Origin: Rhodopirellula sp. SM50
GTDB lineage: Bacteria; Planctomycetota; Planctomycetia; Pirellulales; Pirellulaceae
Length of the DNA stretch: 64,000 nt
Assembly (NCBI RefSeq): GCF_002289565.1
Contig: NZ_NTFY01000030.1
Coordinates: 62,001 to 126,000 of the forward strand
Direction of reading: 5' to 3'
Shown: piece after piece, positions 1-64,000 of the stretch
How positions within the stretch are numbered: the stretch's first letter is position 1
Layout: each line of letters opens with the position of its first letter
Notes under the pieces: generated by a model
Told to the model about the DNA's origin: nothing
Database searches by the model: none
The model's input: only the letters and a program-made list of their open reading frames with translations
Program-made: the position numbers and the translations under genes

Positions 1-180
1 ACGCAAATTTCGGACCAATCCATCCAGATTGGGAGATCCGTTTCGAAAGAACCATCATGAAATCTTCGTTCGCGTGCTGTCGGCACGCGACGCCTGCCCC
101 CTTTTCCGCGGCACCCTCAATCTAAAAGTTGCACATCAATGCCGGCAATCCACCGCGATGGCGGGGCGAAATCAGACCCA
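1..180. other. left edge, no gene recognised
   Basis: The first 180 bases downstream of the AraC-family gene hold only short overlapping open frames without a convincing start or similarity. I see no RNA gene or terminator-like hairpin here. A gene lying mostly outside the window cannot be excluded. Confidence 0.4.
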
Positions 181-1062
181 TCATACCGAGGTGCGAAAAC
201 GGGTTCGGTATTCTCGTGGCGTCATCTGCCGAAGTTGCCGGAACCGGCGATTGAAGTTGGACAGATTGGAAAATCCCGCCTGATGGCAAATCGAGACAAC
301 CGCAGCGTTCGTGTCACAGAGCAGTCGACAGGCGAGCCCGATGCGTAACTCGTTGATGTAGGCAGAGACCGTGCGGCCAGTCGACTGCTTAAAGAAGCGG
401 CTGAAAGCGGACGGGTTCATGTCGGCCAAGTCCGCCAATTCATGATGGCTGAGATCAGGATTGGAAAGATTGCCGGCGATGTGATCGCAAATGGTCTGGA
501 TGCGTGTTTCCATGGCATCGTTTGCGACGCCGACAGCAAGGTATCGATAGTGCTCACTGGCCAACATCTCAGCCGTTTCGCAGCGAGACAACCGATCCAG
601 GATCGATAGCAGTCCGATCAATCGCTCAGGCCCCACCGCGGTGATCAGTGCTTCCATGCGGCGGCCCACCTCGACGGCGACGTCGTGAGGAAACCAAAGC
701 CCTCGCTTGGCTCGCTCCAGAAGCCTTGCAATGACTTCCATTTCGACGCATGAAAAGAAATCGGGTCCAAGGAAATCTGGATGAAACTGGAGCACAATCG
801 CCGCGTGTCGATCGTAGGGCTGGCCGCGATACTCGTCCGACGCCCAAGTGTGAGGTAGCTGCGAACCACTGAGCACCAGGTCGTGATCGCCATAGCTGCC
901 AATGTGGTCGCCGACGATCCGAGAACCAGATCCATTGGCGATGTAGGTCAGCTCGACTTCGGGATGCCGGTGCCACTTCACGGGTGAACGCAGCGCAGAT
1001 CGGTCGAAGCACCGAAACGATTCCCCCGAAGACGGGACCAGCTTTTCGTAGGAGGGCTTCAT
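181..1062 (-). CDS. AraC family transcriptional regulator
   Basis: Predicted one-component sugar-responsive activator of about 293 residues. The N-terminal half looks like a cupin sensor (HRHPEVELTYI, then GSQLPHTW). The C-terminal ~110 residues carry the double helix-turn-helix of the AraC/XylS family: LADLADMNPSAFSRFFKQ, then ICHQAGFSNLSNFNRRFR and the closing TPREYR. The ATG at 1060-1062 is preferred over a start 18 codons upstream because the cupin begins right after it. It is divergent from the PIG-L/oxidoreductase pair, so it probably controls that pair and itself from the shared 190-base gap. The ligand is unknown; an amino sugar or N-acetyl sugar would fit the neighbours. Confidence 0.88.
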   Translation of the reverse strand: MKPSYEKLVPSSGESFRCFDRSALRSPVKWHRHPEVELTYIANGSGSRIVGDHIGSYGDHDLVLSGSQLPHTWASDEYRGQPYDRHAAIVLQFHPDFLGPDFFSCVEMEVIARLLERAKRGLWFPHDVAVEVGRRMEALITAVGPERLIGLLSILDRLSRCETAEMLASEHYRYLAVGVANDAMETRIQTICDHIAGNLSNPDLSHHELADLADMNPSAFSRFFKQSTGRTVSAYINELRIGLACRLLCDTNAAVVSICHQAGFSNLSNFNRRFRQLRQMTPREYRTRFRTSV

Positions 1063-1088
1063 GGGCACACTCTGGCATGCGTTTGGGC

Positions 1089-1160
1089 TGCGCACAAAAA
1101 GTACGCATTCGCGCAAAGATGCGCGTGCACACGCTAGTAAAAAACATCAATGCGCACAAA
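1089..1160. promoter_or_regulatory. possible AraC operator repeats in divergent promoter
   Basis: The gap between the AraC gene and the PIG-L gene has two exact copies of TGCGCACAAA at 1089-1098 and 1151-1160, and a related GCGCAAAGA at 1111-1119. The shared GCGCA core falls at 1090, 1111 and 1152, i.e. 21 and 41 bases apart, close to two and four helical turns. Direct repeats on one face of the helix are typical of AraC-family operators. This is inferred from the pattern alone. Confidence 0.35.
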
Positions 1161-1255
1161 TCGTATCAGAACATGCGAACGAAGAGGAGGAAACGGTTGC
1201 TGAAAAATGGATCATTGGAGCGATCAAACACCCCGTTTCCAACCAGGATCACTTC

Positions 1256-2038
1256 GTGTCCCCCACAAATCACCGACCCGATCGTCGAGTTGCGTTGGCG
1301 CTGATGGCGCATCCCGACGACGCCGAATTCACTTGCGCAGGGACGTTGATCCGACTTGCCGAAACCGGCTGGGACGTCCACATCGCCACCACCACGGCCG
1401 GTGATTGCGGGGCACTGGAGGGGTCGCCCGAAGAAATTGCAAAAACACGGATCGCCGAAGGGACTCGCGCAGCCGAGTCTGCGGGACTGAGCTTTCATTG
1501 CCTGGGTCAACCCGACGGCCGAGTGGTCTATGACCGTGAATCGTTGCAGCAAACGATCGATCTGTTTCGTCAGATCGCGCCGTCGCTTGTGATCACGATG
1601 CCGTTGTCCGACTACCACGCCGACCATGAGGTCACCGGTCAGCTTGGACGGGCAGCGAGTTTCGTCTACGCGGCGCCGAACGCATCGGCGGTTCCATTGC
1701 AGGAAGGCTCTACCGTTCCGTACTTGTACTACTGCGACGGACACGGCGGCGTCGATCGAATGGGCAATCCGATCGAGCCGACGGTCTGCGTTGACATCAC
1801 TGAACAGCTAGACCGCAAGACCGAAATGTTGGCCTGTCACGCGAGTCAACGCGAATGGTTAAAAGCACACAACGGCATTGACGAGTACCTGTCGAAGATG
1901 CGTGACGATTGCATCGATCGAGGCCGCCAATTCGGAACCGAAGCCGCTGAGGTCTTTGTGCAGCATCGCGGGCATGGGCATCCCCATGAAGACCTTTTGG
2001 CAGAACTCTTTCCGCTGCGTTCGTTGAGTGACCACTAA
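1256..2038 (+). CDS. PIG-L (LmbE-like) family deacetylase
   Basis: Zinc-dependent deacetylase of N-acetyl sugars or N-acetylglucosaminyl conjugates, as in the PIG-L/MshB/BshB family. The metal site is visible: AHPDDAE at residues 18-24 and HADH at 121-124. The C-terminal part (CVDITEQLDRK..ML.CHASQ) is also family-typical. The open frame extends upstream to 1061 without another ATG. GTG at 1256 is chosen because AGGA lies seven bases before it and homology starts at once (RRVALALMAHPDD); the true start is uncertain. No signal peptide, so cytoplasmic. It precedes a Gfo/Idh/MocA oxidoreductase by 40 bases, a pairing that suggests processing of a modified sugar. The exact substrate cannot be read. 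Confidence 0.85.
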   Translation: MSPTNHRPDRRVALALMAHPDDAEFTCAGTLIRLAETGWDVHIATTTAGDCGALEGSPEEIAKTRIAEGTRAAESAGLSFHCLGQPDGRVVYDRESLQQTIDLFRQIAPSLVITMPLSDYHADHEVTGQLGRAASFVYAAPNASAVPLQEGSTVPYLYYCDGHGGVDRMGNPIEPTVCVDITEQLDRKTEMLACHASQREWLKAHNGIDEYLSKMRDDCIDRGRQFGTEAAEVFVQHRGHGHPHEDLLAELFPLRSLSDH

Positions 2039-2078
2039 CCCTTTCTGACCCCAGTGCTCCGGCTACTTTGGACAAAAA

Positions 2079-3407
2079 ATGAATATGCACCAATCCACCC
2101 AGACTTCTTCGACACCGAATCGCCGCACCGCTTTGTTGAACGGGAGTGCCTTGTCGGCGGCGATCATGGCGACCACCACGACGAAAGGCCTGCACGCATC
2201 CGATGGCGAAAGTCGTGATCCCAAGCGAGTGGTCAAGATCGCTCTGATCGGTTCGGGAGGACGCGGTACCGGCGCGATCAACGATTCATTGACCATCAAT
2301 GAGAACGTTCAATTGATCGCGCTGGCTGATCTTGACCGCGACAATTGCGAACGAACCCTGTCCGCCATGTCTCGACGACACGGGGACAAAGTCGATGTCA
2401 AACCGGAACGAATCCACATCGGACTCGATGCCTACAAGCAGGTCCTGTCGGACCCCGATGTCGATCTGGTCCTCATCGCGTCACCGCCCGGGTTCCATCC
2501 CCTGCACACAAGCGAAGCGGTCAAAGCGGGCAAGCACGTCTTCTGCGAAAAGCCTTCCTGCGTTGACGCCGCAGGCTATCAAACCTGCCTGGCAACCCAC
2601 GACGAAGCTGTCAACAACGGAACCGCGATCGTGACCGGCACCCAGTACCGCAGACAAGTCAACTACATGGGAGCCGTCGAACAAATCCGCGAAGGGTTGA
2701 TCGGCGACATCATCGGTGCCACCAGTCGGTACTGTTCCAACGGAATTTGGTTCAAGAACCGCAAGCCGGGCATGACCGACACGCAGTACCAAATCTACAA
2801 CTGGATGCACTTCAACTGGCTGGCCGGAGATCAAATCTGTGAACAAGCGGTTCACAACATCGACGCGATGAACTGGGTGATGGGGTCTGCACCCGAAACC
2901 GCGTACGGCTGCGGCGGCCGGTTCACCCGCCCCGAAGGCAGCGAGATGTGGGACAGCATGTCGATCGACTACACCTACCCCGGCAACCGCACGCTGTCGT
3001 TTACCTGTCGCCAAATCCCTGGCACTCAGGGCGACAACGGCAACGTAATCTACGGCAGCAAAGGCATCGCCACGATCGATGCGGGCAGTGGTGGATCACG
3101 CATCACCGACCGCGACGGAAATGAGCTGTGGTCGATGAAAGGGAGCATTGCCGACGCCTACAAACAAGAGCACAAAGACCTGGTCGATTCAATCCGATCG
3201 GGCAAGCCGATTGTCGAACTGAGGCAAACCGCCGAGAGTTCGTTGACAGCCGTGATGGGGCGGATGGCCGCCTACACCGGACAAAAAGTCACCTGGGATT
3301 TCGTCAGCAAAGAATCAACGCTCGACCTGTTCCCCGCACAGTTGGATTGGAACGGCGGACTCCCCGAGCCCGCATACGCGATCCCTGGCAAAGTAAAGTT
3401 GACTTGA
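2079..3407 (+). CDS. Gfo/Idh/MocA family oxidoreductase, Tat-exported
   Basis: NAD(P)-dependent sugar or inositol dehydrogenase/isomerase-like protein, 442 residues. A twin-arginine leader is visible (NRRTALLNGSALSAAIMA, residues 14-31), so it is probably exported folded with its cofactor. The Rossmann motif is IGSGGRGTG, and the family EKP motif lies at 157-159 (FCEKPSCVDAAGYQ). A putative catalytic region GDQICEQAVHNIDAMNW follows. It sits 40 bases after the PIG-L deacetylase on the same strand and probably shares its transcript. Tat-exported members of this family are abundant in planctomycetes; some act as glycosidases or epimerases, so the reaction is not assigned. Confidence 0.9.
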   Translation: MNMHQSTQTSSTPNRRTALLNGSALSAAIMATTTTKGLHASDGESRDPKRVVKIALIGSGGRGTGAINDSLTINENVQLIALADLDRDNCERTLSAMSRRHGDKVDVKPERIHIGLDAYKQVLSDPDVDLVLIASPPGFHPLHTSEAVKAGKHVFCEKPSCVDAAGYQTCLATHDEAVNNGTAIVTGTQYRRQVNYMGAVEQIREGLIGDIIGATSRYCSNGIWFKNRKPGMTDTQYQIYNWMHFNWLAGDQICEQAVHNIDAMNWVMGSAPETAYGCGGRFTRPEGSEMWDSMSIDYTYPGNRTLSFTCRQIPGTQGDNGNVIYGSKGIATIDAGSGGSRITDRDGNELWSMKGSIADAYKQEHKDLVDSIRSGKPIVELRQTAESSLTAVMGRMAAYTGQKVTWDFVSKESTLDLFPAQLDWNGGLPEPAYAIPGKVKLT

Positions 3408-3591
3408 TGTTCGTCCGATCCTACGTTCACTGTCGGCGAAGTGTCGACCCTGTTGCGTATTGGATGAACCAGGCCGCCGATCCGCATCGTCGCGTTGAAG
3501 ACGGTGTTGACCGTGGAAAGGTCGTGTTAGTGATCCGCGAAGACCACAGCAGCGGCTCAAGCAGCAGACCAAACAACTGAAGAGTCGAAAA

Positions 3592-4257
3592 GTGCAACGC
3601 ATGATGATTGAAGCAGCCGTGTTTGACATGGACGGATTGATGATCGACTCGCAACCCTTTTGGCAAGAAGCCCAACTTGAGGTTTTCGCGCAGATCGGCG
3701 TCGCCATCACCCGCCAAGACACGATCGACACGACGGGAATGCGGGTCGACGAGATTGTCCAACGGTGCTACGAACAGTCACCCTGGGATTCGATCAGCCG
3801 CGAAGATGTTTGCAGCCGAATCGTCGACCGGGTGATTGAACTGGTGCAAACGCACAAGCCCGCGATGCCCGGATTGAATCAGGCAATCGGCGTTTGCCAA
3901 CAGGCAGGATTGAAACTCGCACTCGCTTCATCATCACCGATGACGTTAATCCAGGCGACGATCGACGCGTTCGAACTGCATGACGCGTTCCAAGTGATCG
4001 TGTCGGGCGCGGAATTGCGATACTCGAAGCCTCATCCGGAAGTCTACCTCAACGCCTGTGACGCGCTAGCTGTCCAGCCTCCGCGGTGCCTCGCCTTGGA
4101 GGACTCGTTCATCGGGCTACTGGCCGCCAAAGCAGCTCAGATGAAAACCATCATCGTTCCCGAATCGTCCGCCGCCGAACAAGAACACTTTGTCATCGCG
4201 GATCGACAGCTTTCCTCATTGCACGATTTGTCTGCCGACCTGCTGAATACGCTCTAG
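3592..4257 (+). CDS. hxpB: HAD family sugar-phosphate phosphatase (HxpB/YniC-like)
   Basis: HAD-superfamily hydrolase of subfamily IA, 221 residues, full length. The nucleophile motif is FDMDGLMID (residues 11-19), motif II is ASSSPM, and SKPHPEVY plus LEDSFIGLLAAKAA supply the lysine and acidic motifs. The whole protein lines up with E. coli YniC/HxpB, which dephosphorylates hexitol phosphates and 2-deoxyglucose-6-phosphate; sugar-phosphate phosphatase is therefore the likely role. The start may be GTG 3592 or ATG 3601/3604; no strong ribosome site distinguishes them. Its stop codon overlaps the stop of the convergent histidine kinase gene through a shared CTAG (4254-4257). Confidence 0.85.
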   Translation: MQRMMIEAAVFDMDGLMIDSQPFWQEAQLEVFAQIGVAITRQDTIDTTGMRVDEIVQRCYEQSPWDSISREDVCSRIVDRVIELVQTHKPAMPGLNQAIGVCQQAGLKLALASSSPMTLIQATIDAFELHDAFQVIVSGAELRYSKPHPEVYLNACDALAVQPPRCLALEDSFIGLLAAKAAQMKTIIVPESSAAEQEHFVIADRQLSSLHDLSADLLNTL

Positions 4258-5489
4258 CTGGGCACGTCGTCATCGAGTCGCCTGGGCAATCGCACCACAA
4301 ACTCGGTGCCTTTTCCCGGTTCGCTCGTCACGTCAATGGTTCCGTTCATCGCTTCCACGATTCCCCGCGTGACGGACAAGCCGAGGCCCATACCCTGGCC
4401 GACCGTCTCTGTCTTGGTGCTGAAGAAAGGGTCAAAGATTCGTTCGATGTCTTCCTTCGCGATGCCGTGCCCATGATCGGTCACCGTCAAAATGGCGTGT
4501 CTCGCGTCCGCCCGAGCGTGGACGTTGACCTGAGCCCCCGCCTCGGAAGCTTGGATGGCATTGTGGATCAAGTTCAACAGCACTTGTTTCAATTCGCCTT
4601 CACGCAAGACAACTTCGTCGGAACCAAGGCTCGCGTTTTTCCCCGACGCTCCGACCGCAACCGGTGAACCGAACGAGGCCGAAACCTTCACGTTCGCTTT
4701 TCGTGACAGAGGAAGCGCCAGCGTGATGGCCACGTCCACTGCCTGTTTGAGCGAGAACGCCGACGCCCGCTGCTGGCTGGGCCGATAGAGTTGATACATC
4801 TGATGAATGATGCCGCTGATCCGTTCAATCTCGCCGTCGATCAAGTCGAGCTTGTCGTAATGTTTGACGTCGGCGGGGATGTGTCGTTTCAACAAAGCGA
4901 ACGCGTTGCGAATGCCGGCCAGCGGATTGTTGATTTCATGAGCCACACCTGCGGCCAGTTCACCGAGCGCCGCGAGCTTCTCCATCTTCAATCGATGCTG
5001 TTCCAACTCCGCCACCCGGGCGGTGCGTTCTTGAACGAGTTGTTCCAGATGCTCGTTGTGTAAACGCAACTGCTCACGCATCTGTCGCTTTTCGGAAATG
5101 TCTCGCACGCTCGCCCGAAAACCCAACGATCGCCCATCGGAGTCGGTCATCGGTTGCCACGACACGGCCACCCAGGACGTCGAGCCGTCGCGGTGCAGAC
5201 ACTCGAATTCAATGTTGTTTTCCGTACTGCCTCGAGCGGCTTCGGCAAAGTAACGCGCAATCCTACCGCGGTGCTCGGGGGTCATCAGCGGCAACGGGTA
5301 ATCCTTCATCGCCAAACACTCCGCCGGCGAGTAGCCCGTGAATCGCTCGACGGCCCGGTTCACCCATAAGACCTCGCCCTCACACGACAGCCAACTTTCC
5401 CAGTCGACGGTGCAGTCGGCGATCGAGCGAAAGAAATCGGCCGCAATGGGTTCGCTGCGTTTGGGAATGTCAGGTAATGATCGGCTCAT
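4254..5489 (-). CDS. PAS domain sensor histidine kinase, cytoplasmic
   Basis: Signal-transducing histidine kinase, 411 residues, without membrane segments. A PAS domain spans about 15-135 and ends in the PAC motif (GFRASVRDISEKRQ). A coiled coil follows at about 137-170. The phospho-acceptor is H184 in AHEINNPLAG. The ATPase domain has an N box (NLIHNAIQA, 306-314), G1 DHGHGI (338-343), F box (DPFF) and G2 GQGMGLGLS (364 onward). This H-box type is found in NtrB/AtoS-like kinases. No response regulator is adjacent, so it is an orphan whose partner must lie elsewhere. It converges on the sugar phosphatase with overlapping stops. Confidence 0.92.
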   Translation of the reverse strand: MSRSLPDIPKRSEPIAADFFRSIADCTVDWESWLSCEGEVLWVNRAVERFTGYSPAECLAMKDYPLPLMTPEHRGRIARYFAEAARGSTENNIEFECLHRDGSTSWVAVSWQPMTDSDGRSLGFRASVRDISEKRQMREQLRLHNEHLEQLVQERTARVAELEQHRLKMEKLAALGELAAGVAHEINNPLAGIRNAFALLKRHIPADVKHYDKLDLIDGEIERISGIIHQMYQLYRPSQQRASAFSLKQAVDVAITLALPLSRKANVKVSASFGSPVAVGASGKNASLGSDEVVLREGELKQVLLNLIHNAIQASEAGAQVNVHARADARHAILTVTDHGHGIAKEDIERIFDPFFSTKTETVGQGMGLGLSVTRGIVEAMNGTIDVTSEPGKGTEFVVRLPRRLDDDVPS

Positions 5490-5616
5490 TCCCTGATTTT
5501 AGCTGCGCCGAGACTGAGATCGCAGGGGGATCACGATCACCTGCCGCGCCAACTTAAGTTGTCGCCGCGGCAGCAGAGGATGGCAAGATAGCCGTTTTTC
5601 CTTGGGAAAAACGGAA

Positions 5617-5701
<85 letters not shown>

Positions 5702-6404
5702 GTCAAACTGGGAGCGGCAGTTTCCGAGAATCTGCGTCCCTCGTCAAGCTCCCCCCAACGTTTCCTCGCGAACTTCCTCAGTTACCGCTCCGGCGGTGTT
5801 CGCTTCGCTCGACCGCCGGCTAATTTCTGCCTTCCCCTCCCGGCAAGGCTGTGAAACATTTTTTAGCGGCAGGGCGCGAGCGGGCTGTCGATTTAAGCCC
5901 GCACGCGTAAGCAAGGGACAGCGCGGCGCCCCTCGCTTACGCGTCGGGCTGAGATGATCACGCTGATTTCGAAACATCGACTAAACCGACAGCCCGCGAG
6001 CCCTCCGGTGTGTTGGCCGAGATGAAGAACCGGAGGGCTCGCGCCCTGCCGCTAAAACCTCGAGAAACGCATGGGAAAAATGCTTCACAGCGTTGCCCTC
6101 CGGGATGCAAAGATGTGGGTAAACCTTTAAGCCACCGGCTCCTCTCGGTCGTGAAACTCGGGCGGTCCCGCGGTCTGCGTTGACACGGAGGCCGGCGGCT
6201 TTCTACTGTCCGGCCAGCGGCGCGAACGTTGTGCGCTCCTTGCCCCCCACCGCTTCGATTGACAGGATGTTGCTCGAACCCACGACCGCTCCGTTTGAAC
6301 GATCACAATCCGATGCCGATACGATCACGCGTCGCGCCGCATCGTGCGGTGCTGCGCCGGCTTCTGCGGTAGGAAAAATTGCACTTGTGGTTGCGGTCGC
6401 GGCG
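5702..6404. other. intergenic region with large palindromic repeat
   Basis: Between tRNA-Leu and the lipoprotein hydrolase the only clear structure is the repeat at 5863-6055. The flanks are GC-rich and hold open frames without recognisable protein. The stretch 6180-6404 is an open in-frame extension upstream of the hydrolase and is thought not to be translated, because the lipoprotein signal starts at 6405. Confidence 0.5.
5863..6055. repeat. family A palindromic repeat, long form
   Basis: A 193-base element bounded by a 19-base perfect inverted repeat (TTAGCGGCAGGGCGCGAGC at 5863 and its complement ending at 6055). Inside are nested inverted repeats: CGGGCTGTCG (5881) with CGACAGCCCG (5987), and ACGCGTAAGC (5903) with GCTTACGCGT (5935). 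Related copies are at 14781, 18041, 25670 and, rearranged, 50140-50317. No coding capacity is evident. Confidence 0.85.
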
Positions 6405-8414
6405 ATGTCGGTGGTCTCGCAACGCGTTTGCCGACTGCGGATTGGGCAACTGGTCGGGCTGATTCTGCTGCTCTGTCTTTCCGGCGGATGCTCGACCGCT
6501 CGGTATTTGACCGCTCGGTCGGTTCGCGACAATCCGTTGGCCGCCCAGCTACGGCTGATGACACGTCAAGGCCCGCAAATTAGCGAGCGGACGTGGAACA
6601 CGTTGCGACGCTATGGGCTTCGCGACGGCTATGACCAAGACGCCCACGTTTGTCTGAAAAAAATCCAAACCACGCTGCGGGACAACCGTGACCCCGAGCT
6701 GATTCATGCACTCGCCGAATTGTCTTACGTCGAAGGCAAGAAGGCGGAAACCAAGGGCGACCAGAGTGATGCCCTGGGCCATTTCGGCGTCGCGCTGACC
6801 AACAGCTACGACTATCTGTTCGACGAAGACCTGTCGGAAACGCGAAACCAATACGACCCACAGTTTCGCGCGACGTGTGATCTGTACAACGAATCGCTGG
6901 AAGACACGCTCCGCCTGCTGTGCGAAGAACATCACATCAAACCGGGCCAAACCTACCGGGTCAAAACACCCGACCGCGAGTTCGTTATTCAGACTCAACT
7001 GCGCGGAAACTGGAAACCCGACGAATTTGATCATTACGAATTCGTCAGTGATTACGAGATCGCGACGTTACGGAGTAAGCACACGACGTTCGGATTGGGC
7101 GTTCCAATGATCGCGGTGCGGAAGAGCAACGAAAAAAACGATCCTCGCGAGAATTATTACCCCGACGAACTCAGTTACAGCGTCACTGCGATGATGCGCT
7201 GCGCCAAACCGAAAGATGGTGAATACGGCGACGCCAACACTTGTGTTCTCGAGTTTTTCGATCCGCTGACGGCCAACCAGGTCAAATTGGCCAACCACTG
7301 GGTGCCGTTGGAAACCGATCTGACCACGCCGCTGGCTTTCTTTCTCGACACGCCGCGATTTCGCGAGCGAAACCACGAAACCGAAGGACTGCTGAACCCC
7401 GCCGATGCCGCTAAAAACCGCGGCTTGTACATGCTGGAACCGTACGATCCCAACCGGATCCCGGTGCTGATGGTGCACGGCCTGTGGTCCAGCCCCCGGA
7501 CGTGGATGGACATGTTCAACGACCTCCGCAGCTTTCCAGAGATCCGCCAGCGCTACCAGTTCTGGTTCTATCTGTATCCGTCCGGCCAGCCGTTTTGGTT
7601 GAGTGCGATGCAAATGCGTTCGGACCTCCACGATCTGCGCCAGACGTTTGACCCGACACACAACGACGCCCCGATGGACCAGATGGTCTTGGTCGGTCAC
7701 AGTATGGGCGGGCTGATCAGTCGGATGCAGACGATCGATAGCGGTGATGATTTCTGGAGAATCGTCAGCGACCAACCGCAAGAGAAACTGCGCGGCGAAG
7801 CCGAAGAACGCGACAAGCTGGTCAGCACGCTGTTCTTCAAGCCCAATCAATCGGTCAGCCGGGTGATCACCATCGGAACGCCCCACCGCGGCAGCAAGTT
7901 CGCCAATGAATTGACCCGCTGGTTGGCCCGAAAGTTTATCAAGCTGCCGACGATGAACGTCACCATGGGCGAGAACCTGGTCAAAAACAATCCCAACCTG
8001 TTTCGTGATACAGAACTGTTGACGATGGCCAACGCGATCGATTCGCTGGCCCCCGACTCGCCGATCTTCCCCGTCATGCAGCGGGCGAAATACTCACCGA
8101 CGGTCAAGTACCACAACATCATCGGGATCCTGCAAGACCCCACGCTGCTGCAAAAGAAAGCCGGCCGTGGCGATGGCATTGTCGCCTATGAAAGTGCCAC
8201 GATGGAAGACACCGAAAGCGAACTGATCGTCGATGCCGAGCACACCAAGATCCACATGACCGGTCAGGCGATCTTTGAAGTCCGCCGGATCCTGCTGGAA
8301 CACCTCCGAGAAATCGATTCGGCCGACCGCGTTGCGACGATGCCGGAAAACGCAGTCGAGTCTGCAGCACCGGACGAATCAACTACGGTTCGGAAAGTTG
8401 GCTTCGAGCAGTGA
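6405..8414 (+). CDS. lipoprotein alpha/beta hydrolase
   Basis: Predicted membrane-anchored esterase/lipase-like hydrolase, about 669 residues from ATG 6405. A lipoprotein signal is clear: a hydrophobic run then LCLSGGCS with the lipobox cysteine at residue 29. The middle ~300 residues are not recognised. The alpha/beta hydrolase core starts at PVLMVHGLWSSPRTW and has the nucleophile elbow GHSMGG (Ser near 433), with TIGTPHRGS afterwards as in triacylglycerol lipases. GDGIVAYESA and EHTKIH near the end probably supply the acid and histidine. The open frame extends to TTG 6180, but those 75 residues would bury the signal peptide. A run of heptamers begins right after the stop codon. Confidence 0.82.
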   Translation: MSVVSQRVCRLRIGQLVGLILLLCLSGGCSTARYLTARSVRDNPLAAQLRLMTRQGPQISERTWNTLRRYGLRDGYDQDAHVCLKKIQTTLRDNRDPELIHALAELSYVEGKKAETKGDQSDALGHFGVALTNSYDYLFDEDLSETRNQYDPQFRATCDLYNESLEDTLRLLCEEHHIKPGQTYRVKTPDREFVIQTQLRGNWKPDEFDHYEFVSDYEIATLRSKHTTFGLGVPMIAVRKSNEKNDPRENYYPDELSYSVTAMMRCAKPKDGEYGDANTCVLEFFDPLTANQVKLANHWVPLETDLTTPLAFFLDTPRFRERNHETEGLLNPADAAKNRGLYMLEPYDPNRIPVLMVHGLWSSPRTWMDMFNDLRSFPEIRQRYQFWFYLYPSGQPFWLSAMQMRSDLHDLRQTFDPTHNDAPMDQMVLVGHSMGGLISRMQTIDSGDDFWRIVSDQPQEKLRGEAEERDKLVSTLFFKPNQSVSRVITIGTPHRGSKFANELTRWLARKFIKLPTMNVTMGENLVKNNPNLFRDTELLTMANAIDSLAPDSPIFPVMQRAKYSPTVKYHNIIGILQDPTLLQKKAGRGDGIVAYESATMEDTESELIVDAEHTKIHMTGQAIFEVRRILLEHLREIDSADRVATMPENAVESAAPDESTTVRKVGFEQ

Positions 8415-8463
8415 AGTTTCAAGTTTCAAGTTTCAAGTTTCAAGTTTCAAGTTTCAAGTTTCA
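8415..8463. repeat. heptanucleotide tandem repeat AGTTTCA x7
   Basis: Seven perfect head-to-tail copies of AGTTTCA start one base after the hydrolase stop codon and end at 8463. The array is AT-rich in a GC-rich region. The unit length is not a multiple of three and the array lies outside coding sequence, so it may vary in copy number by slippage. Confidence 0.95.
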
Positions 8464-8561
8464 AGCTGGACAGCCGGGGCTGAACGCGTCGCAGGGGAGC
8501 AGGCCGCGAGTCCATTCGCGGAGAAGGGAGGTGTTGATCGGGAACACACATCGCTGCCGGC

Positions 8562-8939
8562 CTAGGAGGCCGAAACGAAGCTGGCCAAGGGTGCCGGCTT
8601 GGCCTTTCGCGACGGCGACTCGTCCCTCAATTTCACCTTGCTGCCGTCGGCGGCGACCGATCCAGCGAAAACCTGCGGCCGGACCGACCCGCGCGTTTTG
8701 GCGGATTTGATTCGCTCCGATGCGTTTTGGTGGGCGAAGGCGAATTCTCGCTCCGAAAGCTCGAATTCGACTTCTCCGTCGATCGCCTGTTCGGCGTCCA
8801 ATTCACCGCGAAGGATGCGGACGTCGCGGGGAGCGCTGATTCCGATTCGAACTCGGTTTCCTTCCACACGGACCACGGTCACCGTGATGTCGTCGCCAAT
8901 CTTGATCTGCTGATCGACTTTTCGTGAGAGAACTAACAT
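8562..8939 (-). CDS. csrA: CsrA carbon storage regulator with C-terminal extension
   Basis: RNA-binding post-transcriptional regulator that binds GGA motifs in mRNA leaders. Residues 1-60 match CsrA: MLVLSRKVDQQIKIGDDI, then VRIGISAPRDVRILRGEL, which includes the first-strand basic residue of LSRK and the RNA-contacting arginine region of VRILRGEL. CsrA proteins are usually 60-75 residues; this one is 125, with a Ser/Lys/Arg-rich tail of unknown role. CsrA often controls motility and central carbon use, and a FliF/FliG unit lies 3 kb away, but no direct link can be shown. The start at 8939 gives the canonical MLVLSRK. Confidence 0.93.
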   Translation of the reverse strand: MLVLSRKVDQQIKIGDDITVTVVRVEGNRVRIGISAPRDVRILRGELDAEQAIDGEVEFELSEREFAFAHQNASERIKSAKTRGSVRPQVFAGSVAADGSKVKLRDESPSRKAKPAPLASFVSAS

Positions 8940-9273
8940 GGCAGTTTCCTTTGCCGATACCGGCGAGAGAGGGTGAGAAACTCGTCAAGGCTGTCACATC
9001 CTTGTACGCGGCATTGAAGTGATGCAGGAATTGTGCCAATCGCCGAAGCAAAATCCGACCATTTGCCTTAACCTGTTACCAGACAATCCGTTACGTCAAA
9101 CAGCGTGTCGGGACGCCGGATTCTGTCGTCTACCAAATTGGAAGACTTTACACCGATTTGAAAGATTGACGCGCAAGTGAGAATCATTAAACTTCTCTGT
9201 TGTTGAGAATCACTTTCAACACCGCGCAGTTTTGACGTCCCTCCTTCGCCCGCGTCATCTATCCAGGTTTCTG
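8940..9273. other. divergent intergenic region, no gene seen
   Basis: This 334-base gap separates csrA (minus) from the small hypothetical gene (plus). It is less GC-rich than its surroundings and should hold both promoters, but I cannot point to a confident -35/-10 pair. No hairpin or repeat family member was found. Confidence 0.4.
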
Positions 9274-9549
9274 ATGAATTCGATGATTCTGAACGTCTTC
9301 CCCAGCGATTCCGGCGACCAGCGATTGGTGCTCGCACGCGAAAGCGATAGCGACGGCTCCAGCACCCTGGTACTCCGCCAAGAAAGTCGCTCACCGCACG
9401 TCGGCTGGTTTGTGCAAAGCCGAATTGCGATCGAGCCGAATCAGGTTGCGGCGTTGAAGATGACGCTGACCAGCAACCTGGTGAAGGAAGCGTTGCCGGC
9501 CGACGAGACGCCCGCGGTGTTGAGCTTTCGCTCCGCCATGGCGGGTTAG
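9274..9549 (+). CDS. small hypothetical protein
   Basis: Ninety-one residues from ATG 9274 (MNSMILNVFPSDSGDQR), preceded by CAGG at a workable distance; a TTG at 9232 is the alternative start. The composition is that of a soluble globular protein. There is no signal peptide, membrane segment or metal motif. The product is not recognised. It lies alone between csrA and a repeat cluster. Confidence 0.55.
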   Translation: MNSMILNVFPSDSGDQRLVLARESDSDGSSTLVLRQESRSPHVGWFVQSRIAIEPNQVAALKMTLTSNLVKEALPADETPAVLSFRSAMAG

Positions 9550-9625
9550 TGGTGCGTCAACTTTTTAACTTAGGGTGCGTGCCCCGAATGGCACGGGCAA
9601 GAGTGTTGGTGTGCAGGCTTTAGCC

Positions 9626-9760
9626 CAATACCGCTAAGTTAACATGAATGAGGGGGCCCGGACGCTGGCGCGAACCGGCTGATATCAAACGAATATCAGC
9701 CGTTTGGCGCGAGCCTACGGGCCCTCATCTGAAGAAACGACGCTTTACTTAGCGGTATTG
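9626..9760. mobile_element. possible MITE-like insertion in a family C repeat
   Basis: A 135-base segment begins CAATACCGCTAAGT (9626-9639) and ends ACTTAGCGGTATTG (9747-9760), a perfect 14-base terminal inverted repeat. It is bounded by two copies of GGCTTTAGCC (9616-9625 and 9761-9770). The copy at 47918 has this site once, without the insert. It encodes nothing and contains a family B hairpin. The bounding decamer is itself nearly palindromic, so the duplication could instead be part of a longer inverted repeat. Confidence 0.5.
9651..9726. repeat. family B hairpin
   Basis: The arms GGGCCCGGACGCTGGCGCG (from 9654) and CGTTTGGCGCGAGCCTACGG (toward 9720) are imperfect inverted copies around a GATATC..GATATC centre. 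The same arms occur at 50167-50249 but in swapped order. Confidence 0.75.
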
Positions 9761-9867
9761 GGCTTTAGCCGCCCACTGTTGCTGCGTCACAGCGACCGGG
9801 AATCGCCTAAAGGCTAACACCAACGGTTGCTGGATCCCTGCTTGAGCCTGGGGCTTCGACAACGGTG

Positions 9868-11376
9868 CTAGTCTGCCAGTTGCGACTCGAGCTGTTGCAG
9901 TTGGTCGCGAAGCCGTTGAATCTCGGCTCGAACTGTTTCGTCTGTCTTGCTTTTCTGTGGCGCAGGTTCCTTTGCCGCGGGAAGCAATTCCGGCTCAGCG
10001 GCCTGTTTCGCCTGATCAGCTGGCGGATCCGTCGTGTCGGAGGGTGCTGGGGAGGATGGGGCGGACTGGCCGAACATGCCGCCGAGCACCGAACCGAGGC
10101 CGCCGACCAATGAATCGCTGGGGGCGGGCGTGGGGCCGGTGGCGTCCGTCGCTCGGCCCGCGACCGCTGATCCATCATCGGATCGCAGCGACAGCGTGGC
10201 GTTGACCAGACGATTGTCTCGGATCAATTGCAGATCCACGGAGGCGTCAGCCGGAGCGAGCGCCAGCAAGTCGAACAGACGCTGGGTGTCGGAAACCATT
10301 TTGCTGTCAATCGCGACGATGCGGTCTTCGGTTTTCAGGCCGGCCTTGTCCGCCGGCGACCCAGGCTGAATCTCCATCACTTGGACACCGCGTCGGCCGG
10401 GCACATCGCGAACCTCCGCGCCAATCTTCGGCCGCGCCGCAGTCTCTGCCGCAGTCGGTGTGGCGGCCTGGATGGGCACGGGGATCGAATTTCCGCCCGA
10501 TGTCGCAGGGCCGGCGGCGGGCGATTTCGTCCGTCCGCCGGTCGGGGCCGAGCTGGTGCCGGGCTTGGCAACCAACGTGATATCAAGGTCACTGACTTGT
10601 CCGCCCCGCCCGATCCGCAAGCGTACCCGGTCACCGGGCTGATGGGCGGCGACTTGACCGACCAAGGCGGCAACCGATGGCGTGGGCACCCCGTCGATGG
10701 CAAAGATGAAGTCGCCGACGCGCAGCCCGTCTCGGTCGGCCCGGGAATGGCTGGCGAATTCGGTGATTTGAACACCCGGGTAGCCCGGATCGGCGTCAAT
10801 CGCCTTGATGCCGATCGATGCAGCGGTGCCGGCAGGTGCCGCTGCCGGACCACTTTCGTCGTCGAAGTCGAGCGGCGAGAGAATCGAGCGACCGAACGAA
10901 TTGGAACGCGGGGCAGCGGGAGCGTCGGCCTGGGGCTGCGTCTCAGCCCCCGCTTGTCGGACGCCGTCGGGCCCGACGGCCGGCGTCGGACGGACAGCCG
11001 GTGCCGGCGGCGGGGTGACCGACGGAATGCGACTGACTCCACCGCCGCCCGGACGAGCCAGGGCGCGATAGCGTGCCCGCGGATTCGCTTGGTCGGTTCG
11101 GCTGGCGGCGGCGGGATTCTGAGCCGATCCGTTTGCCGGATTGCCGGCACCGGGCTGGTTTCCGGCGCCAGACTGATTTCTGGCGCCGGGCAGGGGTCGA
11201 GCCGGCAAGTCGTTGTTGGTGGCTTCGCCGTCTCGCGGTTGCAGTTGATCTTGGACCAGCGGCACAATCCGACTTCGCAGCCGTTGCAGCAGTCCTTGTC
11301 CACGGGCATCGTCGGCGAAACAGGTGGCGGAGACGATCAGCGTGGTGATGGTCAGCAGGGAAGTCAGTGAACGCAT
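9868..11376 (-). CDS. secreted double-PDZ domain protein
   Basis: Exported scaffold-type protein, 502 residues. An N-terminal signal peptide (LTSLLTITTLIVSATCFA) is followed by a Pro/Ala/Gly-rich, probably disordered stretch with repeated 'GAGNQPGAGN' pieces. Two PDZ domains follow: one with PGVQITEFASHSRADRDGL and GDFIFAIDGVPT, the other with GVQVMEIQPGSPADKAGL and DRIVAIDSKMV. The C terminus is a short coiled coil (EIQRLRDQLQQLESQLAD). There is no protease domain, so it is not DegP; it probably anchors or presents partners in the periplasm. It is divergent from the flagellar-like unit, and no functional link is visible. Confidence 0.85.
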   Translation of the reverse strand: MRSLTSLLTITTLIVSATCFADDARGQGLLQRLRSRIVPLVQDQLQPRDGEATNNDLPARPLPGARNQSGAGNQPGAGNPANGSAQNPAAASRTDQANPRARYRALARPGGGGVSRIPSVTPPPAPAVRPTPAVGPDGVRQAGAETQPQADAPAAPRSNSFGRSILSPLDFDDESGPAAAPAGTAASIGIKAIDADPGYPGVQITEFASHSRADRDGLRVGDFIFAIDGVPTPSVAALVGQVAAHQPGDRVRLRIGRGGQVSDLDITLVAKPGTSSAPTGGRTKSPAAGPATSGGNSIPVPIQAATPTAAETAARPKIGAEVRDVPGRRGVQVMEIQPGSPADKAGLKTEDRIVAIDSKMVSDTQRLFDLLALAPADASVDLQLIRDNRLVNATLSLRSDDGSAVAGRATDATGPTPAPSDSLVGGLGSVLGGMFGQSAPSSPAPSDTTDPPADQAKQAAEPELLPAAKEPAPQKSKTDETVRAEIQRLRDQLQQLESQLAD

Positions 11377-11703
11377 GGAAAGTTCGATTTTCTTGTGGGG
11401 CAGAGAGTGATGCAGTCAGAGACGCAGCTCTAGGGCCATCATACGCCTGATTGACAAAAAATCGAGGCGTCCGAGGGGAAGCGTCCCCCCGGCTTGTCGC
11501 TCGCGGTTGGACTTTGCCGGCCAATCCGCCTTGCGACCGCCGCCGAGAAAAGGCTATGCCGGTCCATTGTGGAGAACGACTTGAGTCATTCCGACGATTT
11601 TCCCTGTTTTTACTCAGGTGAGATCCATCGCCGGAGTCGATGGCGTGTCGCATCCCGCGGGTCGTCAAAATCATTTGAACATTCGATAAATGCGGAGGCC
11701 ACG
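11377..11703. other. divergent intergenic region, no gene seen
   Basis: This 327-base gap lies between the PDZ gene (minus) and the HATPase-like gene (plus). Only the Shine-Dalgarno GGAGG at 11694-11698 is clear. An open frame runs upstream to 11494 but shows no similarity in that part. The CGATAAA at 11684 is discussed under rejected items. Confidence 0.4.
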
Positions 11704-12126
11704 ATGGCCAAAGGATGGATGGAACCGGAACAGTGCAGGAACCTCTTGGTTCTTGTCGAGACTGTGACCGCACCGTTATTGATCCAACACCAAGCTCCGG
11801 TGTGCCTGGAATTGGACATCGACTTGGAAATCCCCATCCCCTGCGACCACCAACGCACGGCGGATCTGATCACGGCGCTCAGCAAGCAGGCGTTGGAGGC
11901 GATGCCTGACGGTGGCGATCTGATGATCACCGCTTGCCAGAGCGAATCGGGATTGGAGTTGGAGATCGCCGACAGCGGGACCGACGCGACCAAACGCGAG
12001 CGTCACCTGCCGATCGCGGCGGCGGCCATCAATGCGGAGCTGCAGTGGCAGAACTGCCCCCAGGGCGGAGTGGCTGTCACCATTGTGTTCCCATCGCAAT
12101 CATCCAGTAGTCGATTGGCAGCCTAA
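11704..12126 (+). CDS. degenerate HATPase-like protein leading the FliF/FliG unit
   Basis: A protein of 140 residues that resembles the ATP-binding domain of histidine kinases. LITALSKQALEAMPDGGDLMI aligns with the N-box region, and LELEIADSGTD with the G1 box. The invariant N-box Asn is missing, no G2 glycine loop is seen, and there is no H-box domain, so ATP binding is doubtful. ATG 11704 has GGAGG five bases upstream, which settles the start. Two bases separate it from fliF, so it is almost surely co-transcribed with fliF and the FliG-like gene. It could be a regulatory or structural partner of the M-ring; the function is unknown. Confidence 0.7.
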   Translation: MAKGWMEPEQCRNLLVLVETVTAPLLIQHQAPVCLELDIDLEIPIPCDHQRTADLITALSKQALEAMPDGGDLMITACQSESGLELEIADSGTDATKRERHLPIAAAAINAELQWQNCPQGGVAVTIVFPSQSSSSRLAA

Positions 12127-12128
12127 GC

Positions 12129-13583
12129 GTGTTGCGTCAGCGGACCGAACGATTCAAATCCCATCTCGACACCGTCCCGCCTCTCTCCGGGGCGTCGGCT
12201 CTGTCACGAGCGGTCGCCTGTGTGATCGCGGGGCTGCTGATTGTCGGTGGAATCTACTACATCGCTCCCGCCGGTTCGACCGAAACCATGGAGCCGCTCT
12301 TTGGCGGGAAGGTGCTCCGGGAGATGGAACTCAGTCAAGTCGAGTTCGCGTTCAGCAAAGCGGGCTTGAGCGATTGGCGGCGCGAAGACGGACGGATGTT
12401 GATCCCGCGTGAGACCCGGCACGAATATTTGGCGGCGCTCGAACAAGCCTCCGCCCATCCCTACGCCTTGCAAAGCAGCGTCGAAGAGGCGCTCGGTGAG
12501 GCACCGTATTTCGAATCGGAATCGGCCCGACGAACGCGCCATCAATATGCCAAGGCACGCGACCTGGGAAAAAAAATCGCGGCCTTTGACGACATCCTCT
12601 GGGCCAGTGTCGACTATGACGAGCAATCCGCCGGTGGATTCGACGGCCGCACGATCCAATCCGCCAGCGTGCTGCTGGTCTCGGACAGCGGCAAACCGAT
12701 TGCACCGGGACGGATCAGCATGATCCAGAACCTTGTCGCCGGTGCCTACGCCGGCATGGCAGCGGACCAGGTGACGGTCACGGACACGTCGGCGCGGAAA
12801 ACGTACAACGGATCGGACGATCCATTGACCCGCCAACAGCGTCAAGCGGAGTACGAATTGGAACAACGCCTGACCGAACTGCTGGGCGGTTATCGCGGGC
12901 TGCACATCGCGGCGCGATCGGTGTTCTGCGAGTCGGGCGACGGCAAACCGATCGCGCTGTCCAAGTCGATTCACAAGGAATCGACATCGGGCGAGTTTCA
13001 AATGCGTGTTTCAGTCGGTGTGCCCGAAAGCCAGTTCCACGCCCAATGGGTCAACGACTATCGGTCGCAACATCCCGAGAGTGCCTTGCCGCTGGCGCCG
13101 ACCCAAGCACAATTCGATGGCGTTCGCGCCAAAGTCATGGACAATATTCGTGATGCGGTCAAACCGTTGGTGGCGAGCGATGCCGACAGCGACGAACAAA
13201 CGGTGCGCGTCTGGAGCTTCCCGGATCCCGACAAGACGCCCAAGTATCCATCACCGGTCGATTCGGTCGGTCGGTGGGCCGGCATGATCGGTCCGCTACA
13301 AGCCAATCCGGTGCTGGCGATTTCGCTGGGCAGCCTGTTATTGATCGCCAGCGTGCTTGCCATCGCCACCATGCGAATGCGACTGCGAAATCCTTCGATG
13401 ACGGCGTCATCGATCGCAGAAATGCCAACCAGCAACCCCTCACCGCGACACCCCGATCGGCCGGCCAAGCCCCCGTCCAACGCGGCCGATACCACGATGC
13501 GAGACGACTTGGCCGAAATGGTCGAATCCAACCCCGAACTGGCCGCCCAGATCGTCCACAGCTGGATGGCCGACGCCGCCTGA
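12129..13583 (+). CDS. fliF: flagellar M-ring protein FliF
   Basis: FliF forms the membrane ring that anchors the flagellar rotor and export gate. This 484-residue protein has the family layout. A transmembrane helix lies near residues 27-47 (VACVIAGLLIVGGIYYI), then the FliF motif PLFGGKVLREMELSQVEFAF and the ring-building domain (SASVLLVSDSGKPIAP..MIQNLVAGAYAGM..QVTVTD). A second membrane helix lies near 395-415, and the C-terminal tail DLAEMVESNPELAAQIVHSW corresponds to the FliG-binding helix. It is shorter than the usual ~550 residues. The start is GTG 12129. It is followed by a FliG-like gene, which supports the call. Confidence 0.82.
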   Translation: MLRQRTERFKSHLDTVPPLSGASALSRAVACVIAGLLIVGGIYYIAPAGSTETMEPLFGGKVLREMELSQVEFAFSKAGLSDWRREDGRMLIPRETRHEYLAALEQASAHPYALQSSVEEALGEAPYFESESARRTRHQYAKARDLGKKIAAFDDILWASVDYDEQSAGGFDGRTIQSASVLLVSDSGKPIAPGRISMIQNLVAGAYAGMAADQVTVTDTSARKTYNGSDDPLTRQQRQAEYELEQRLTELLGGYRGLHIAARSVFCESGDGKPIALSKSIHKESTSGEFQMRVSVGVPESQFHAQWVNDYRSQHPESALPLAPTQAQFDGVRAKVMDNIRDAVKPLVASDADSDEQTVRVWSFPDPDKTPKYPSPVDSVGRWAGMIGPLQANPVLAISLGSLLLIASVLAIATMRMRLRNPSMTASSIAEMPTSNPSPRHPDRPAKPPSNAADTTMRDDLAEMVESNPELAAQIVHSWMADAA

Positions 13584-13646
13584 GCGGGTTTGACGTCTGC
13601 CGACGGTGACCGATCCATCCAATGACCCGACCCATCCACCCAGTCC

Positions 13647-14693
13647 ATGATCACCCCGACCGAAACACACTCCGGCACCCCAGCCGATCGCGGCGATTCG
13701 ATCCGCCAGATCGCCATCTTGTTGCACACGCTGCCACGTCGGACCCACCGCGTCCTGCTGGGACAACTGGGCAACGATGACAAACAACGCATCGCCCAAG
13801 AGATGTCGGCGATGGGTGAAATCGACGCGATGGAGCAGGTCCATGTCATGAAGCGGATGCGCGACGAGCTGCAGACCGAAACCAGCCGCGTCGAAAAAGT
13901 GGAATCGGAGATTCAGGACGAGATTCAAATCGGCCGCGCCAGAGTCTCACCCAAACGATCCAAATCGATCTATCGAGGTACCGATGCCGTCGCCGACACG
14001 GCTGCAGATTTTCAACGCGAAAGCGGCCTTGGCCAATCGTCTGCGGTGGAATCAGTCGCGGTCGAAGGGCCGCCCGCGGAGCACACTGAGCCTGCTAAAG
14101 CCACTGAGCCCACGAGAGTCACTGATTACCCAGAGCAATCCCACACCGATGCCGCGACTGCGGCGATGCCGCCGAACCGTGAATCGGCCGAACGCATGTT
14201 TGCTCAATTTCATCAGACACAGGCCGCCGGAGTGTTGCCGTCGGCGCTGCGGCAAAACGAAAGCCGCCCGTCCCGGCAACCGCAAGACGACGCGTCGGGC
14301 CAGGGTCCCGTTGTGTTGCCAATCAATGATAGACGGTACGCGGTGGACGCCCCACGCGCCGACGAAGCAGACGCCTACGCCGAAGAAATGCTGTGTCATC
14401 CGGCGGAATTGGCCGAGCGTGTCGATCGATTCTTGACGCAACTGCCGCCCCAAGAGCTTTGCCGTGCACTCGGGATGGTGTCGACCAAACAAGCATTCTT
14501 GGTCTTGTGCGGTTTGCCCAACGAGACCGCCGAAACCGTTCTCGACATGTTGCCGCGACGGCAATCACGCAAAGTACGCAGCGACATGCGGCGGATGGGA
14601 CAACTGCAGCTTTCCGATATCGACGCCGCGAAACAAATTGTCGCGCAAATCGCCCTTCGATTCACACAACAGTCGACCTCGTTCGCGGCATAA
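13647..14693 (+). CDS. FliG-like rotor protein with divergent middle region
   Basis: FliG links the M-ring to the switch and to the stators. The N-terminal ~75 residues (DSIRQIAILLHTLPRRTHRVLL, then IAQEMSAMGEI) fit the FliF-binding domain. The last ~90 residues (VDRFLTQLPPQELCRAL, then LPRRQSRKVRSDMRRMG and DIDAAKQIVAQIA) fit the FliG C-terminal torque domain. Between them lie about 170 residues of Ser/Ala/Glu-rich sequence with no armadillo-like middle domain. It starts 63 bases after fliF on the same strand. Whether it is the working FliG or a paralogue cannot be told from this window. Confidence 0.72.
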   Translation: MITPTETHSGTPADRGDSIRQIAILLHTLPRRTHRVLLGQLGNDDKQRIAQEMSAMGEIDAMEQVHVMKRMRDELQTETSRVEKVESEIQDEIQIGRARVSPKRSKSIYRGTDAVADTAADFQRESGLGQSSAVESVAVEGPPAEHTEPAKATEPTRVTDYPEQSHTDAATAAMPPNRESAERMFAQFHQTQAAGVLPSALRQNESRPSRQPQDDASGQGPVVLPINDRRYAVDAPRADEADAYAEEMLCHPAELAERVDRFLTQLPPQELCRALGMVSTKQAFLVLCGLPNETAETVLDMLPRRQSRKVRSDMRRMGQLQLSDIDAAKQIVAQIALRFTQQSTSFAA

Positions 14694-14780
14694 AAGTGGA
14701 GTAAGCTTCCAGCTTGCCATGGGTAAGCTGCAAGTTTACTCTCAGTGCCACCTCCTTTGACGCCAAGCGGAATGTTGTTG

Positions 14781-14858
14781 TTAGCGGTAGGGCGCGAGCC
14801 CTCCGGTCTGTCACGGTGTTTTTGAAGCGCGACCGGACGGCTGGCGCCGTTCCGCTAA
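14781..14858. repeat. family A palindromic repeat, short form
   Basis: A 78-base hairpin element. It begins TTAGCGGTAGGGCGCGAGCC and closes with ACCGGACGGCTGGCGCCGTT..CCGCTAA. The right arm has several mismatches to the family. It lies in the open frame upstream of the M28 peptidase, which argues against a start upstream of it. Confidence 0.75.
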
Positions 14859-14920
14859 CACCTCGAGACGCCAAAGGTGTTGACATTGAGCGTACGCCAC
14901 TGGGGGAAGGAGATTCAGGT

Positions 14921-16639
14921 TTGACACGCGACGCGTCACAGTTCGGTCGACGAATCATCGTCTCGACGTTGACGTTGGGCCTTTCCATCTTCTTGGGTTG
15001 GTACCACTATCGCGGGCCTGCACCGTTGGGGGCAGATGCCCCGGTCGGTCTGCCGTCGGCGGCGAGGATGCGCGCAACGCTGGTTGAATTGTTGGGTGAT
15101 CCCCCACAGAAACACACGACGGGCACCGCGGCCGGCGAAGCGTTTTTGCAACGCCTGGAACAAAAGCTCGATGGCTACGAGGTCTCGACCCGGCGGATCG
15201 AAATCGTTTTCGACCCCGACCGCCAGGATCGGCATCCCAAAGGACGCATCGATCTGTTGCCGCCCGACCCGGTGCTGAAGAACCTGTGGGTCACCATCGA
15301 AGGCTCGGACCCTTCGCTGGCACCCATCTTGGTTGCCACCCACCATGACTCCTGCCGCTGGGGCCCCGGCGCCGGTGACGCCGGGTCGGCGGTGGTCGCC
15401 TTGGTCGAACACATTCGCGTGCTGGCAAAGACGCCACCGATCCACACCACCCATTACCTGTTTACCGATGGAGAGGAATTCGGGTTGCTGGGCGCCTACG
15501 CGATCGCGGCCCAGGACTCGCTGCCGTTCGCCACACCGATGTTCGTCTTGAACTTCGATGCCCGGGGCAGCAGCGGCGGCATCCCGATGTTCGAAACGCA
15601 TTCCGGCAATCACGCTTGGGTCAGCGTGCTGATCGACGATCTGGCGCGGCCCAAGATCACGTCCTCGCTGGCCGTCACCGTCTATCGAATGCTCCCCAAC
15701 GCGACCGACTTCAATGCCTGGCATGGCAAACTGGGTCTGCCCGGATTCAACTATGCGGTCATCGGGGGCGCCCATCGTTATCACCAAGTGGACGATACGC
15801 CGGCCAACCTGAGCGATCGAACACTGCAACACATGGGGGCGCATCTGTTCTCGATGCACCGCGCCGTCGATCGATTACCCGCCGACGTGTTGCAACGCGT
15901 GCAGCAGGCATCCACGCAGCCGGATGCCGACAATGCCGTGTTCTTTGATCTGTATGGTTTGACCGTGATCCACTTCAGCGAGGGTGTGCAGAAGGTGTTG
16001 GCGCTGATCGCGGTCGTTTTGATCGGTACGGTTTGTCTGCGTCAACGGCAGGGGCAGCTTTGGCGACGTTTGCCGCGCCATTTGCTCAATACGCTGTTGG
16101 CGGTCCTGGTCGGTCTGGCTGTCGGCTTGGCAATCCGATTCGCATTGCTGACCACGCCGTGGAACGCAGTCAGATACACGCCGATTGATTTGCCGGCGGG
16201 GCTGTTCACGATCGCCGCGTCCTTTCTGGCCGCGACATTCCTGCTGGAGTGGCTGGTATCGCGATCATCAGCAGAAGAATTCAAATTGGTCAGCGATTGG
16301 ATTTGGCTGGTGACCGCCGCATTGGGCTCCACGTTGGCCTTTGGGCTGCCCGGCGGCGGCTACCTGTTGGTCTTGCCCAGTCTCGCGTACGCCATGGTTC
16401 GCAGTGTGACGGCCAATGTAAATCTGGCGGCCTGGTCGGGCTGGCTGGTTGCGATTGTGCTGGCTGGACCGTTGCTGGTGTTGCTGGTCCAAGCACTGGG
16501 GCCGTGGCGGCAACCGCTGTACGCCGTAGGGGCCAGTTTGCTGGCGGTCCTGGCGATGACAACCTGGGTGACGCGGATACGAAAAAAGGCGAGGCCGATT
16601 CCGAAGAACCGACCCCGCCTCGCACGGGGGGACGCTTAA
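14921..16639 (+). CDS. M28 family membrane-anchored metallopeptidase
   Basis: Zinc aminopeptidase-like protein, 572 residues from TTG 14921, which has GGAAGGAG eight bases upstream. The open frame reaches back to 14714, but that part would translate a dispersed repeat. An N-terminal membrane helix (IIVSTLTLGLSIFLGWY) is followed by an M28 catalytic domain with all expected ligands: HHD at 141-143, GAGDAGSA, the DGEE catalytic glutamate pair, NFDARG, and YHQVDDTP. The C-terminal third has several hydrophobic membrane spans. M28 enzymes of this shape include glutaminyl cyclase-like and Fxna-like proteins; peptide substrate unknown. The catalytic domain should face the periplasm. Confidence 0.87.
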   Translation: MTRDASQFGRRIIVSTLTLGLSIFLGWYHYRGPAPLGADAPVGLPSAARMRATLVELLGDPPQKHTTGTAAGEAFLQRLEQKLDGYEVSTRRIEIVFDPDRQDRHPKGRIDLLPPDPVLKNLWVTIEGSDPSLAPILVATHHDSCRWGPGAGDAGSAVVALVEHIRVLAKTPPIHTTHYLFTDGEEFGLLGAYAIAAQDSLPFATPMFVLNFDARGSSGGIPMFETHSGNHAWVSVLIDDLARPKITSSLAVTVYRMLPNATDFNAWHGKLGLPGFNYAVIGGAHRYHQVDDTPANLSDRTLQHMGAHLFSMHRAVDRLPADVLQRVQQASTQPDADNAVFFDLYGLTVIHFSEGVQKVLALIAVVLIGTVCLRQRQGQLWRRLPRHLLNTLLAVLVGLAVGLAIRFALLTTPWNAVRYTPIDLPAGLFTIAASFLAATFLLEWLVSRSSAEEFKLVSDWIWLVTAALGSTLAFGLPGGGYLLVLPSLAYAMVRSVTANVNLAAWSGWLVAIVLAGPLLVLLVQALGPWRQPLYAVGASLLAVLAMTTWVTRIRKKARPIPKNRPRLARGDA

Positions 16640-16825
16640 TATCTCGTTGTTGTGCTTGCTGCGTGTCGCGTCCCTCGCACACCTAGACATTAGTCCGATT
16701 CCGGCGGGTTCAACACAAAAGCTTCAGGAAAAGTCTCCTTTTGACCTTTCCGATCCCGGAAACGCGTCCGGTTGTTTCGGACGTAACGGTCCTAGCGGTT
16801 CGTCAACATTAAAACGTAGGGTGCC

Positions 16826-16903
16826 GCGGAAAAGGGGTCAGGTACCAAAAATGCGAAGCACCCTTCGGGCCATTTGGTTTTTGGTACCTGACCCCTTTTC
16901 CGC
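16826..16903. repeat. family D palindromic repeat, copy 1
   Basis: A 78-base element with 26-base perfect inverted arms. The left arm contains AAAAGGGGTCAGGTACC (from 16829) and the right arm is its complement ending in CCGC at 16903. A 26-base central segment includes TGCGAAGCACCCTTCGGG. The second copy at 51818 has the same arms and the centre in the opposite orientation. Confidence 0.9.
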
Positions 16904-16918
16904 TCCGCTAGCGGTTCG

Positions 16919-17896
16919 TCAGACGCCGAGTGCTTTGCGCATCCGATCCAAGGCCGCCGGAATGTGTTCGTAGGGGTTTTCATCTTCGTATTCCAGGACC
17001 ACGAACCCCTGGTAGCCGCTGTCGCGAAGAATCCCGGCGATCCGATCCATGTCGGCCGGATACTCCGTGCCATCGGGTTTCTTCATGTTGACTTTGACTT
17101 GAACGTTGACGGCGAAGGGCACGCATTTTTCCAGATCGCCATACGGATCGTCGCTGTAGAAATTGCCGGTGTCCAAGTTGATGCCGACCCAGGGATGGTC
17201 GACGGCATGAACGATCGGCAACAGTTGGTCGGGCCGGAGATTACCGTGGTTTTCGATGCCCAAAAAGACGCCTCGCTCGCCCGCCCGCATCGCGCAGCGT
17301 TTCATCGCGGCAACCGCCTCGTTCATGCGTTCGGGATGATCATCCAGTTCCTTTCCTTTGCCGGCGAAGAACCGGATGTGCGGAGCCCCCATCACGGCGG
17401 CTTTGTCGATCCACTGGATCGCGGTTTCAATCTCCCGCTCCATTTTATCGCCGGCACCCTGGGTGAAGTTATTGCCGATCGCGGTGCCGGAAATGGTCAC
17501 GCCACGAAGGAACGCTTGGCGTTTGAGTTCCAGGAAGTAGGCGTCGTCGGCATCCGGCGGGAAAAAGTAACTCGTCAATTCAGCCGCTTCCAAGCCCTCC
17601 GCGACGCAGTAATCGAGGAACCCGACCATGTCGATCGCTTTGCCTCCGGAGGCCGGTTCTTTTCGTTTCCCTTTCATGAACGAAAAGTAGTTGCGTAGCG
17701 AATAGGCGGCCAACCCGACGCGAAAGCGTGGTCCACCGCTGCGGGCAAACGGCTCCGCCGCAGCGACGGTGGACGGGGCGACGCCATCGCCGGTCGCCGC
17801 ACAAGCGGCAACGCAAGTCGCACCGGCGACGGCGATGAATTGACGGCGACTGGGGGGAACGGCGGCGCGGTCGGATGGCGTGGGACGTGTCAGCAC
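16919..17896 (-). CDS. sugar phosphate isomerase/epimerase-like TIM-barrel protein, Tat-exported
   Basis: Xylose-isomerase-like TIM barrel (hydroxypyruvate isomerase/epimerase group). A twin-arginine leader SRRQFIAVAGATCVAACA implies export. The barrel carries family stretches: FRVGLAAYSLRNYF, GVFLGIENHGNLRP (metal-binding Glu), VGINLDTGNF and VQVKVNMKKPDG, closing with GFVVLEYEDENPYEH. The frame opens at TTG 17938. GTG 17896 is used here because AAGG lies upstream of it and the leader is then of normal length; the choice is uncertain. It stands alone between repeats, and the substrate is unknown. Confidence 0.85.
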   Translation of the reverse strand: MLTRPTPSDRAAVPPSRRQFIAVAGATCVAACAATGDGVAPSTVAAAEPFARSGGPRFRVGLAAYSLRNYFSFMKGKRKEPASGGKAIDMVGFLDYCVAEGLEAAELTSYFFPPDADDAYFLELKRQAFLRGVTISGTAIGNNFTQGAGDKMEREIETAIQWIDKAAVMGAPHIRFFAGKGKELDDHPERMNEAVAAMKRCAMRAGERGVFLGIENHGNLRPDQLLPIVHAVDHPWVGINLDTGNFYSDDPYGDLEKCVPFAVNVQVKVNMKKPDGTEYPADMDRIAGILRDSGYQGFVVLEYEDENPYEHIPAALDRMRKALGV

Positions 17897-17938
17897 CGGT
17901 GTGTACCTTGGGAAGTGGGGAGCGTGGAAAGGATGCAA

Positions 17939-18472
17939 CGTTTTGTCGACCGATTTTAGCGTCTCGCGGCGCGGTCCATCACGAAAAATCGACGCGTACT
18001 GTGTTGCCTGCGGCCAGGGCTAACGAACAACGGAAAGTGCTAGCGGAACGGCGCGAGCGGGCTGTCGATTTATTCGGGATCTGCTGAGTCAATGGTGAGC
18101 CGTCGGCCGTAAGGCCTCGGGCGGGCGTCGCAATGCCCGGCCGCTTACGCGTCGCGGCTCACAAAAACGACAACCCGCGAGCCGTCCAGTGGCAGATCGC
18201 AAACAGCTGCAAGACCGGACGGCTCGCGCCCTGCCGCTAACAAACAACGCCCCGGTTGGTGTCAAAGGCGGTGGCATGGGGCTTGCGCAAACGGTTAGGG
18301 ACGTCAATTGTATAAGTGGCGGATTTGATCGTAGCGGAAGGCGCTAAGACGTTCGCAGCGCCGGCCCTCTCTGGCGTTTGCTTGCTGCGCAAACGCCGTC
18401 TCTCCCAGGGGGAGAGAATCGAAATGGGTTGCAAAATCCTGCAGCAAAAGAATCGACGTTCCCTACCATGCC
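17939..18472. other. intergenic region with family A repeat
   Basis: This gap upstream of the TIM-barrel gene and downstream of hemC holds the long family A repeat at 18041-18240. At 18366-18420 is a short imperfect hairpin ending TCTCCCAGGGGGAGAG, which resembles sequence near 63110. No gene is evident. Confidence 0.5.
18041..18240. repeat. family A palindromic repeat, long form
   Basis: A 200-base element with outer arms TAGCGGAACGGCGCGAGC and GGCTCGCGCCCTGCCGCTAA. Its interior has GGGCTGTCGATTT and CCGCTTACGCGTCGCGGCTC, parallel to the 5863 copy. Like that copy it is about 2.5 times longer than the 78-base short forms. Confidence 0.8.
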
Positions 18473-19498
18473 TCACCGTCCGGCTTCGATCAGCGGTTTG
18501 GCTCCCTGGTCGATCAGCATCTCGGCGACGTGTCGCCCCAACGCGATGGCCGTGGTTTGCCAATCGTCCGATGCCAGGTCCAGCGTCGTGTCGGCTTCGG
18601 ATTCCAAGCAGACTTTGCCATCGAGCGACAACACGCGGGCGACCAAGTGCAGGACCGACACGGTTTGCCCGTCGGCCTCAACTTCGGAAACCGTTCCCAA
18701 GGCGGCGATCGGTGCTAAACAGCCGCCGTGAAGTTGCGACAACAACGTCCGTTCGGCCAGCGTGCAGGCGGCCGATCGGGGAACATTGATTTGTGAGACC
18801 ACCGCGACGGCATCGGTATCATCGCCACGCACTTCGATCGCCAAGGCGCCTTGGCCGGGAGCGGGCAGCATGCATTCCAGTGGCAGCTGGACGCGGGGCA
18901 GATCATGCATCTCCAGCCGCTCGATTCCCGCCGCGGCCAGCACGATCGCGTCGTACTCACCGTCCCGCATCTTTTGCAGCCGTGTCTGAACGTTACCGCG
19001 AATCGGTTGGACGTCCAGGTCGGGGCGGAGCTTCAGCAATTGTGCCGCGCGGCGGCGGCTGCCGGTGCCGATCCGGGCGGCGTGGGGCAACGCGTCCAGT
19101 TCCAACCCCCTCGGCGAGACCAGGCAATCGGCCATCGTTTCTCGCGCCGGCGAGGCGACCATTCGAAGGCTCGGGTGGGCTTCGGTCGGCAGATCCTTCA
19201 TCGAATGCACCGCCACATCCCCCTCATCGTCCAACAGCGCCTGCTGGATTCGTTTGGTGAATACGCCGACGGAGCGTTTGCCGTCGATCGGCCGCATGTC
19301 CACATCGCCGCTGCTGACCATCGGCACAATCCGCGGCGCAACGGTGTGCTTGGCCAACAGTTGGGCGACGTGCTGCGCCTGCCAAAGGGCCAGTGGGCTT
19401 TCTCGGGTCGCAATCCGAAGGACGCGGGGATCCGACTGACCCGCCGGCTGATCGGAGGGCTGGCGGTCGGATAGTGACGATTGATCCGGTGCTGGCAA
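18473..19498 (-). CDS. hemC: hydroxymethylbilane synthase (porphobilinogen deaminase)
   Basis: Polymerises four porphobilinogens into hydroxymethylbilane in tetrapyrrole synthesis, in the cytoplasm. Family motifs are present in order: IATRESPLALWQAQHV, DVAVHSMKDLPTE, IGTGSRRRAAQLL, IRGNVQTRLQKM and LPAPGQGALAIEVR. The dipyrromethane cofactor cysteine is in LHGGCLAPIAA. The open frame runs up to 19657 and would overlap the divergent kinase gene. TTG 19498 is taken as a plausible start because conserved sequence begins about 24 residues later, but no ribosome site decides it. No other hem genes are adjacent. Confidence 0.93.
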   Translation of the reverse strand: MPAPDQSSLSDRQPSDQPAGQSDPRVLRIATRESPLALWQAQHVAQLLAKHTVAPRIVPMVSSGDVDMRPIDGKRSVGVFTKRIQQALLDDEGDVAVHSMKDLPTEAHPSLRMVASPARETMADCLVSPRGLELDALPHAARIGTGSRRRAAQLLKLRPDLDVQPIRGNVQTRLQKMRDGEYDAIVLAAAGIERLEMHDLPRVQLPLECMLPAPGQGALAIEVRGDDTDAVAVVSQINVPRSAACTLAERTLLSQLHGGCLAPIAALGTVSEVEADGQTVSVLHLVARVLSLDGKVCLESEADTTLDLASDDWQTTAIALGRHVAEMLIDQGAKPLIEAGR

Positions 19499-19624
19499 GA
19501 TAATGGGCCGAGTTCGTGTGAAGGCTAACGGACGAGTCGGGCGACAACCTACCGACTTCGTTTTCCGGGTCTTAGAGTAACGTGCCAGATCCGAGTCCGA
19601 CAACTCCACCGGGATTGCGATATA

Positions 19625-22444
19625 TTGGGTGGGGGTGATCGGGTGGCCGGATCTCACTCGACCTTCACCTCGCCCCCCCTCCCCACCGCGACGTCCATCA
19701 CTTTGTCCCGATCCCTCTCCGATAGCGATGATTTGACGCCCGATTCGCTCTCCAGCGAGTTCGAAGGTCGCGTCGTCGATTCGGCAGACCTAGGAAGTGT
19801 GCCGACGTATAGCGAAGCGGTCGGCGCCGATCCCGCGACCTGCGAGATCGGCGACCTTTCCGAACCGGAAATCGAACTCAGCGTGGCCTCCGATCAGGCG
19901 ATCGAAGCGGCCAAAGCGACCGCCGTCAGCATCCCGGGAAAACGCTCGGCGGACTCCAAAGGCAAGGTCCCCAAGCAGATCGGCGAGTATCGCATCACGG
20001 GCCTGATCGGTTCGGGCGGCATGGGGCAGGTGTTTTCGGCCGAACATGTGCGGATGCAACGCAAGGTCGCGCTGAAAGTGTTGCGGAGCGATCGAATCTC
20101 TGACGAAGCGTCGGTGGAGCGTTTTTATGACGAAGTCCGCGCCGCCTCTCGCGTCATGCACCCGAATATTGTCACCGCCTTTGATGCCGGCGAATTTGGC
20201 GGGATCCATTATTTGGTGATGGAATACGTCGACGGATTGACGTTGACGAAACTGGTTTCCAAAAACGGTCCCCTGTCACCGGGAATGGCTGCCGCGATCG
20301 TGCGCCAAGCCGCCTTGGGATTGTTGCACGCCCATCGCGCCGGCATCGTGCATCGCGACGTCAAACCCGGCAACCTGATCCGCGCCGTCGACGGAACGAT
20401 CAAGGTGTTGGATCTGGGGCTAGCCCAAATCAGCAACGTGCTGTGGTCCGAAGACGGCCGTGAATTGGGCCGTGTGCAGGACCCCGATTCCCATCACAAA
20501 CGCAAGGGACGCCTGATCGGGACGTTGGCCTACATGTCCCCCGAACAGCTCGAATCGCCCGACGAAGCGGATCCCCGAAGCGACATTTATTCTCTCGGGG
20601 CGGTGCTGTTCTTTCTGCTGACCGCCAGACCGCCGTTTCAGGGGGAATACCTGGACCAGGTCTATGGCCATCGTCACGGCGAGATCCCCGATCTGATGCA
20701 ACTGCGCAGTGACGTCGACCTGGGGCTGTCCAACCTGCTGCGTCGGATGATGGCCAAACGGCTCAGCGAACGCTACGCGTCCTTGGACGAGGTCGTGGAA
20801 GACCTGGGCGCCTATGCCGAGGAGTCGCACAGTCCTGCCTGGTTGGCGGAGTTCGTCAATCGACAATCCAGCGTCAACGATTCCACGATGTCCGGCGGCT
20901 CCACCGCGATCGCCAATCAACCCGTGTTCGGAATCGACATGGGGATGTCTTACGCCGCGGCGGCGGAATCTGTGCAAGGGGTCGGCATCCACAACCTAGT
21001 CGCCGGCGGCGATGACCAGCCGTTGTTCCGGATGGTGATCGCCAACGACCAGGGGCGACTGCTGTTTGACATGGACGCCAACCAGATGCGTCGGGTCGCG
21101 CCGAAGCATGTCGTGCACTGCCTGCCGATGTACATCGGCAAAGACATGGTCCGCCGCGAGATTGCCGGAAACCATTGTCCGCCGGAAGTTCTGCTGGCGC
21201 TGGCGATCCGACGAATCGTCTCCAACGCCTGGCCGGGACGCGCCATGCCCAAGTTGACTTCGATGGTGGTGCCGGCGTGTTACGACCAATTTCATCGACG
21301 CAGCATCAAGCAAGCCTGTCGCATCGCGGGGCTCGAATCCGTTCGTCTGGTCGACCGAAACGTCGCAGCGATCCAGTCGCTGCTGTTGGACATCGATGGC
21401 GTGGTGTCCGGCCAGAATAAACCGATCGACATCAATTCGGCCGAAACGATGCTGTTCATCGGTTTGTCGGGACAAGCCACCGAGGTCGCTCTGGTGCAGC
21501 GCGACGGCATGCAGCTGAAACAACTGGCCACCGCAGGCCATTGGCATACCAGCATGCTGAGCTGGCAACACCGCTTGGTCACGCTCGCCGCCGACGGGTT
21601 TCGGCAACGTCATGGTTTCGATCCGACCGAGCACACGATCCAAGCGTCGCGGTTGCAGATGGCGTGCGAGCATGCGATGAATTCGTTGCTGATGCTGTCG
21701 GAGGTGACGATCAGCATCGAAAAAGACGATCGCCCCTATTCGATCACCGTGGCGCGAAACACGTGGCTGGAACGCTGTGCCGATCTGATTCACGGAATCC
21801 GCCGCGACATGCATGCGGTCTGCCAGCAAGCGGGCGTGCATCCCAAGAAGATTGATTCGGCGGTGATCCACGGGCCGCTGCTGCGGATCGATGCCTTGCA
21901 GACCCGATTGTTCAAAAAACTATCGCCCGACTTGGATGTCCGTGTCGTCGATCACAGTGACATCGCGCGCGGCGCGGCCGCCTGCTTGGCCGCCGAATTG
22001 CCCCAACGCAGTGACATGCTGTTGCCGCCGCGATGCGTTTCCAGCCAGACGATCGGAATCGTGATCGAAGACAGTCGCGGACGGCGGCGGATTTTGCCGA
22101 TCATCCCCCGCGGTGAAAAACTGCCGGCACGCACCAACCGAAAACTGACGATCGCCAAAAATCGATTTTCCATGACCCTGTCGGTCGTCGAATCCTCCGG
22201 CGTGCACGGCGACAAATGGCACTCGCTGGGACGCTTCGAATTCCAGGTCGACAAGGATTCCAACAATCAACTCAAACGAACACGCTCCATCGGTTTCGAA
22301 TTGAACGTCGATGGACTGTTGACCGTTCGAGCCCAAACGCCGGGGACGCCTGAAAGCAAGCGTCTGGCCGTCATTCCCGAACCGCTGTTGGACCCCAAGG
22401 ACGAACCCGACTGGGCCCGCTGGGTGGCCGGTTTGGATCTGTGA
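19625..22444 (+). CDS. Ser/Thr protein kinase fused to Hsp70-like module
   Basis: A 939-residue fusion. Residues ~1-115 are low-complexity. A Hanks-type kinase follows: glycine loop LIGSGGMGQVF, VALKVL lysine, HRDVKPGN at 243-250, and a DLG at 263-265 in place of DFG. From F435 the protein changes to an Hsp70/actin-like ATPase. FGIDMGMSYAAAA matches phosphate loop 1. VVPACYDQFHRRSIKQACR plus IAGLESVRLVDRNVAAIQ match the Hsp70 subdomain. ETMLFIGLSGQATEVALVQ corresponds to phosphate loop 2, and AVIHGPLLRIDALQ to the adenosine motif. TIGIVIEDSRGRRRILPIIP onward resembles the substrate-binding beta domain. The start is TTG 19625 or GTG 19643. No membrane segment, so cytoplasmic. Confidence 0.88.
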   Translation: MGGGDRVAGSHSTFTSPPLPTATSITLSRSLSDSDDLTPDSLSSEFEGRVVDSADLGSVPTYSEAVGADPATCEIGDLSEPEIELSVASDQAIEAAKATAVSIPGKRSADSKGKVPKQIGEYRITGLIGSGGMGQVFSAEHVRMQRKVALKVLRSDRISDEASVERFYDEVRAASRVMHPNIVTAFDAGEFGGIHYLVMEYVDGLTLTKLVSKNGPLSPGMAAAIVRQAALGLLHAHRAGIVHRDVKPGNLIRAVDGTIKVLDLGLAQISNVLWSEDGRELGRVQDPDSHHKRKGRLIGTLAYMSPEQLESPDEADPRSDIYSLGAVLFFLLTARPPFQGEYLDQVYGHRHGEIPDLMQLRSDVDLGLSNLLRRMMAKRLSERYASLDEVVEDLGAYAEESHSPAWLAEFVNRQSSVNDSTMSGGSTAIANQPVFGIDMGMSYAAAAESVQGVGIHNLVAGGDDQPLFRMVIANDQGRLLFDMDANQMRRVAPKHVVHCLPMYIGKDMVRREIAGNHCPPEVLLALAIRRIVSNAWPGRAMPKLTSMVVPACYDQFHRRSIKQACRIAGLESVRLVDRNVAAIQSLLLDIDGVVSGQNKPIDINSAETMLFIGLSGQATEVALVQRDGMQLKQLATAGHWHTSMLSWQHRLVTLAADGFRQRHGFDPTEHTIQASRLQMACEHAMNSLLMLSEVTISIEKDDRPYSITVARNTWLERCADLIHGIRRDMHAVCQQAGVHPKKIDSAVIHGPLLRIDALQTRLFKKLSPDLDVRVVDHSDIARGAAACLAAELPQRSDMLLPPRCVSSQTIGIVIEDSRGRRRILPIIPRGEKLPARTNRKLTIAKNRFSMTLSVVESSGVHGDKWHSLGRFEFQVDKDSNNQLKRTRSIGFELNVDGLLTVRAQTPGTPESKRLAVIPEPLLDPKDEPDWARWVAGLDL

Positions 22445-23473
22445 TCAACCGCTGACGGAAATCACCGCCTTGATGACCCCGGTTTCCGGTTTGGTGTACG
22501 ATTCGAAATCCGACAAGACTCGATCCATGTCGGTTCGGTGGGTGATCCAAGCATCGGTGTTGATCATCCCCATTTCGATCAATTGAATGATCCGGGTGAA
22601 ATCGCCGGGCAACGCGTTGCGAGACGCCAGGATCGAAGCTTCCGGCTTGTGCATGGTCGGGTGCCGGAATGTGATTTCGTCGGTCGTGATGCCGACATAA
22701 ACCAACGATCCGGTGCTGGCCAGATAGTTCAGCGCGCCGCTCATCGAATGACGGTTTCCCGTCGCGTCGACGATCGATTGATACAGATCGCCGCCGGTCA
22801 GCTCGCGCATCCGCTCCACTTCGCTGCCATCGCCTTTGAACTGGATCGTGTTCTCGATCCCGTAATTGCGTCGGACGAACTCCAAGCGATCGGGATTCAT
22901 GTCCATCACGCTGATTTTTGCGCCGGTGAATTTCGCAAACTCCAGCGTCGCCAACCCGATCGGCCCCATCCCGATAATCATCGCATGATCGGCCGGTTGT
23001 GGATTGGCGCGGTCATTGGCGTGACAACCGATCGCCAGTGTTTCCACGAGCGCGAGTTGGTCGAAGGAGAGTTTCTTGGACGGGTGCAGCTTGTCGGCGC
23101 GAACCAGAAAGGACTCGCACAGCCCGCCGTCCATCATCACTCCGATGACTTTCAGGTTTTGGCAACAGTTGGTTGCACCGCGACGACAGGGATAGCACGT
23201 CCCACAATTCATGTAGGGTTCCACACTGCAACGGTCGCCGGCGGCAACGTTCGTCACGCCGTCACCGACCGAAACGACTTCCACGCCCAACTCGTGACCG
23301 GGGATGCGGGGAAAATCGAAAAACGGAAACTTGCCCAAATAGCAACTGATGTCGGTTCCACAGACGCCCATCCGATGCGTTCGCACCAGGGCTTGTCCGG
23401 GGCCGGGCGCCGCAGGCGGATCGATCTCGATCGGCTTTAACGTCTTGACTTCACTGATTTGTATCGCGCGCAT
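22445..23473 (-). CDS. zinc-dependent medium-chain alcohol/polyol dehydrogenase
   Basis: Medium-chain dehydrogenase, 342 residues, full length. The catalytic zinc site is GVCGTDISCY with GHELGVEV, and the structural zinc cysteines lie in NCGTCYPCRRGATNCC. The NAD site is GMGPIGLATLEFAK followed by the acidic D of MDMNPDR. Such enzymes oxidise sugars or sugar acids (sorbitol, threonine, L-galactonate and similar). It follows the fuconolactonase-like gene by nine bases on the same strand, so the pair probably works in one pathway, plausibly L-fucose or L-rhamnose breakdown. The exact substrate is not assigned. Confidence 0.9.
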   Translation of the reverse strand: MRAIQISEVKTLKPIEIDPPAAPGPGQALVRTHRMGVCGTDISCYLGKFPFFDFPRIPGHELGVEVVSVGDGVTNVAAGDRCSVEPYMNCGTCYPCRRGATNCCQNLKVIGVMMDGGLCESFLVRADKLHPSKKLSFDQLALVETLAIGCHANDRANPQPADHAMIIGMGPIGLATLEFAKFTGAKISVMDMNPDRLEFVRRNYGIENTIQFKGDGSEVERMRELTGGDLYQSIVDATGNRHSMSGALNYLASTGSLVYVGITTDEITFRHPTMHKPEASILASRNALPGDFTRIIQLIEMGMINTDAWITHRTDMDRVLSDFESYTKPETGVIKAVISVSG

Positions 23474-23482
23474 GTTCCAAAG

Positions 23483-24316
23483 TTACTCCAAGTGATAAAT
23501 GCGTTTGGCGGTGTCGCCAAAAAACTGTTTTTGTTCGTCACGGGACAATTCGCCGGCCAACGACTGGACCGCCTCCAGCCACCGTTCGTAGGTCGATTTC
23601 AACAGACACACGGGCCAATCGCTTCCGTACATCAATCGATCGGGGCCAAACGCCTCGAGCACGGTTTCCCAATACGGCCGAATGGTTTCAATGTCCCAGC
23701 AGGTGTCCCGGATTTCCGTGACCACGCCGGAAAACTTGCATGAAAGATTTGGCAAGGCAGCGATCTCGCGGATTTGTGACGCCCACTGACGATCGAGCTC
23801 GCCGTCCTTGATCGTCGGTTTGGCGATGTGATCGAGCACCATCGGGATGTCGGCGTGCGACCGGACGAACTCGATGGAACTATCCAATTGCCGTGCGAAG
23901 ATCAAGACATCGTAGACCAAGTCTCGGCCGGCCAGTTGGCGAATGCCGGAATTGAATGCCGCGCCCAGAATGAATCGATCGTCCGGTTCATCTTGAACGA
24001 CGTGACGCAACCCCTTCAAGTTCTCGTTGCCGGCGAATCGATCCAGTTGCTCGGTGACTTCATCGGATGCAAAATCGACCCAGCCGACCACGCCTTTGAT
24101 CAGCGGCTGAGACTGGGCAAGCGCAAGCAGCGTCTCGGTTTCTTCCAACGATTGCCTGGCCTGAACGGTGACGAAGCCATCGACGCCGTGTTCGTCAGAC
24201 AGGCTGTTTAAGTCGTCGGACCAAAAATCCTTCCGCAGCACCGACATCCTGTCACTGATCCACGGATACTGCTCGGCGGAGTATTTCCAAAGGTGATGGT
24301 GGGAGTCGATCAACAT
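23483..24316 (-). CDS. amidohydrolase family lactonase (L-fuconolactonase-like)
   Basis: TIM-barrel hydrolase of the COG3618 type. The metal/active-site motif HHHLW opens the protein (MLIDSHHHLWKYS). GVVGWVDFAS, GLRHVVQDEPDDRFI and MVLDHIAKP follow, and YGSDWPV carries the catalytic aspartate. This order is typical of L-fuconolactonase and L-rhamnono-lactonase. ATG 24316 is chosen over ATG 24379 because the barrel begins at once; neither has a good ribosome site. It is the first gene of a two-gene unit with the zinc dehydrogenase. With sulfatases nearby it fits use of fucose-containing sulfated algal polysaccharides. Confidence 0.87.
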   Translation of the reverse strand: MLIDSHHHLWKYSAEQYPWISDRMSVLRKDFWSDDLNSLSDEHGVDGFVTVQARQSLEETETLLALAQSQPLIKGVVGWVDFASDEVTEQLDRFAGNENLKGLRHVVQDEPDDRFILGAAFNSGIRQLAGRDLVYDVLIFARQLDSSIEFVRSHADIPMVLDHIAKPTIKDGELDRQWASQIREIAALPNLSCKFSGVVTEIRDTCWDIETIRPYWETVLEAFGPDRLMYGSDWPVCLLKSTYERWLEAVQSLAGELSRDEQKQFFGDTAKRIYHLE

Positions 24317-24662
24317 GTCGGGAAAACAACCGTGCGGGTAGTCTGTTTCGGTTCGAGGGACCGACAAAGTAAACGGCATTGGTTGACCGACGACAAGCCA
24401 CCTTCACGCCGCTCGGTGTTCCCAGCCGCGTTTTGTGAACAATCGGAAGGACCGGAACAATCGCCAACGTTGGCAAACCCGTGCCCGATTCACTGCAATT
24501 GCAGTTTCGCCGACCCGGGATCCGATGCAGTCCTTACGGCATCCGCGAATGTCGATTGCCAGCTGCTCACGTTCCTCTCTCCGGCGATCGCCCACCCGCG
24601 GCGACCACCGGCGCTCGTCCGCGGTGGCGAAATCGCACCGATTCAACCTACCCAAAATTCTC

Positions 24663-25568
24663 ATGTCTGAATTCGTCGCCCCATCAGTTGATCCGGATCT
24701 CGCTGACGTCAAGAAAACTCGCAAAACGAGCCGGAGGACCGATGCGGCGCAGTCACCGCTGGAGACCTACCTGCGTGAGATCAACGAGACGGCATTGCTG
24801 ACGGCCAAAGAAGAACTGGAACTGGCCGCCCTGATCGAACAGGGCGATGTCGAAGCTCGCGATCGAATGGTCCGTGCGAATTTGCGTCTGGTCGTCAACA
24901 TCTCCCGCGGCTATACCGGCAAAGGCCTCAGCCTGCAGGACCTGATCGAAGAAGGAAACCTGGGTCTGTTGCGAGCCGTTGAGGGGTTTGACCCCACCGT
25001 CGGAACCCGCTTCAGCACTTACGCCAGTTACTGGATCAAACAATCGATCAAACGGGCGTTGATCAACAGCGCCAAAACGATTCGGATCCCGGCCTACATG
25101 GTCGAATTGCTCAGCAAGTGGCGTCGTGCGACGGCCCGGTTGAGCGAAGAACTCGGCCGCACCCCGACCAACGAAGAGGTCGCTCGGGTGTTGGGACTGC
25201 CGAAGAAGAAACTGCCGATCATCCGCAAAGCGATCCGCATCAGCAACAGCACGCCGCAAAGCGACCAGAGCGAATCGGGGTGGTCACTCGGCGAGATGGT
25301 CATGGACGAGCGTCTGAAAGCTCCCGACGAGATGATGCTCGATCACGACATCTTGCGTCACGCCATGGAACTGCTCGGCGATCTGGAAGAGCGCGAAGCG
25401 ATGGTCTTGAAACTCCGTTTCGGACTCGACGGAACGGAACCGAAAACGCTCAAAGAAATCGGCGCCGAACTCGGCCTGACCCGTGAACGCGTCCGACAGA
25501 TCGAAACCGAAGCCCTGCGTCGGCTCGCCGACGGACTGACCGATCCCCGCGAACGGTTCGGGATCTAA
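24663..25568 (+). CDS. RNA polymerase sigma-70 family factor (RpoD/RpoS-like)
   Basis: A sigma factor of about 301 residues with regions 1.2 to 4 and no long region 1.1, so a group 2-type factor rather than the main housekeeping one. Region 1.2 is SPLETYLREINETALLTAKEE. Region 2 includes NLRLVVNISRGYTGKGLSLQ and RFSTYASYWIKQSIKRAL, which melts and reads the -10. Region 4 is LKEIGAELGLTRERVRQIE, the -35 helix-turn-helix. The frame opens at 24435, but ATG 24663 (MSEFVAPSVDPD) is where plausible protein begins. It is divergent from the lactonase gene. Confidence 0.92.
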   Translation: MSEFVAPSVDPDLADVKKTRKTSRRTDAAQSPLETYLREINETALLTAKEELELAALIEQGDVEARDRMVRANLRLVVNISRGYTGKGLSLQDLIEEGNLGLLRAVEGFDPTVGTRFSTYASYWIKQSIKRALINSAKTIRIPAYMVELLSKWRRATARLSEELGRTPTNEEVARVLGLPKKKLPIIRKAIRISNSTPQSDQSESGWSLGEMVMDERLKAPDEMMLDHDILRHAMELLGDLEEREAMVLKLRFGLDGTEPKTLKEIGAELGLTRERVRQIETEALRRLADGLTDPRERFGI

Positions 25569-25576
25569 ACATCTTA

Positions 25577-25660
25577 GCGGGACGCGTCAGCGAGCGGCGT
25601 GCGTTCGCCCCGCGATCAACGCCCGCCACTGGCTGACGCCACGTGCTATCTGGTTGGGCA
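25577..25660. repeat. family E repeat, degenerate copy
   Basis: AGCGGGACGCGTCAGCGAGCGG is followed about 40 bases later by a decayed complement (CACTGGCTGACGCCACGTGCT). It is related to the intact palindrome at 37842-37914. Confidence 0.5.
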
Positions 25661-25669
25661 CTCAAGGTG

Positions 25670-25747
25670 TTAGCGGAACGGCGCGAGCCGTCCGGTGTCA
25701 GCTCAAAAACACCTTGCAAGACCGGAGGGCTCGCGCCCTGCCGCTAA
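25670..25747. repeat. family A palindromic repeat, short form
   Basis: A 78-base hairpin from TTAGCGGAACGGCGCGAGCC to TCGCGCCCTGCCGCTAA, with the inner pair TCCGGTGT/ACCGGA and a small loop. It lies between convergent genes (sigma factor and beta-propeller), where it could serve as a bidirectional transcription stop. Confidence 0.85.
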
Positions 25748-25774
25748 CAAAAAGTCTAGTCACCCGATGCTCCG

Positions 25775-26689
25775 CTAGCGGAGCACCACAGAATTCGACA
25801 CCGAGTTGCCCAGGTGTTCAAAATCGGTGAACGACCAAACGACGTTCTTCTTTCGATCGATTTCGATGATTTGCGGTTGGCCTTCACCGGCGTGACAGTT
25901 GCCGACGACGATGTTCCCGTTGTCGAGCACCTGCAACGTCGTCACCCAGGCCAGCGTGATGTCATCTAAATCATGCTGGTCGACCTGCCAGACGATCTGT
26001 TTTTCCGGGGTCACCTCCAGGATGCTGTGTCCGTTTCCGGTCGCGATCAACGTGTTTCCATTGGGCAGACGCAGGGCGCTGAAGACCGAATCTCCAAAAG
26101 CCTCCGGGCCGTGTCCGCCTTTGGGCTGTTTTCCGAACAGCGGCACGTCGTACTCCCAGACGATCTTTCCGTCACGGTTGTACTCGCGGACAAATCCGTC
26201 GCCCTCTTGAGCGACCAGATACGTCCATTGGTCGCCGTCGATGATCGGGCGGACCAGACGGGTGTCACGGTGGGGATGGGGGCGGTCACGTTTGAGATCG
26301 AACTGTTTGTGAACGTTTCCATCGCGGTCGATCTCATAGATCTTTCCTTCGCCGCTAAGCGCCACCATCACATGCCCGTCGGGCAAAAGTGCGATCGAGT
26401 GCAATTCGACCTTCTCGGCAGTCGCCAACGAACGCGCGTCGAATCTCCAGACGATTTCGCGTGACTGCGCGTCCAATTCGACGATCTCGGTTCCCTGGTG
26501 AGTCAGGACGTTGCCGTTTTCGAGCACGTGAATGTCATGGGGCGCCCCGGTCAGCTCCACCTTTGCCGTCACCTTCCCTTCGGCATTAAACCAGAACAGC
26601 AGGTTGCGTTCATTGGCCACCAGCGGATAACCGGCGGCAAGCGGGGCGGCCAACAGGAACGCCAAGGAAAAGCAAATGATCGATCGCAT
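25775..26689 (-). CDS. secreted beta-propeller repeat protein
   Basis: An exported protein of 304 residues. After a signal peptide (MRSIICFSLAFLLAAPLAAG) come repeated blades of the form hDxxGxxxWxhD: NVLTHQGTEIVELDAQSREIVW, KIYEIDRDGN, EYNRDGKIVWEYD, LEVTPEKQIVWQVD and IEIDRKKNVVWSF, with 'LPNGNTLIATGNGH'-type turns. This resembles PQQ/NHL-like or arylsulfotransferase-like propellers, but no cofactor site or catalytic histidine can be assigned. ATG 26689 gives a clean signal peptide, so it is preferred over 26746. It is the last gene of a minus-strand run that includes a sulfatase. Confidence 0.75.
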   Translation of the reverse strand: MRSIICFSLAFLLAAPLAAGYPLVANERNLLFWFNAEGKVTAKVELTGAPHDIHVLENGNVLTHQGTEIVELDAQSREIVWRFDARSLATAEKVELHSIALLPDGHVMVALSGEGKIYEIDRDGNVHKQFDLKRDRPHPHRDTRLVRPIIDGDQWTYLVAQEGDGFVREYNRDGKIVWEYDVPLFGKQPKGGHGPEAFGDSVFSALRLPNGNTLIATGNGHSILEVTPEKQIVWQVDQHDLDDITLAWVTTLQVLDNGNIVVGNCHAGEGQPQIIEIDRKKNVVWSFTDFEHLGNSVSNSVVLR

Positions 26690-26812
26690 GGATGGGCAGG
26701 GGCAGGAAAGTGAGGGGAATGTCTGACTGACGGACAAGTGCATCAATCGTCTCGATGTTGCGGTGGATTGTAACGCATCCGTCCCGGTCGCGGTCCGATG
26801 GAGACATGCGAG

Positions 26813-28072
26813 CTACACCGCCATGGGGACATCGCTGTCGAAATGGGGCTCGATTTCGGCGAGGCTCGGCAGGCCGGCTCGCGAGAGCAGCTGATCGAGT
26901 TGTTGACGACGTTGTTGGGGATCCAGCGGTCCGGCGGTGGCTGGTTCGTTCTCGTCAGGCATCGTTGGGTCGGAGTGGACTTCGGACAGCGTGGCGGCAA
27001 AACCACGCCGCCATTTTCGCTCGATCAGTTTGAACGTGATCATCACCAATGCCACGATCACGCCGATCGTGATGCCCCCCGCTTTCCAATTCCCGGAGAC
27101 CAAGGCGAAGATCACAAAGGGCAGGCAAATCAGCACCGTGACCACGGTCACCAGCTTTGCCATCAAGCCCTTGAAGGATTTGCCGAGTTCACCGAGCATC
27201 GCCGACGGATCGAAGTTTCCGGTCATCAGCAGCATCGGGACCAGCGTCCCGAGCGCTTCAGCGGCCGTCATGGGCGTCCCGGTGGGGCCGCTGAAACGGC
27301 ATTGATGCTCGTACCCGTTGGCTTCAATACACTCCACCTCCCAGCCGGGCCAGTAGAGTGTCATTTCACCGGCAGCGGCTCGAATGTCACGGCCCCCCCA
27401 GATTTCGACTCGACGCTCGGGCTCGTTCACGATGATCGCTTCGATCACGTTCTGCTCGGCGGGCACGTCGTAGGCGGGAAGCGATTTCAGTCGCGACAAC
27501 GGATCGTCTTCGTTTCGAATCACGTCCGAGGTGATCTCTCCGATCAAACGATGGTGGATCAACTGGTCTTCATCGAGAATCGTCACCCAAGCGAATCGTT
27601 CATCTTCGTCATCGAGATCAAACTGTTCGCAATGCGGAGACTCCTCGTCGAGCGTCTCACTGCGAAATTCCAGCGGATCAACGCTCTCGTCGATGACTTT
27701 CAACCGTTGCTGGCTGGCGTGGCTGATCGAATCGCCGGCGGCAATTTGCAGATCGCACATCCCGTCGGCGTACAAGATCTCGAATCCACGCCACGCTTCG
27801 GCGATCAGCGTGTCGAGCAACTGCATCGTTCGAGGCTGATCAACCGGCTCCTCTTCGCTGTACCAAAGCAACGCCTGGGCATCAAAATCGATCACCGCAC
27901 CGGCCTCGCAATCGGTGTCGAATTGATGGACCGGTTGGCGTCCGGCGAGCCATTGCTCCAACGCGTCTTGGCCCCAAATCAATTGGCGAGCGAAACACAC
28001 CGATCCGAACGGATCAATGTAAATCGTGGTTTCCCCGTCGCGAATCAACGCAATCAATGCGGGCTGGATCAT
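26813..28072 (-). CDS. hypothetical membrane protein
   Basis: About 419 residues of unknown function. The N-terminal ~270 residues are soluble and acidic, with short motifs such as YIDPFGSVCFARQ and RVEIWGGRDIRAAAGEMTLYWPG. Two membrane helices follow (LVTVVTVLICLPFVIFALV and GGITIGVIVALVMITF). The tail has a predicted helix, QQRRQQLDQLLSRAGLPSLAEIEP. ATG 28072 is used; a TTG at 28102 overlaps the sulfatase stop. It lies 17 bases after the sulfatase on the same strand and is probably co-transcribed, but nothing in the sequence ties it to sulfate ester metabolism. Confidence 0.7.
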   Translation of the reverse strand: MIQPALIALIRDGETTIYIDPFGSVCFARQLIWGQDALEQWLAGRQPVHQFDTDCEAGAVIDFDAQALLWYSEEEPVDQPRTMQLLDTLIAEAWRGFEILYADGMCDLQIAAGDSISHASQQRLKVIDESVDPLEFRSETLDEESPHCEQFDLDDEDERFAWVTILDEDQLIHHRLIGEITSDVIRNEDDPLSRLKSLPAYDVPAEQNVIEAIIVNEPERRVEIWGGRDIRAAAGEMTLYWPGWEVECIEANGYEHQCRFSGPTGTPMTAAEALGTLVPMLLMTGNFDPSAMLGELGKSFKGLMAKLVTVVTVLICLPFVIFALVSGNWKAGGITIGVIVALVMITFKLIERKWRRGFAATLSEVHSDPTMPDENEPATAGPLDPQQRRQQLDQLLSRAGLPSLAEIEPHFDSDVPMAV

Positions 28073-28089
28073 CGGAGTCGGCCTGCGAG

Positions 28090-29526
28090 TTACGGTTGCC
28101 AAGCGACACGTCCGCCGCGCTGGATGTGTGCCTGAAGCGAACGCTTCAGCTGACCGACGATTTTCGGATTCGTCTCAATCACATTGTGTTCTTCGTGTGG
28201 GTCGGCTTCCAGATCATACAGTTCCAGCGGCGAGAAAGGGTCGTTCTGCATCAATTTCCATTTCCCCCGGATAAGGGCGTGATACGCGCCACCCACGTAG
28301 CGTTGGTTGCCTTCGCGTCGCACAAAATAGAGTTCACGAGAGTCGTCCGGCATTGGATCGCCTTGCAAAATCGGCACCAGGCTGACCGCGTCTGTTTCCG
28401 CATCACGCGGGGCGCCGGCCAAGTCCAAGAATGTCGCCGTCAGGTCAAACGTCAACCCAGCATAGTCTGATTTGGTTCCGGCAAGGCGCTTGTCCAGCGG
28501 CCGAATGATGAACGGGACCTTTAACCCGCCATCATAATGGCTCTGTTTTCCGTCGCGCCAGGGCAGATTCCGCTGGCCGTGCGGAAGCGATCCGCCATTG
28601 TCAGACGTGAAGGCGACCAAGGTGTCGTCGCGAAAGCCGAGACTGTCCAGGTGCGTGAGGAATCTGCCCAGGTTGTAATCGAGGTGTTCGACGAACGCCA
28701 CGTTTCGGGCCCGTTTGTCGTCCATGTCCGGATAACGCGATTTCGTTCGGTCCAACCACTCTTGGGGCGGCTGGATGGGAAAGTGCGGCGCGTTGTACGG
28801 CAGATAAAGAAAGAAGGGCTGCTCGGGCGACTCACTGCGACGCGTCAAGTAATCCATCGCCCACCGCGTGAACAACTCCGTCGCGTGCCCTTCCGGATCG
28901 ATCTCCTCCGCATTTCGACGCATGAAATTGATGCCGCCGCGGCGATGGTCGTAGTAGTCATCCATCATGTCGCCGAGAAAACCGTGGAACAGATCAAATC
29001 CACGTTCGTTGGGGGTGTTGGGCGAATCTAATCCCAAATGCCACTTGCCGATGATCGCGGAGTGATACCCGACATCGCCCAGTCGATCGGCGATCGTCGG
29101 CACGCCGGGGGCGAGGTGTCCCCACGAGTTGGCCGGCACGGTCCGGATGACTCCCGGCACACCGACCCGATCGGCGTAGCGTCCGGTCATGATCGCGGCG
29201 CGGGTGGGAGAGCAAACGGTGCAATTGGCGCGCATCCCGGTAAACGCGATCCCTTCGGCGGCCAATCGATCCAGGTTGGGCGTTTTTACATCCGGCGCGC
29301 CCTGATAACTGACGTCGCCGTAACCCAAATCATCGGCCAGAATCAAGACGAGGTTGGGAAGCGTTTCCGATTCGGCCTGCAAAACCGTCGGCGAAAGAAC
29401 GGACGCCATCAGCGCCGCGGCGATTCCCAACGCCGGCGCAACGAGTCTGCGTCGCACATCGACTGGACATGACCGGCGGCAACCGGCCCGCGTCAAAGCA
29501 AGGAAGTGAAGCATGATGAATCCCAT
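28090..29526 (-). CDS. secreted formylglycine-dependent sulfatase
   Basis: Type I sulfatase, 478 residues, removing sulfate esters from polysaccharides outside the cytoplasm. An N-terminal leader (residues ~26-52) is followed by LILADDLGYGDVSYQG (metal-binding Asp pair). The formylglycine motif is CSPTRA with C105, then GKWHLG, PFFLYLPYNAPHFP and FTSDNGG (metal site), with WRDGK and GGLKVPFI later. All catalytic motifs are intact. A maturation enzyme is not in this window. It is the first gene of a pair with a membrane protein. The substrate is probably an algal sulfated glycan, which cannot be narrowed. Confidence 0.93.
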   Translation of the reverse strand: MGFIMLHFLALTRAGCRRSCPVDVRRRLVAPALGIAAALMASVLSPTVLQAESETLPNLVLILADDLGYGDVSYQGAPDVKTPNLDRLAAEGIAFTGMRANCTVCSPTRAAIMTGRYADRVGVPGVIRTVPANSWGHLAPGVPTIADRLGDVGYHSAIIGKWHLGLDSPNTPNERGFDLFHGFLGDMMDDYYDHRRGGINFMRRNAEEIDPEGHATELFTRWAMDYLTRRSESPEQPFFLYLPYNAPHFPIQPPQEWLDRTKSRYPDMDDKRARNVAFVEHLDYNLGRFLTHLDSLGFRDDTLVAFTSDNGGSLPHGQRNLPWRDGKQSHYDGGLKVPFIIRPLDKRLAGTKSDYAGLTFDLTATFLDLAGAPRDAETDAVSLVPILQGDPMPDDSRELYFVRREGNQRYVGGAYHALIRGKWKLMQNDPFSPLELYDLEADPHEEHNVIETNPKIVGQLKRSLQAHIQRGGRVAWQP

Positions 29527-29862
29527 TCATGGAAGAGCGGACGCCGGACGGTCGTCTCGATCCCGACGGATGCCATTGCGGGCAACCTCCGCGCACAAAA
29601 AAACCAGAGGATCGCTGTCTGAAAACCGCGTGGTGATCCCCTGGCGGCAAGAAACCGGGTACCTTTTCTTCACCTAGTTTCTTCTTTCCAGTCGCCCAAG
29701 TCAAATCTGACCGGCGCTTCACCCTCGACGCCCGCTGGATCTCTCGGTGTCCCGGTGGGTCTCTCGGTGTCCCGGTGGATCTCTCGGTGTGACGCTGTCC
29801 AGCGTGATCGATGTGTGTTGCACGCCGTCGACCTTCGTGGCGATGCGTTGCAAGCAACCTGC
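29527..29862. other. intergenic region with 20-base tandem repeats
   Basis: This 336-base gap lies between the UMP-CMP kinase-like gene (its 3' end) and the sulfatase (its 5' end). Besides the tandem repeat at 29737-29796 it has CTCTCGGTG again at 29911 inside the kinase gene. No gene is convincing. Confidence 0.45.
29737..29796. repeat. 20-base tandem repeat, three units
   Basis: GGATCTCTCGGTGTCCCGGT (29737-29756) is followed by a copy with one change (29757-29776) and a third whose last part has diverged (29777-29796). It lies just downstream of the kinase-like gene. Confidence 0.85.
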
Positions 29863-30909
29863 TCAGCCCTTCTGCTTGGGATAGGGCCTGAGCCCGAGCA
29901 GCATCTCCGCTCTCTCGGTGAGCGGTTTGGCCACAACTTCTTTGTCGGTGTACTCAGCCAGATGGCTGACGACTTCGTCATAAACCGCTTGGCGACTTTG
30001 GCTCGTGTCGATCTCAACACACTTGCCTTGGCTTTTGAACAGTTCAACGGTCGGCAACGTCTGCGCCTTGAACGTATCAAATCGCTTCTTCAGACTCTCC
30101 ACATTGTCATCGCGTCTGCCGGTGTACTTCGCTCGGCCGAGAATCCGCTGCCGCAAAACATCGTAAGGGCACTCGAAGTACAGCATTTTTGGCAGCTCTG
30201 CATCTCGACCGAAGATGTCGTACCAGCCTTCGAGGTTCCCCAGGGAGCGGGGAAAGCCATCCAACAGAAAGTTCTTCTTGCCGGTCGTTCGGGTAATCGT
30301 CTCCATCGCTTTCTTCAGCAGACTGACGATGATTTCATCCGGCGCCAACTTTCCGTCGCGAATGACCTCGTTGATGATCGCAGCGGTCGGACCGCCCGCT
30401 TCACGCTCGGCACGAAGCAGATCGCCGGCGGAGAAGTGGTTCCAGCCGAGCTGCGACTCGGCGAGTTCGCACATCGTTCCCTTGCCCGCCCCCGGGCCCC
30501 CCAGAACAAAAACGACATTGGCCTTGGGACAGGGGAGTCGTGGGTCGCAGTGGTGCACCACGACCTTGGGAGCCGGAGCGACGCCTTTCTTGTAAACGTG
30601 CCATTGCCTCTCGGTCGGCGGCAGTTCATCGTCGCAGGTCATGTCGTAGGCGAGATGGCCGTCGAGTCGACAAATTCGCCAGGACTTGTAACTGTTGGAA
30701 TAGGACAGAGCAGGGCTTCGAGCACTTTTGCCATCGGCGCGATCCCACGCCATCTTGCCATTCCAGTAGCCAGGGCTCGAAACGGTACCCGATTCGGACT
30801 CGGTCGGCGGAGCCGTGGATGGAACAAACAGACCATCCACTTCAGGAAGACCTGCACCCGAAACTTCGATAAAGAGAGTGTTCGGCTTCAGCTCGTTGGA
30901 TTGGACCAT
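29863..30909 (-). CDS. UMP-CMP kinase-like protein of eukaryotic type, with extra N-terminal domain
   Basis: Nucleoside monophosphate kinase, 348 residues; phosphorylates UMP/CMP (possibly AMP) from ATP. Residues 132-322 match eukaryotic UMP-CMP kinases rather than bacterial Cmk. The P-loop is GGPGAGKGT (137-145), with HFSAGDLLRAER, FLLDGFPRSLGNLEGW (214-229) and GRRDDNVESLKKRFDTF (264-280). There is no long LID, as in cytosolic eukaryotic enzymes. Residues 1-125 form a separate domain (VSGAGLPEVDGLFV, then YKSWRICRLDGHLAYD and LPPTERQWHVYKKGVAPAP), resembling a domain found in algal and other stramenopile proteins as I recall it. Flanked by sulfatases. Horizontal transfer from a microbial eukaryote is likely. 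Confidence 0.85.
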   Translation of the reverse strand: MVQSNELKPNTLFIEVSGAGLPEVDGLFVPSTAPPTESESGTVSSPGYWNGKMAWDRADGKSARSPALSYSNSYKSWRICRLDGHLAYDMTCDDELPPTERQWHVYKKGVAPAPKVVVHHCDPRLPCPKANVVFVLGGPGAGKGTMCELAESQLGWNHFSAGDLLRAEREAGGPTAAIINEVIRDGKLAPDEIIVSLLKKAMETITRTTGKKNFLLDGFPRSLGNLEGWYDIFGRDAELPKMLYFECPYDVLRQRILGRAKYTGRRDDNVESLKKRFDTFKAQTLPTVELFKSQGKCVEIDTSQSRQAVYDEVVSHLAEYTDKEVVAKPLTERAEMLLGLRPYPKQKG

Positions 30910-31071
30910 GACATCTTTGACGGAGGATCGGCAATTTCGAAGTTTTCTGTCTCGAAGATCTTAACCCATCGACACCACTTAAGGGGAAAGGGGTCTTATT
31001 CGGCGCCCTGTTGCACCTAGCTGGAGCACTCGCTGGGACAACACGCGTTACGATGGCCTGGCGCCCGATCG

Positions 31072-32952
31072 CTACTGCGTTAGCGTGACAGACTTCCCCG
31101 ATGTGGGTTTCAGTTCGATGGACTTGATCGACGTGATTCCGGCCGGAACATGAACACGGACATGAATGATCTTCGATTCGCTGGGCAGGCTGGTTCGGAT
31201 TGTTTGCCACTGGTCCGACTTTTCGACCGCGACGTTGACGCGATTGGCCGCGGCGAAGTCCTTGTCTGCTGAGCTTCGCCAGGCGAAGCCGATCGCACCG
31301 GAGGTTGCCGTCTTGACAACCATGCTGACCGAAACCGGGCCGACCAGACTCAAACCATTTCTGGTAATGAACGGTGTTTTCTGTTCGCCCAGCGTTTGCG
31401 ATTCTATCTGCAAGCCCGCGCGGGTGACTTTCATTTTTCCGTTGCGAATGATCCATGGAGACGCTGAATCGTTTGCTTTTGATTCGGGGTCTGCGGAGTC
31501 GGTTTTCGGCGCGAACGATTTACGCGGGGGCGGCGCCGGTTTGCCGTCGAGATAAAAATCGAAATAGCCTGTGGCCGCTTGGGACATGCCACCGTTGGCC
31601 AAGCCCGGCGGGTCGAGCTCGCTGGCCCAACGCGTTAACTTCTCTCGTAGGCGATCGGCAATCTCTGGATGCTCGCCGGCGAGGTTCTGTTGCTCTTGGA
31701 GATCGTTCTTCAGGTGGTACAGATACTCACGGTCACCGCCGCGTAGCAGTTTCCAGTCGCCTTCACGAATGGCCGATTGGGCAACCCAGCGCCAGGCGAG
31801 AAATTCATGGGGGGCTTCTTTCTTTTCACCAGTGAGATAGGGAATCAAATTGACGCCGTCGAAGTCCCCTGGTTTCGATTCGATCTTTGCCAGCTCGGCA
31901 GCGGTCGCTGCGACGTCGAGCGCGCTGACCGGGTGCTCGAACACCTGACCTGCGGGAATCGTCCCAGGCCAAGAGATCACGAACGGCACGTGCATGCCGC
32001 CTTCAGAGAGCATCCCCTTTTCGCCGTTGAGCGGGTCGTTCAAGGAACCGTCCCAGCCTGGTCCGCCGCCGGGCGCGTCGAGCTTGTGAATCTTCAGCGG
32101 CGCACCGTTGTCACCGATGTAAAAGATCAACGTCTTTTCGGTCAGGTTGTTCTGCGCCAGCGTCTCGGTGATCAGTCCCACACCATCATCCACTGCGGAT
32201 AGCATCGCCAACGCTTGCCGACGTCGTTCAGGCATTTCGCCCGGAAAACGATCGAGGTACTTTTGCGGCGCGTCCAGCGGGACGTGGGGCGCTCGGTACG
32301 CGACATACAGAAAGAAGGGGCTGTCTTTGTAGCGTTCGATGAGCGAGGCGGCCGCTCTGCTGCAACCGTCGACGTGATACATCTCCGGTCGCAAGGTCGA
32401 CATCTCGCGATCGCGACCATCAAGAGCAATGTTTGCCGCGAAGGGCGCACCGGAATTTTGGTTGAACACATGCTTGAATCCGTGCTCGGTGATTCTTGGC
32501 CCCGGGCCGAGGTGCCATTTGCCGAATTGTGCGGTCATGTAACCCGCTTTCTGCAGACGCTCGGCAATCGTCTCTTCGCGGTTGAAACCGTCCAACGACT
32601 TTCCGTTGGATTCGACACCGAATTTCGATTGGAACTTTCCGATCAGTAGTCCCGCTCGCGAGGGCACACATTGCGGCGCGGTGCTGTAGCCATGTCGGGC
32701 GAGCACGCCATTGTTAGCCAACGCGTCGACATTGGGAGTGCGAATGTCATCCACGACTCCCTGGCACGAAAGGTCCGCATGCCCGTGGTCGTCGGTGTAA
32801 AACACGACGATGTTGGGCCGGTCGTCACTCGCGCCGACTGCTGAATGCGACAGAGCGACGAGTGCGAGGAGTAATGACCGGATAACAGCTAGCGTTGCAG
32901 CTGCCGCAGCAGGGGATGAGTTCATGTTGACTTTTGTGAAAGCGAGGTTCAT
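31072..32952 (-). CDS. secreted sulfatase with C-terminal extension
   Basis: Second type I sulfatase, about 626 residues from ATG 32952 (ATG 32925 is equally possible). A signal peptide (VIRSLLLALVALSHSAVGA) is followed by PNIVVFYTDDHGHADLSCQG, and the formylglycine motif is CVPSRAG with C95. GKWHLGPG, FLYVAYRAPHVPLDAP and YIGDNGAP complete the site. After the sulfatase core (about 480 residues) comes a ~140-residue C-terminal domain (TRAGLQIESQTLGEQKTPFI, then GAIGFAWRSS and VRVHVPAGITSIKSIEL). It looks like a beta-sandwich and may bind glycan. It is more than 1.5 kb from the first sulfatase and separated from it by the kinase-like gene. Confidence 0.92.
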   Translation of the reverse strand: MNLAFTKVNMNSSPAAAAATLAVIRSLLLALVALSHSAVGASDDRPNIVVFYTDDHGHADLSCQGVVDDIRTPNVDALANNGVLARHGYSTAPQCVPSRAGLLIGKFQSKFGVESNGKSLDGFNREETIAERLQKAGYMTAQFGKWHLGPGPRITEHGFKHVFNQNSGAPFAANIALDGRDREMSTLRPEMYHVDGCSRAAASLIERYKDSPFFLYVAYRAPHVPLDAPQKYLDRFPGEMPERRRQALAMLSAVDDGVGLITETLAQNNLTEKTLIFYIGDNGAPLKIHKLDAPGGGPGWDGSLNDPLNGEKGMLSEGGMHVPFVISWPGTIPAGQVFEHPVSALDVAATAAELAKIESKPGDFDGVNLIPYLTGEKKEAPHEFLAWRWVAQSAIREGDWKLLRGGDREYLYHLKNDLQEQQNLAGEHPEIADRLREKLTRWASELDPPGLANGGMSQAATGYFDFYLDGKPAPPPRKSFAPKTDSADPESKANDSASPWIIRNGKMKVTRAGLQIESQTLGEQKTPFITRNGLSLVGPVSVSMVVKTATSGAIGFAWRSSADKDFAAANRVNVAVEKSDQWQTIRTSLPSESKIIHVRVHVPAGITSIKSIELKPTSGKSVTLTQ

Positions 32953-33608
32953 TACGTTTTCGTGATTGGTGCACAACGCGCGTTGTCGATTGACAGCGGA
33001 AATTCCTGGCAATTGGAATTCATTTTGCGATTGCGCAACTGTCGATTTCACGGATCGTCATCATACACGCTGGAAATTCTGACCGTATCCGTCGTCCCGT
33101 CGTCCTTGGTGCAAGTTAGCAGCACGCCCACAAACGCCCCCGGGGCGTGTCATCGCAATGTGACACAGAGGACACAGAGGGCATATTGGCCCCGTGAGTC
33201 CCATGGCTCCCATCGAGCGCGGCCCACTTGGATGACGCGGAAAGAAGTAAACAGGGATCCAGCAACCGTTGATGTTTAGCGTTTAGTCCAACACCGGTCG
33301 GTGTGACGCAGCGACATTGGGCAGCTGAGACCTGCACACCAACGCTTGTGCCCGTGCCAATCGTGTCGGACACCATTTCTCAGGGCTGGAAACTGATTCT
33401 CAGCGCTGGAAACTGAACATTCGAATTTTTGCCGAAAAAAGGTTGGTCCACGACCATCTTTTACGTCTGCTTGGCTGTGCCCCCACCTCATCTTTCAAAC
33501 ACATGCGGAATCGGGACACTCCACCACGGATCGGAGCTGAGTCGCGGTAACGCGTCCCCGTGCTGTGTTTCTGGAAACCATTGGCGAAATCAGTGGAGAT
33601 CGAGTCGT
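32953..33608. other. divergent intergenic region with reversed family C repeat
   Basis: This 656-base gap lies between the second sulfatase (minus) and the kinase-ATPase-TPR gene (plus). It holds a family C repeat in reverse orientation (33256-33359) and a small direct repeat CTGGAAACTGA at 33386 and 33405. The open frame of the kinase continues up to 33429, but there is no similarity or ribosome site there. Confidence 0.5.
33256..33359. repeat. family C repeat, reversed and diverged copy
   Basis: Read on the minus strand it follows the same order as the copy at 9571: TGGCACGGGCACAAGCGTTG, GTGTGCAGG, a CGCTGCGTCAC core, and ATCAACGGTTGCTGGATCC at the end. The CTTTAG arms have mutated. It contains no insertion. 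Confidence 0.7.
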
Positions 33609-36600
33609 TTGACCTTCAACAAGCAACAGCACATCGACCACATCAGTGTCAATATTTTCGACCTGATTGATTCGATTTGCGGCAATTTTCGGCGGCAATG
33701 GAAGGCGGGGAAGCGACCGAGAATCGAGGAGCTTCTGCGGAAAGTCCCCGAGGATGCCAGCGAGACGCTTTTTCGCAATCTGTTGGCTGTTGAAATCCGA
33801 TACCGGGAACGCACCGGGGACCTTCCTTCGGCAGCAGATTATCTGGCCCGTTTCCCCGACTTTAAACGTGTGATCGGCGACGCATTTCACTATTCGGCAG
33901 CCGTTTCGATCGAGGAACAGATCAGCACCTCGATCGAAGCCTCAGGAGACATGCCCGATACGGTCGATTCGCCGGCGGCCAACCGGATCGGGGACTATGA
34001 ATTGCTGCGCGAACTCGGCCGCGGCGGCTTTGGCGTGGTCTTCGAGGCGGTGCAGATCCAGCAGAGAAACCGAGTCGCGCTCAAGACTCTGCCCACCGGC
34101 AGCGACGGTCAAGTGGTCAACCCGGAACGGCTGTCTCGATTTCGCAGGGAGTTTCGAAGCCTGTCCGAAATCAATCACCCCAACCTGGTCGGAATGCAGA
34201 CGCTGGAAGTCGACGGCGGCCAGTGGTTTTTCACGATGGATTTGGTCGAGGGCGTTGATTTCCTTTCCTACGTCAGACCCGATGGAACGCTTGACGAGGG
34301 TCGCCTGCGGCATTCGATCAAGCAGCTGGTGCACGGCATTATCGCCTTGCATGACCGACAAGTCCTGCACCGCGACCTGAAACCATCCAACGTGATGGTC
34401 GATCGCGACGGCCGGGTCGTGATTCTCGATTTTGGGTTGATCGCTGAACTGGAGCAACGCACCGATGAGACCGCGAGCGCGCATTCGCGTCACTTCGCCG
34501 GAACACCACGCTATGCTGCGCCGGAGCAAGCGTTGGGGCAACGCTCAACGGCGACCGACTGGTACGCGTTCGGGACAATGCTCTACGAGGCGCTGACCGG
34601 TGAGACGCCGTTCCGGGGAACCCAGGCCGAATTGCTGATCCGCAAGCAGAACGTTGACGCGCCTCCGCTTTCCGGCCGGCTGGACCTGCCGCTGGACCTG
34701 GCGAACCTTGTCGATGGTTTGCTGCACCGCGACCCGCGGAAGCGGCCCGAAACCGAGGCGATTGCGATCGCCCTATCAATCGAATTCGACTCGACGAGCC
34801 ACGGGAGCAGTGACTCGCAGCTGGAGCCATCAGAAAACGATTGGGCGGAGGGTAAGTCGGAGCCATCCTTGATCGGCAGGGGACAGCAATTGACTCAGCT
34901 GGAATCGGCCAAAACAGAATTGCTGGAGCGGCGAACGCCGCTGGCGGTGTGGCTGACGGGGCTTAGTGGTGAAGGAAAATCGACGCTGGCCGAGAGCTTT
35001 CTGCGGCCATTGAGACGCGGCCAGGCAATGCTAGTCCTGTCGGGGCGTTGCTACGACCGAGAAATGGTTCCGTTCAAAGTCATCGACAGTCAAATCGATT
35101 CGCTCGTCAAATACCTGAGTTCCCTGTCGGAACCCGAGCTCGAGAGTCTTCTGCCACGGGACATCGAGAAACTCGCACAGCTGTTTCCGATTCTTCGACG
35201 TGTGGAGCCCATCGATCAACGCTGCCGCCGAGCAAAAAGGGGAAGCGATGAGCAGCAACTCCGCAATCTGGCGTTCGCCGCGCTGAAGGATCTTCTGCAT
35301 GCGATCGGACACTCCAGGCCGATCGTGATGTTCGTCGATGACCTTCAGTGGGGAGATCGCGACAGCGCTGAAATACTCGGTAAGTTACTCGCACCACCGA
35401 TGCCGCCTGCGGTGCTCTTGCTGGGATCGTTCCGCAGCGACGAGATGGTTGACAGCCCATTCTTGAGGGAATGGAACAGCGTCATGGATGCGCAACCCAA
35501 CCTGATCTCGATTCGCCAAATCCCGATCGCGGCGCTGACTCGCGCTGAATGCACCGAGATTCTTCGGCGTCGCTTCAAGGAAGCCTACGCGATCCTCGAG
35601 CCGCAAGTGGATGAACTCTATGCGAATTGCAGGGGAAACCCGTACCTGCTGGAACAACTGATCGAAGGCTTCAATCCTGAGACGGGCGAGATCCGTTCGC
35701 GCTCGTTGTCCGAGATCATCGGCAATCGACTGGCACGTTGCCCGGAGGGTGCTTCCGAACTGCTCCATGCCATCGCCGTTGGGGGCAAGGCCGTCTCGCC
35801 GCAGGAAGTGATGCGAGTCGCCGGGTACACGAACAGCGGATTGGCGACGTTGACGCACATGCGGAGCGAGCGGCTCGTCCGTCTGGTCGACTCCCAACGG
35901 GAACAACTCGTCGACACCTATCACGACAAAATCCGGGAGCTCACCCTGGAGTCGATGGGCGAAGATCGGCGGATCGGCCTACACCGGACTTACGCGGAAA
36001 CGATTGAAACGCAATCTCGAGAATCGGAAAGTCAAAAACAGCACAGCGATCGCCCCCCGGTCCATTCTCGTGCGTTCGATCTGGCTCACCATTTCGAACA
36101 AGCACAGGACCCCCGAGCGTTCCAATACCTGATGCAGGCCGGCCAAGCAGCACTCGAAACCTATGCGATGGATGCCGCCGCAGAATACCTGCGTCGCGCG
36201 GAGCGTCTGCGGCCCGCTAACACAAGCGTCGAAAGCGATTACCGATTGCAGATGATGCTGGGGAGGGCGTTGTTCGGTTCAAACTCAGTCGAATCCAGTC
36301 TCGACCACTTGCATCAGGCAGCGACTCTCGCAACGTCACCCGTGGACCAAGCCCAAGCACGGTATCTGCTTGCCGAGGCACGGTGGCGACTGGGGGAATA
36401 TCAAGAGTCATTGAACGTCAGTCGTCTTGCCTTTGCCGCACTGGGAGAAAAACTGCCACGATCCATGCTGGGAGGTCTGCTGAGAACGAATGCTGCTCTG
36501 ATTCGGTTTCACCTGATGCCGGCCGAGCTACCGTTGACTTCGCAGGAATCCCGACGCAAGTTGGCCACAGCCGCTGAGCTTTACGTCAAATACGGTCACA

Positions 36601-37760
36601 TGTCGATGCATTTCGATATCATTTCATACATGTACACAATGCTACGTTCTTGTGTCCTCGCCCGTCGACTAAAGGATCCGACAGCCATAACGCTTTCGTA
36701 TGGCGGCTACTCTCACTTTGCGGGGGTATGCGGTTTTTGGTGGTTGGCGCAGCGATTGTCAGCTGTGGTTCAAAACAACGTTCACGGCCTTTCGGATGAT
36801 CACAAAGCACACACAGTCCTTCAAAAGGCATGTGTTTGCTATTACTCAGGCCAATTAGGCGAAGCATTGCCTTTGCTGATTGATGCGGAGTTTTTGTTTT
36901 CAAGATCCTCCAATTTGCGATGGTCACTCGCGGTCCACTTTCAGCGCCACCTTTGGTCCGTCAGAGGAAATGCAAACGAAATCATTCGATCTGCCGACCG
37001 CGAGGTGGAGATTGGCAGACGAACCGGCGATGCCCTTGTAATCGCGTGGGGCTTGTACGGATTGGCAGACGGCCGATCACGAGCAGGTGATTGTGAAGGA
37101 GCTTTGCGAGACGCTGAAGAGGCGATTCGGATACTGGAGGGTTGTCATGCTTCATCGACGATCCCAATTGCCTACCTTGAGCGTGGGAGAGCATTGTTGC
37201 AGGACTCGGATTTTCTTGGGGCTCGCAAACCGCTCGCGAAGTCGATTCGATTGCTTCCGCCGACGCGGGTCATGGAGATCACTGTCCCTGCGTTTCCGCT
37301 GTATGTGGAGGCTGTGTTGGGAACACAATGGGTGAAACAAGATCGCCGCGCCGTGTCCTCACGAGATCGTCGCTATGCGACTTGTTCCGCGTTGATGGCG
37401 CGACTCAGCGGTCGAGTCTTTCCCAATAACCGCCCCCACTCGCATCGCGTGACCGGTCGATTACTGGCGAGCAAGGGACGCGTCAAGCGAGCGATCAAGG
37501 CGTTCAACAAGGCGATCGCCGCGGCCACCAAGATCGGTGCCGAATACGAACACGCCCGCGCCCTGATCGACAAATCGATGCTGGAGCATCCCGATGCAAG
37601 CACGGATCGCGAGCGTGGTTTGAAGATCCTCGCGCAACTCGGTTGCGTCCTTCCCGATGCCGAACTGGAGTACCTGGGCGTGGATCGGGAGCGACACCAT
37701 GCGGAGGCAAGATCCGCCCGCGAACGTGCCGACGCGCCCCACGACAGATCTCCAGCCTGA
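33609..37760 (+). CDS. giant Ser/Thr kinase - AAA ATPase - TPR-like regulatory protein
   Basis: A signalling protein of about 1383 residues. The N-terminal ~120 residues resemble the planctomycete kinase leader region (FRRQWKAGKRPRIEELL, LLAVEIRYRERTG). A Hanks kinase follows: LGRGGFGVVFEA, VALKTL, HRDLKPSNVM, LDFGLIAE and GTPRYAAPEQ. Then a STAND/AAA_16-type ATPase has LIGRGQQL, Walker A TGLSGEGKSTLAES and Walker B IVMFVDDLQWGDRD. The last ~500 residues are helical repeats of TPR type (ARYLLAEARWRLGEYQESL, LYGLADGRSRAGDCEGAL). The layout parallels PknK-like multidomain regulators. TTG 33609 has GGAG upstream; the frame opens at 33429. The region 36480-36900 has lower GC than the rest. Confidence 0.87.
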   Translation: MTFNKQQHIDHISVNIFDLIDSICGNFRRQWKAGKRPRIEELLRKVPEDASETLFRNLLAVEIRYRERTGDLPSAADYLARFPDFKRVIGDAFHYSAAVSIEEQISTSIEASGDMPDTVDSPAANRIGDYELLRELGRGGFGVVFEAVQIQQRNRVALKTLPTGSDGQVVNPERLSRFRREFRSLSEINHPNLVGMQTLEVDGGQWFFTMDLVEGVDFLSYVRPDGTLDEGRLRHSIKQLVHGIIALHDRQVLHRDLKPSNVMVDRDGRVVILDFGLIAELEQRTDETASAHSRHFAGTPRYAAPEQALGQRSTATDWYAFGTMLYEALTGETPFRGTQAELLIRKQNVDAPPLSGRLDLPLDLANLVDGLLHRDPRKRPETEAIAIALSIEFDSTSHGSSDSQLEPSENDWAEGKSEPSLIGRGQQLTQLESAKTELLERRTPLAVWLTGLSGEGKSTLAESFLRPLRRGQAMLVLSGRCYDREMVPFKVIDSQIDSLVKYLSSLSEPELESLLPRDIEKLAQLFPILRRVEPIDQRCRRAKRGSDEQQLRNLAFAALKDLLHAIGHSRPIVMFVDDLQWGDRDSAEILGKLLAPPMPPAVLLLGSFRSDEMVDSPFLREWNSVMDAQPNLISIRQIPIAALTRAECTEILRRRFKEAYAILEPQVDELYANCRGNPYLLEQLIEGFNPETGEIRSRSLSEIIGNRLARCPEGASELLHAIAVGGKAVSPQEVMRVAGYTNSGLATLTHMRSERLVRLVDSQREQLVDTYHDKIRELTLESMGEDRRIGLHRTYAETIETQSRESESQKQHSDRPPVHSRAFDLAHHFEQAQDPRAFQYLMQAGQAALETYAMDAAAEYLRRAERLRPANTSVESDYRLQMMLGRALFGSNSVESSLDHLHQAATLATSPVDQAQARYLLAEARWRLGEYQESLNVSRLAFAALGEKLPRSMLGGLLRTNAALIRFHLMPAELPLTSQESRRKLATAAELYVKYGHMSMHFDIISYMYTMLRSCVLARRLKDPTAITLSYGGYSHFAGVCGFWWLAQRLSAVVQNNVHGLSDDHKAHTVLQKACVCYYSGQLGEALPLLIDAEFLFSRSSNLRWSLAVHFQRHLWSVRGNANEIIRSADREVEIGRRTGDALVIAWGLYGLADGRSRAGDCEGALRDAEEAIRILEGCHASSTIPIAYLERGRALLQDSDFLGARKPLAKSIRLLPPTRVMEITVPAFPLYVEAVLGTQWVKQDRRAVSSRDRRYATCSALMARLSGRVFPNNRPHSHRVTGRLLASKGRVKRAIKAFNKAIAAATKIGAEYEHARALIDKSMLEHPDASTDRERGLKILAQLGCVLPDAELEYLGVDRERHHAEARSARERADAPHDRSPA

Positions 37761-37841
37761 CTTTGAGTGAAATGTCGCGACTCCCAAAGTCGCTATCGCC
37801 GCAGATCAAGGGTGCAGCTCGCGGTTTGCCATCTTACTATC

Positions 37842-37914
37842 CCAGCGGGAAGCGTAAGCGAGCGGCCCGTGCTGCGGCGTCTCCGACTCGCCGCTCGCTG
37901 ACGCGTCCCGCTGG
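37842..37914. repeat. family E palindromic repeat
   Basis: A 73-base palindrome. Left CCAGCGGGAAGCGTAAGCGA (37842) pairs with right TCGCTGACGCGTCCCGCTGG (ending 37914), with two mismatched pairs. It lies between convergent genes. A decayed relative is at 25577. Confidence 0.85.
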
Positions 37915-38052
37915 AATGCATCCACTCTCTTGTGATCGACACTTCAGATCAACCATCGAAGTGGAACGCTATTCGATCTACGTTTCGACGATGTGCAATG
38001 CAACGAACAGGACAGAAGTGATCGTCGACGAATCCACGACTGCCCGCGACGA

Positions 38053-39108
38053 CTAGGGAAGCTGGACGATCTCACGTCCCATCACGGTGGAGAGAGCACG
38101 ATAGAGTTTCATGTCGATCGACTCGGTGAAGAACTGAACGCTTCCGTCGCAAAAGCCAAAGTTTGCTCCGCCCACATGATAGCTTCGAAAATTGCTGAGC
38201 CGGTGCGGTCCGCCCTGCCAACTGGGTGTCTGGTTGGTCATATCGGCGACATCGTAGTAAGAGTCGGTGACCGGGGATTTGTTCAGCGGTTCGACGGTAC
38301 TTCCGTAGCCCCCGGCGTAACGCATTCCTTGGTCAAAAAAAACCGACGGAGTTGCACCACCGATCAGCCAACTGTGCACGGTATTGGTGTCCGCCAGCGG
38401 TTGATCGGCGGGAATGATCGGCGTCGTGCAACCGATTCCCTCACACAGCGGAAAACCCGATGCCGCTTCACCGATGGCAAAGGTGTGTGAGAGTCCGTCC
38501 AGAATCTGTTTGAACGGCGTTTCCGACTGGAATCCGAAGACACCGGTATGGAGCGTGTGCTTCCTCGGATTCATGCCGGCGGTGTAGGTGACCGCATCAC
38601 TGTAACCGGCGCTCATCGCGTACGAGTTGCTTCCGAACCATTCGCCACAGGGCAGGTTCATCACCGAAATGAACGGGTGGGTGTGCCGCTGGTCGGTGAT
38701 GTCCGAAGGGCACAGCAGCACAGGCAACACGAGTTCGGCTAGTTTCGGCTTGACCAGGTACCACGGCACGGCGGGATCGATCTTTTCGGCGGTGGCGTCT
38801 TGTTCCAGATGGGGCAGAATCGATGTCCAAGCCCCTCCCACACCATCGACCGGACCACGATCTTTGGCGAATCGCGAGCCCGACGGCAGTCGTTTGAATT
38901 GGGCGTGGTAGTTTTGAAACGCGAGGCATTGCTGTTTGACGTTGTTCTGACACGACATCCGCCGGGCCGCCTCACGGGCGGCTTGAACCGCCGGCAGCAA
39001 CAACCCCACCAAGATCCCGATAATGGCGATCACCACCAGCAACTCAACCAGGGTAAATCCATTGGCGGATCTGCCCGCCCTTTCTTGATGCATCATGGTC
39101 ACGGCCAT
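38053..39108 (-). CDS. DUF1559 domain, prepilin-like protein
   Basis: A planctomycete-abundant secreted protein of 351 residues. It starts with a type IV pilin-like leader, NGFTLVELLVVIAIIGILVG, where peptidase would cut after the glycine and methylate the phenylalanine. LLPAVQAAREAARRMSCQNN then marks the DUF1559 (SBP_bac_10) family, and the C-terminal HVGGANFGFCDGSVQF is the usual closing motif. The role of the family is not established; pseudopilin or surface layer functions have been considered. It is divergent from an ECF sigma gene across a 470-base gap that carries a tandem repeat. Confidence 0.95.
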   Translation of the reverse strand: MAVTMMHQERAGRSANGFTLVELLVVIAIIGILVGLLLPAVQAAREAARRMSCQNNVKQQCLAFQNYHAQFKRLPSGSRFAKDRGPVDGVGGAWTSILPHLEQDATAEKIDPAVPWYLVKPKLAELVLPVLLCPSDITDQRHTHPFISVMNLPCGEWFGSNSYAMSAGYSDAVTYTAGMNPRKHTLHTGVFGFQSETPFKQILDGLSHTFAIGEAASGFPLCEGIGCTTPIIPADQPLADTNTVHSWLIGGATPSVFFDQGMRYAGGYGSTVEPLNKSPVTDSYYDVADMTNQTPSWQGGPHRLSNFRSYHVGGANFGFCDGSVQFFTESIDMKLYRALSTVMGREIVQLP

Positions 39109-39577
39109 CTTCCCCTGTTGAGATTGTCTGTTTCCCCAACCAGCGTTTCAGCCAGTGTTTGATTCAGCCAGTGTTTGATTCAGCCAGTGTTTGATTTGGC
39201 CGAAACAGACCGCCCACGTTGCGCGTGTACGTGAACGGCCGTTGACCGGCAAACGCACGAAAAACCGCCGATGCACCAACGAAATCGCATGCACGCGAAT
39301 GGTTGAGGGCAAACGTCCGGTGAACGTTCTTATCCGAATCGGACCTGCCCCGGATCAACCCGTGCAACAACAGCATCAGCCGTCCCTGCACTCCCACAAA
39401 CGTAGAGCTGTATCGCACCACAACTTTTTCTGTCTCAGATTTCTCAGAATTGTTCATCGGTGAAACGAAGTGCACACTTACAGAGTTGTATGGGCTTCTT
39501 AAAGCTGATACTGTTTTGCCTGGGCGGAGAAACCGTTGCATCTTTTTTGGTCGGATTCCTCTTTCTCAAGCGGCCCT
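39109..39577. other. divergent regulatory gap with tandem repeat
   Basis: A 469-base gap between DUF1559 (minus) and the ECF sigma factor (plus). The only clear structure is the 16-base tandem repeat at 39149-39196. The rest has no convincing gene. Both promoters must lie here. Confidence 0.5.
39149..39196. repeat. 16-base tandem repeat, three perfect units
   Basis: CAGCCAGTGTTTGATT occurs three times head to tail (39149, 39165, 39181), preceded by a partial CCAGCGTTT. The array is 40 to 90 bases upstream of the DUF1559 start codon, in its leader or promoter. Confidence 0.95.
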
Positions 39578-40159
39578 ATGACCGAACAGGCGAGGTTTCG
39601 GCGGTTGGCGGATGATGCTCGTGGCGGCTGCCAAGATTCGCTCGGTCAGCTACTTCAGCAGGTCCGCCCGTATCTGCTCAGTGTGGCGAATGATCTGGTG
39701 GACAGCCAAATTCGACCGAAATGCAGCGGGTCAGATCTGGTCCAGGACGCGACCCTCAAGGCCGCTCGGAACTTCAAGGACTTCCAAGGCACCTGCGAGC
39801 TGGAACTCGTCCGCTGGCTCGTCGCGATCCTGAAACATCGAATGGTGGATGTGCATCGCAGCTATGTCACCTCGACAAAACGCCGGCTCGCGAACGAGCA
39901 ACCGATCCAGCGGGCAGAGCAACTTGAGGCCCGGGTTTCGTCCGAAGGCCCCTTTCAGGAGCAACGTATCGAACGTTTGCTGGCGCACATCGATCGCCTG
40001 CCGGCCGATGCTCGCATGCTGGTGCTGCTGCGTCACGAACAGGGGCTGTCGTTCGCAGAAATCGGCAACCGCATGGGCATCTCTCACGAAGCAGCCCGCA
40101 AACGTTGGCAAAAATCACTTCGGCAGCTCAAACACAGCCTTTCCGAAGACATCGAGTAA
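39578..40159 (+). CDS. ECF sigma-70 family RNA polymerase sigma factor
   Basis: Extracytoplasmic-function sigma factor of 193 residues. Region 2 is VRPYLLSVANDLVDSQIRPKC followed by SDLVQDATLKAARNFKDF. Region 4 is LPADARMLVLLRHEQGLSFA with the helix-turn-helix IGNRMGISHEAARKRWQKSL. No anti-sigma factor is adjacent. Instead a Ser/Thr kinase with WD40 repeats begins eight bases after the stop, the arrangement described for planctomycete kinase-linked ECF groups. ATG 39578 (MTEQARFRRL) is chosen over TTG 39536. The kinase probably regulates the sigma factor by phosphorylation, which is inference from context. Confidence 0.9.
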   Translation: MTEQARFRRLADDARGGCQDSLGQLLQQVRPYLLSVANDLVDSQIRPKCSGSDLVQDATLKAARNFKDFQGTCELELVRWLVAILKHRMVDVHRSYVTSTKRRLANEQPIQRAEQLEARVSSEGPFQEQRIERLLAHIDRLPADARMLVLLRHEQGLSFAEIGNRMGISHEAARKRWQKSLRQLKHSLSEDIE

Positions 40160-40167
40160 TCTGCTCC

Positions 40168-43100
40168 ATGCACGACGGTGACATTGATCCCAAAGCTTCC
40201 ATCAGCCGCAGTTCCCCGTCGCCACCGTCGGGTAACCCGTCGGAGCAAATCGGTGCCGGATCATCCCTGTTTGAGACACTCCAGTTGCTCGACGAGGCGT
40301 TTCCGAGGAGATCGGAAATGGCCGACAATACCTCACTACACAATGCGCTTGCGATCTTCGACGCCGGTGAAGGGGCATTTCGACTGGGGCGATTCACTCT
40401 GCTCCATCGCGTCGGCGAGGGGGCCTTTTCTTCCGTTTACCTGGCCCAAGACGAACTGCTGCGGCGGCGTGTCGCGCTCAAGATTCCCAAACCGCATGTG
40501 CTGCTGTCGGACGCTTTGCTGAACCGTTTTTTGGGCGAAGCTCAAGCGGTGTCACGGTTGCACCATCCGCACATCGTGCCGATTTTGGACGCCAAGGCAG
40601 ACGGGCTGGAATACTTCATCGCCCGCGAGTATTGCGACGGTCCGAGTCTGCGCGAGTGGCTCAACGGACGAAAAACGCCGATGGATCCGGGCACCGCCAC
40701 ACGCATCGTCGCGCAGCTCGCCGATGCCGTTCATCATGCCAACCAGCAGGGCATCCTGCATCGCGACATCAAACCGTCGAATATTTTGCTGCAGAGCAGC
40801 GAACAAGCCGATGACACGTTTCCCTACGTGGTGCAGTTGTCGGACTTCGGATTGGCCAAAGTTTTTGACGCGCAAACAGAATTTGAAACCGCCGTGGGAT
40901 CGATGCTGGGGACGCCGCGATACATGGCTCCCGAACAGCTTCGCGGCAGCAAGGACGTGGGACCTCCTGCGGAAGTCTACTCGCTGGGGGTCACGCTGTA
41001 CGAATTGCTCACCCTGACTGTCCCGTTTCAATCAACGGGCCAAGCCGAATTGATCTCCGAGGTCATGAACGCCGTGCCGGCGTCGGTTCGCCATCGAAAT
41101 CCCGCACTCCCGCGTGATCTAGAAGCAATCACGATGCGGTGTCTCGAAAAGTCGCCGGAAAGCCGCTACCCGAATCCCAAGGAGCTGGCGGAAGATCTGA
41201 AGCGCTACGAAAACGCTGAACCGATTCGTGCGCGGCGTCTTGGCCCCGGGCGTCGAACCTGGCTTTGGGCGAAACGTAATCCACCACAAGCCGCTCTGGT
41301 GACGACGATCGTCCTCGCCTCCATGCTTGTCTACGCGATCCTGATCAGTCGTGATGCGCGGGTTCGCAGCTTGAATGCGTCGCTGAGCCAGTCGCTCGCC
41401 CAGTCCGAAGAAAACCTTCGCGTCACGCAGCAGCTCGCGTACGCCTCGGACATGCGGCTGGCCGGACAGGCCGCTGCCGGCGGCGACATGCGGCAGCTCA
41501 GGTTGCTGGTGGACCGAAATCGGGTTCGTCCTGGTGCGGATCACTTGCATGGTTTTGAGTATCACTTTTTGAAAGGGATGGTGGACATCAGGCATCGTGA
41601 GTTGCACGATAACGCCGGGGCCGTCGCCTGCGTTCGTTATTCGCCCGACGGGCGTCGGGTTGCCTCCGGCGGTGACGATGGTGTTTTGCGAATTTATGAC
41701 GCCCAGACCCTTCAACAGCGGCTCAACCAACCGCTGCCATTCGGCCGACTCAACGGCCTCGCATTCACTCCCCAAGGCGACCGTATCGCGGTTGCAACGG
41801 GCGGTGGTGTCGTTTCCGTTTGCGACGTGGAGACCGGAAACGAGGCCGTCCGTATTACCGCCCACAACGGGCCGGCGACGGACGTGGTCTTCTCGGCCGA
41901 TGGGAAGTGGATCATTTCGTCGGGTGATGACGCCGACCCGGTCATTCGTGTTTGGGATGCTGCAACCGGTGATCGCGTCAGCGAAATCGAGGGGAATGAA
42001 AAACGGATCGACTGCCTGGCGGTCTCCAAGAGCGGCCGGTTTCTCGCATCGGTCGGTCGCGATCGATCGTTGCGACGTTGGGACTTGGACGCAGCGGGAG
42101 CGTACAACGCCCACCCAGTCATTCAGCGTTTTTACCGATTCACCAGTGTCTCCTTCTCGCCGGACGAACGATGGGTGATCGCCGGGTCGTTGACGCAAGG
42201 AGCGTTCGGATTCCCTGTCGATGGGCAGGACGAACTGTTCGTCTCGCCCCACCTGGATGCCGTCGAAGCGGTTGATTTTTCGGACGATGGCCAGTGGGGC
42301 GCTGACGCCGACCGTGCCGGAACCGTGCGTCTTTGGCCGATCCGACCTTCCACAAGTCCCCCGTGGAAGGATGCCGGACGCGATCCGATCGGTTGGTGTG
42401 CCCACGAAGAAAAGATCACGTCACTAGGCTTTTCACCCGACGGCAAAGTAGTGGTGACAGCATCGGTTGCCGGTCGGATTCGCCTTTGGAACATCGCCGA
42501 CCTGACTTCAACGCGAGCGATCCCCTTCGGCCATCGCACGGCGTTCACTTCGGGGGCCCCGATCGACGAGAAGACGTTCGTGACGGTGGAAGTCCCCCAT
42601 GATGCAATTGTCACAAACGGATCCTCGGATCGATCCATGTTTCGCGTTTGGGATTATGCATCGCTGAAGGAAAAACAGCTGCGGGCCGCGGATGGGCATG
42701 TTTCAGCCATCGCGACCAGTCCGGATGGTCGCGACCTTTGGGCCGGATCGCATTCCGGATCGATTCGCAATCTCAGCACGGCAGACCTGTCAGAGCAATT
42801 TCGATTCGACGGCATCAATGCACCGATCGAAGCGTTAAAGATTTCGGGCGATGGGCAGCTTCTCTGCGTGCACACCGATCAGCGACTCGACTGGTTTCAG
42901 TTGCCATCGTTCGACCCGGCAGCGCGACTGCCGACTCGACGGTGCAACGCGATCGCATTGTCAGGTGATGGGCGGTGGCTTGCGATCGCGACAAAACCCG
43001 AAGACACGATCGAAATCTGGGACTTGAAACGCCGCAGCCTGACACACACGCTTCCGCGTTCCAGGGGACCGGTGAAGAGCATGCGTTTCAGTCCCGATGA

Positions 43101-43443
43101 CACGATCCTTGCCGCCGGAGATGACGGCCGCCAAATCAGGTTGTGGGACGTCGAAACCGGAGCGTTGATGTCGGAATGGTCGGGTGATAGCAGCGGACTG
43201 AATGATTTGCAATTTCACCCCGACGGACAGCGATTGTTTAGCTTGGCCATCAACGGCGCGATCCGAATCTGGCACCTGAGCACGAACCGACAATTGCTGC
43301 AGCTACGGCAGGCGTCCCCAAACGAAATGGTCGCTCGAAATAGTCTGTTGATCTCGCCGGATGGGTCCAAGGCATTCGTCTGGCTTTTCCCCAACGATGC
43401 GTTTGTCTACGATTCCAAGCAAACCTCAACGACCCGAAATTAG
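40168..43443 (+). CDS. Ser/Thr protein kinase with WD40 repeats
   Basis: A membrane-anchored kinase of 1091 residues. The catalytic domain (about 73-350) has VGEGAFSSVYLA, VALKIPKP, HRDIKPSNIL (from 198), LSDFGLAKVF and GTPRYMAPEQL, so it should be active. A single membrane helix follows near 375 (AALVTTIVLASMLVYAILI) and a coiled segment. From about residue 470 to the end are WD40 repeats, for example AVACVRYSPDGRRVASGGDD, DVVFSADGKWIISSGDDAD and SMRFSPDDTILAAGDDG. The propeller would lie outside the membrane and may sense a ligand. It starts eight bases after the ECF sigma gene and is surely co-transcribed. Confidence 0.93.
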   Translation: MHDGDIDPKASISRSSPSPPSGNPSEQIGAGSSLFETLQLLDEAFPRRSEMADNTSLHNALAIFDAGEGAFRLGRFTLLHRVGEGAFSSVYLAQDELLRRRVALKIPKPHVLLSDALLNRFLGEAQAVSRLHHPHIVPILDAKADGLEYFIAREYCDGPSLREWLNGRKTPMDPGTATRIVAQLADAVHHANQQGILHRDIKPSNILLQSSEQADDTFPYVVQLSDFGLAKVFDAQTEFETAVGSMLGTPRYMAPEQLRGSKDVGPPAEVYSLGVTLYELLTLTVPFQSTGQAELISEVMNAVPASVRHRNPALPRDLEAITMRCLEKSPESRYPNPKELAEDLKRYENAEPIRARRLGPGRRTWLWAKRNPPQAALVTTIVLASMLVYAILISRDARVRSLNASLSQSLAQSEENLRVTQQLAYASDMRLAGQAAAGGDMRQLRLLVDRNRVRPGADHLHGFEYHFLKGMVDIRHRELHDNAGAVACVRYSPDGRRVASGGDDGVLRIYDAQTLQQRLNQPLPFGRLNGLAFTPQGDRIAVATGGGVVSVCDVETGNEAVRITAHNGPATDVVFSADGKWIISSGDDADPVIRVWDAATGDRVSEIEGNEKRIDCLAVSKSGRFLASVGRDRSLRRWDLDAAGAYNAHPVIQRFYRFTSVSFSPDERWVIAGSLTQGAFGFPVDGQDELFVSPHLDAVEAVDFSDDGQWGADADRAGTVRLWPIRPSTSPPWKDAGRDPIGWCAHEEKITSLGFSPDGKVVVTASVAGRIRLWNIADLTSTRAIPFGHRTAFTSGAPIDEKTFVTVEVPHDAIVTNGSSDRSMFRVWDYASLKEKQLRAADGHVSAIATSPDGRDLWAGSHSGSIRNLSTADLSEQFRFDGINAPIEALKISGDGQLLCVHTDQRLDWFQLPSFDPAARLPTRRCNAIALSGDGRWLAIATKPEDTIEIWDLKRRSLTHTLPRSRGPVKSMRFSPDDTILAAGDDGRQIRLWDVETGALMSEWSGDSSGLNDLQFHPDGQRLFSLAINGAIRIWHLSTNRQLLQLRQASPNEMVARNSLLISPDGSKAFVWLFPNDAFVYDSKQTSTTRN

Positions 43444-43664
43444 ACCCCCCAAAAGGGCGAGGTCTCCTTGTTTCCTGCGCGCCGGGGCAAAGCTGGGTTC
43501 AGACCGTCGTTGCGCCGCGCCGGCATCAGGCAAAACGATGGGGGCGAGACGATTGCAGCCTGAGATCGCTCTGCTCCAAATTGTGTTGCCACTCTTTCCC
43601 AGATCGGCTGATGGAATTGGGTAAGAGGATTCTGCAGGCAAGACCATCAACCCACCGACCGCAT

Positions 43665-45662
43665 TTACCGACCGGCCATTTTTCGCTGTTTGCGGAACTG
43701 GTGGGGGTTGGTCGCTTGGCCGGTGACTTCGTAGAGGAATTGGCTGGGGATGGTCGGTCGCGGCTTGCCCCATTTGCGTCGCGTCAGCGCCATCGAAAGG
43801 GTCAGTTGTTCTTGGGCCCGGGTGATGCCGACGTAACACAACCGTCGCTCTTCGGCGATGTCTTCTTCGCGTCCCGATTTGACGCTCCGGGAGTGTGGCA
43901 ACAAGCCCTCTTCCATGCCGACCATGTAGACGACCGGAAACTCCAGCCCCTTGGCCGCATGCAGGGTGAGCAGCCAAACGGCGTTTTGCATTGCCAGCTT
44001 GTCCTTTTCATTTCCCATTTCACGACCGGACAGCGCGATATCGGCCAGGAAGCCGGTCAGATCGGCGTCCTCGCGATTGTCTTCAAACGCCCCGATCGCG
44101 TTGGCCACCTCGCCGAGTGAGGCCATGCGGTTTTGGCGGTCTTCGGGTTCGTCGTACAGTCGGTTGATTTCATCGGCGTAGGCCGTCCGCGTCAGCAGCG
44201 TTTCCATGGCCGCGGTCAGCGACTCGCTTTTAGCCCGCGCGGTGACGTCGGCGTAGACCGATTGCAGGTCGGCGACGCCACGCTGGGCGGCCGGGGACAA
44301 ATCCGCGACGATTTCGCGGCGCTGCATCACTTGCCAGATCGAGACACCGTCGGCGACGGCGTGCTCCATCAACGTCTTGACACTCTTGGGGCTCATCCCG
44401 CGCGACGGCGTGTTGATGATGCGAAGCAACGACACTTCGTCATCGGGTTGGTCGATCCATTTCAGGTACGCCACCATGTCGCGGACTTCGCGGCGATCGA
44501 AGAACGATTGGCTTCCCAGCATCACGTAGGGAACATCGGCTTTGCGCAATTCGGTTTCGAACAGACGGGGCTGTTCGTTGGTGCGAAACAAGATCGCGAT
44601 GTCACGCGGCTGGACGTGTTGGTTTTCAATCAGGTGCTTGATCTCGCCGACGACCGACTGCGATTCTTTCGTTTCATCCTTGTGCTGTGCGATCCGAGGC
44701 CGCATGCCGTCGGGACGCGAGGGACGCAGGACTTTATCGTGACGCGTGGCGTTGAACTTGATCAGCCGGTTGGCCATTTCCAAGATCGACCCACAGCTTC
44801 GATAGTTCGCTTCCAAGCAAACGATCTTCGCATCGGGCCAATCATTCTTGAAATTCAAAATGTGGGTCACGTCGGCCCCACGCCAGGCATAGATGGACTG
44901 GTCATCGTCACCGACGACGCACAGGTTGCGGTGTTTGCCGGCGAGGTGTTTGGTGATCCGGTACTGGCTGCCGTTGGTGTCTTGGTATTCGTCGACCAGC
45001 ACGTGATCAAACTTCGCCGCCTCGGCGTCACGGATCTCGGGATGCTCATCGAACAGGACTTCGGTCTGCAACAGCAAGTCATCAAAGTCCATCGCGCCGC
45101 GCGTTTTGAGTCCTTCCTGGTAGCGTCGGTAGCCGGCCGCGGCGAGGTGTTCTTTGTCGGTCGAGGCGACCAAGGGCGCTTTGTCGGGGTGGATGGAATC
45201 GTTTTTCCAGTTGCTGATAATCCCCAACAGGTCTCCGGGTTTAAGCGCCGTGCCGGGAAGCCGCAGCTGCCTGAGTATTTCGCGTGCGAGGGATTCCTGG
45301 TCGCTGCGATCGTAGATCGAGAATTTCGCCGGATAGCCGAGTGCCGTGGCGTGTCGCCGGAGCACGCGGACGCAGTGGGCGTGGAAGGTGCTGATGGTTG
45401 GCTCAGGGCGTTTCTCGCCCCGCTTCTTTCGTTTACCGGCATAGCCCAGCAGCTCGCCGACGCGTTCCTTCATTTCGCCGGCGGCTTTGTTGGTAAACGT
45501 GACCGCCAGGATCCGATCGGGGGCCGTGCCGTGGCGAATCAGGTTGGCGATGCGAAACGTCACCACCCGTGTCTTTCCCGTCCCGGCGCCGGCGAGCACC
45601 AGCAGGGGACCTGAAAGTGTTTCGACGGCGTCTGATTGCGCCGGGTTCAATCCGTGAGCCAA
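43665..45662 (-). CDS. UvrD/PcrA/Rep-type superfamily I DNA helicase
   Basis: A 3'-5' DNA helicase of 665 residues used in repair or replication restart. Superfamily I motifs in order: Q motif LNPAQSDAV, Walker A LAGAGTGKTRVV, Ia FTNKAAGEMKERV, II LVDEYQDTN, III VVGDDDQSIYAWRGAD, IV EANYRS, V LTLHAAKGLEFPVVYMVGME and VI YVGITRAQEQL. It lacks a nuclease domain. The length is like Rep (673) rather than PcrA/UvrD (about 720). The start is TTG 45662 with AAGGA seven bases upstream. It is separate from the AddA-like helicase at 60.4 kb. Confidence 0.93.
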   Translation of the reverse strand: MAHGLNPAQSDAVETLSGPLLVLAGAGTGKTRVVTFRIANLIRHGTAPDRILAVTFTNKAAGEMKERVGELLGYAGKRKKRGEKRPEPTISTFHAHCVRVLRRHATALGYPAKFSIYDRSDQESLAREILRQLRLPGTALKPGDLLGIISNWKNDSIHPDKAPLVASTDKEHLAAAGYRRYQEGLKTRGAMDFDDLLLQTEVLFDEHPEIRDAEAAKFDHVLVDEYQDTNGSQYRITKHLAGKHRNLCVVGDDDQSIYAWRGADVTHILNFKNDWPDAKIVCLEANYRSCGSILEMANRLIKFNATRHDKVLRPSRPDGMRPRIAQHKDETKESQSVVGEIKHLIENQHVQPRDIAILFRTNEQPRLFETELRKADVPYVMLGSQSFFDRREVRDMVAYLKWIDQPDDEVSLLRIINTPSRGMSPKSVKTLMEHAVADGVSIWQVMQRREIVADLSPAAQRGVADLQSVYADVTARAKSESLTAAMETLLTRTAYADEINRLYDEPEDRQNRMASLGEVANAIGAFEDNREDADLTGFLADIALSGREMGNEKDKLAMQNAVWLLTLHAAKGLEFPVVYMVGMEEGLLPHSRSVKSGREEDIAEERRLCYVGITRAQEQLTLSMALTRRKWGKPRPTIPSQFLYEVTGQATNPHQFRKQRKMAGR

Positions 45663-45684
45663 TGCAAGTCCTTTTGAGGTAGCG

Positions 45685-45853
45685 AGGGTGCCGCAGAAAA
45701 GGGGGCTGGTGCAAGAGGCACGGGCAGACGTGTTGGTGTAGCAGGCTTTAGCCCAGTGTCGCTGCGTCGCAGCGAACGGGAATCGCCTAAAGGCTAAACA
45801 CCAACGGTTACTGCATCCCTTGTGACTGATGCCCGTGCCATCCGCGGCACCCT
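45685..45853. repeat. family C repeat with long terminal arms
   Basis: The ends are AGGGTGCCGC (45685-45694) and GCGGCACCCT (45844-45853), then GCACGGGC and GCCCGTGC, then GTTGGTGTAGCAGGCTTTAG against CCTAAAGGCTAAACACCAAC. The core is GTCGCTGCGTCGCAGCGA. It has no insertion. Confidence 0.8.
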
Positions 45854-45874
45854 AAGTTTAAAGCTGACAAAACG

Positions 45875-46504
45875 CTAGCGAATCGCGTCGCGGTCCACGA
45901 CGGGGTCCGCACTGCCGGTTGCCAACAGGACCAAGTTGCCTTGTTGGGGTTTGTTGGCATTCATCAGGCTGCGATTGAAGGGGATGTAATAGCAGGCGTA
46001 CATCCCGGTGGTCGTATTGAGGACATACACCACCGAGGAGGCCAGAGGATTGCTATTGCTGCTGGGCATATCGACCAGCCCCGTCATCATCATGTACTCG
46101 GCACCTTTTCCCGTCCCCAGGGCGTCATGGACATTCACGACGAACAGGCCCAGGAATTGGCCCAGTCGGGGATACATGACCGAACATTGCAACAAACCCG
46201 AATTGTGGTCCAGCACAAACAGGCCTTCGGCGCGGTCGCTGACGAATCCGGTGGCCATCGAGAATTTTTCGCTCGAGAAGGCAGCGGTGGCGTCCAGGGT
46301 CGGCAATTTCAATCCCGCGGGCAGATCCGCACCGCTGGCAACCGCCTGTGCTGTCGTCGCCTGATTGGCTTGCCGCAAGGCGTGGGTCTGGCCGGCGAAA
46401 TACGCCGCCACGAAAATCGACGTCAACGTCGCGGCCGCGAGCAGGGGGACCGCCCGACGTCGAACGAACGATCGCTGATCAGCTTGTGGGAGTTGGTCAA
46501 CCAT
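45875..46504 (-). CDS. membrane-anchored hypothetical protein
   Basis: A protein of 209 residues from ATG 46504, which has GGAG eight bases upstream and is preferred over ATG 46555. One N-terminal helix (VPLLAAATLTSIFVAAYFA) anchors it, with the rest outside the cytoplasm. The body has strand-like pieces (GLFVLDHNSGLLQCSV, SSVVYVLNTTTGMYACYYIPF) suggesting a small beta-propeller-like or beta-sheet domain. The product is not recognised. It is divergent from a Gfo/Idh/MocA gene. Confidence 0.65.
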   Translation of the reverse strand: MVDQLPQADQRSFVRRRAVPLLAAATLTSIFVAAYFAGQTHALRQANQATTAQAVASGADLPAGLKLPTLDATAAFSSEKFSMATGFVSDRAEGLFVLDHNSGLLQCSVMYPRLGQFLGLFVVNVHDALGTGKGAEYMMMTGLVDMPSSNSNPLASSVVYVLNTTTGMYACYYIPFNRSLMNANKPQQGNLVLLATGSADPVVDRDAIR

Positions 46505-46721
46505 GGAATTCTGCTCCGTGCGGCGAGGATGAGGTAACAGGCGAGGGGCGTTCATATTGTATCAAACAGCAACTCCGACGCCGCCGGACAACGAGCCGGC
46601 GTGACGCCTGGACGGGGAATTGTAGGCTAGCCGGCGGGTCTTTACGATTGCCGGCCACGCGAGAAATCAACAACCCGCTCAAATTGTCTCCCTTTGCATC
46701 ACCGAGGTCAACAAATCTACT

Positions 46722-47918
46722 ATGGGCATGAATGAACCCCTGAATCGAAAACTCCGCATGGCACTGGTCGGTGGCGGACAAGGCTCGTTCATCGGTCGGG
46801 TCCATTCGATTGCCGCCTGCCTGGACAATCGGGCGGTTGTCACCGCCGGGGCATTGTCGAGCAACCCCGAACGGGCCAAAGCATCGGCACCGGACTACGG
46901 GATCGACGATGCTCGGGCCTACACCAGCTATCAGGAAATGCTCGACGCAGAGCTGAAGCTACCCGCCGAGGAGCGAATCGATTTCGTCAGCATCGCGACC
47001 CCCAATCACGTCCATTTCGAAGTCGCCGAAGCGGCCGTCAAAGCGGGATTCAACGTCGTCTGCGACAAGCCGATGACCTACGATCTTGCCCAAGCCGAAC
47101 AGCTTCTCGAGACCGTCAAGAACAGCGACGTCGTCTTCGCACTCTCGCACAACTACACCGGGTACCCGATGATCCGCCAGGCCCGCGAGATGATTCTCAG
47201 CGGTGAACTCGGTGAAATCAACGCGATCCGGTCCCAGTACATCCAGGGCTGGCTCGTCGAAGCGATGGAGCATCAGGAGAGCAAGCAAGCGGCCTGGCGG
47301 ACCGACCCCAGCAAGAGCGGTGCCGCCGGGGCGTTCGGCGACATCGCCACCCACGCCTACAACCTCGGTCGCTACATGACCGGCTTGCTGCCCGACCAGG
47401 TCAGCTGTCACTTGAAAACCTTCGTCGAAGGCCGACGGCTGGATGACTACGGGACCGCGATCATCACGTACGAAAACGGGGCGCTCGGCACACTCACCGC
47501 CTCGCAAGTCACCCATGGCCGTGAAAATGATTTTGAAATCGAAATCGACGGCACCAAGGGCTCGTTGAAATGGAGACAGGAAAACCCCAACGAGATGATC
47601 GTGCGTCACAACGGCAAGCCGCACCAGATCTACACGCGTGATCCCAAAGCGGCACACATCAACGCCATGGGCCGTGCCGCATGCCGCATCCCGGCCGGGC
47701 ATCCCGAGGCGTTTTTCGAAGCGTTCGCCAACGTCTACAATGCCGCCTTCGATGACATGGCCAAACGTGCCTGCGGAGAAACCTTCGAGCGACGCGATTC
47801 GGTCTACACCAATTGTTACGACGGCGTCGAAGGCATGTTCTTCATCCAGCAGTGTGTCGCCAGTAGCCAAGAAAATGCGGCCTGGGTGCCGCTGCGGCAC
47901 GAAGCGGCGCGGAAGTAG
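46722..47918 (+). CDS. Gfo/Idh/MocA family oxidoreductase, cytoplasmic
   Basis: NAD(P)-dependent sugar/inositol-type oxidoreductase of 398 residues, without an export leader. The Rossmann motif is LVGGGQGSFIGRVH. VSIATPNHVHFEVAEAAVKAG is followed by the EKP-equivalent CDKPMTYD. GAFGDIATHAYNLGRYM carries the active-site Asp and His. The C-terminal part (GHPEAFFEAFANVYNAAFDDM) matches the subgroup that includes myo-inositol and glucose-type dehydrogenases. The start is ATG 46722; ATG 46728 is also possible. It stands alone. Confidence 0.9.
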   Translation: MGMNEPLNRKLRMALVGGGQGSFIGRVHSIAACLDNRAVVTAGALSSNPERAKASAPDYGIDDARAYTSYQEMLDAELKLPAEERIDFVSIATPNHVHFEVAEAAVKAGFNVVCDKPMTYDLAQAEQLLETVKNSDVVFALSHNYTGYPMIRQAREMILSGELGEINAIRSQYIQGWLVEAMEHQESKQAAWRTDPSKSGAAGAFGDIATHAYNLGRYMTGLLPDQVSCHLKTFVEGRRLDDYGTAIITYENGALGTLTASQVTHGRENDFEIEIDGTKGSLKWRQENPNEMIVRHNGKPHQIYTRDPKAAHINAMGRAACRIPAGHPEAFFEAFANVYNAAFDDMAKRACGETFERRDSVYTNCYDGVEGMFFIQQCVASSQENAAWVPLRHEAARK

Positions 47919-48043
47919 GTGCCACGAAAAAGGGGTACCTGACCCGAATGGCGCGGGCCTAAGCGTTGGTGTGCAGGCTTTAGCCGCCCCTTTCGCTGCG
48001 TAGCAGCGACCGGGAATCGCCTAAAGGCTAAACACCAACGGTG
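47918..48043. repeat. family C repeat, uninterrupted copy with family D remnant
   Basis: It opens with AAAAAGGGGTACCTGACCC (47928-47946), a fragment like the family D arm. GCGTTGGTGTGCAGGCTTTAG then leads, with no insertion, into CCGCCCCTTTCGCTGCG and ends CTAAAGGCTAAACACCAACG. It serves as the empty-site comparison for the copy at 9571. Confidence 0.75.
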
Positions 48044-48135
48044 GCTCAATACCGTTTTCCGCTCGACAAACGCAGGCTCGAAAATTGAACGCCGACAAGG
48101 CACTCGCCAATTCCTCTTGCGTGACGCAGGCTTGT

Positions 48136-48852
48136 ATGTCCAGCTCTCCAAACAACGTCGCGGTGATTCTGCCGGCCGCGGGCAGTGGTCGTCGATTCGG
48201 ACAGGACGAAAACAAGCTGTTCGCGCAGCTGGCCGGGCGCCCCATTTGGCTGGTCGCCGCCGAGCGGTTGCGGGCCCATCGACGGGTCGCGCGGATCGTG
48301 ATGCCGATTTCGGATCAGGACCGGCCGCGATTTGAAGGCGAGTTTGCCTCGCAAGTCAACGCGTTGGGCATCGAACTGGCGTGCGGCGGTGCCGAACGAA
48401 CCGACAGTGTCCGCGCCGGTGTCGACCGGGTCGCCGACGATGCGGCGGTCCAACTGATCGCCATTCACGATGCGGCACGCCCGTTGGTGCGAAACGTGGA
48501 CTTGGACGCCGTGTTTGCCAAAGCGGACCAGACCGGAGCGGCGATTCTGGCCACACCGGTCACCGCGACGGTCAAGCAATCGTTGGACGCCGGGGCGTCG
48601 TGCCGGACGGTTGATCGCAGTACGCTGTGGCTGGCCCAGACGCCCCAGGTGTTTGCGCTCGATGTGCTGCAACGCGCCTACGCCAAACACCGCGGCCGAC
48701 CGGCGACCGACGATGCCGAACTTGTCGGCCGCATCGGTGTCCATGTGGCGTTGGTCCCCGGTTCGCCCGACAACCTTAAAATCACCCACCCCAACGACTT
48801 GATCGTCGCCGAGGCGATCCTGAAGACTCAACACGAATCCAATCATGCCTGA
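48136..48852 (+). CDS. ispD: 2-C-methyl-D-erythritol 4-phosphate cytidylyltransferase
   Basis: Third enzyme of the non-mevalonate (MEP) isoprenoid pathway; couples CTP to methylerythritol phosphate. It has 238 residues. The nucleotide loop is LPAAGSGRRFGQDENKLF; also IHDAARPLV, TPVTATVKQ, LAQTPQVF, TDDAELV and GSPDNLKITHPNDL. All are diagnostic. ATG 48136 has GCAGG seven bases upstream and is preferred over GTG/ATG-like starts before it. Its end overlaps tyrS by eight bases, so translation of the two genes is likely coupled. Confidence 0.95.
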   Translation: MSSSPNNVAVILPAAGSGRRFGQDENKLFAQLAGRPIWLVAAERLRAHRRVARIVMPISDQDRPRFEGEFASQVNALGIELACGGAERTDSVRAGVDRVADDAAVQLIAIHDAARPLVRNVDLDAVFAKADQTGAAILATPVTATVKQSLDAGASCRTVDRSTLWLAQTPQVFALDVLQRAYAKHRGRPATDDAELVGRIGVHVALVPGSPDNLKITHPNDLIVAEAILKTQHESNHA

Positions 48853-50131
48853 GAACGACCTGATCCGAGAGCTGCGTTGGCGCGGCTTGATTCACCAAGT
48901 CACCGACGAAGAGGGCTTGCAAAAGCTGCTCGATTCGCAGCCCCAAACGGTCTACATCGGCTTTGACCCCACCGCCACCTCGCTGCACGTCGGGTCGATG
49001 ATGCAGTTGATGTTGCTGCGGCGGTTTCAACAGGCCGGCCACCGACCGATTGCCCTGGTCGGCGGCGCGACCGGCATGATCGGCGACCCGACCGGCAAAA
49101 GCGAAGAACGCAACCTGCTGTCGACCGAACAACTGCAACGCAACATCGCCGGCATCGAAACGCAGATGCGACGGTTCCTTTCCTTCGAAGGCGACAACGC
49201 GGCGATCCTGTTGAACAATTTCGACTGGATGAAAAACTACACCTACCTGGAGTTCCTGCGGGACGTCGGAAAGAATTTCCCCGTCGGCGTCATGATGGGC
49301 AAAGAGTCCGTCCGGGCCAGACTCGGCAGCGAAGCCGGACTGAGCTACACCGAGTTCAGCTACATGCTGCTGCAAGCCTACGATTTCGTGCACCTGTGTC
49401 GCGAACACGGCTGCCTGATCCAAGCCGGCGGCAGCGACCAGTGGGGCAACGTGACCGCCGGCATCGACCTGGCCCGCCGCATGCTGGGCAAACAGGTCTT
49501 CGGCATGACCGCGCCGCTGCTGACGACCAGCGACGGCCGCAAGATGGGCAAAACCGAAAGCGGAGCGGTCTGGCTGGACCGCCAGCGGACCAGCCCCTAC
49601 GCGTTCTACCAATACTGGCTGAACGTCGGCGACGAAGACGTCATGAAATGCATCGCCTACCTGACGGAAATCGAGCGCGAAGAATACGACGCGCTGGCCG
49701 AAGTGACGGCGTCCGACCCCGGACGCAACACCGCCCAAAAACGCCTGGCCGAGTGGATGACCCAGTTCGTGCACGGCGAAGACGGATTGAACGCGGCGCT
49801 GCAGGCCAGCAAGACGCTGTTCGGCGGCGAGATCGAAGCGATGGACGATGCCATGCTCAACGAGATCTTTGCCGATGTCCCCAGCCAAGAACTCGCCCGC
49901 GACGTGCTCGCCGGGGAGGGGCTGTGGGTCGTCGAAGCGCTGCAGCAAGCCGGGCTGGCCAAAAGCGGTGGCGAAGCGCGACGGACGATCAAAGAGGGCG
50001 GAGCGTACGTCAACAACCAACGGGTGACCGACATGGACCGTCGCCTGGGCGAATCCGACCTGGCCAGCGAAACCGTGATGGTGCTCCGCAAGGGCCGCAA
50101 GAACTACGCCCTGCTGCGGTTTACTCCGTAG
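48845..50131 (+). CDS. tyrS: tyrosine--tRNA ligase
   Basis: Charges tRNA-Tyr with tyrosine; class Ic synthetase of 428 residues, the usual bacterial length. GFDPTATSLHVGSMMQL holds the HIGH-like motif (HVGS), YTEFSYMLLQAYDF and GGSDQWGNVTAGI form the tyrosine pocket, and DGRKMGKTE is the KMSKS-like loop. The C-terminal S4 RNA-binding domain is QAGLAKSGGEARRTIKEGG. It overlaps the end of ispD. Confidence 0.97.
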   Translation: MPENDLIRELRWRGLIHQVTDEEGLQKLLDSQPQTVYIGFDPTATSLHVGSMMQLMLLRRFQQAGHRPIALVGGATGMIGDPTGKSEERNLLSTEQLQRNIAGIETQMRRFLSFEGDNAAILLNNFDWMKNYTYLEFLRDVGKNFPVGVMMGKESVRARLGSEAGLSYTEFSYMLLQAYDFVHLCREHGCLIQAGGSDQWGNVTAGIDLARRMLGKQVFGMTAPLLTTSDGRKMGKTESGAVWLDRQRTSPYAFYQYWLNVGDEDVMKCIAYLTEIEREEYDALAEVTASDPGRNTAQKRLAEWMTQFVHGEDGLNAALQASKTLFGGEIEAMDDAMLNEIFADVPSQELARDVLAGEGLWVVEALQQAGLAKSGGEARRTIKEGGAYVNNQRVTDMDRRLGESDLASETVMVLRKGRKNYALLRFTP

Positions 50132-50139
50132 GGCTCCGA

Positions 50140-50317
50140 CCGGAGGGCTCGCGCCCTGCCGATTTAATCAGCCGTTTGGCGCGAGCCTACGGGCCCTAAA
50201 GTGTTTTCTTCGAGCTACAGGCCCGTACGCTCGCGCGAAACGGCTGATCCCACGTGTGATCGGATTAATACGTGTGATCGGATTCAATCGACAGGCCGCT
50301 CGCGCCCTGCCGCTAAC
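50140..50317. repeat. composite of family A and B repeat arms
   Basis: A family A arm (CCGGAGGGCTCGCGCCCTGCC, from 50140) and another near the end (CTCGCGCCCTGCCGCTAAC, to 50317) lie in the same orientation. Between them are the two family B arms: AGCCGTTTGGCGCGAGCC (50169) and GGCCCGTACGCTCGCGCGAA (50220). A direct duplication CGTGTGATCGGATT occurs at 50253 and 50271. Confidence 0.7.
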
Positions 50318-50406
50318 AAAAACAGATTTTCCGCCCGTTTTTAGGTGAATCGGCCCGGATTGGCTACACTGACGGAACCTTCGCCCCCGCCCGAGGTTCC
50401 ATCACT

Positions 50407-51777
50407 ATGAACACTCTAAAAACATCGATTTTCGCGGTCTTTTGTGTTTTCGTTCTCGGCGACCCCCCGTCCGCGCTCGCTCAGCGTGGGGGCGGTGATC
50501 GCGGCGGCAATCGGGGAGGCGGTGAGGAAGGCGGTGGATTTCGCGGAGGCCCCCCCGGCGGCGGCGGTTTCCGTGGCGGCGGCGGCCCCGGCGGCGGCAG
50601 CCCGTTTGGCGGCGGCGGCAGCCCCTTCGGCGGTGGTGGCGATCGCGGTTCACGTGGCGGCGGTTCGCGCGGCGGCCCGGGTGGCGGCTTTGACCCCAGC
50701 AGCTTTCTCAGCCGGCTCGATCGCAACGGCAACGGCACCATCGATCCCGACGAACAACAAGGGCCGGCGCAGTTTTTGATCCAACGCTTGCAGTCGTCCG
50801 ATCCCAGCATCAAACCCGGCCAGCCGATTTCGATCAAACGGGTCAGTGAGTCGTTCGCGAAAATGCAGCAACAGCGCGGCGGCGATTCGTCGCGCGATCG
50901 CGGTTCGTCCAGCGACGACGCGCTGACACCCGAACTGTTGGTGCCCGGTTTTGGAACCGATGTGCCACCACCGATGCTGGCCGGATTCGGCCCGGCGGCG
51001 GAACTGATGGACGTCGTCGTGACCGATGAAGATCGCAAACAAGCCCTGGAAACGATCCGGCGTTACGACCGCAACCGCGACGGCGTCTTGAAAAAGGACG
51101 AACTATCCAGTCGCTTCTCCGGCAACCCGATGGATTTCGACCGCAACAAAGACGGACGGTTGACCGAAGGCGAACTCGCGGTGCGTTACGCCCGTCGCCG
51201 CCAATCCTCCGAACAGTCTCGCGACGACGATCGCAACCGACGCCGCGAGAGTGATCGCAGCGGCGATGTCGAACCGCCTGACGTGTACGGCGGCCGAAAA
51301 TCGTACCGGATCAGCGGCGAAAAACGGGCGCCCGAAGGTTTGCCCGGCTTCTTCACCGACAAGGATGCCAACCAGGATGGCCAGGTCGAAATGGCCGAAT
51401 TCGCGACCAAATGGGATGACGACACCGTCAATGAGTTCTTTCAATCGGATCTCAACCGCGACGGTGTGATCACCGCCGAGGAAGCCATTCAAGCGGTCGA
51501 GCGGGGTGCCAGCACGCCCTCGGCCACCACGATGGCCTCCACCGCTTCCGCATCGAGCGACTCCTCCGGCAGCAGCGAAGTGGGCACGCCCGATGAAAAG
51601 ATGATCAGCTACGCCGAACGAATCATCGGCCGTTACGACACCAATGAAGATAAAAAGCTGGTCGCCAGCGAATGGAAGAAGATGCTGATGAGTCCAGCCG
51701 ATGCCGATGCCAACCGAGACGGGACGATCACCGTCACCGAGTACGCGTGGTGGATGCAGTCACGCTCCAAACGCTAG
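50407..51777 (+). CDS. secreted EF-hand protein with glycine-rich region
   Basis: An exported calcium-binding type protein of 456 residues. A signal peptide (TSIFAVFCVFVLGDPPSALA) is followed by about 70 residues rich in Gly with Arg/Asp (GGGDRGGNRGGGEEGGG). Seven EF-hand loops follow: DRNGNGTIDPDE, DRNRDGVLKKDE, DRNKDGRLTEGE, DANQDGQVEMAE, DLNRDGVITAEE, DTNEDKKLVASE and DANRDGTITVTE. The sixth has Lys where Gly is usual. Such proteins are common in planctomycetes; the role is unknown, perhaps cell-surface calcium binding. Confidence 0.88.
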   Translation: MNTLKTSIFAVFCVFVLGDPPSALAQRGGGDRGGNRGGGEEGGGFRGGPPGGGGFRGGGGPGGGSPFGGGGSPFGGGGDRGSRGGGSRGGPGGGFDPSSFLSRLDRNGNGTIDPDEQQGPAQFLIQRLQSSDPSIKPGQPISIKRVSESFAKMQQQRGGDSSRDRGSSSDDALTPELLVPGFGTDVPPPMLAGFGPAAELMDVVVTDEDRKQALETIRRYDRNRDGVLKKDELSSRFSGNPMDFDRNKDGRLTEGELAVRYARRRQSSEQSRDDDRNRRRESDRSGDVEPPDVYGGRKSYRISGEKRAPEGLPGFFTDKDANQDGQVEMAEFATKWDDDTVNEFFQSDLNRDGVITAEEAIQAVERGASTPSATTMASTASASSDSSGSSEVGTPDEKMISYAERIIGRYDTNEDKKLVASEWKKMLMSPADADANRDGTITVTEYAWWMQSRSKR

Positions 51778-51817
51778 TGCGTCGTCAGCTATAAAATTTT
51801 CGGATTGGGTTGGTCGA

Positions 51818-51895
51818 GCGGAAAAGGGGTCAGGTACCAAAAACCAAATGGCCCAACGGGTGCTTCGCATTTTTGGTACCTGACCCCTTTTCCGC
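51818..51895. repeat. family D palindromic repeat, copy 2 (inverted centre)
   Basis: The same 78-base length and 26-base arms as the copy at 16826-16903. The centre reads AAATGGCCCAACGGGTGCTT, the reverse complement of the other copy's centre with small changes, so the element sits in the opposite orientation. Confidence 0.9.
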
Positions 51896-51936
51896 GGCCC
51901 CCTCCATTTTGAAGTCGACGAAGCACGCGGGCGTCG

Positions 51937-52401
51937 TCAGCTCCGGATCGGCCGTTTCGTCAGCCGGGTGACTTCATTGATGAAGTCGTCGGCGGAATGG
52001 AATTCCTGATAGACGCTAGCAAATCGGATGTAGGCCACTTCGTCCAGTCGTGCCAAGTGTGCCATGACGATCTCACCGACCTCCTTGGCCGGGATTTCCG
52101 TCTCGTATTCCTGGTAGATTTGCGTTTCGATGCTTTGCACGACCTGTTCAATTTTGTCGCTCGGGACCGATCGTTTGGAGCACGCCCGCTCGATGCCGCG
52201 GCGGATTTTCTCGCGTTCGAGGGGTTCCCGGGTTTGATCGCGTTTGACGACGCGCAACGTCAACTGCTCGATTTTTTCGACCGTCCCGAATCTGCGGTTA
52301 CAATTGGTGCAGACCCGTTTGCGGCGAATCATGTAACCGCCTTCGGCTGTCCTGGTGTCGAGGACACGGTCTTCGTCGAGGTGGCAGAATGGACAGCGCA
52401 T
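51937..52401 (-). CDS. nrdR: transcriptional repressor NrdR
   Basis: Nucleotide-sensing repressor of ribonucleotide reductase genes, 154 residues, standard length. The N-terminal zinc ribbon is MRCPFCHLDEDRVLDTR with CTNCNRRFGT. The ATP-cone follows (LTLRVVKRDQTREPLEREKI, then SIETQIYQEYETEIP and LDEVAYIRFASVYQEF). No ribonucleotide reductase gene is in the window, so its targets lie elsewhere. Confidence 0.97.
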   Translation of the reverse strand: MRCPFCHLDEDRVLDTRTAEGGYMIRRKRVCTNCNRRFGTVEKIEQLTLRVVKRDQTREPLEREKIRRGIERACSKRSVPSDKIEQVVQSIETQIYQEYETEIPAKEVGEIVMAHLARLDEVAYIRFASVYQEFHSADDFINEVTRLTKRPIRS

Positions 52402-52633
52402 GGGCGACCGGTTGGTGCAGGGCGAGAGAATCGGTCAGCCATTATCTCGCCAAACGACGCGAAAACGCAAGGCCTTGCGTTTTTTGCCGCCTGCCGCGTG
52501 ATTCTGCTAAACTGGGACCGCACAAGTGCTTTAAGGTTGTGACGATTACCCGTGTTTGCGCCGCCGATGAACCTTGGCGAGGTGCGTGGATCGGCGCAGC
52601 GAACCGGGGATTTTCAAGGGAGCGAATCGAACC

Positions 52634-53047
52634 GTGACGGCTTGGTTTTTTCAGCGAATGGAAGGCAACGTTCAGACGGAAGTGGGACCGTTGCGTCCGA
52701 GCGAATTATTGGCGATGGTCCGCAGGGGTGAGATCAAACCCGAAACCCGTTTGCGCAAGAACGACTCGGCGTGGTTCCCGGCCAGCGACGTCGGTGGCTT
52801 GTTTGAAGCCGCCGTCCGTCAAGAGATTCAGTATTACTGTCCCTCGTGCGGGATCCGCATCAGCCAACCGCCCCGCACCTGTCCGCGATGTCTGCGCGAT
52901 ATCGGGCGAGGGGAAGCGCGTGAGGTCAAGCCGGAGAAACTGACCGCCGACATCGCTTTGTCGGCCGAGCCAGAAGAACACAAAGAATCCAAACAGAGCG
53001 TGCAAAACTGGCTGCAGAAGAAGGTCGCCGGAAAACAAAAAAAATAG
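52634..53047 (+). CDS. GYF_2 domain (DUF4339) zinc-ribbon protein
   Basis: A small protein of 137 residues. Residues ~3-55 match the GYF_2/DUF4339 domain (WFFQRMEGNVQTEVGPLRPS, then VRRGEIKPETRLRK and WFPASDVGGLF), a likely protein-interaction module. A zinc ribbon follows: YYCPSCGIRISQPPRTCPRC. The tail is charged. GTG 52634 is preferred because AGGGAG is upstream and the domain starts at once; the frame opens at 52574. It is divergent from nrdR. No pathway is suggested. Confidence 0.82.
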   Translation: MTAWFFQRMEGNVQTEVGPLRPSELLAMVRRGEIKPETRLRKNDSAWFPASDVGGLFEAAVRQEIQYYCPSCGIRISQPPRTCPRCLRDIGRGEAREVKPEKLTADIALSAEPEEHKESKQSVQNWLQKKVAGKQKK

Positions 53048-53056
53048 CCGCGAGAT

Positions 53057-53090
53057 CCTCTCCGGCTTCGAGTGTTTCTCGAAGTGGAGA
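53057..53090. terminator. strong hairpin after the GYF_2 gene
   Basis: CTCTCC (53057) pairs with GGAGAG (ending 53090), and CTTCGAG (53065) pairs with CTCGAAG (53077), around a five-base loop. It lies ten bases after the GYF_2 stop and converges on the barrel protein gene. There is no T-run, so factor-independent termination is uncertain. A 16-base direct repeat (GGTGAATCGTTGACGG twice) follows at about 53108-53139. Confidence 0.5.
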
Positions 53091-53207
53091 GAACCGGGCG
53101 GCTACTGGGTGAATCGTTGACGGGGTGAATCGTTGACGGGGTAAATTGCTGATCGAACCCGCAGGAGACAGCAGAGCAGTCGCTGCGGAAGTCTCCCAGC
53201 GAGGCGT

Positions 53208-54530
53208 TTAGAACCGCAGTTCGACCCCGAAGGATCCGCCGTAGAACAGCAGACCGTCGTTCATGTCGATGCGGGTGCCCATTGCATTGGTGACGTTCGC
53301 TTTGACTTGACCGGGGACCAATGCGGTGTTGGTGATGTAGAGCAATTCACCGCCGCCGCGGATCGACAGCATCTCTCCCAACTGGTAGCGAAGCCCCAAC
53401 CCGATGTCGAAGACGCCTGAAAAGTCGTCATCGTCGCGACTGTTGTTGAGCACGGTGACGCCTTGGTTGCGAAGCCGAACGTCGGAATCGGCAAAGTTAT
53501 AGTACAGGCCTCCCCGCAGTCGCACGTCGGTGTAGACGTGCTGCGTGACCGGATAGAGCAGGTCGAGTCCGAGTTGCAGCCCGGCCATCGTGTTCTGCGT
53601 GCTCGCGGTCAGGTCCGAGTAAGACGTGAAGATGTCTTTTTCAGACGCGTAGCCATAATCTTCTTCGACGCGAATCACGCGTCCACCGAACAGGGCTCTG
53701 GCGACATCCCAACCGACGAGCGTCTTGTTCAATTCCGCACTCCAGTACTCGGTGTTGTAGAACTGGGTTTGCAGGTTGGCGTTGTCGAACGGATCCAGGA
53801 ACGTGCCATCGAAGTTTTGCGGGTGTGGATTGGCGACGGTCGCGGGGCCGTCACCGTCGAACAGATTCGAATCGATGTTTCCCGGCGAGCTGGTGTCAAC
53901 GACCCGCAGGTTGCGATTCCATTCGGTCGGTCCGACGAAGGTGAATTCATAACCGTTGACACAGTTCGGCAGGGTACCGACCGTGATCCGCGGCACCCAT
54001 TCGAAGCCGAAGTCGTCCATCCGGGCGTTGCGGGTCAGACTGAATCCGTCTGCGCCGTTGCGTTCCATGTACATCGCTTCGACGAACACATAGTAGTAGG
54101 GATCGCAGGGAATCCCGCAGGCCATGGATTGACCACCGTAGCCGGACATCCCGTAGCCGTTGCAGGATCCGTTGCAGGAGCCTTGCATGCAGCTTTGGCA
54201 GCCGTAGTTGACTTGGGCGACACGGCCGGCGTTGACCGATCCGAGCGGCCCCGAGGTGGTGGCCAAGGCTTGTGAGATCGATCCCGGGGCGATTCCGCTG
54301 GGGCTGACGTCGGCCGCGGTGCGGACGTCGGAGGCGGCAATGATCTTGGTGCCCGGACCGAACATCGCGGCGCCCGACGAAGACACCTGTTGGTCTCCGC
54401 CGAGTGAGCCCACCAATCCGGTTTGCGCCGAAGCCACGGCGCCGCTACCGGCGATCATGGCGGCCGCGGCGATCGCCAGAACCCTTGCGGCGTGACGCCG
54501 GATGACGGAGTGGATCAGAGGGATGTTCAT
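53208..54530 (-). CDS. outer-membrane beta-barrel protein (BBP7-like)
   Basis: An exported protein of 440 residues from ATG 54530, which has GAGG upstream. A signal peptide (VLAIAAAAMIAGSGAVASA) is followed by a short Cys/Gly region (CQSCMQGSCNGSCNGYG). The rest has alternating strands and girdle aromatics, with an N-terminal YYYVFVEAMYMERNG block like BBP7 family proteins and the terminal aromatic GSFGVELRF seen in outer-membrane barrels. The Cys cluster may form disulfides or bind metal. It lies 138 bases downstream of the secretin-N-like gene on the same strand, which may link the two in the envelope. Confidence 0.75.
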   Translation of the reverse strand: MNIPLIHSVIRRHAARVLAIAAAAMIAGSGAVASAQTGLVGSLGGDQQVSSSGAAMFGPGTKIIAASDVRTAADVSPSGIAPGSISQALATTSGPLGSVNAGRVAQVNYGCQSCMQGSCNGSCNGYGMSGYGGQSMACGIPCDPYYYVFVEAMYMERNGADGFSLTRNARMDDFGFEWVPRITVGTLPNCVNGYEFTFVGPTEWNRNLRVVDTSSPGNIDSNLFDGDGPATVANPHPQNFDGTFLDPFDNANLQTQFYNTEYWSAELNKTLVGWDVARALFGGRVIRVEEDYGYASEKDIFTSYSDLTASTQNTMAGLQLGLDLLYPVTQHVYTDVRLRGGLYYNFADSDVRLRNQGVTVLNNSRDDDDFSGVFDIGLGLRYQLGEMLSIRGGGELLYITNTALVPGQVKANVTNAMGTRIDMNDGLLFYGGSFGVELRF

Positions 54531-54668
54531 GTCGAACCTCGTTGACGTAATCGGTGCGGAACAATTCCGCAAAGGATCAGTGGTTAGTGTGACGTATCTG
54601 AATCAAGTTGAATCGCGTTTGGCATGTCGGCCCCGTCCCTGGGCACTGAGCAAACCGTCCCGCTTGGA

Positions 54669-57200
54669 TCATCTAACTTTCAAGTTGTCTTGGACGGGAA
54701 CGAGGCAACTTTTTCGAACCATGCGAACGATCTGTTTCGCCGTCTCTTCGTCGTCGCAGTGACCGGTGACGACCAACTCTCCGCCCCGAAGGGAGACGAC
54801 AACGCTGGCCGTCGGAAAGGCTTGGTCGATCGAATCGTTCAGCAATTCGGTGTGCGCGGCGACCTTGTCGCCAATCGCATCGACCCCTTCACTGACTTGG
54901 ATTTGAAAGGTTTGTTTGCGGGTCGGTTCGCCGTCGGCGACATCCGCCCAGATCGTCAATTCGGTCTGGCCCGTGCCGGTACCGATCAATTTGATCTGGT
55001 TGGCACTGGAAGCGAATGCCTGGCAAACGTCCTTGTTTTCGATCGTGAATCGCCGTACGCGACCGCCGATCGTCATCGATCGCACCTGGGCACGTTTGAG
55101 TTGCAGGACGACCGCGGGGCGTTGTCCGTTGGAGTCTTGCGTGTGAGCCCCTTGCGACGGTGACACGTTCGGGTCGGGAACGGTCACATCAATTCGTTTC
55201 TGCTCCGGTTCGATCGACCGACGCAGGATGCTGTGGCGAGACGATGCGAGCCGAGCGCGAGTGCTCGAAGGCGTCGTGCGGTGGGGCGGTTGAACGGCCG
55301 CGGTGCGAGACGCGCCGACGTGTGACGGATTGACCGCGACCGGTGCCGCGATCAACGGGCTTTCATCGGTGCCGATCTGTTCGATCCCCGGCGCGACCGA
55401 CGTGACGATCGCGTGCCCCTGGGCCTGTGCTGGCAATGCTGTCCGTTCAGGCTGGCTGGCAACGGGCTGGCTGGCAACAGGCTGGCTGGCAACGGGCTGG
55501 CTCAGCGGCGTTCGACTGGCAACGGGATCGCGTCGGGAAAGCGTTTCCATCGCGTCGCGTTTCGGTTCGACAATCGAGCCGACCGGAGCAGTGTCCGGGA
55601 CGTCTTGGGAGCGATGTTCCAGCGTTCTGGCGACGGCCGCCTTCGGGACCAACGGCAACTCCGCCTCTTTAGCGGATCCCAGGCTTTCGTTGATCGCGGC
55701 CGTGCTGGGTCGATCCCTTGACGATTCGTCCTGGCGCGCCGCTGGAGCAGGTTCAAAATGAATCGGATCGATCGCGGATTGCACCACCGCGTCGTCGCTA
55801 TCGCCGAATTGCAATTCGATCGGCGGCGTCGCGATCGCGACGGTTTTGCGTTGCAGCAGTACCGGGACCTGTGAGTCCGCTTTCGCGGTGACGTGCTGTT
55901 CGGCGTTGATGACGCGCGACTTGGCAGTCAGCGGCACGCGTGCTCGGTTGCTGACAACCAACTCATCGATCCCAGTGTCGTCGGCCCCAATGTCGTTGAC
56001 TTGGTCCGCATCGACATCGGATCGGTCCATCGTCTCAGCAGCGGCGACTGCATTGTCAGCGAGTGGAGCCAAGGCTTCCGCGGCAAAATTCACCGCCGGA
56101 GCGAGTTTCACCGGCGTTTCGGCGGCAACCGGTGGCGTCGCGGGCTGCGAAGCTTCGGGGTCTGACAGCTCGGGGTCTGACAGCTCCGGCTCTGATGCCG
56201 CCGGCTCTGCGCTCGGACCCGCCTGCATCGGTGGCTCAGCAGCTGCCTGAACGCTGGGTGTCGATTCACCGTCGAGTTCGACGGCGTTGTCGGTCGACGG
56301 GCCTGCCCCGACCGCACCGCCTGGTACCGCAGCCTCTGCTGCCGGAGTTTCTGCTGCCGGAGTTTCTGCTGCCGGAATCTCGGTGTCGGATTCGACTGCG
56401 AATTCGCTGGTGAACGCATCACCGGCTTCAGCGGTGTCATCGGACAGGGTGAAGAAGATCGGTTGCGTTTCCTGGATCGGCGTCTGCTCGTCGCGGGCGT
56501 CGGCGACCGGAATGACACGCGAATCCTGTTCGGCGGCGACGCCGATGGGAGCGGTGTGCCCGACGGTCAGCCGAGACGCGGCATTGGATGACACTGCGGA
56601 CCGGATCGGCGTGGCCGCGCCGGTCGGGATCGCCAGCGGCGCCGGAGAGTTCATGGCCGCTGTTTTGGCCGCCCAAGACAGTTGTGCTTGATCGGGTTGA
56701 TTCGGCTGGGCGAACGTCTTGGCGGGGGCAGGCCCGAACCGGTCAAAGGCTTCGACCTGAGTCGCGGGGACCTGCTCGCTGGATCCGAGCGCGATCAGCG
56801 GTCGGTCGCTGACGCCGGTCGCTGACGGGGCATGGAACCGCGGATTTTGCCTGACGCGTCCCACCGGTGACGCCGCCATCGACGGATGGCCGCCGGCCAT
56901 GGTTGCAGACCGAACCGCCCCGTTGGCGGGAGTCGCCGGAGCCTGCCCGGGCGCCACAAACGGATTGGACTGGACCGCGCCCATGGGCATCGGGGAAGCA
57001 GTAGGTGCACCGCCATGGACGATTCCCGGCGTGGTGCTGTTTTGATTGAAGAAACGCGATTGGATCATCCCGCCTTGCGGTTGTTGACCGCCCGCAGTTG
57101 AGCCGGACGCGACCAACACCGCCACCAGAACCGCTCGCTTGGCGATTCGTCTGGATGGGTCGCCGTTTTGGCTTGTCAATTTCGCGTTGTTCACACGCAT
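54669..57200 (-). CDS. exported protein with long disordered region and secretin N-terminal/BON-like C-terminus
   Basis: An 843-residue exported protein. After an N-terminal leader comes a very long low-complexity region rich in Ala, Pro, Glu and Ser, with short repeats (AAETPAAETPAAE, SDPELSDPE, SQPVASQPVASQPV). The last ~150 residues are structured. About 694-768 fit the pilus-assembly/secretin N-terminal domain (RPAVVLQLKRAQVRSMTIGG, then IKLIGTGTGQTELTIW). About 772-843 look like a BON-type domain (SVVVSLRGGELVVTGHCDDE). No secretin domain is present, so it is not a complete CpaC; it may be an accessory subunit or a wall/peptidoglycan-associated protein. It is followed by the barrel protein. 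Confidence 0.7.
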   Translation of the reverse strand: MRVNNAKLTSQNGDPSRRIAKRAVLVAVLVASGSTAGGQQPQGGMIQSRFFNQNSTTPGIVHGGAPTASPMPMGAVQSNPFVAPGQAPATPANGAVRSATMAGGHPSMAASPVGRVRQNPRFHAPSATGVSDRPLIALGSSEQVPATQVEAFDRFGPAPAKTFAQPNQPDQAQLSWAAKTAAMNSPAPLAIPTGAATPIRSAVSSNAASRLTVGHTAPIGVAAEQDSRVIPVADARDEQTPIQETQPIFFTLSDDTAEAGDAFTSEFAVESDTEIPAAETPAAETPAAEAAVPGGAVGAGPSTDNAVELDGESTPSVQAAAEPPMQAGPSAEPAASEPELSDPELSDPEASQPATPPVAAETPVKLAPAVNFAAEALAPLADNAVAAAETMDRSDVDADQVNDIGADDTGIDELVVSNRARVPLTAKSRVINAEQHVTAKADSQVPVLLQRKTVAIATPPIELQFGDSDDAVVQSAIDPIHFEPAPAARQDESSRDRPSTAAINESLGSAKEAELPLVPKAAVARTLEHRSQDVPDTAPVGSIVEPKRDAMETLSRRDPVASRTPLSQPVASQPVASQPVASQPERTALPAQAQGHAIVTSVAPGIEQIGTDESPLIAAPVAVNPSHVGASRTAAVQPPHRTTPSSTRARLASSRHSILRRSIEPEQKRIDVTVPDPNVSPSQGAHTQDSNGQRPAVVLQLKRAQVRSMTIGGRVRRFTIENKDVCQAFASSANQIKLIGTGTGQTELTIWADVADGEPTRKQTFQIQVSEGVDAIGDKVAAHTELLNDSIDQAFPTASVVVSLRGGELVVTGHCDDEETAKQIVRMVRKSCLVPVQDNLKVR

Positions 57201-57539
57201 GCCGCGTTCCTAGGTCCCGGTGATTTCGGCCCCAATGAACCGCGTTCGGTTCATCGAAAGGATGTGCCCCCCTCGGCACACCGACGGCACACAGTGATTG
57301 CGCACTGTATGTCCGTTGGTTTACGTATCGGATGCGTGTTGGCGCGACATTAACGATTCTCGGGCCTCTAGCACCTGTAACGCTGGAATCGTTTGTCGCG
57401 GCCGTGCGGCCGTGGATTGCCTCCACGGGTCACACAAAAAGCCCGGAATCGATAGGATTGGACCAGACGTGTCACGACCGGACACGACAACAACGCCGCA
57501 GGCTTAAAAACGGATTTTCACCAGGGGGACTGCTTCGCC
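57201..57539. other. divergent intergenic region, no gene seen
   Basis: This 339-base gap separates the long low-complexity gene (minus) and the AddB-like gene (plus). A short hairpin, CGCGGCCGTGCGGCCGTGG, lies near 57397. No convincing promoter motif or small gene was recognised. Confidence 0.4.
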
Positions 57540-60437
57540 GTGTCATTTGATCTTTTTCCAGAATTGCTGTGCCGACGCGAGTTTCTGGGCTGGGACCGGC
57601 CCTTGCTGCCCGGGGTGGTCCGCTATTTCATCGATCAGGCGGGCGAAACCGGCTGTTTGGACTTGAGCGACTGGATTTGCGTGCTGCCCACGGCCCAGTC
57701 GATGCTGCGTTTCGGTCGGCTGTTGCAATCGGCGGCCGATGACCAGGGACTCGACTATCTCGCGCCCCGCATCACGACGTCGGGAGAATTGGCTGAACTG
57801 CTCTACCAGCCCGAGGCCCCGATCGCGATCGAGTTCGAGCAAACGCTGGCCTGGGCGAGGGTGTTGCGTCATCGCGACGCCGAGTCATTGCGGCCGCTGC
57901 TGCCGGTGCTACCGGAATCCGATGCGATCGGCCCCTGGCTGGAACTCGCCGGGACGTTGCGGCGATTGACGGCCGATCTGGCGGCCCACGAGGTGAGTTT
58001 CGCGGACGTCGTTTCGGTCACCGACAGCGATGCCGAGCAGGCCCGCTGGAAACTGCTGCAAGAACTCTTCGAACTTTACCTCGGCGAGCTTGCCGCGGCC
58101 GGACGCAGCGACCCGCACCAGCAGCGTCGGCGTGCGATCAAACGAAAAACGATTCGGTCGGGACGCTTGATCGCGCTGGTCGGCACCAGTGACTTGAATC
58201 CATCGATTGCCAAGGTGATCGCGGAAGTCGAGCGCGACGTCGTGGCCTTCATCGCGGCGCCCCAGGACAAGGAAGCTTGCTTTGATTGGCTCGGCTGCCT
58301 CAAGCCGGACGCCTTTGCCGATTTCCAATTGCCGCTGACCGATGACCATCTGGTGCCGGCCGGCGATATCGCCGATCAAGCGACCGCGGTCAGCGAGGCG
58401 GTGACGGAATTTGCATCGCGCTATCAACCGGCACAGATTGCCGTCGGCGTGACCGATGATTCACACGTCGCCGCCACCGAGATGCAACTCGACGGATGTG
58501 GTTTTCCTACCTACCGGCACGTCGGCTGGACCGTCGCGTCGACCGCCGTGGGGCGACTCATTTCGCTCACCGCCAGCCTGGTCGCCCGGCCGACCTGGCG
58601 ATCACTCGCGGCACTGGTGCGGCACGGCGATGCCCATCGTTTCCTCCACGCTCAACTCAACCAACCCCAAAGCGACGCGGCACAGCAAGACTACCTGATT
58701 CCGCTCGACCAGATGCTTGCCAATCATCTGCCGGTGCGATTGTCGGATCCGTTGCCGCCGGCGGCGCTGAAACGCTATCCCGCGGCGGAACAACTGCACC
58801 ATGCCGTCCTTCAATGGCTCGCGCCACTGATCCCCAAGCATCTGTCCGACGGACCGCGACCGACCCAACCGATCGCCGACTGGTGCGATCGGCTGCTGCA
58901 ATGGCTGGATTCGATTTACGCCGATCTGGGAACCGCCGACCAAGGAACTGCCGACGCGACTCAGCCCGATCGCCGGTTGACCGTCGAAGCGGTCGCGAAA
59001 GTCCGTGACCTGTTGACACGGTTCACCAAACTCAGCCGCCATTTAGACGCGCCCGTCACCGCCGCGTCGGCTTTGGAACTGATCACGTCACGTCTGTCCG
59101 ATCTGCGAGTCGGGCAGGACCAGCACGCCGATGACATTCAAATTCATGGCTGGTTGGATTTGGCATTGGATGATTCGCCGGCAATGGTCGTGGTCGGTTT
59201 CAATCATCCCTTCGTGCCCTCGGCGGTCACCAGTGATCCGTTTCTGCCCGGTTCGCTGCGTTCGCGACTGCGAATCGCCGATAACGAACGCCGCTATGCT
59301 CGTGATCTCTATGTGACGCAGTTGCTGCTGTCGACACGCCGAGACATCCGTTTGATCGTGGGCAAGAATTCTGCCGACGGAACACCGACGCCGCCCAGCC
59401 GATTGTTGGCCGCTTCATCACCCCCGGACGTGGCTCGGCGAATCCGGATGCTATTGGCCGCTGATCGCGACAAGGTCAACGTTTCGCACCGTTGGGACAG
59501 CGATCGCAAAACGACCGATCTTCCCATTCCAGAATTCCATCCCGAGGAATGCCCCGTCAAATCGATGAGCGTGACGGCTTTCAAGGCCTACCTCGAATGC
59601 CCCTATCGGTTTTACCTGCGACATGTGCTGAATCTGAAACCCGTCGACGACTTGGCCCGCGAACTGGCCGCCAACCAATTCGGCGACTTGGTCCATGCTG
59701 CGGTCGAGCACTTTGGGGAGTCTGCCGAGAAAGACGAAGCGGACGAAAAGCGGATCTTTGAATCGTTACGACATCACTTGCACCAATATGCGGCTGACCA
59801 GTACGGCGATCACGCCGAAAGTGCCGTCCGGCTGCAAGTCCGTCAAGCCGAGCGACGATTGCAGTTCGTCGCCGCCGAGCAAGCCGCACGCATCGCGCAG
59901 GGCTGGAGAATCCACGCGACCGAAGCCAGTGTCGAAGAATCCAAAGGCGCTTCGATCACGGTGGACGGAAAAAAAATGGGTTTGAGAGGGCGTTTCGATC
60001 GGATCGACCGCAACGTTCAAACCGGACAATGGGCGATCTTGGACTACAAAACCCACGGTCACAAACCGGAGAAAAAACACCTTCGCAAAAACCGCGACAC
60101 CGGCCAATTCGAATGGATCGATCTGCAATTGCCGCTGTACCGAATGATGGTGCCCTTTCTCGGCATCGAAGCGCCGCCGCAAGAAGTCCAACTGGGCTAT
60201 TTTAATGTCAGCGACAAAGCGGACGAAACCAAAATCAACATCGCGGAATTCGGTGAACCCCTGATGGAGCAAGCCAAGGATCTGATTCATCAATGCGTCC
60301 GCCGTATCTTTGCCTGTGATTTCGCACCCAGCGACCAAGGCGTGATGTACGACGACTACGAAATGATTTTGCAAACCGGAGTTGCCAGTCGGATGCTGGC
60401 CGGTGCGACGATCGCCGAAGGAGACAACGACCAGTGA
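57540..60437 (+). CDS. AddB-like protein with PD-(D/E)XK nuclease domain
   Basis: A recombinational repair protein of 965 residues. The first ~650 residues resemble an inactivated helicase-like AddB arm; no Walker A motif is seen. The C-terminal ~320 residues form a RecB-type nuclease: MSVTAFKAYLECPYRFYLRHV, then FGDLVHAAVEHF, GRFDRIDR, ILDYKTHGHK (Asp and Lys of the active site) and QLPLYRMM. The four-cysteine iron-sulfur pattern of classic AddB is not obvious. The start is GTG 57540. The stop overlaps the AddA-like start (GTGA), so the two are translated together. It would process double-strand breaks with AddA. Confidence 0.85.
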   Translation: MSFDLFPELLCRREFLGWDRPLLPGVVRYFIDQAGETGCLDLSDWICVLPTAQSMLRFGRLLQSAADDQGLDYLAPRITTSGELAELLYQPEAPIAIEFEQTLAWARVLRHRDAESLRPLLPVLPESDAIGPWLELAGTLRRLTADLAAHEVSFADVVSVTDSDAEQARWKLLQELFELYLGELAAAGRSDPHQQRRRAIKRKTIRSGRLIALVGTSDLNPSIAKVIAEVERDVVAFIAAPQDKEACFDWLGCLKPDAFADFQLPLTDDHLVPAGDIADQATAVSEAVTEFASRYQPAQIAVGVTDDSHVAATEMQLDGCGFPTYRHVGWTVASTAVGRLISLTASLVARPTWRSLAALVRHGDAHRFLHAQLNQPQSDAAQQDYLIPLDQMLANHLPVRLSDPLPPAALKRYPAAEQLHHAVLQWLAPLIPKHLSDGPRPTQPIADWCDRLLQWLDSIYADLGTADQGTADATQPDRRLTVEAVAKVRDLLTRFTKLSRHLDAPVTAASALELITSRLSDLRVGQDQHADDIQIHGWLDLALDDSPAMVVVGFNHPFVPSAVTSDPFLPGSLRSRLRIADNERRYARDLYVTQLLLSTRRDIRLIVGKNSADGTPTPPSRLLAASSPPDVARRIRMLLAADRDKVNVSHRWDSDRKTTDLPIPEFHPEECPVKSMSVTAFKAYLECPYRFYLRHVLNLKPVDDLARELAANQFGDLVHAAVEHFGESAEKDEADEKRIFESLRHHLHQYAADQYGDHAESAVRLQVRQAERRLQFVAAEQAARIAQGWRIHATEASVEESKGASITVDGKKMGLRGRFDRIDRNVQTGQWAILDYKTHGHKPEKKHLRKNRDTGQFEWIDLQLPLYRMMVPFLGIEAPPQEVQLGYFNVSDKADETKINIAEFGEPLMEQAKDLIHQCVRRIFACDFAPSDQGVMYDDYEMILQTGVASRMLAGATIAEGDNDQ

Positions 60438-62956
60438 GCACCGAAATCAGATCCCACGACCGTTCCCCCAGCGACGTGTTCCTCGACGGCAACCTGCCGC
60501 CGGTCTTGGTGCGGGCATCGGCCGGCACGGGGAAAACGTATCGTTTGACCGCACGACTGTTACAGATCCTGTTCCAGGGGGCGGCCCCCGAATCGATCCT
60601 CGCGACCACGTTCACGCGTAAAGCGGCGGGCGAAATTCTGGAGCGGATCCTGTTGACGCTGGCCGAAGCCGCCGATCCGGAAAACGATGCGGCGTTGGAG
60701 GATCTGCGGCGGCAAGTCGGCCTGGAGACATTGCCCCGCAGCCTGTGTTTGCAACTGTTGCAGCGTCTGGTCGCAAACATTCATCGCATCCGCATCTGCA
60801 CCTTGGACAGCTTGTTCACCCAGCTGGCCAAATCGTTTCCCTTTGAATTGCAACTGCCGCCGGTTTGGCGATTGACCGACGAGATCGAAGAAGCGTGGTT
60901 GCGCGAACGCGCGATCGACTCGATGGTCTCAATGCTTCAGCCCGGCGAGTTGGCGACCCTGTTGGCGATGCTCAGCAAAGGTGAAACAAAACGCTCGATC
61001 GTTCGTGAGCTGATTCAAATCGTCTCGGGCGCGTACACGAAAGCACGGCAGACGGCGCCTGAGGCTTGGACCAATCTGGACGCGCCCACCGCGCCCGACG
61101 ATGCCGCTTTGACGTCCGCCGCCGGTTCCTTTCGCCTGTCCGATCCGCCACAGAAAACGGTTCGCGCCAAACTCGATGCGATGGCTGAACTCCTCGAGAC
61201 GCGTCAATTCGATTCGCTGGCGACCGAAACGCTGATCAAGAACTATGCCAAAGCAAAACGCAACGGAGAGCCGACGAAGCTGGGCCGATCCGCGCTGCCC
61301 GACGGCCTGGATGACGCACTGGGCGCGTTGTATGCCGCCGCGCGTTCAAACACCCTCTCGCTGTTGGCCGCACAAAACGATGCCACCGGCCAGGTACTGG
61401 CGCTGTACGACGGACAAGTCGCGCAGCTGAAACAATCCTTGCGAACACTCGGCTTCGACGACATTGCCGTGCGGTTGGCGAAACAGTTTTCCAAGGTCGA
61501 CCATCGCTCGATCAGTCGACGCTTGGATGGCGCGATCGACCATGTCTTGTTGGACGAATTCCAAGACACTTCGCCGGCCCAGTGGCAGGTCCTTCGGCCG
61601 CTGGCGTTTCGATCGGCCGATGCGGCAATCGACCCCGATCCCGATCCGGAAGCCGCGGTCAAACGCTCGTTTTTCTGTGTCGGGGACACCAAACAGGCGA
61701 TCTATGGCTGGCGCGGCGGCGTGGCAGAGATCTTCGATGCGGTCAGTGCCGAAATCGGCGGCGTCGAATCGATCGAACAGAACACGAGTTTCCGCAGCAG
61801 CCCGGTGATCATGGATTTGATCAATCGCGTCTTCAGAAACCTCTCGCGACACAAGATCGCCGACGCCGCCTCCGACGGACACGACGCCGACAAAGCGACC
61901 TACGAAGCCCGCGCCGTCACCCAGTTCGCCAAACGGTTCCCGCAACACGTGGCGTTCAAGGCTTCGTTACCCGGTTACGTTCGCATGGAGACCTGCGAGA
62001 AGATCGACAGCCGCGACGGCGCGGAAAAGACGCAAGCCTGTTATCAGTTGGCGGCCCGACGCATTGCCGAACTCTCGCGCGCCGCGCCGGAGCGTTCGAT
62101 CGGTGTCTTGACGCGAACCAACAAAGGCGTCGCCAATCTGATCTTCCTGCTGGAACAACTCGGCGTCGACGTCAGCCAGGAAGGCGGAAACCCGTTGGTC
62201 GATTCCGCCGCAGTCGACTTGGTCCTGTCGGCATTCATGATGGCCGAGCATCCCGCCGACGGTCGTTGGAAATTTCATGTCGATCATTCTCCGCTGGGTC
62301 AGGTCGAGGGCATGTCGGCCGACTACGTCAGGGATCTGGTCACCGAAGTCGGGATCGCACGTGCCGTCCAACACTTGGCCGCCTTCCTCGCACCGGTTTG
62401 CGGCCCCCGTGATACCACACGTCTGAAACAATTGGCCCAGTTGGCGGTTGCTTATGAGCCCAACGCGACCGACCGCATGCGAGATTTTGTCCGAATGGTC
62501 CGTGAGAAACGAGTTGAACGACCGCAGTCGGCTGCCGTTCGCGTGATGACGGTTCACCAATCCAAGGGTTTGGAATTCGACGCCGTGTTTTTGCCAGAGC
62601 TGGACGGTAATCTGACCGGCCAACCTCCGCTGTGCATCGCAGACTCGCGGAATCTGACCGAACCGCCGGTCGGGCTCTCTCGATTCTTGACCAACGAGGC
62701 CTGGCACTTTCTGGACACCCGCTGGCGCAAAGCGTTCGGGCGTGATGCGGCAGGCAAAATGACCGAGGCGCTGTGCCTGCTCTACGTCGCGATGACACGC
62801 CCCCGCCAGGCGCTTTACATGGTCGTTCAACCCTGTAAACCTGACGACAAAAAACCGGCCGCATTGATCCACGCGGCGCTGGGCGTGGACACGAATCCCA
62901 GCGAAGGAGAAACGCTATTGTATGAAGCCGGAGATTCGAATTGGTATGAACGTTGA
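60434..62956 (+). CDS. AddA-like UvrD-family helicase lacking a nuclease domain
   Basis: A superfamily I helicase of 840 residues. Motifs: Walker A VRASAGTGKTYRLTARLL, TFTRKAAGEILERI, II VLLDEFQDTSPAQW, III VGDTKQAIYGWRGGVAEIF, EQNTSFRSS, V VMTVHQSKGLEFDAVFLPEL and VI LYVAMTRPRQALYMV. AddA proteins are usually about 1200 residues, ending in a PD-(D/E)XK nuclease; this one stops about 60 residues after motif VI. The nuclease activity of the complex would rest on the AddB-like partner. The start GTG 60434 overlaps the partner's stop. A YhaO-like nuclease gene follows 278 bases later. Confidence 0.88.
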   Translation: MSTEIRSHDRSPSDVFLDGNLPPVLVRASAGTGKTYRLTARLLQILFQGAAPESILATTFTRKAAGEILERILLTLAEAADPENDAALEDLRRQVGLETLPRSLCLQLLQRLVANIHRIRICTLDSLFTQLAKSFPFELQLPPVWRLTDEIEEAWLRERAIDSMVSMLQPGELATLLAMLSKGETKRSIVRELIQIVSGAYTKARQTAPEAWTNLDAPTAPDDAALTSAAGSFRLSDPPQKTVRAKLDAMAELLETRQFDSLATETLIKNYAKAKRNGEPTKLGRSALPDGLDDALGALYAAARSNTLSLLAAQNDATGQVLALYDGQVAQLKQSLRTLGFDDIAVRLAKQFSKVDHRSISRRLDGAIDHVLLDEFQDTSPAQWQVLRPLAFRSADAAIDPDPDPEAAVKRSFFCVGDTKQAIYGWRGGVAEIFDAVSAEIGGVESIEQNTSFRSSPVIMDLINRVFRNLSRHKIADAASDGHDADKATYEARAVTQFAKRFPQHVAFKASLPGYVRMETCEKIDSRDGAEKTQACYQLAARRIAELSRAAPERSIGVLTRTNKGVANLIFLLEQLGVDVSQEGGNPLVDSAAVDLVLSAFMMAEHPADGRWKFHVDHSPLGQVEGMSADYVRDLVTEVGIARAVQHLAAFLAPVCGPRDTTRLKQLAQLAVAYEPNATDRMRDFVRMVREKRVERPQSAAVRVMTVHQSKGLEFDAVFLPELDGNLTGQPPLCIADSRNLTEPPVGLSRFLTNEAWHFLDTRWRKAFGRDAAGKMTEALCLLYVAMTRPRQALYMVVQPCKPDDKKPAALIHAALGVDTNPSEGETLLYEAGDSNWYER

Positions 62957-62984
62957 CGATCACCTTCCCTGGAGGTCGTGCAGT

Positions 62985-63135
62985 TTTAACGTCACCCTCC
63001 TGGCAGGAGGGTCGAGCGCAGCGAGGGGAGGTCGAAAAGTGAATCGCGGCGTTCACTTCACTCTTGATGGGCGATCCCAAGCAACAACGGAAACCCTCTC
63101 CTCGCTACGCTCGACTCTCCCAGGGGGAGAGTGAC
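62985..63135. repeat. imperfect hairpin repeat cluster
   Basis: Between the AddA-like and YhaO-like genes, CTCCTGGCAGGAGGGTCGAG and CTCTCCTCGCTACGCTCGAC plus CTCTCCCAGGGGGAGAG form short palindromes and imperfect complements. The last piece recurs near 18407. It may act as an attenuator or just be a decayed repeat. Confidence 0.45.
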
Positions 63136-63234
63136 GAAAACCCTTGAATATCAACGACTTTAAGACTGCACGACCTCGCCAGAGAGGGTGACTTCACGTC
63201 TTGCGTCTTGTTTTCCCCAATCCCCAACATCGCC

Positions 63235-64000
63235 TTGACCACACGAAAGATCCTTCACGCCGCGGACATTCATTTGGACAGTCCGCTCAAAAAGCTCGAC
63301 CGCTACGACAGTGCGCCGTCCCAGCGGATTCGCCGCGCGTCTCGTCGCGCGCTGGAAAACCTGACCACGCTGGCCATTGAAGAAGACGTCGATCTGGTCG
63401 TGATCGCAGGCGATTTATATGACGGTGACTGGCCCGACCAAAACACCGGATTGGCGTTCGTCAAAGAGGCCGCCAAATTGGTCACCGCAGGAATTCCGGT
63501 GTTGGTCATTCGCGGCAACCACGACGCGGCGAACCAAATGACGGCGTCCCTGCCGCTGCCCAAGAACCCCGACGGCAGCGACATTTTCCTGCAAACGGGA
63601 AAGGCGGAATCGAGGTTCTTGGAAGACATCGGCGTCGCCGTTCATGGACAATCGTTTCGCAGCCGCGCCGAAAAGTCGAACATGGCGGCAAAGTATCCCG
63701 ACGCGGTCGCGGGAATGTTCAACCTGGGCATGCTGCACACCGGACTGGAAGGTGCCACCTCGCACGCCCACTACGCTCCATGCACTCCGGCCGGGTTGAC
63801 GGAGAAGGGCTACGACTACTGGGCGCTCGGCCATATCCACGTCCGTGGCGACCATCAAATCGAAGGCGGACCGCCGATCGTGTTCAGCGGCAACTTGCAA
63901 GGCCGACACATCGGCGAACAAGGTCCCAAGGGCTGCGTCTTGATCGAAGTCGATGCCAGGAACCGTTGCCGATACGATTTCCATCCGCTGGACGTGTTGC
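63235..64000 (+). CDS. YhaO/SbcD-like DNA repair exonuclease, partial
   Basis: A calcineurin-type metallophosphoesterase, 255 codons before the window ends. The metal motifs are ILHAADIHLDSPLKKLDRY (DxH), VIAGDLYDGDW (GDxxD), VIRGNHDAAN (GNHD), MLHTGLEG and ALGHIHVRGD (GHxH). This is the Mre11/SbcD fold. The opening 'HAADIHLDSPL..LDRY..AP' is typical of YhaO, which usually pairs with a YhaN ATPase; that partner, if present, would lie beyond the right edge. The start is TTG 63235, without a strong ribosome site; another TTG is at 63208. It belongs with the AddA/AddB-like genes upstream. Confidence 0.85.
   Translation, partial: MTTRKILHAADIHLDSPLKKLDRYDSAPSQRIRRASRRALENLTTLAIEEDVDLVVIAGDLYDGDWPDQNTGLAFVKEAAKLVTAGIPVLVIRGNHDAANQMTASLPLPKNPDGSDIFLQTGKAESRFLEDIGVAVHGQSFRSRAEKSNMAAKYPDAVAGMFNLGMLHTGLEGATSHAHYAPCTPAGLTEKGYDYWALGHIHVRGDHQIEGGPPIVFSGNLQGRHIGEQGPKGCVLIEVDARNRCRYDFHPLDVL

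Follow-up and report, generated by a model that had tools for sequence, protein, structure and literature searches.

A Ser/Thr kinase joined to a lidless, putative pseudo-Hsp70 in Planctomycetota

The locus and its reading frame

The window analysed here is the whole stretch of 64,000 nucleotides from Rhodopirellula sp. SM50, whose genome measures 9.8 Mb. On the forward strand, a frame of 939 codons stays open from 19625 to 22444 and joins an N-terminal Ser/Thr kinase to a C-terminal Hsp70-like part. Pfam placed both Pkinase and HSP70 in this one frame, and the same pairing was found in relatives, which bears out the kinase-Hsp70 fusion proposed in an earlier reading made from the letters alone (hereafter the sequence-only reading). 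The 939-residue single frame, the HRDVKPGN motif at residue 243, and the DLG at residue 263 were all found as that reading described them. The features of the locus are as follows.

19625..22444, + strand: kinase/pseudo-Hsp70 fusion ORF as listed, 939 aa; start probably at TTG 19703 or later, giving about 913 aa
19703..19705, + strand: likelier start codon, an in-frame TTG, also present in the relatives L077, L078, and L079 (read off the alignment)
19988..20779, + strand: Hanks-type Ser/Thr kinase domain, residues 122-385, with Gly loop, VALK, HRD, DLG, and SPE
20819..20914, + strand: variable linker, residues 399-430, with pLDDT <50 at residues 407-430
20915..22018, + strand: pseudo nucleotide-binding domain (NBD), residues 431-798, with a predicted Hsp70 fold and the ATP-site residues replaced
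22037..22369, + strand: SBD-beta-like domain, residues 805-915, without an alpha lid after it
18473..19657, - strand: hemC (porphobilinogen deaminase), divergent neighbour, true start probably below 19657

The true start of the fusion ORF probably lies later than 19625, and the TTG at 19703 is the candidate. Between 19625 and 19703, a 2-base indel in a run of C distinguishes the window from L077 and L078, two relatives of 97-98% identity, so this segment is not in a frame shared with them. Among named proteins, those closest to the Hsp70 part belong to planctomycete TBK1r (98%) and Stieleria sedimenti (97%). The carrier of the fusion is Stieleria or a very close relative.

Conservation of the fused frame

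The Hsp70 part was matched at E <= 1e-60 in 39 of 149 family genomes, the own genome included. Kinase and Hsp70 lie in one ORF at 37 of the 38 related family loci; the one broken locus, that of Rhodopirellula maiorica SM1 (L075/L113), has them in two frames. A scan of GTDB contigs yielded 43 named planctomycete loci, down to ~24% identity, and 42 of these were single ORFs; L080, L089, and L093 were truncated at contig ends, and the frame of L111 had no kinase N-lobe. Searching with L115, a distant member, brought in 14 more genomes, and in all 14 the kinase and Hsp70 parts share a frame. Of these, L145 (identical to L111) again had no N-lobe, and some loci ended at the edge of the fetched stretch. 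The fusion is thus present in at least 53 of the 149 sampled family genomes and in 15 of 68 genera, as one frame in 52 of the 53. No unfused pseudo-Hsp70 was seen among the frames read at the related, named, and distant loci.

Compared with L077, L078, and L079, the dN/dS values of the window gene were 0-0.04 for the kinase, 0.07-0.13 for the NBD, and 0.02-0.11 for the SBD, indicating purifying selection on the kinase and the Hsp70 part alike in comparison with these three near relatives. A frameshift joining two genes, which the sequence-only reading had named in advance as a danger to its proposal, was looked for and not found; a frameshift or an assembly join is ruled out by the one-ORF conservation across the family loci (37/38 and 42/43). 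Because related genera keep the same combination, the fusion is probably a real signalling protein and not an accident.

All residue counts below come from one MAFFT alignment, in which 98 fused rows were reduced to 69 at <98% identity. The broken R. maiorica gene was dropped before counting, as were the rows of the L115 search with an intact D-L-G-G-G-T motif, namely 11 unfused Hsp70s and L159, a kinase fusion from another planctomycete, G185 (the same gene as L136); the remaining 18 rows of that search were fused and lacked the motif even before the filter. DnaK residue numbers were set by motif on the DnaK of the own genome (L169).

The kinase half

Pfam Pkinase covers residues 122-385 (E 4.7e-43; 147.9 bits against a curated cut-off of 31.7), and the PDB sequence matches of the first half are led by PknB and StkP. 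The window kinase carries the full catalytic motif set (Gly loop, the Lys of VALK, HRD, DLG, and SPE). HRD and the APE-type xPEQ motif ([AS/P]PEQ) are each present in 69/69 non-redundant fused relatives, and the Gly loop and VAxK Lys in 64/69, the other 5 frames being those without a kinase N-lobe. The sequence-only reading had pointed to DLG in place of DFG, and rightly so; it is also the commonest form among the 69 relatives (DLG 51, DFG 17, DMG 1). As the other catalytic motifs are intact alongside it, DLG does not point to an inactive kinase, and a dead kinase on this ground is ruled out. The kinase half is presumably catalytically active.

No PASTA domain was matched by Pfam in the fusion protein, and the NCBIfam PASTA-kinase model stayed at 266.5 bits, under its cut-off of 450. 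By a crude test, no clear membrane helix was found; the highest 19-residue Kyte-Doolittle mean was 1.16 and lay inside the kinase domain. A defence role was considered and set aside, as the 25 of 35 PADLOC matches listed all fall on the kinase part and are hence uninformative.

The Hsp70 part and its nucleotide site

Pfam HSP70 covers residues 507-917 (E 2.7e-28; 99 bits against a cut-off of 20.6), and phmmer matched the solved DnaK 2v7y over residues 434-916 (E 1e-20). Both profile searches suggested by the sequence-only reading, Pkinase and HSP70, therefore scored above their curated cut-offs. The NCBIfam DnaK equivalog was not reached (68.8 bits against 822.55); this cut-off separates less than it seems, because L128 (360.3) and L130 (355.5), whose ATP motifs are intact, also miss it. 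The module cannot be called complete, as it had been at first: the alpha-helical lid (SBD-alpha) is absent, and the protein stops 24 residues past SBD-beta with one short helix (model residues 495-508). The hydrophobic inter-domain linker of Hsp70 is also lost in the fused family.

The available text of PMC12406271 assigns T11 and K70 of DnaK to sensing of the gamma-phosphate, D8, E171, and D194 to holding the Mg2+ waters, and E267 and K270 to the ribose. T11, K70, E171, D194, and K270 are each replaced in 69/69 fused relatives, whereas all five are present in 16/16 stand-alone Hsp70s and 6/6 DnaKs of Planctomycetota. The window has M, P, R, G, and A at T11, K70, E171, D194, and T199, respectively. 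T199 is lost in 66/69, and G198 and G342 are kept in 1/69 each. The E171 position is always basic (Arg 53, Lys 16) and the D8 position always acidic (D 58, E 11), so an acid is paired with a base in 69/69 (D-R 49, D-K 9, E-K 7, E-R 4); a salt bridge between the two positions would be our guess. Other pocket residues are kept to varying degrees: E267 in 69, G197 in 67, G341 in 65, R345 in 39, T12 in 12, and T199 in 3 of the 69. R151, E267, G225, and the A..GAA residues are invariant or nearly so.

Because the ATP-site residues are lost in 69/69 relatives, we call the Hsp70 part a pseudo-Hsp70. Judged by these residues, it has kept the fold and lost the ATP chemistry. ATP binding is presumably absent, and some nucleotide binding by the pseudo-NBD may remain because part of the pocket is kept (the D8 acid, E267, G197, G341, and others). 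A classical ATP-driven chaperone cycle in the fusion protein is unlikely. The divergent phosphate-loop residues noticed in the sequence-only reading are thus confirmed, and the replacement of nucleotide-site residues extends family-wide beyond this one protein. Its suggestion of a "pseudo-chaperone scaffold" holds for "pseudo", given the loss in 69/69; "scaffold" is still conjecture.

Predicted structure and docking face

The model of residues 430-939, built with 43 sequences, reached a pLDDT of 91.2 and a pTM of 0.91. The top Foldseek match was BiP-ATP2 (E 1.6e-36), and VIA-align put DnaK in its restraining state first (Z 39.2, with 478 residues aligned at 2.3 A). The part after residue 435, for which the sequence-only reading had looked to structure prediction, was thus modelled with an Hsp70 fold, namely the NBD and SBD-beta of DnaK/BiP. 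The other leading VIA rows were ATP-bound Hsp70s (full-length-type) or AMPylated BiP, the latter also as apo and ADP crystals. ADP-state DnaK 2v7y aligned to the model over 345 residues, the NBD only, and Hsp110/Sse1 (2qxl) matched less closely (Z 33.5, 4.3 A). Restraining-state DnaK and the AMPylated Hsp70 forms are domain-docked. As the AMPylated BiP matches include apo and ADP crystals, the model matches the docked arrangement and not a nucleotide state. The docked pose could also reflect a bias of AlphaFold2 toward docking. A longer model of residues 104-939 had a pLDDT of 82 and a pTM of 0.74 with an unsure linker placement, for which reason kinase-Hsp70 contacts were not read from it.

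In the available text of PMC4595643, the docking face of DnaK comprises Y145, F146, D148, R151, K155, R167, I168, D326, K414, and D481, and P143 and L484 are also allosteric. The F146, D148, R151, and I168 positions are invariant in 69/69 fused relatives, three of them unlike DnaK: F146 is always Tyr, D148 always Gln, and I168 always Leu, with R151 kept in 69/69. P143 is kept in 67/69. Positions 167 and 481 co-vary (R-N 36, R-D 16, Q-S 16, Q-N 1), which may be a single event between two clades. The mean modal frequency of 14 docking-face/allosteric positions was 0.775; across all columns it was 0.497, and the 18 nucleotide-site positions, at 0.66, likewise exceeded that background. Identity of the docking face to DnaK is 0.362, and the partial keeping of its positions counts against the docking reading. 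The densest run of invariant columns in the fused family, the Y-D-Q..R segment, maps to the DnaK docking face and is therefore taken as a rewritten part of it. The 43 named loci were found by a pattern inside the YDQ segment, so that its invariance there is partly by selection; the segment does not vary either in the window or in the 37 unbroken loci that the whole-protein search returned.

Origin of the fusion

In a quick tree of the Hsp70 part, read as sides of branches on an unrooted topology, the 33 fused rows formed one side of a branch (100*), and 16 stand-alone Hsp70s, 6 DnaKs, and the G185 fusion formed the other. The phylogeny that the sequence-only reading had suggested for this part hence sets the fused rows apart as one clade. 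An equally quick and unrooted kinase tree, which carried long-branch warnings, likewise had a branch (99*) that set the 31 partner kinases off from 16 further kinases encoded in the own genome. The additional first kinase of L118 and the G185 kinase were also placed outside the partner group, each on a long branch. Both trees divide the family into the same two groups. Because each half of the protein forms a single clade and the deep division is shared, a single old fusion, ATP-dead already in the common ancestor, would be the simplest history.

The G185 protein (L136, 840 aa) likewise has an N-terminal kinase and a C-terminal Hsp70, with intact ATP motifs, and going by the trees it is separate from and independent of this family. 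A search of 294 phylum genomes with the G185 fusion gave 36 with matches at E <= 1e-80; apart from itself, no match listed extended over its kinase part. Across the phylum, profile A1 matched 245/294 genomes at E <= 1e-20, presumably mostly ordinary Hsp70s; among the 11 regions read from this search, one (G185) was another kinase fusion.

Neighbouring genes and other Hsp70s of the genome

At 26 of the 38 related family loci, hemC lies head-to-head upstream; of the 25 neighbour clusters listed, no other is frequent. No hemC was found around the 9 distant loci used for comparison, of which some lie on short contigs, and the gene is probably a bystander. A PP2C phosphatase is convergent downstream at 3 loci (L058, L060, and L061; Pfam check on L061 only). 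We rejected a function drawn from these neighbours, since both signals are weak and neither gene is constant. No constant neighbour naming a kinase target was seen among the 25 clusters. In the own genome, the best Hsp70 match after the fusion protein itself is L128, a stand-alone Hsp70. Proteins of this type had no match at E <= 1e-85 in the fusion-bearing genera g12, g14, g38, and g66, and at that threshold an obligate partnership with L128-type Hsp70s is not supported. A canonical DnaK-like gene (L169) is also present in the own genome.

Discussion

With moderate confidence, we favour a motif-intact kinase steered by a docked, nucleotide-independent pseudo-Hsp70 that serves as an interaction platform. 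The Hanks-type Ser/Thr kinase, which its motifs mark as active, would bear a C-terminal lidless Hsp70 whose ATP chemistry is lost. The pseudo-Hsp70 would no longer cycle, and its NBD and SBD-beta would probably be held docked, in an ATP-like arrangement, without nucleotide. As a fixed protein-binding platform it would bring the kinase to a substrate, or binding to it would alter kinase activity. The partner would most plausibly belong to the Hsp70 network or be one of the clients of Hsp70, which is a guess. A J-domain partner is disfavoured because the hydrophobic linker and the surface formed by N170, T173, and D393 are lost; the latter read D, V, and C in the window and are kept in 1/69, 0/69, and 0/69 relatives, respectively.

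A rather unlikely alternative is an ATP-independent client sensor, in which SBD-beta binds exposed hydrophobic segments and its occupancy turns the kinase on, making an unfolded-protein sensor of one protein; the sequence-only reading, too, had suggested that the chaperone part may sense misfolded protein. SBD-beta is a predicted fold and better conserved than the NBD (mean identity to the window protein over 40 relatives: SBD-beta 49.2%, NBD 43.0%, linker 35.6%), and G482 and the Glu of the VVES segment are invariant in 69/69, as such a sensor would have it. However, the peptide pocket is changed, with Leu at F426 in 56/69, Arg at I472 in 37/69, and V436 variable, in a part where the alignment is less sure, and the lid is absent.

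We give somewhat less credence still to the idea that the kinase acts on the Hsp70 machine: an Hsp110-like docked pseudo-Hsp70 would pair with DnaK or a different Hsp70, and the pairing Hsp70 or its clients would be phosphorylated by the kinase. The model does resemble docked Hsp70 and, less closely, Hsp110/Sse1, and the genome offers a DnaK-like gene for such pairing; in the 25 neighbour clusters listed, however, no recurring Hsp70 gene was seen. Hsp110/Sse1 is docked and acts as a nucleotide-exchange partner of Hsp70, Sse1 still binds ATP, and Hsp110 has a long SBD-beta insert and an extended lid. Hsp110 pairs with Hsp70, in line with the titles of 3c7n and 3d2e. Neither hallmark of Hsp110 is present in the window protein, whose SBD-beta spans ~110 residues with no lid after it.

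That the Hsp70 part is still a functional chaperone, with ATP cycling coupling folding to phosphorylation by the attached kinase, is very improbable: the Hsp70 fold and some pocket residues are retained, but T11, K70, E171, D194, K270, and D393 are lost in 69/69, and there is no lid. Two genes wrongly joined, or a decaying pseudogene, can be practically dismissed, since the two frames of R. maiorica and the one MAG frame (L111) without a kinase N-lobe stand against one frame in 52/53 family genomes found and purifying selection.

The steered, motif-intact kinase that we favour differs from each known system compared. It shares with canonical DnaK/BiP the predicted fold of NBD and SBD-beta and the Pfam HSP70 match, but lacks their lid, five ATP-site residues, D393, and hydrophobic linker, and bears a kinase. 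Hsp110/Sse1, an Hsp70 relative recovered by the fold search, is a weaker match than DnaK and has no kinase. The stand-alone planctomycete Hsp70s L128 (own genome) and L130 (G314) also have NBD and SBD-beta without a canonical lid, as inferred from profile coverage and length; unlike the fusion, they have intact ATP motifs and no kinase. PknB and StkP, the best solved matches of the kinase domain, are Hanks-type bacterial kinases, whereas the fusion has no PASTA match and a C-terminal pseudo-Hsp70 instead. The G185 fusion shares the order of the two parts and the want of a canonical lid, yet its ATP motifs are intact and both its halves fall outside the family in the trees, under the long-branch warning for the kinase.

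Conflict-system Hsp70s are similarly drafted into signalling and defence contexts; the available text of PMC7159879 places them beside GTPases and tubulins, with one theme mainly in actinobacteria and firmicutes, and describes no kinase-Hsp70 fusion among them. The main text of a planctomycete kinase survey (PMC11032199), as available, does not contain "Hsp70" or "DnaK"; its supplements, like Pfam/InterPro tables, may list the architecture. In the openly accessible papers searched, no description was found of an ATP-dead Hsp70 fused to, and evolving together with, a motif-intact kinase. Both folds are known, and as far as searched, their combination with a family-wide dead ATPase is new.

Pseudo-enzymes are well known as regulators for kinases and GTPases. 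As a tentative generalization, some kinases may be regulated by a frozen Hsp70, whose allosteric machinery (docking of NBD and SBD-beta) would have lost ATP and been rewired, with binding at the chaperone-derived module in place of nucleotide switching or directing phosphorylation; kinases and lidless Hsp70s may have been combined at least twice in Planctomycetota. The family would be a natural case for testing if Hsp70 can signal through the docking of its domains in the absence of nucleotide. It would also be a candidate connection of protein quality control to Ser/Thr phosphorylation in planctomycetes, where such kinases are numerous. In the own genome, 116 matches to the fusion protein were found (itself and split pieces counted), nearly all on the kinase part.

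Domain variants of the fusion protein

The low-complexity N-terminal region of the fusion proteins carries a recurrent short motif, [PA]T[CRQ][DE], often followed by a hydrophobic residue, as in ATCEIG, PTRDFG, and PTQDMR. It was found in 15 of the 38 family-set rows and could, as a guess, be a phospho-Thr docking site.

19835-19852, N-terminal short motif of the fusion protein, also present in the N-terminal regions of relatives

Two tandem kinase domains precede the pseudo-Hsp70 in the related loci L118 (5958-9512), L144, and L119, and L146 probably has the same double-kinase architecture. The first kinase of L118 was placed outside the kinase clade of the fusion family in the kinase tree. 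In the draft assembly of Rhodopirellula maiorica SM1 (L075/L113), the fusion gene was split over two frames, which may reflect either an error or a genuine loss.

Neighboring genes in the window

Besides the fusion gene, the window holds two Hanks-type kinase regions; the frames that contain them are 1447 and 1171 aa long. A sigma-70 family factor gene lies approximately 2 kb downstream of the fusion gene, and similar genes were located nearby, at varying distances, in five other loci.

24435-25565, + strand, sigma-70 family factor with regions 1.2 through 4
about 33909-34727, + strand, Hanks-type kinase region in one of the two frames
about 40366-41211, + strand, Hanks-type kinase region in one of the two frames

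Other Hsp70 genes

A second kinase-Hsp70 fusion, of 840 aa, was observed in another planctomycete genome, G185 (L136, 5387-7906). Its Hsp70 ATP motifs are intact, its kinase has HGD where HRD is expected, and a further Hsp70 frame of 588 aa lies ~3 kb downstream. The genome of strain SM50 itself encodes, on C116, a stand-alone Hsp70 (L128, 6742-9210) with intact ATPase motifs, no canonical lid, and a long low-complexity tail, which was matched in 81 of the 149 family genomes (E <= 1e-85). Genes for a vWA-type protein and a histidine-kinase-like protein, both assigned by eye, lie nearby.
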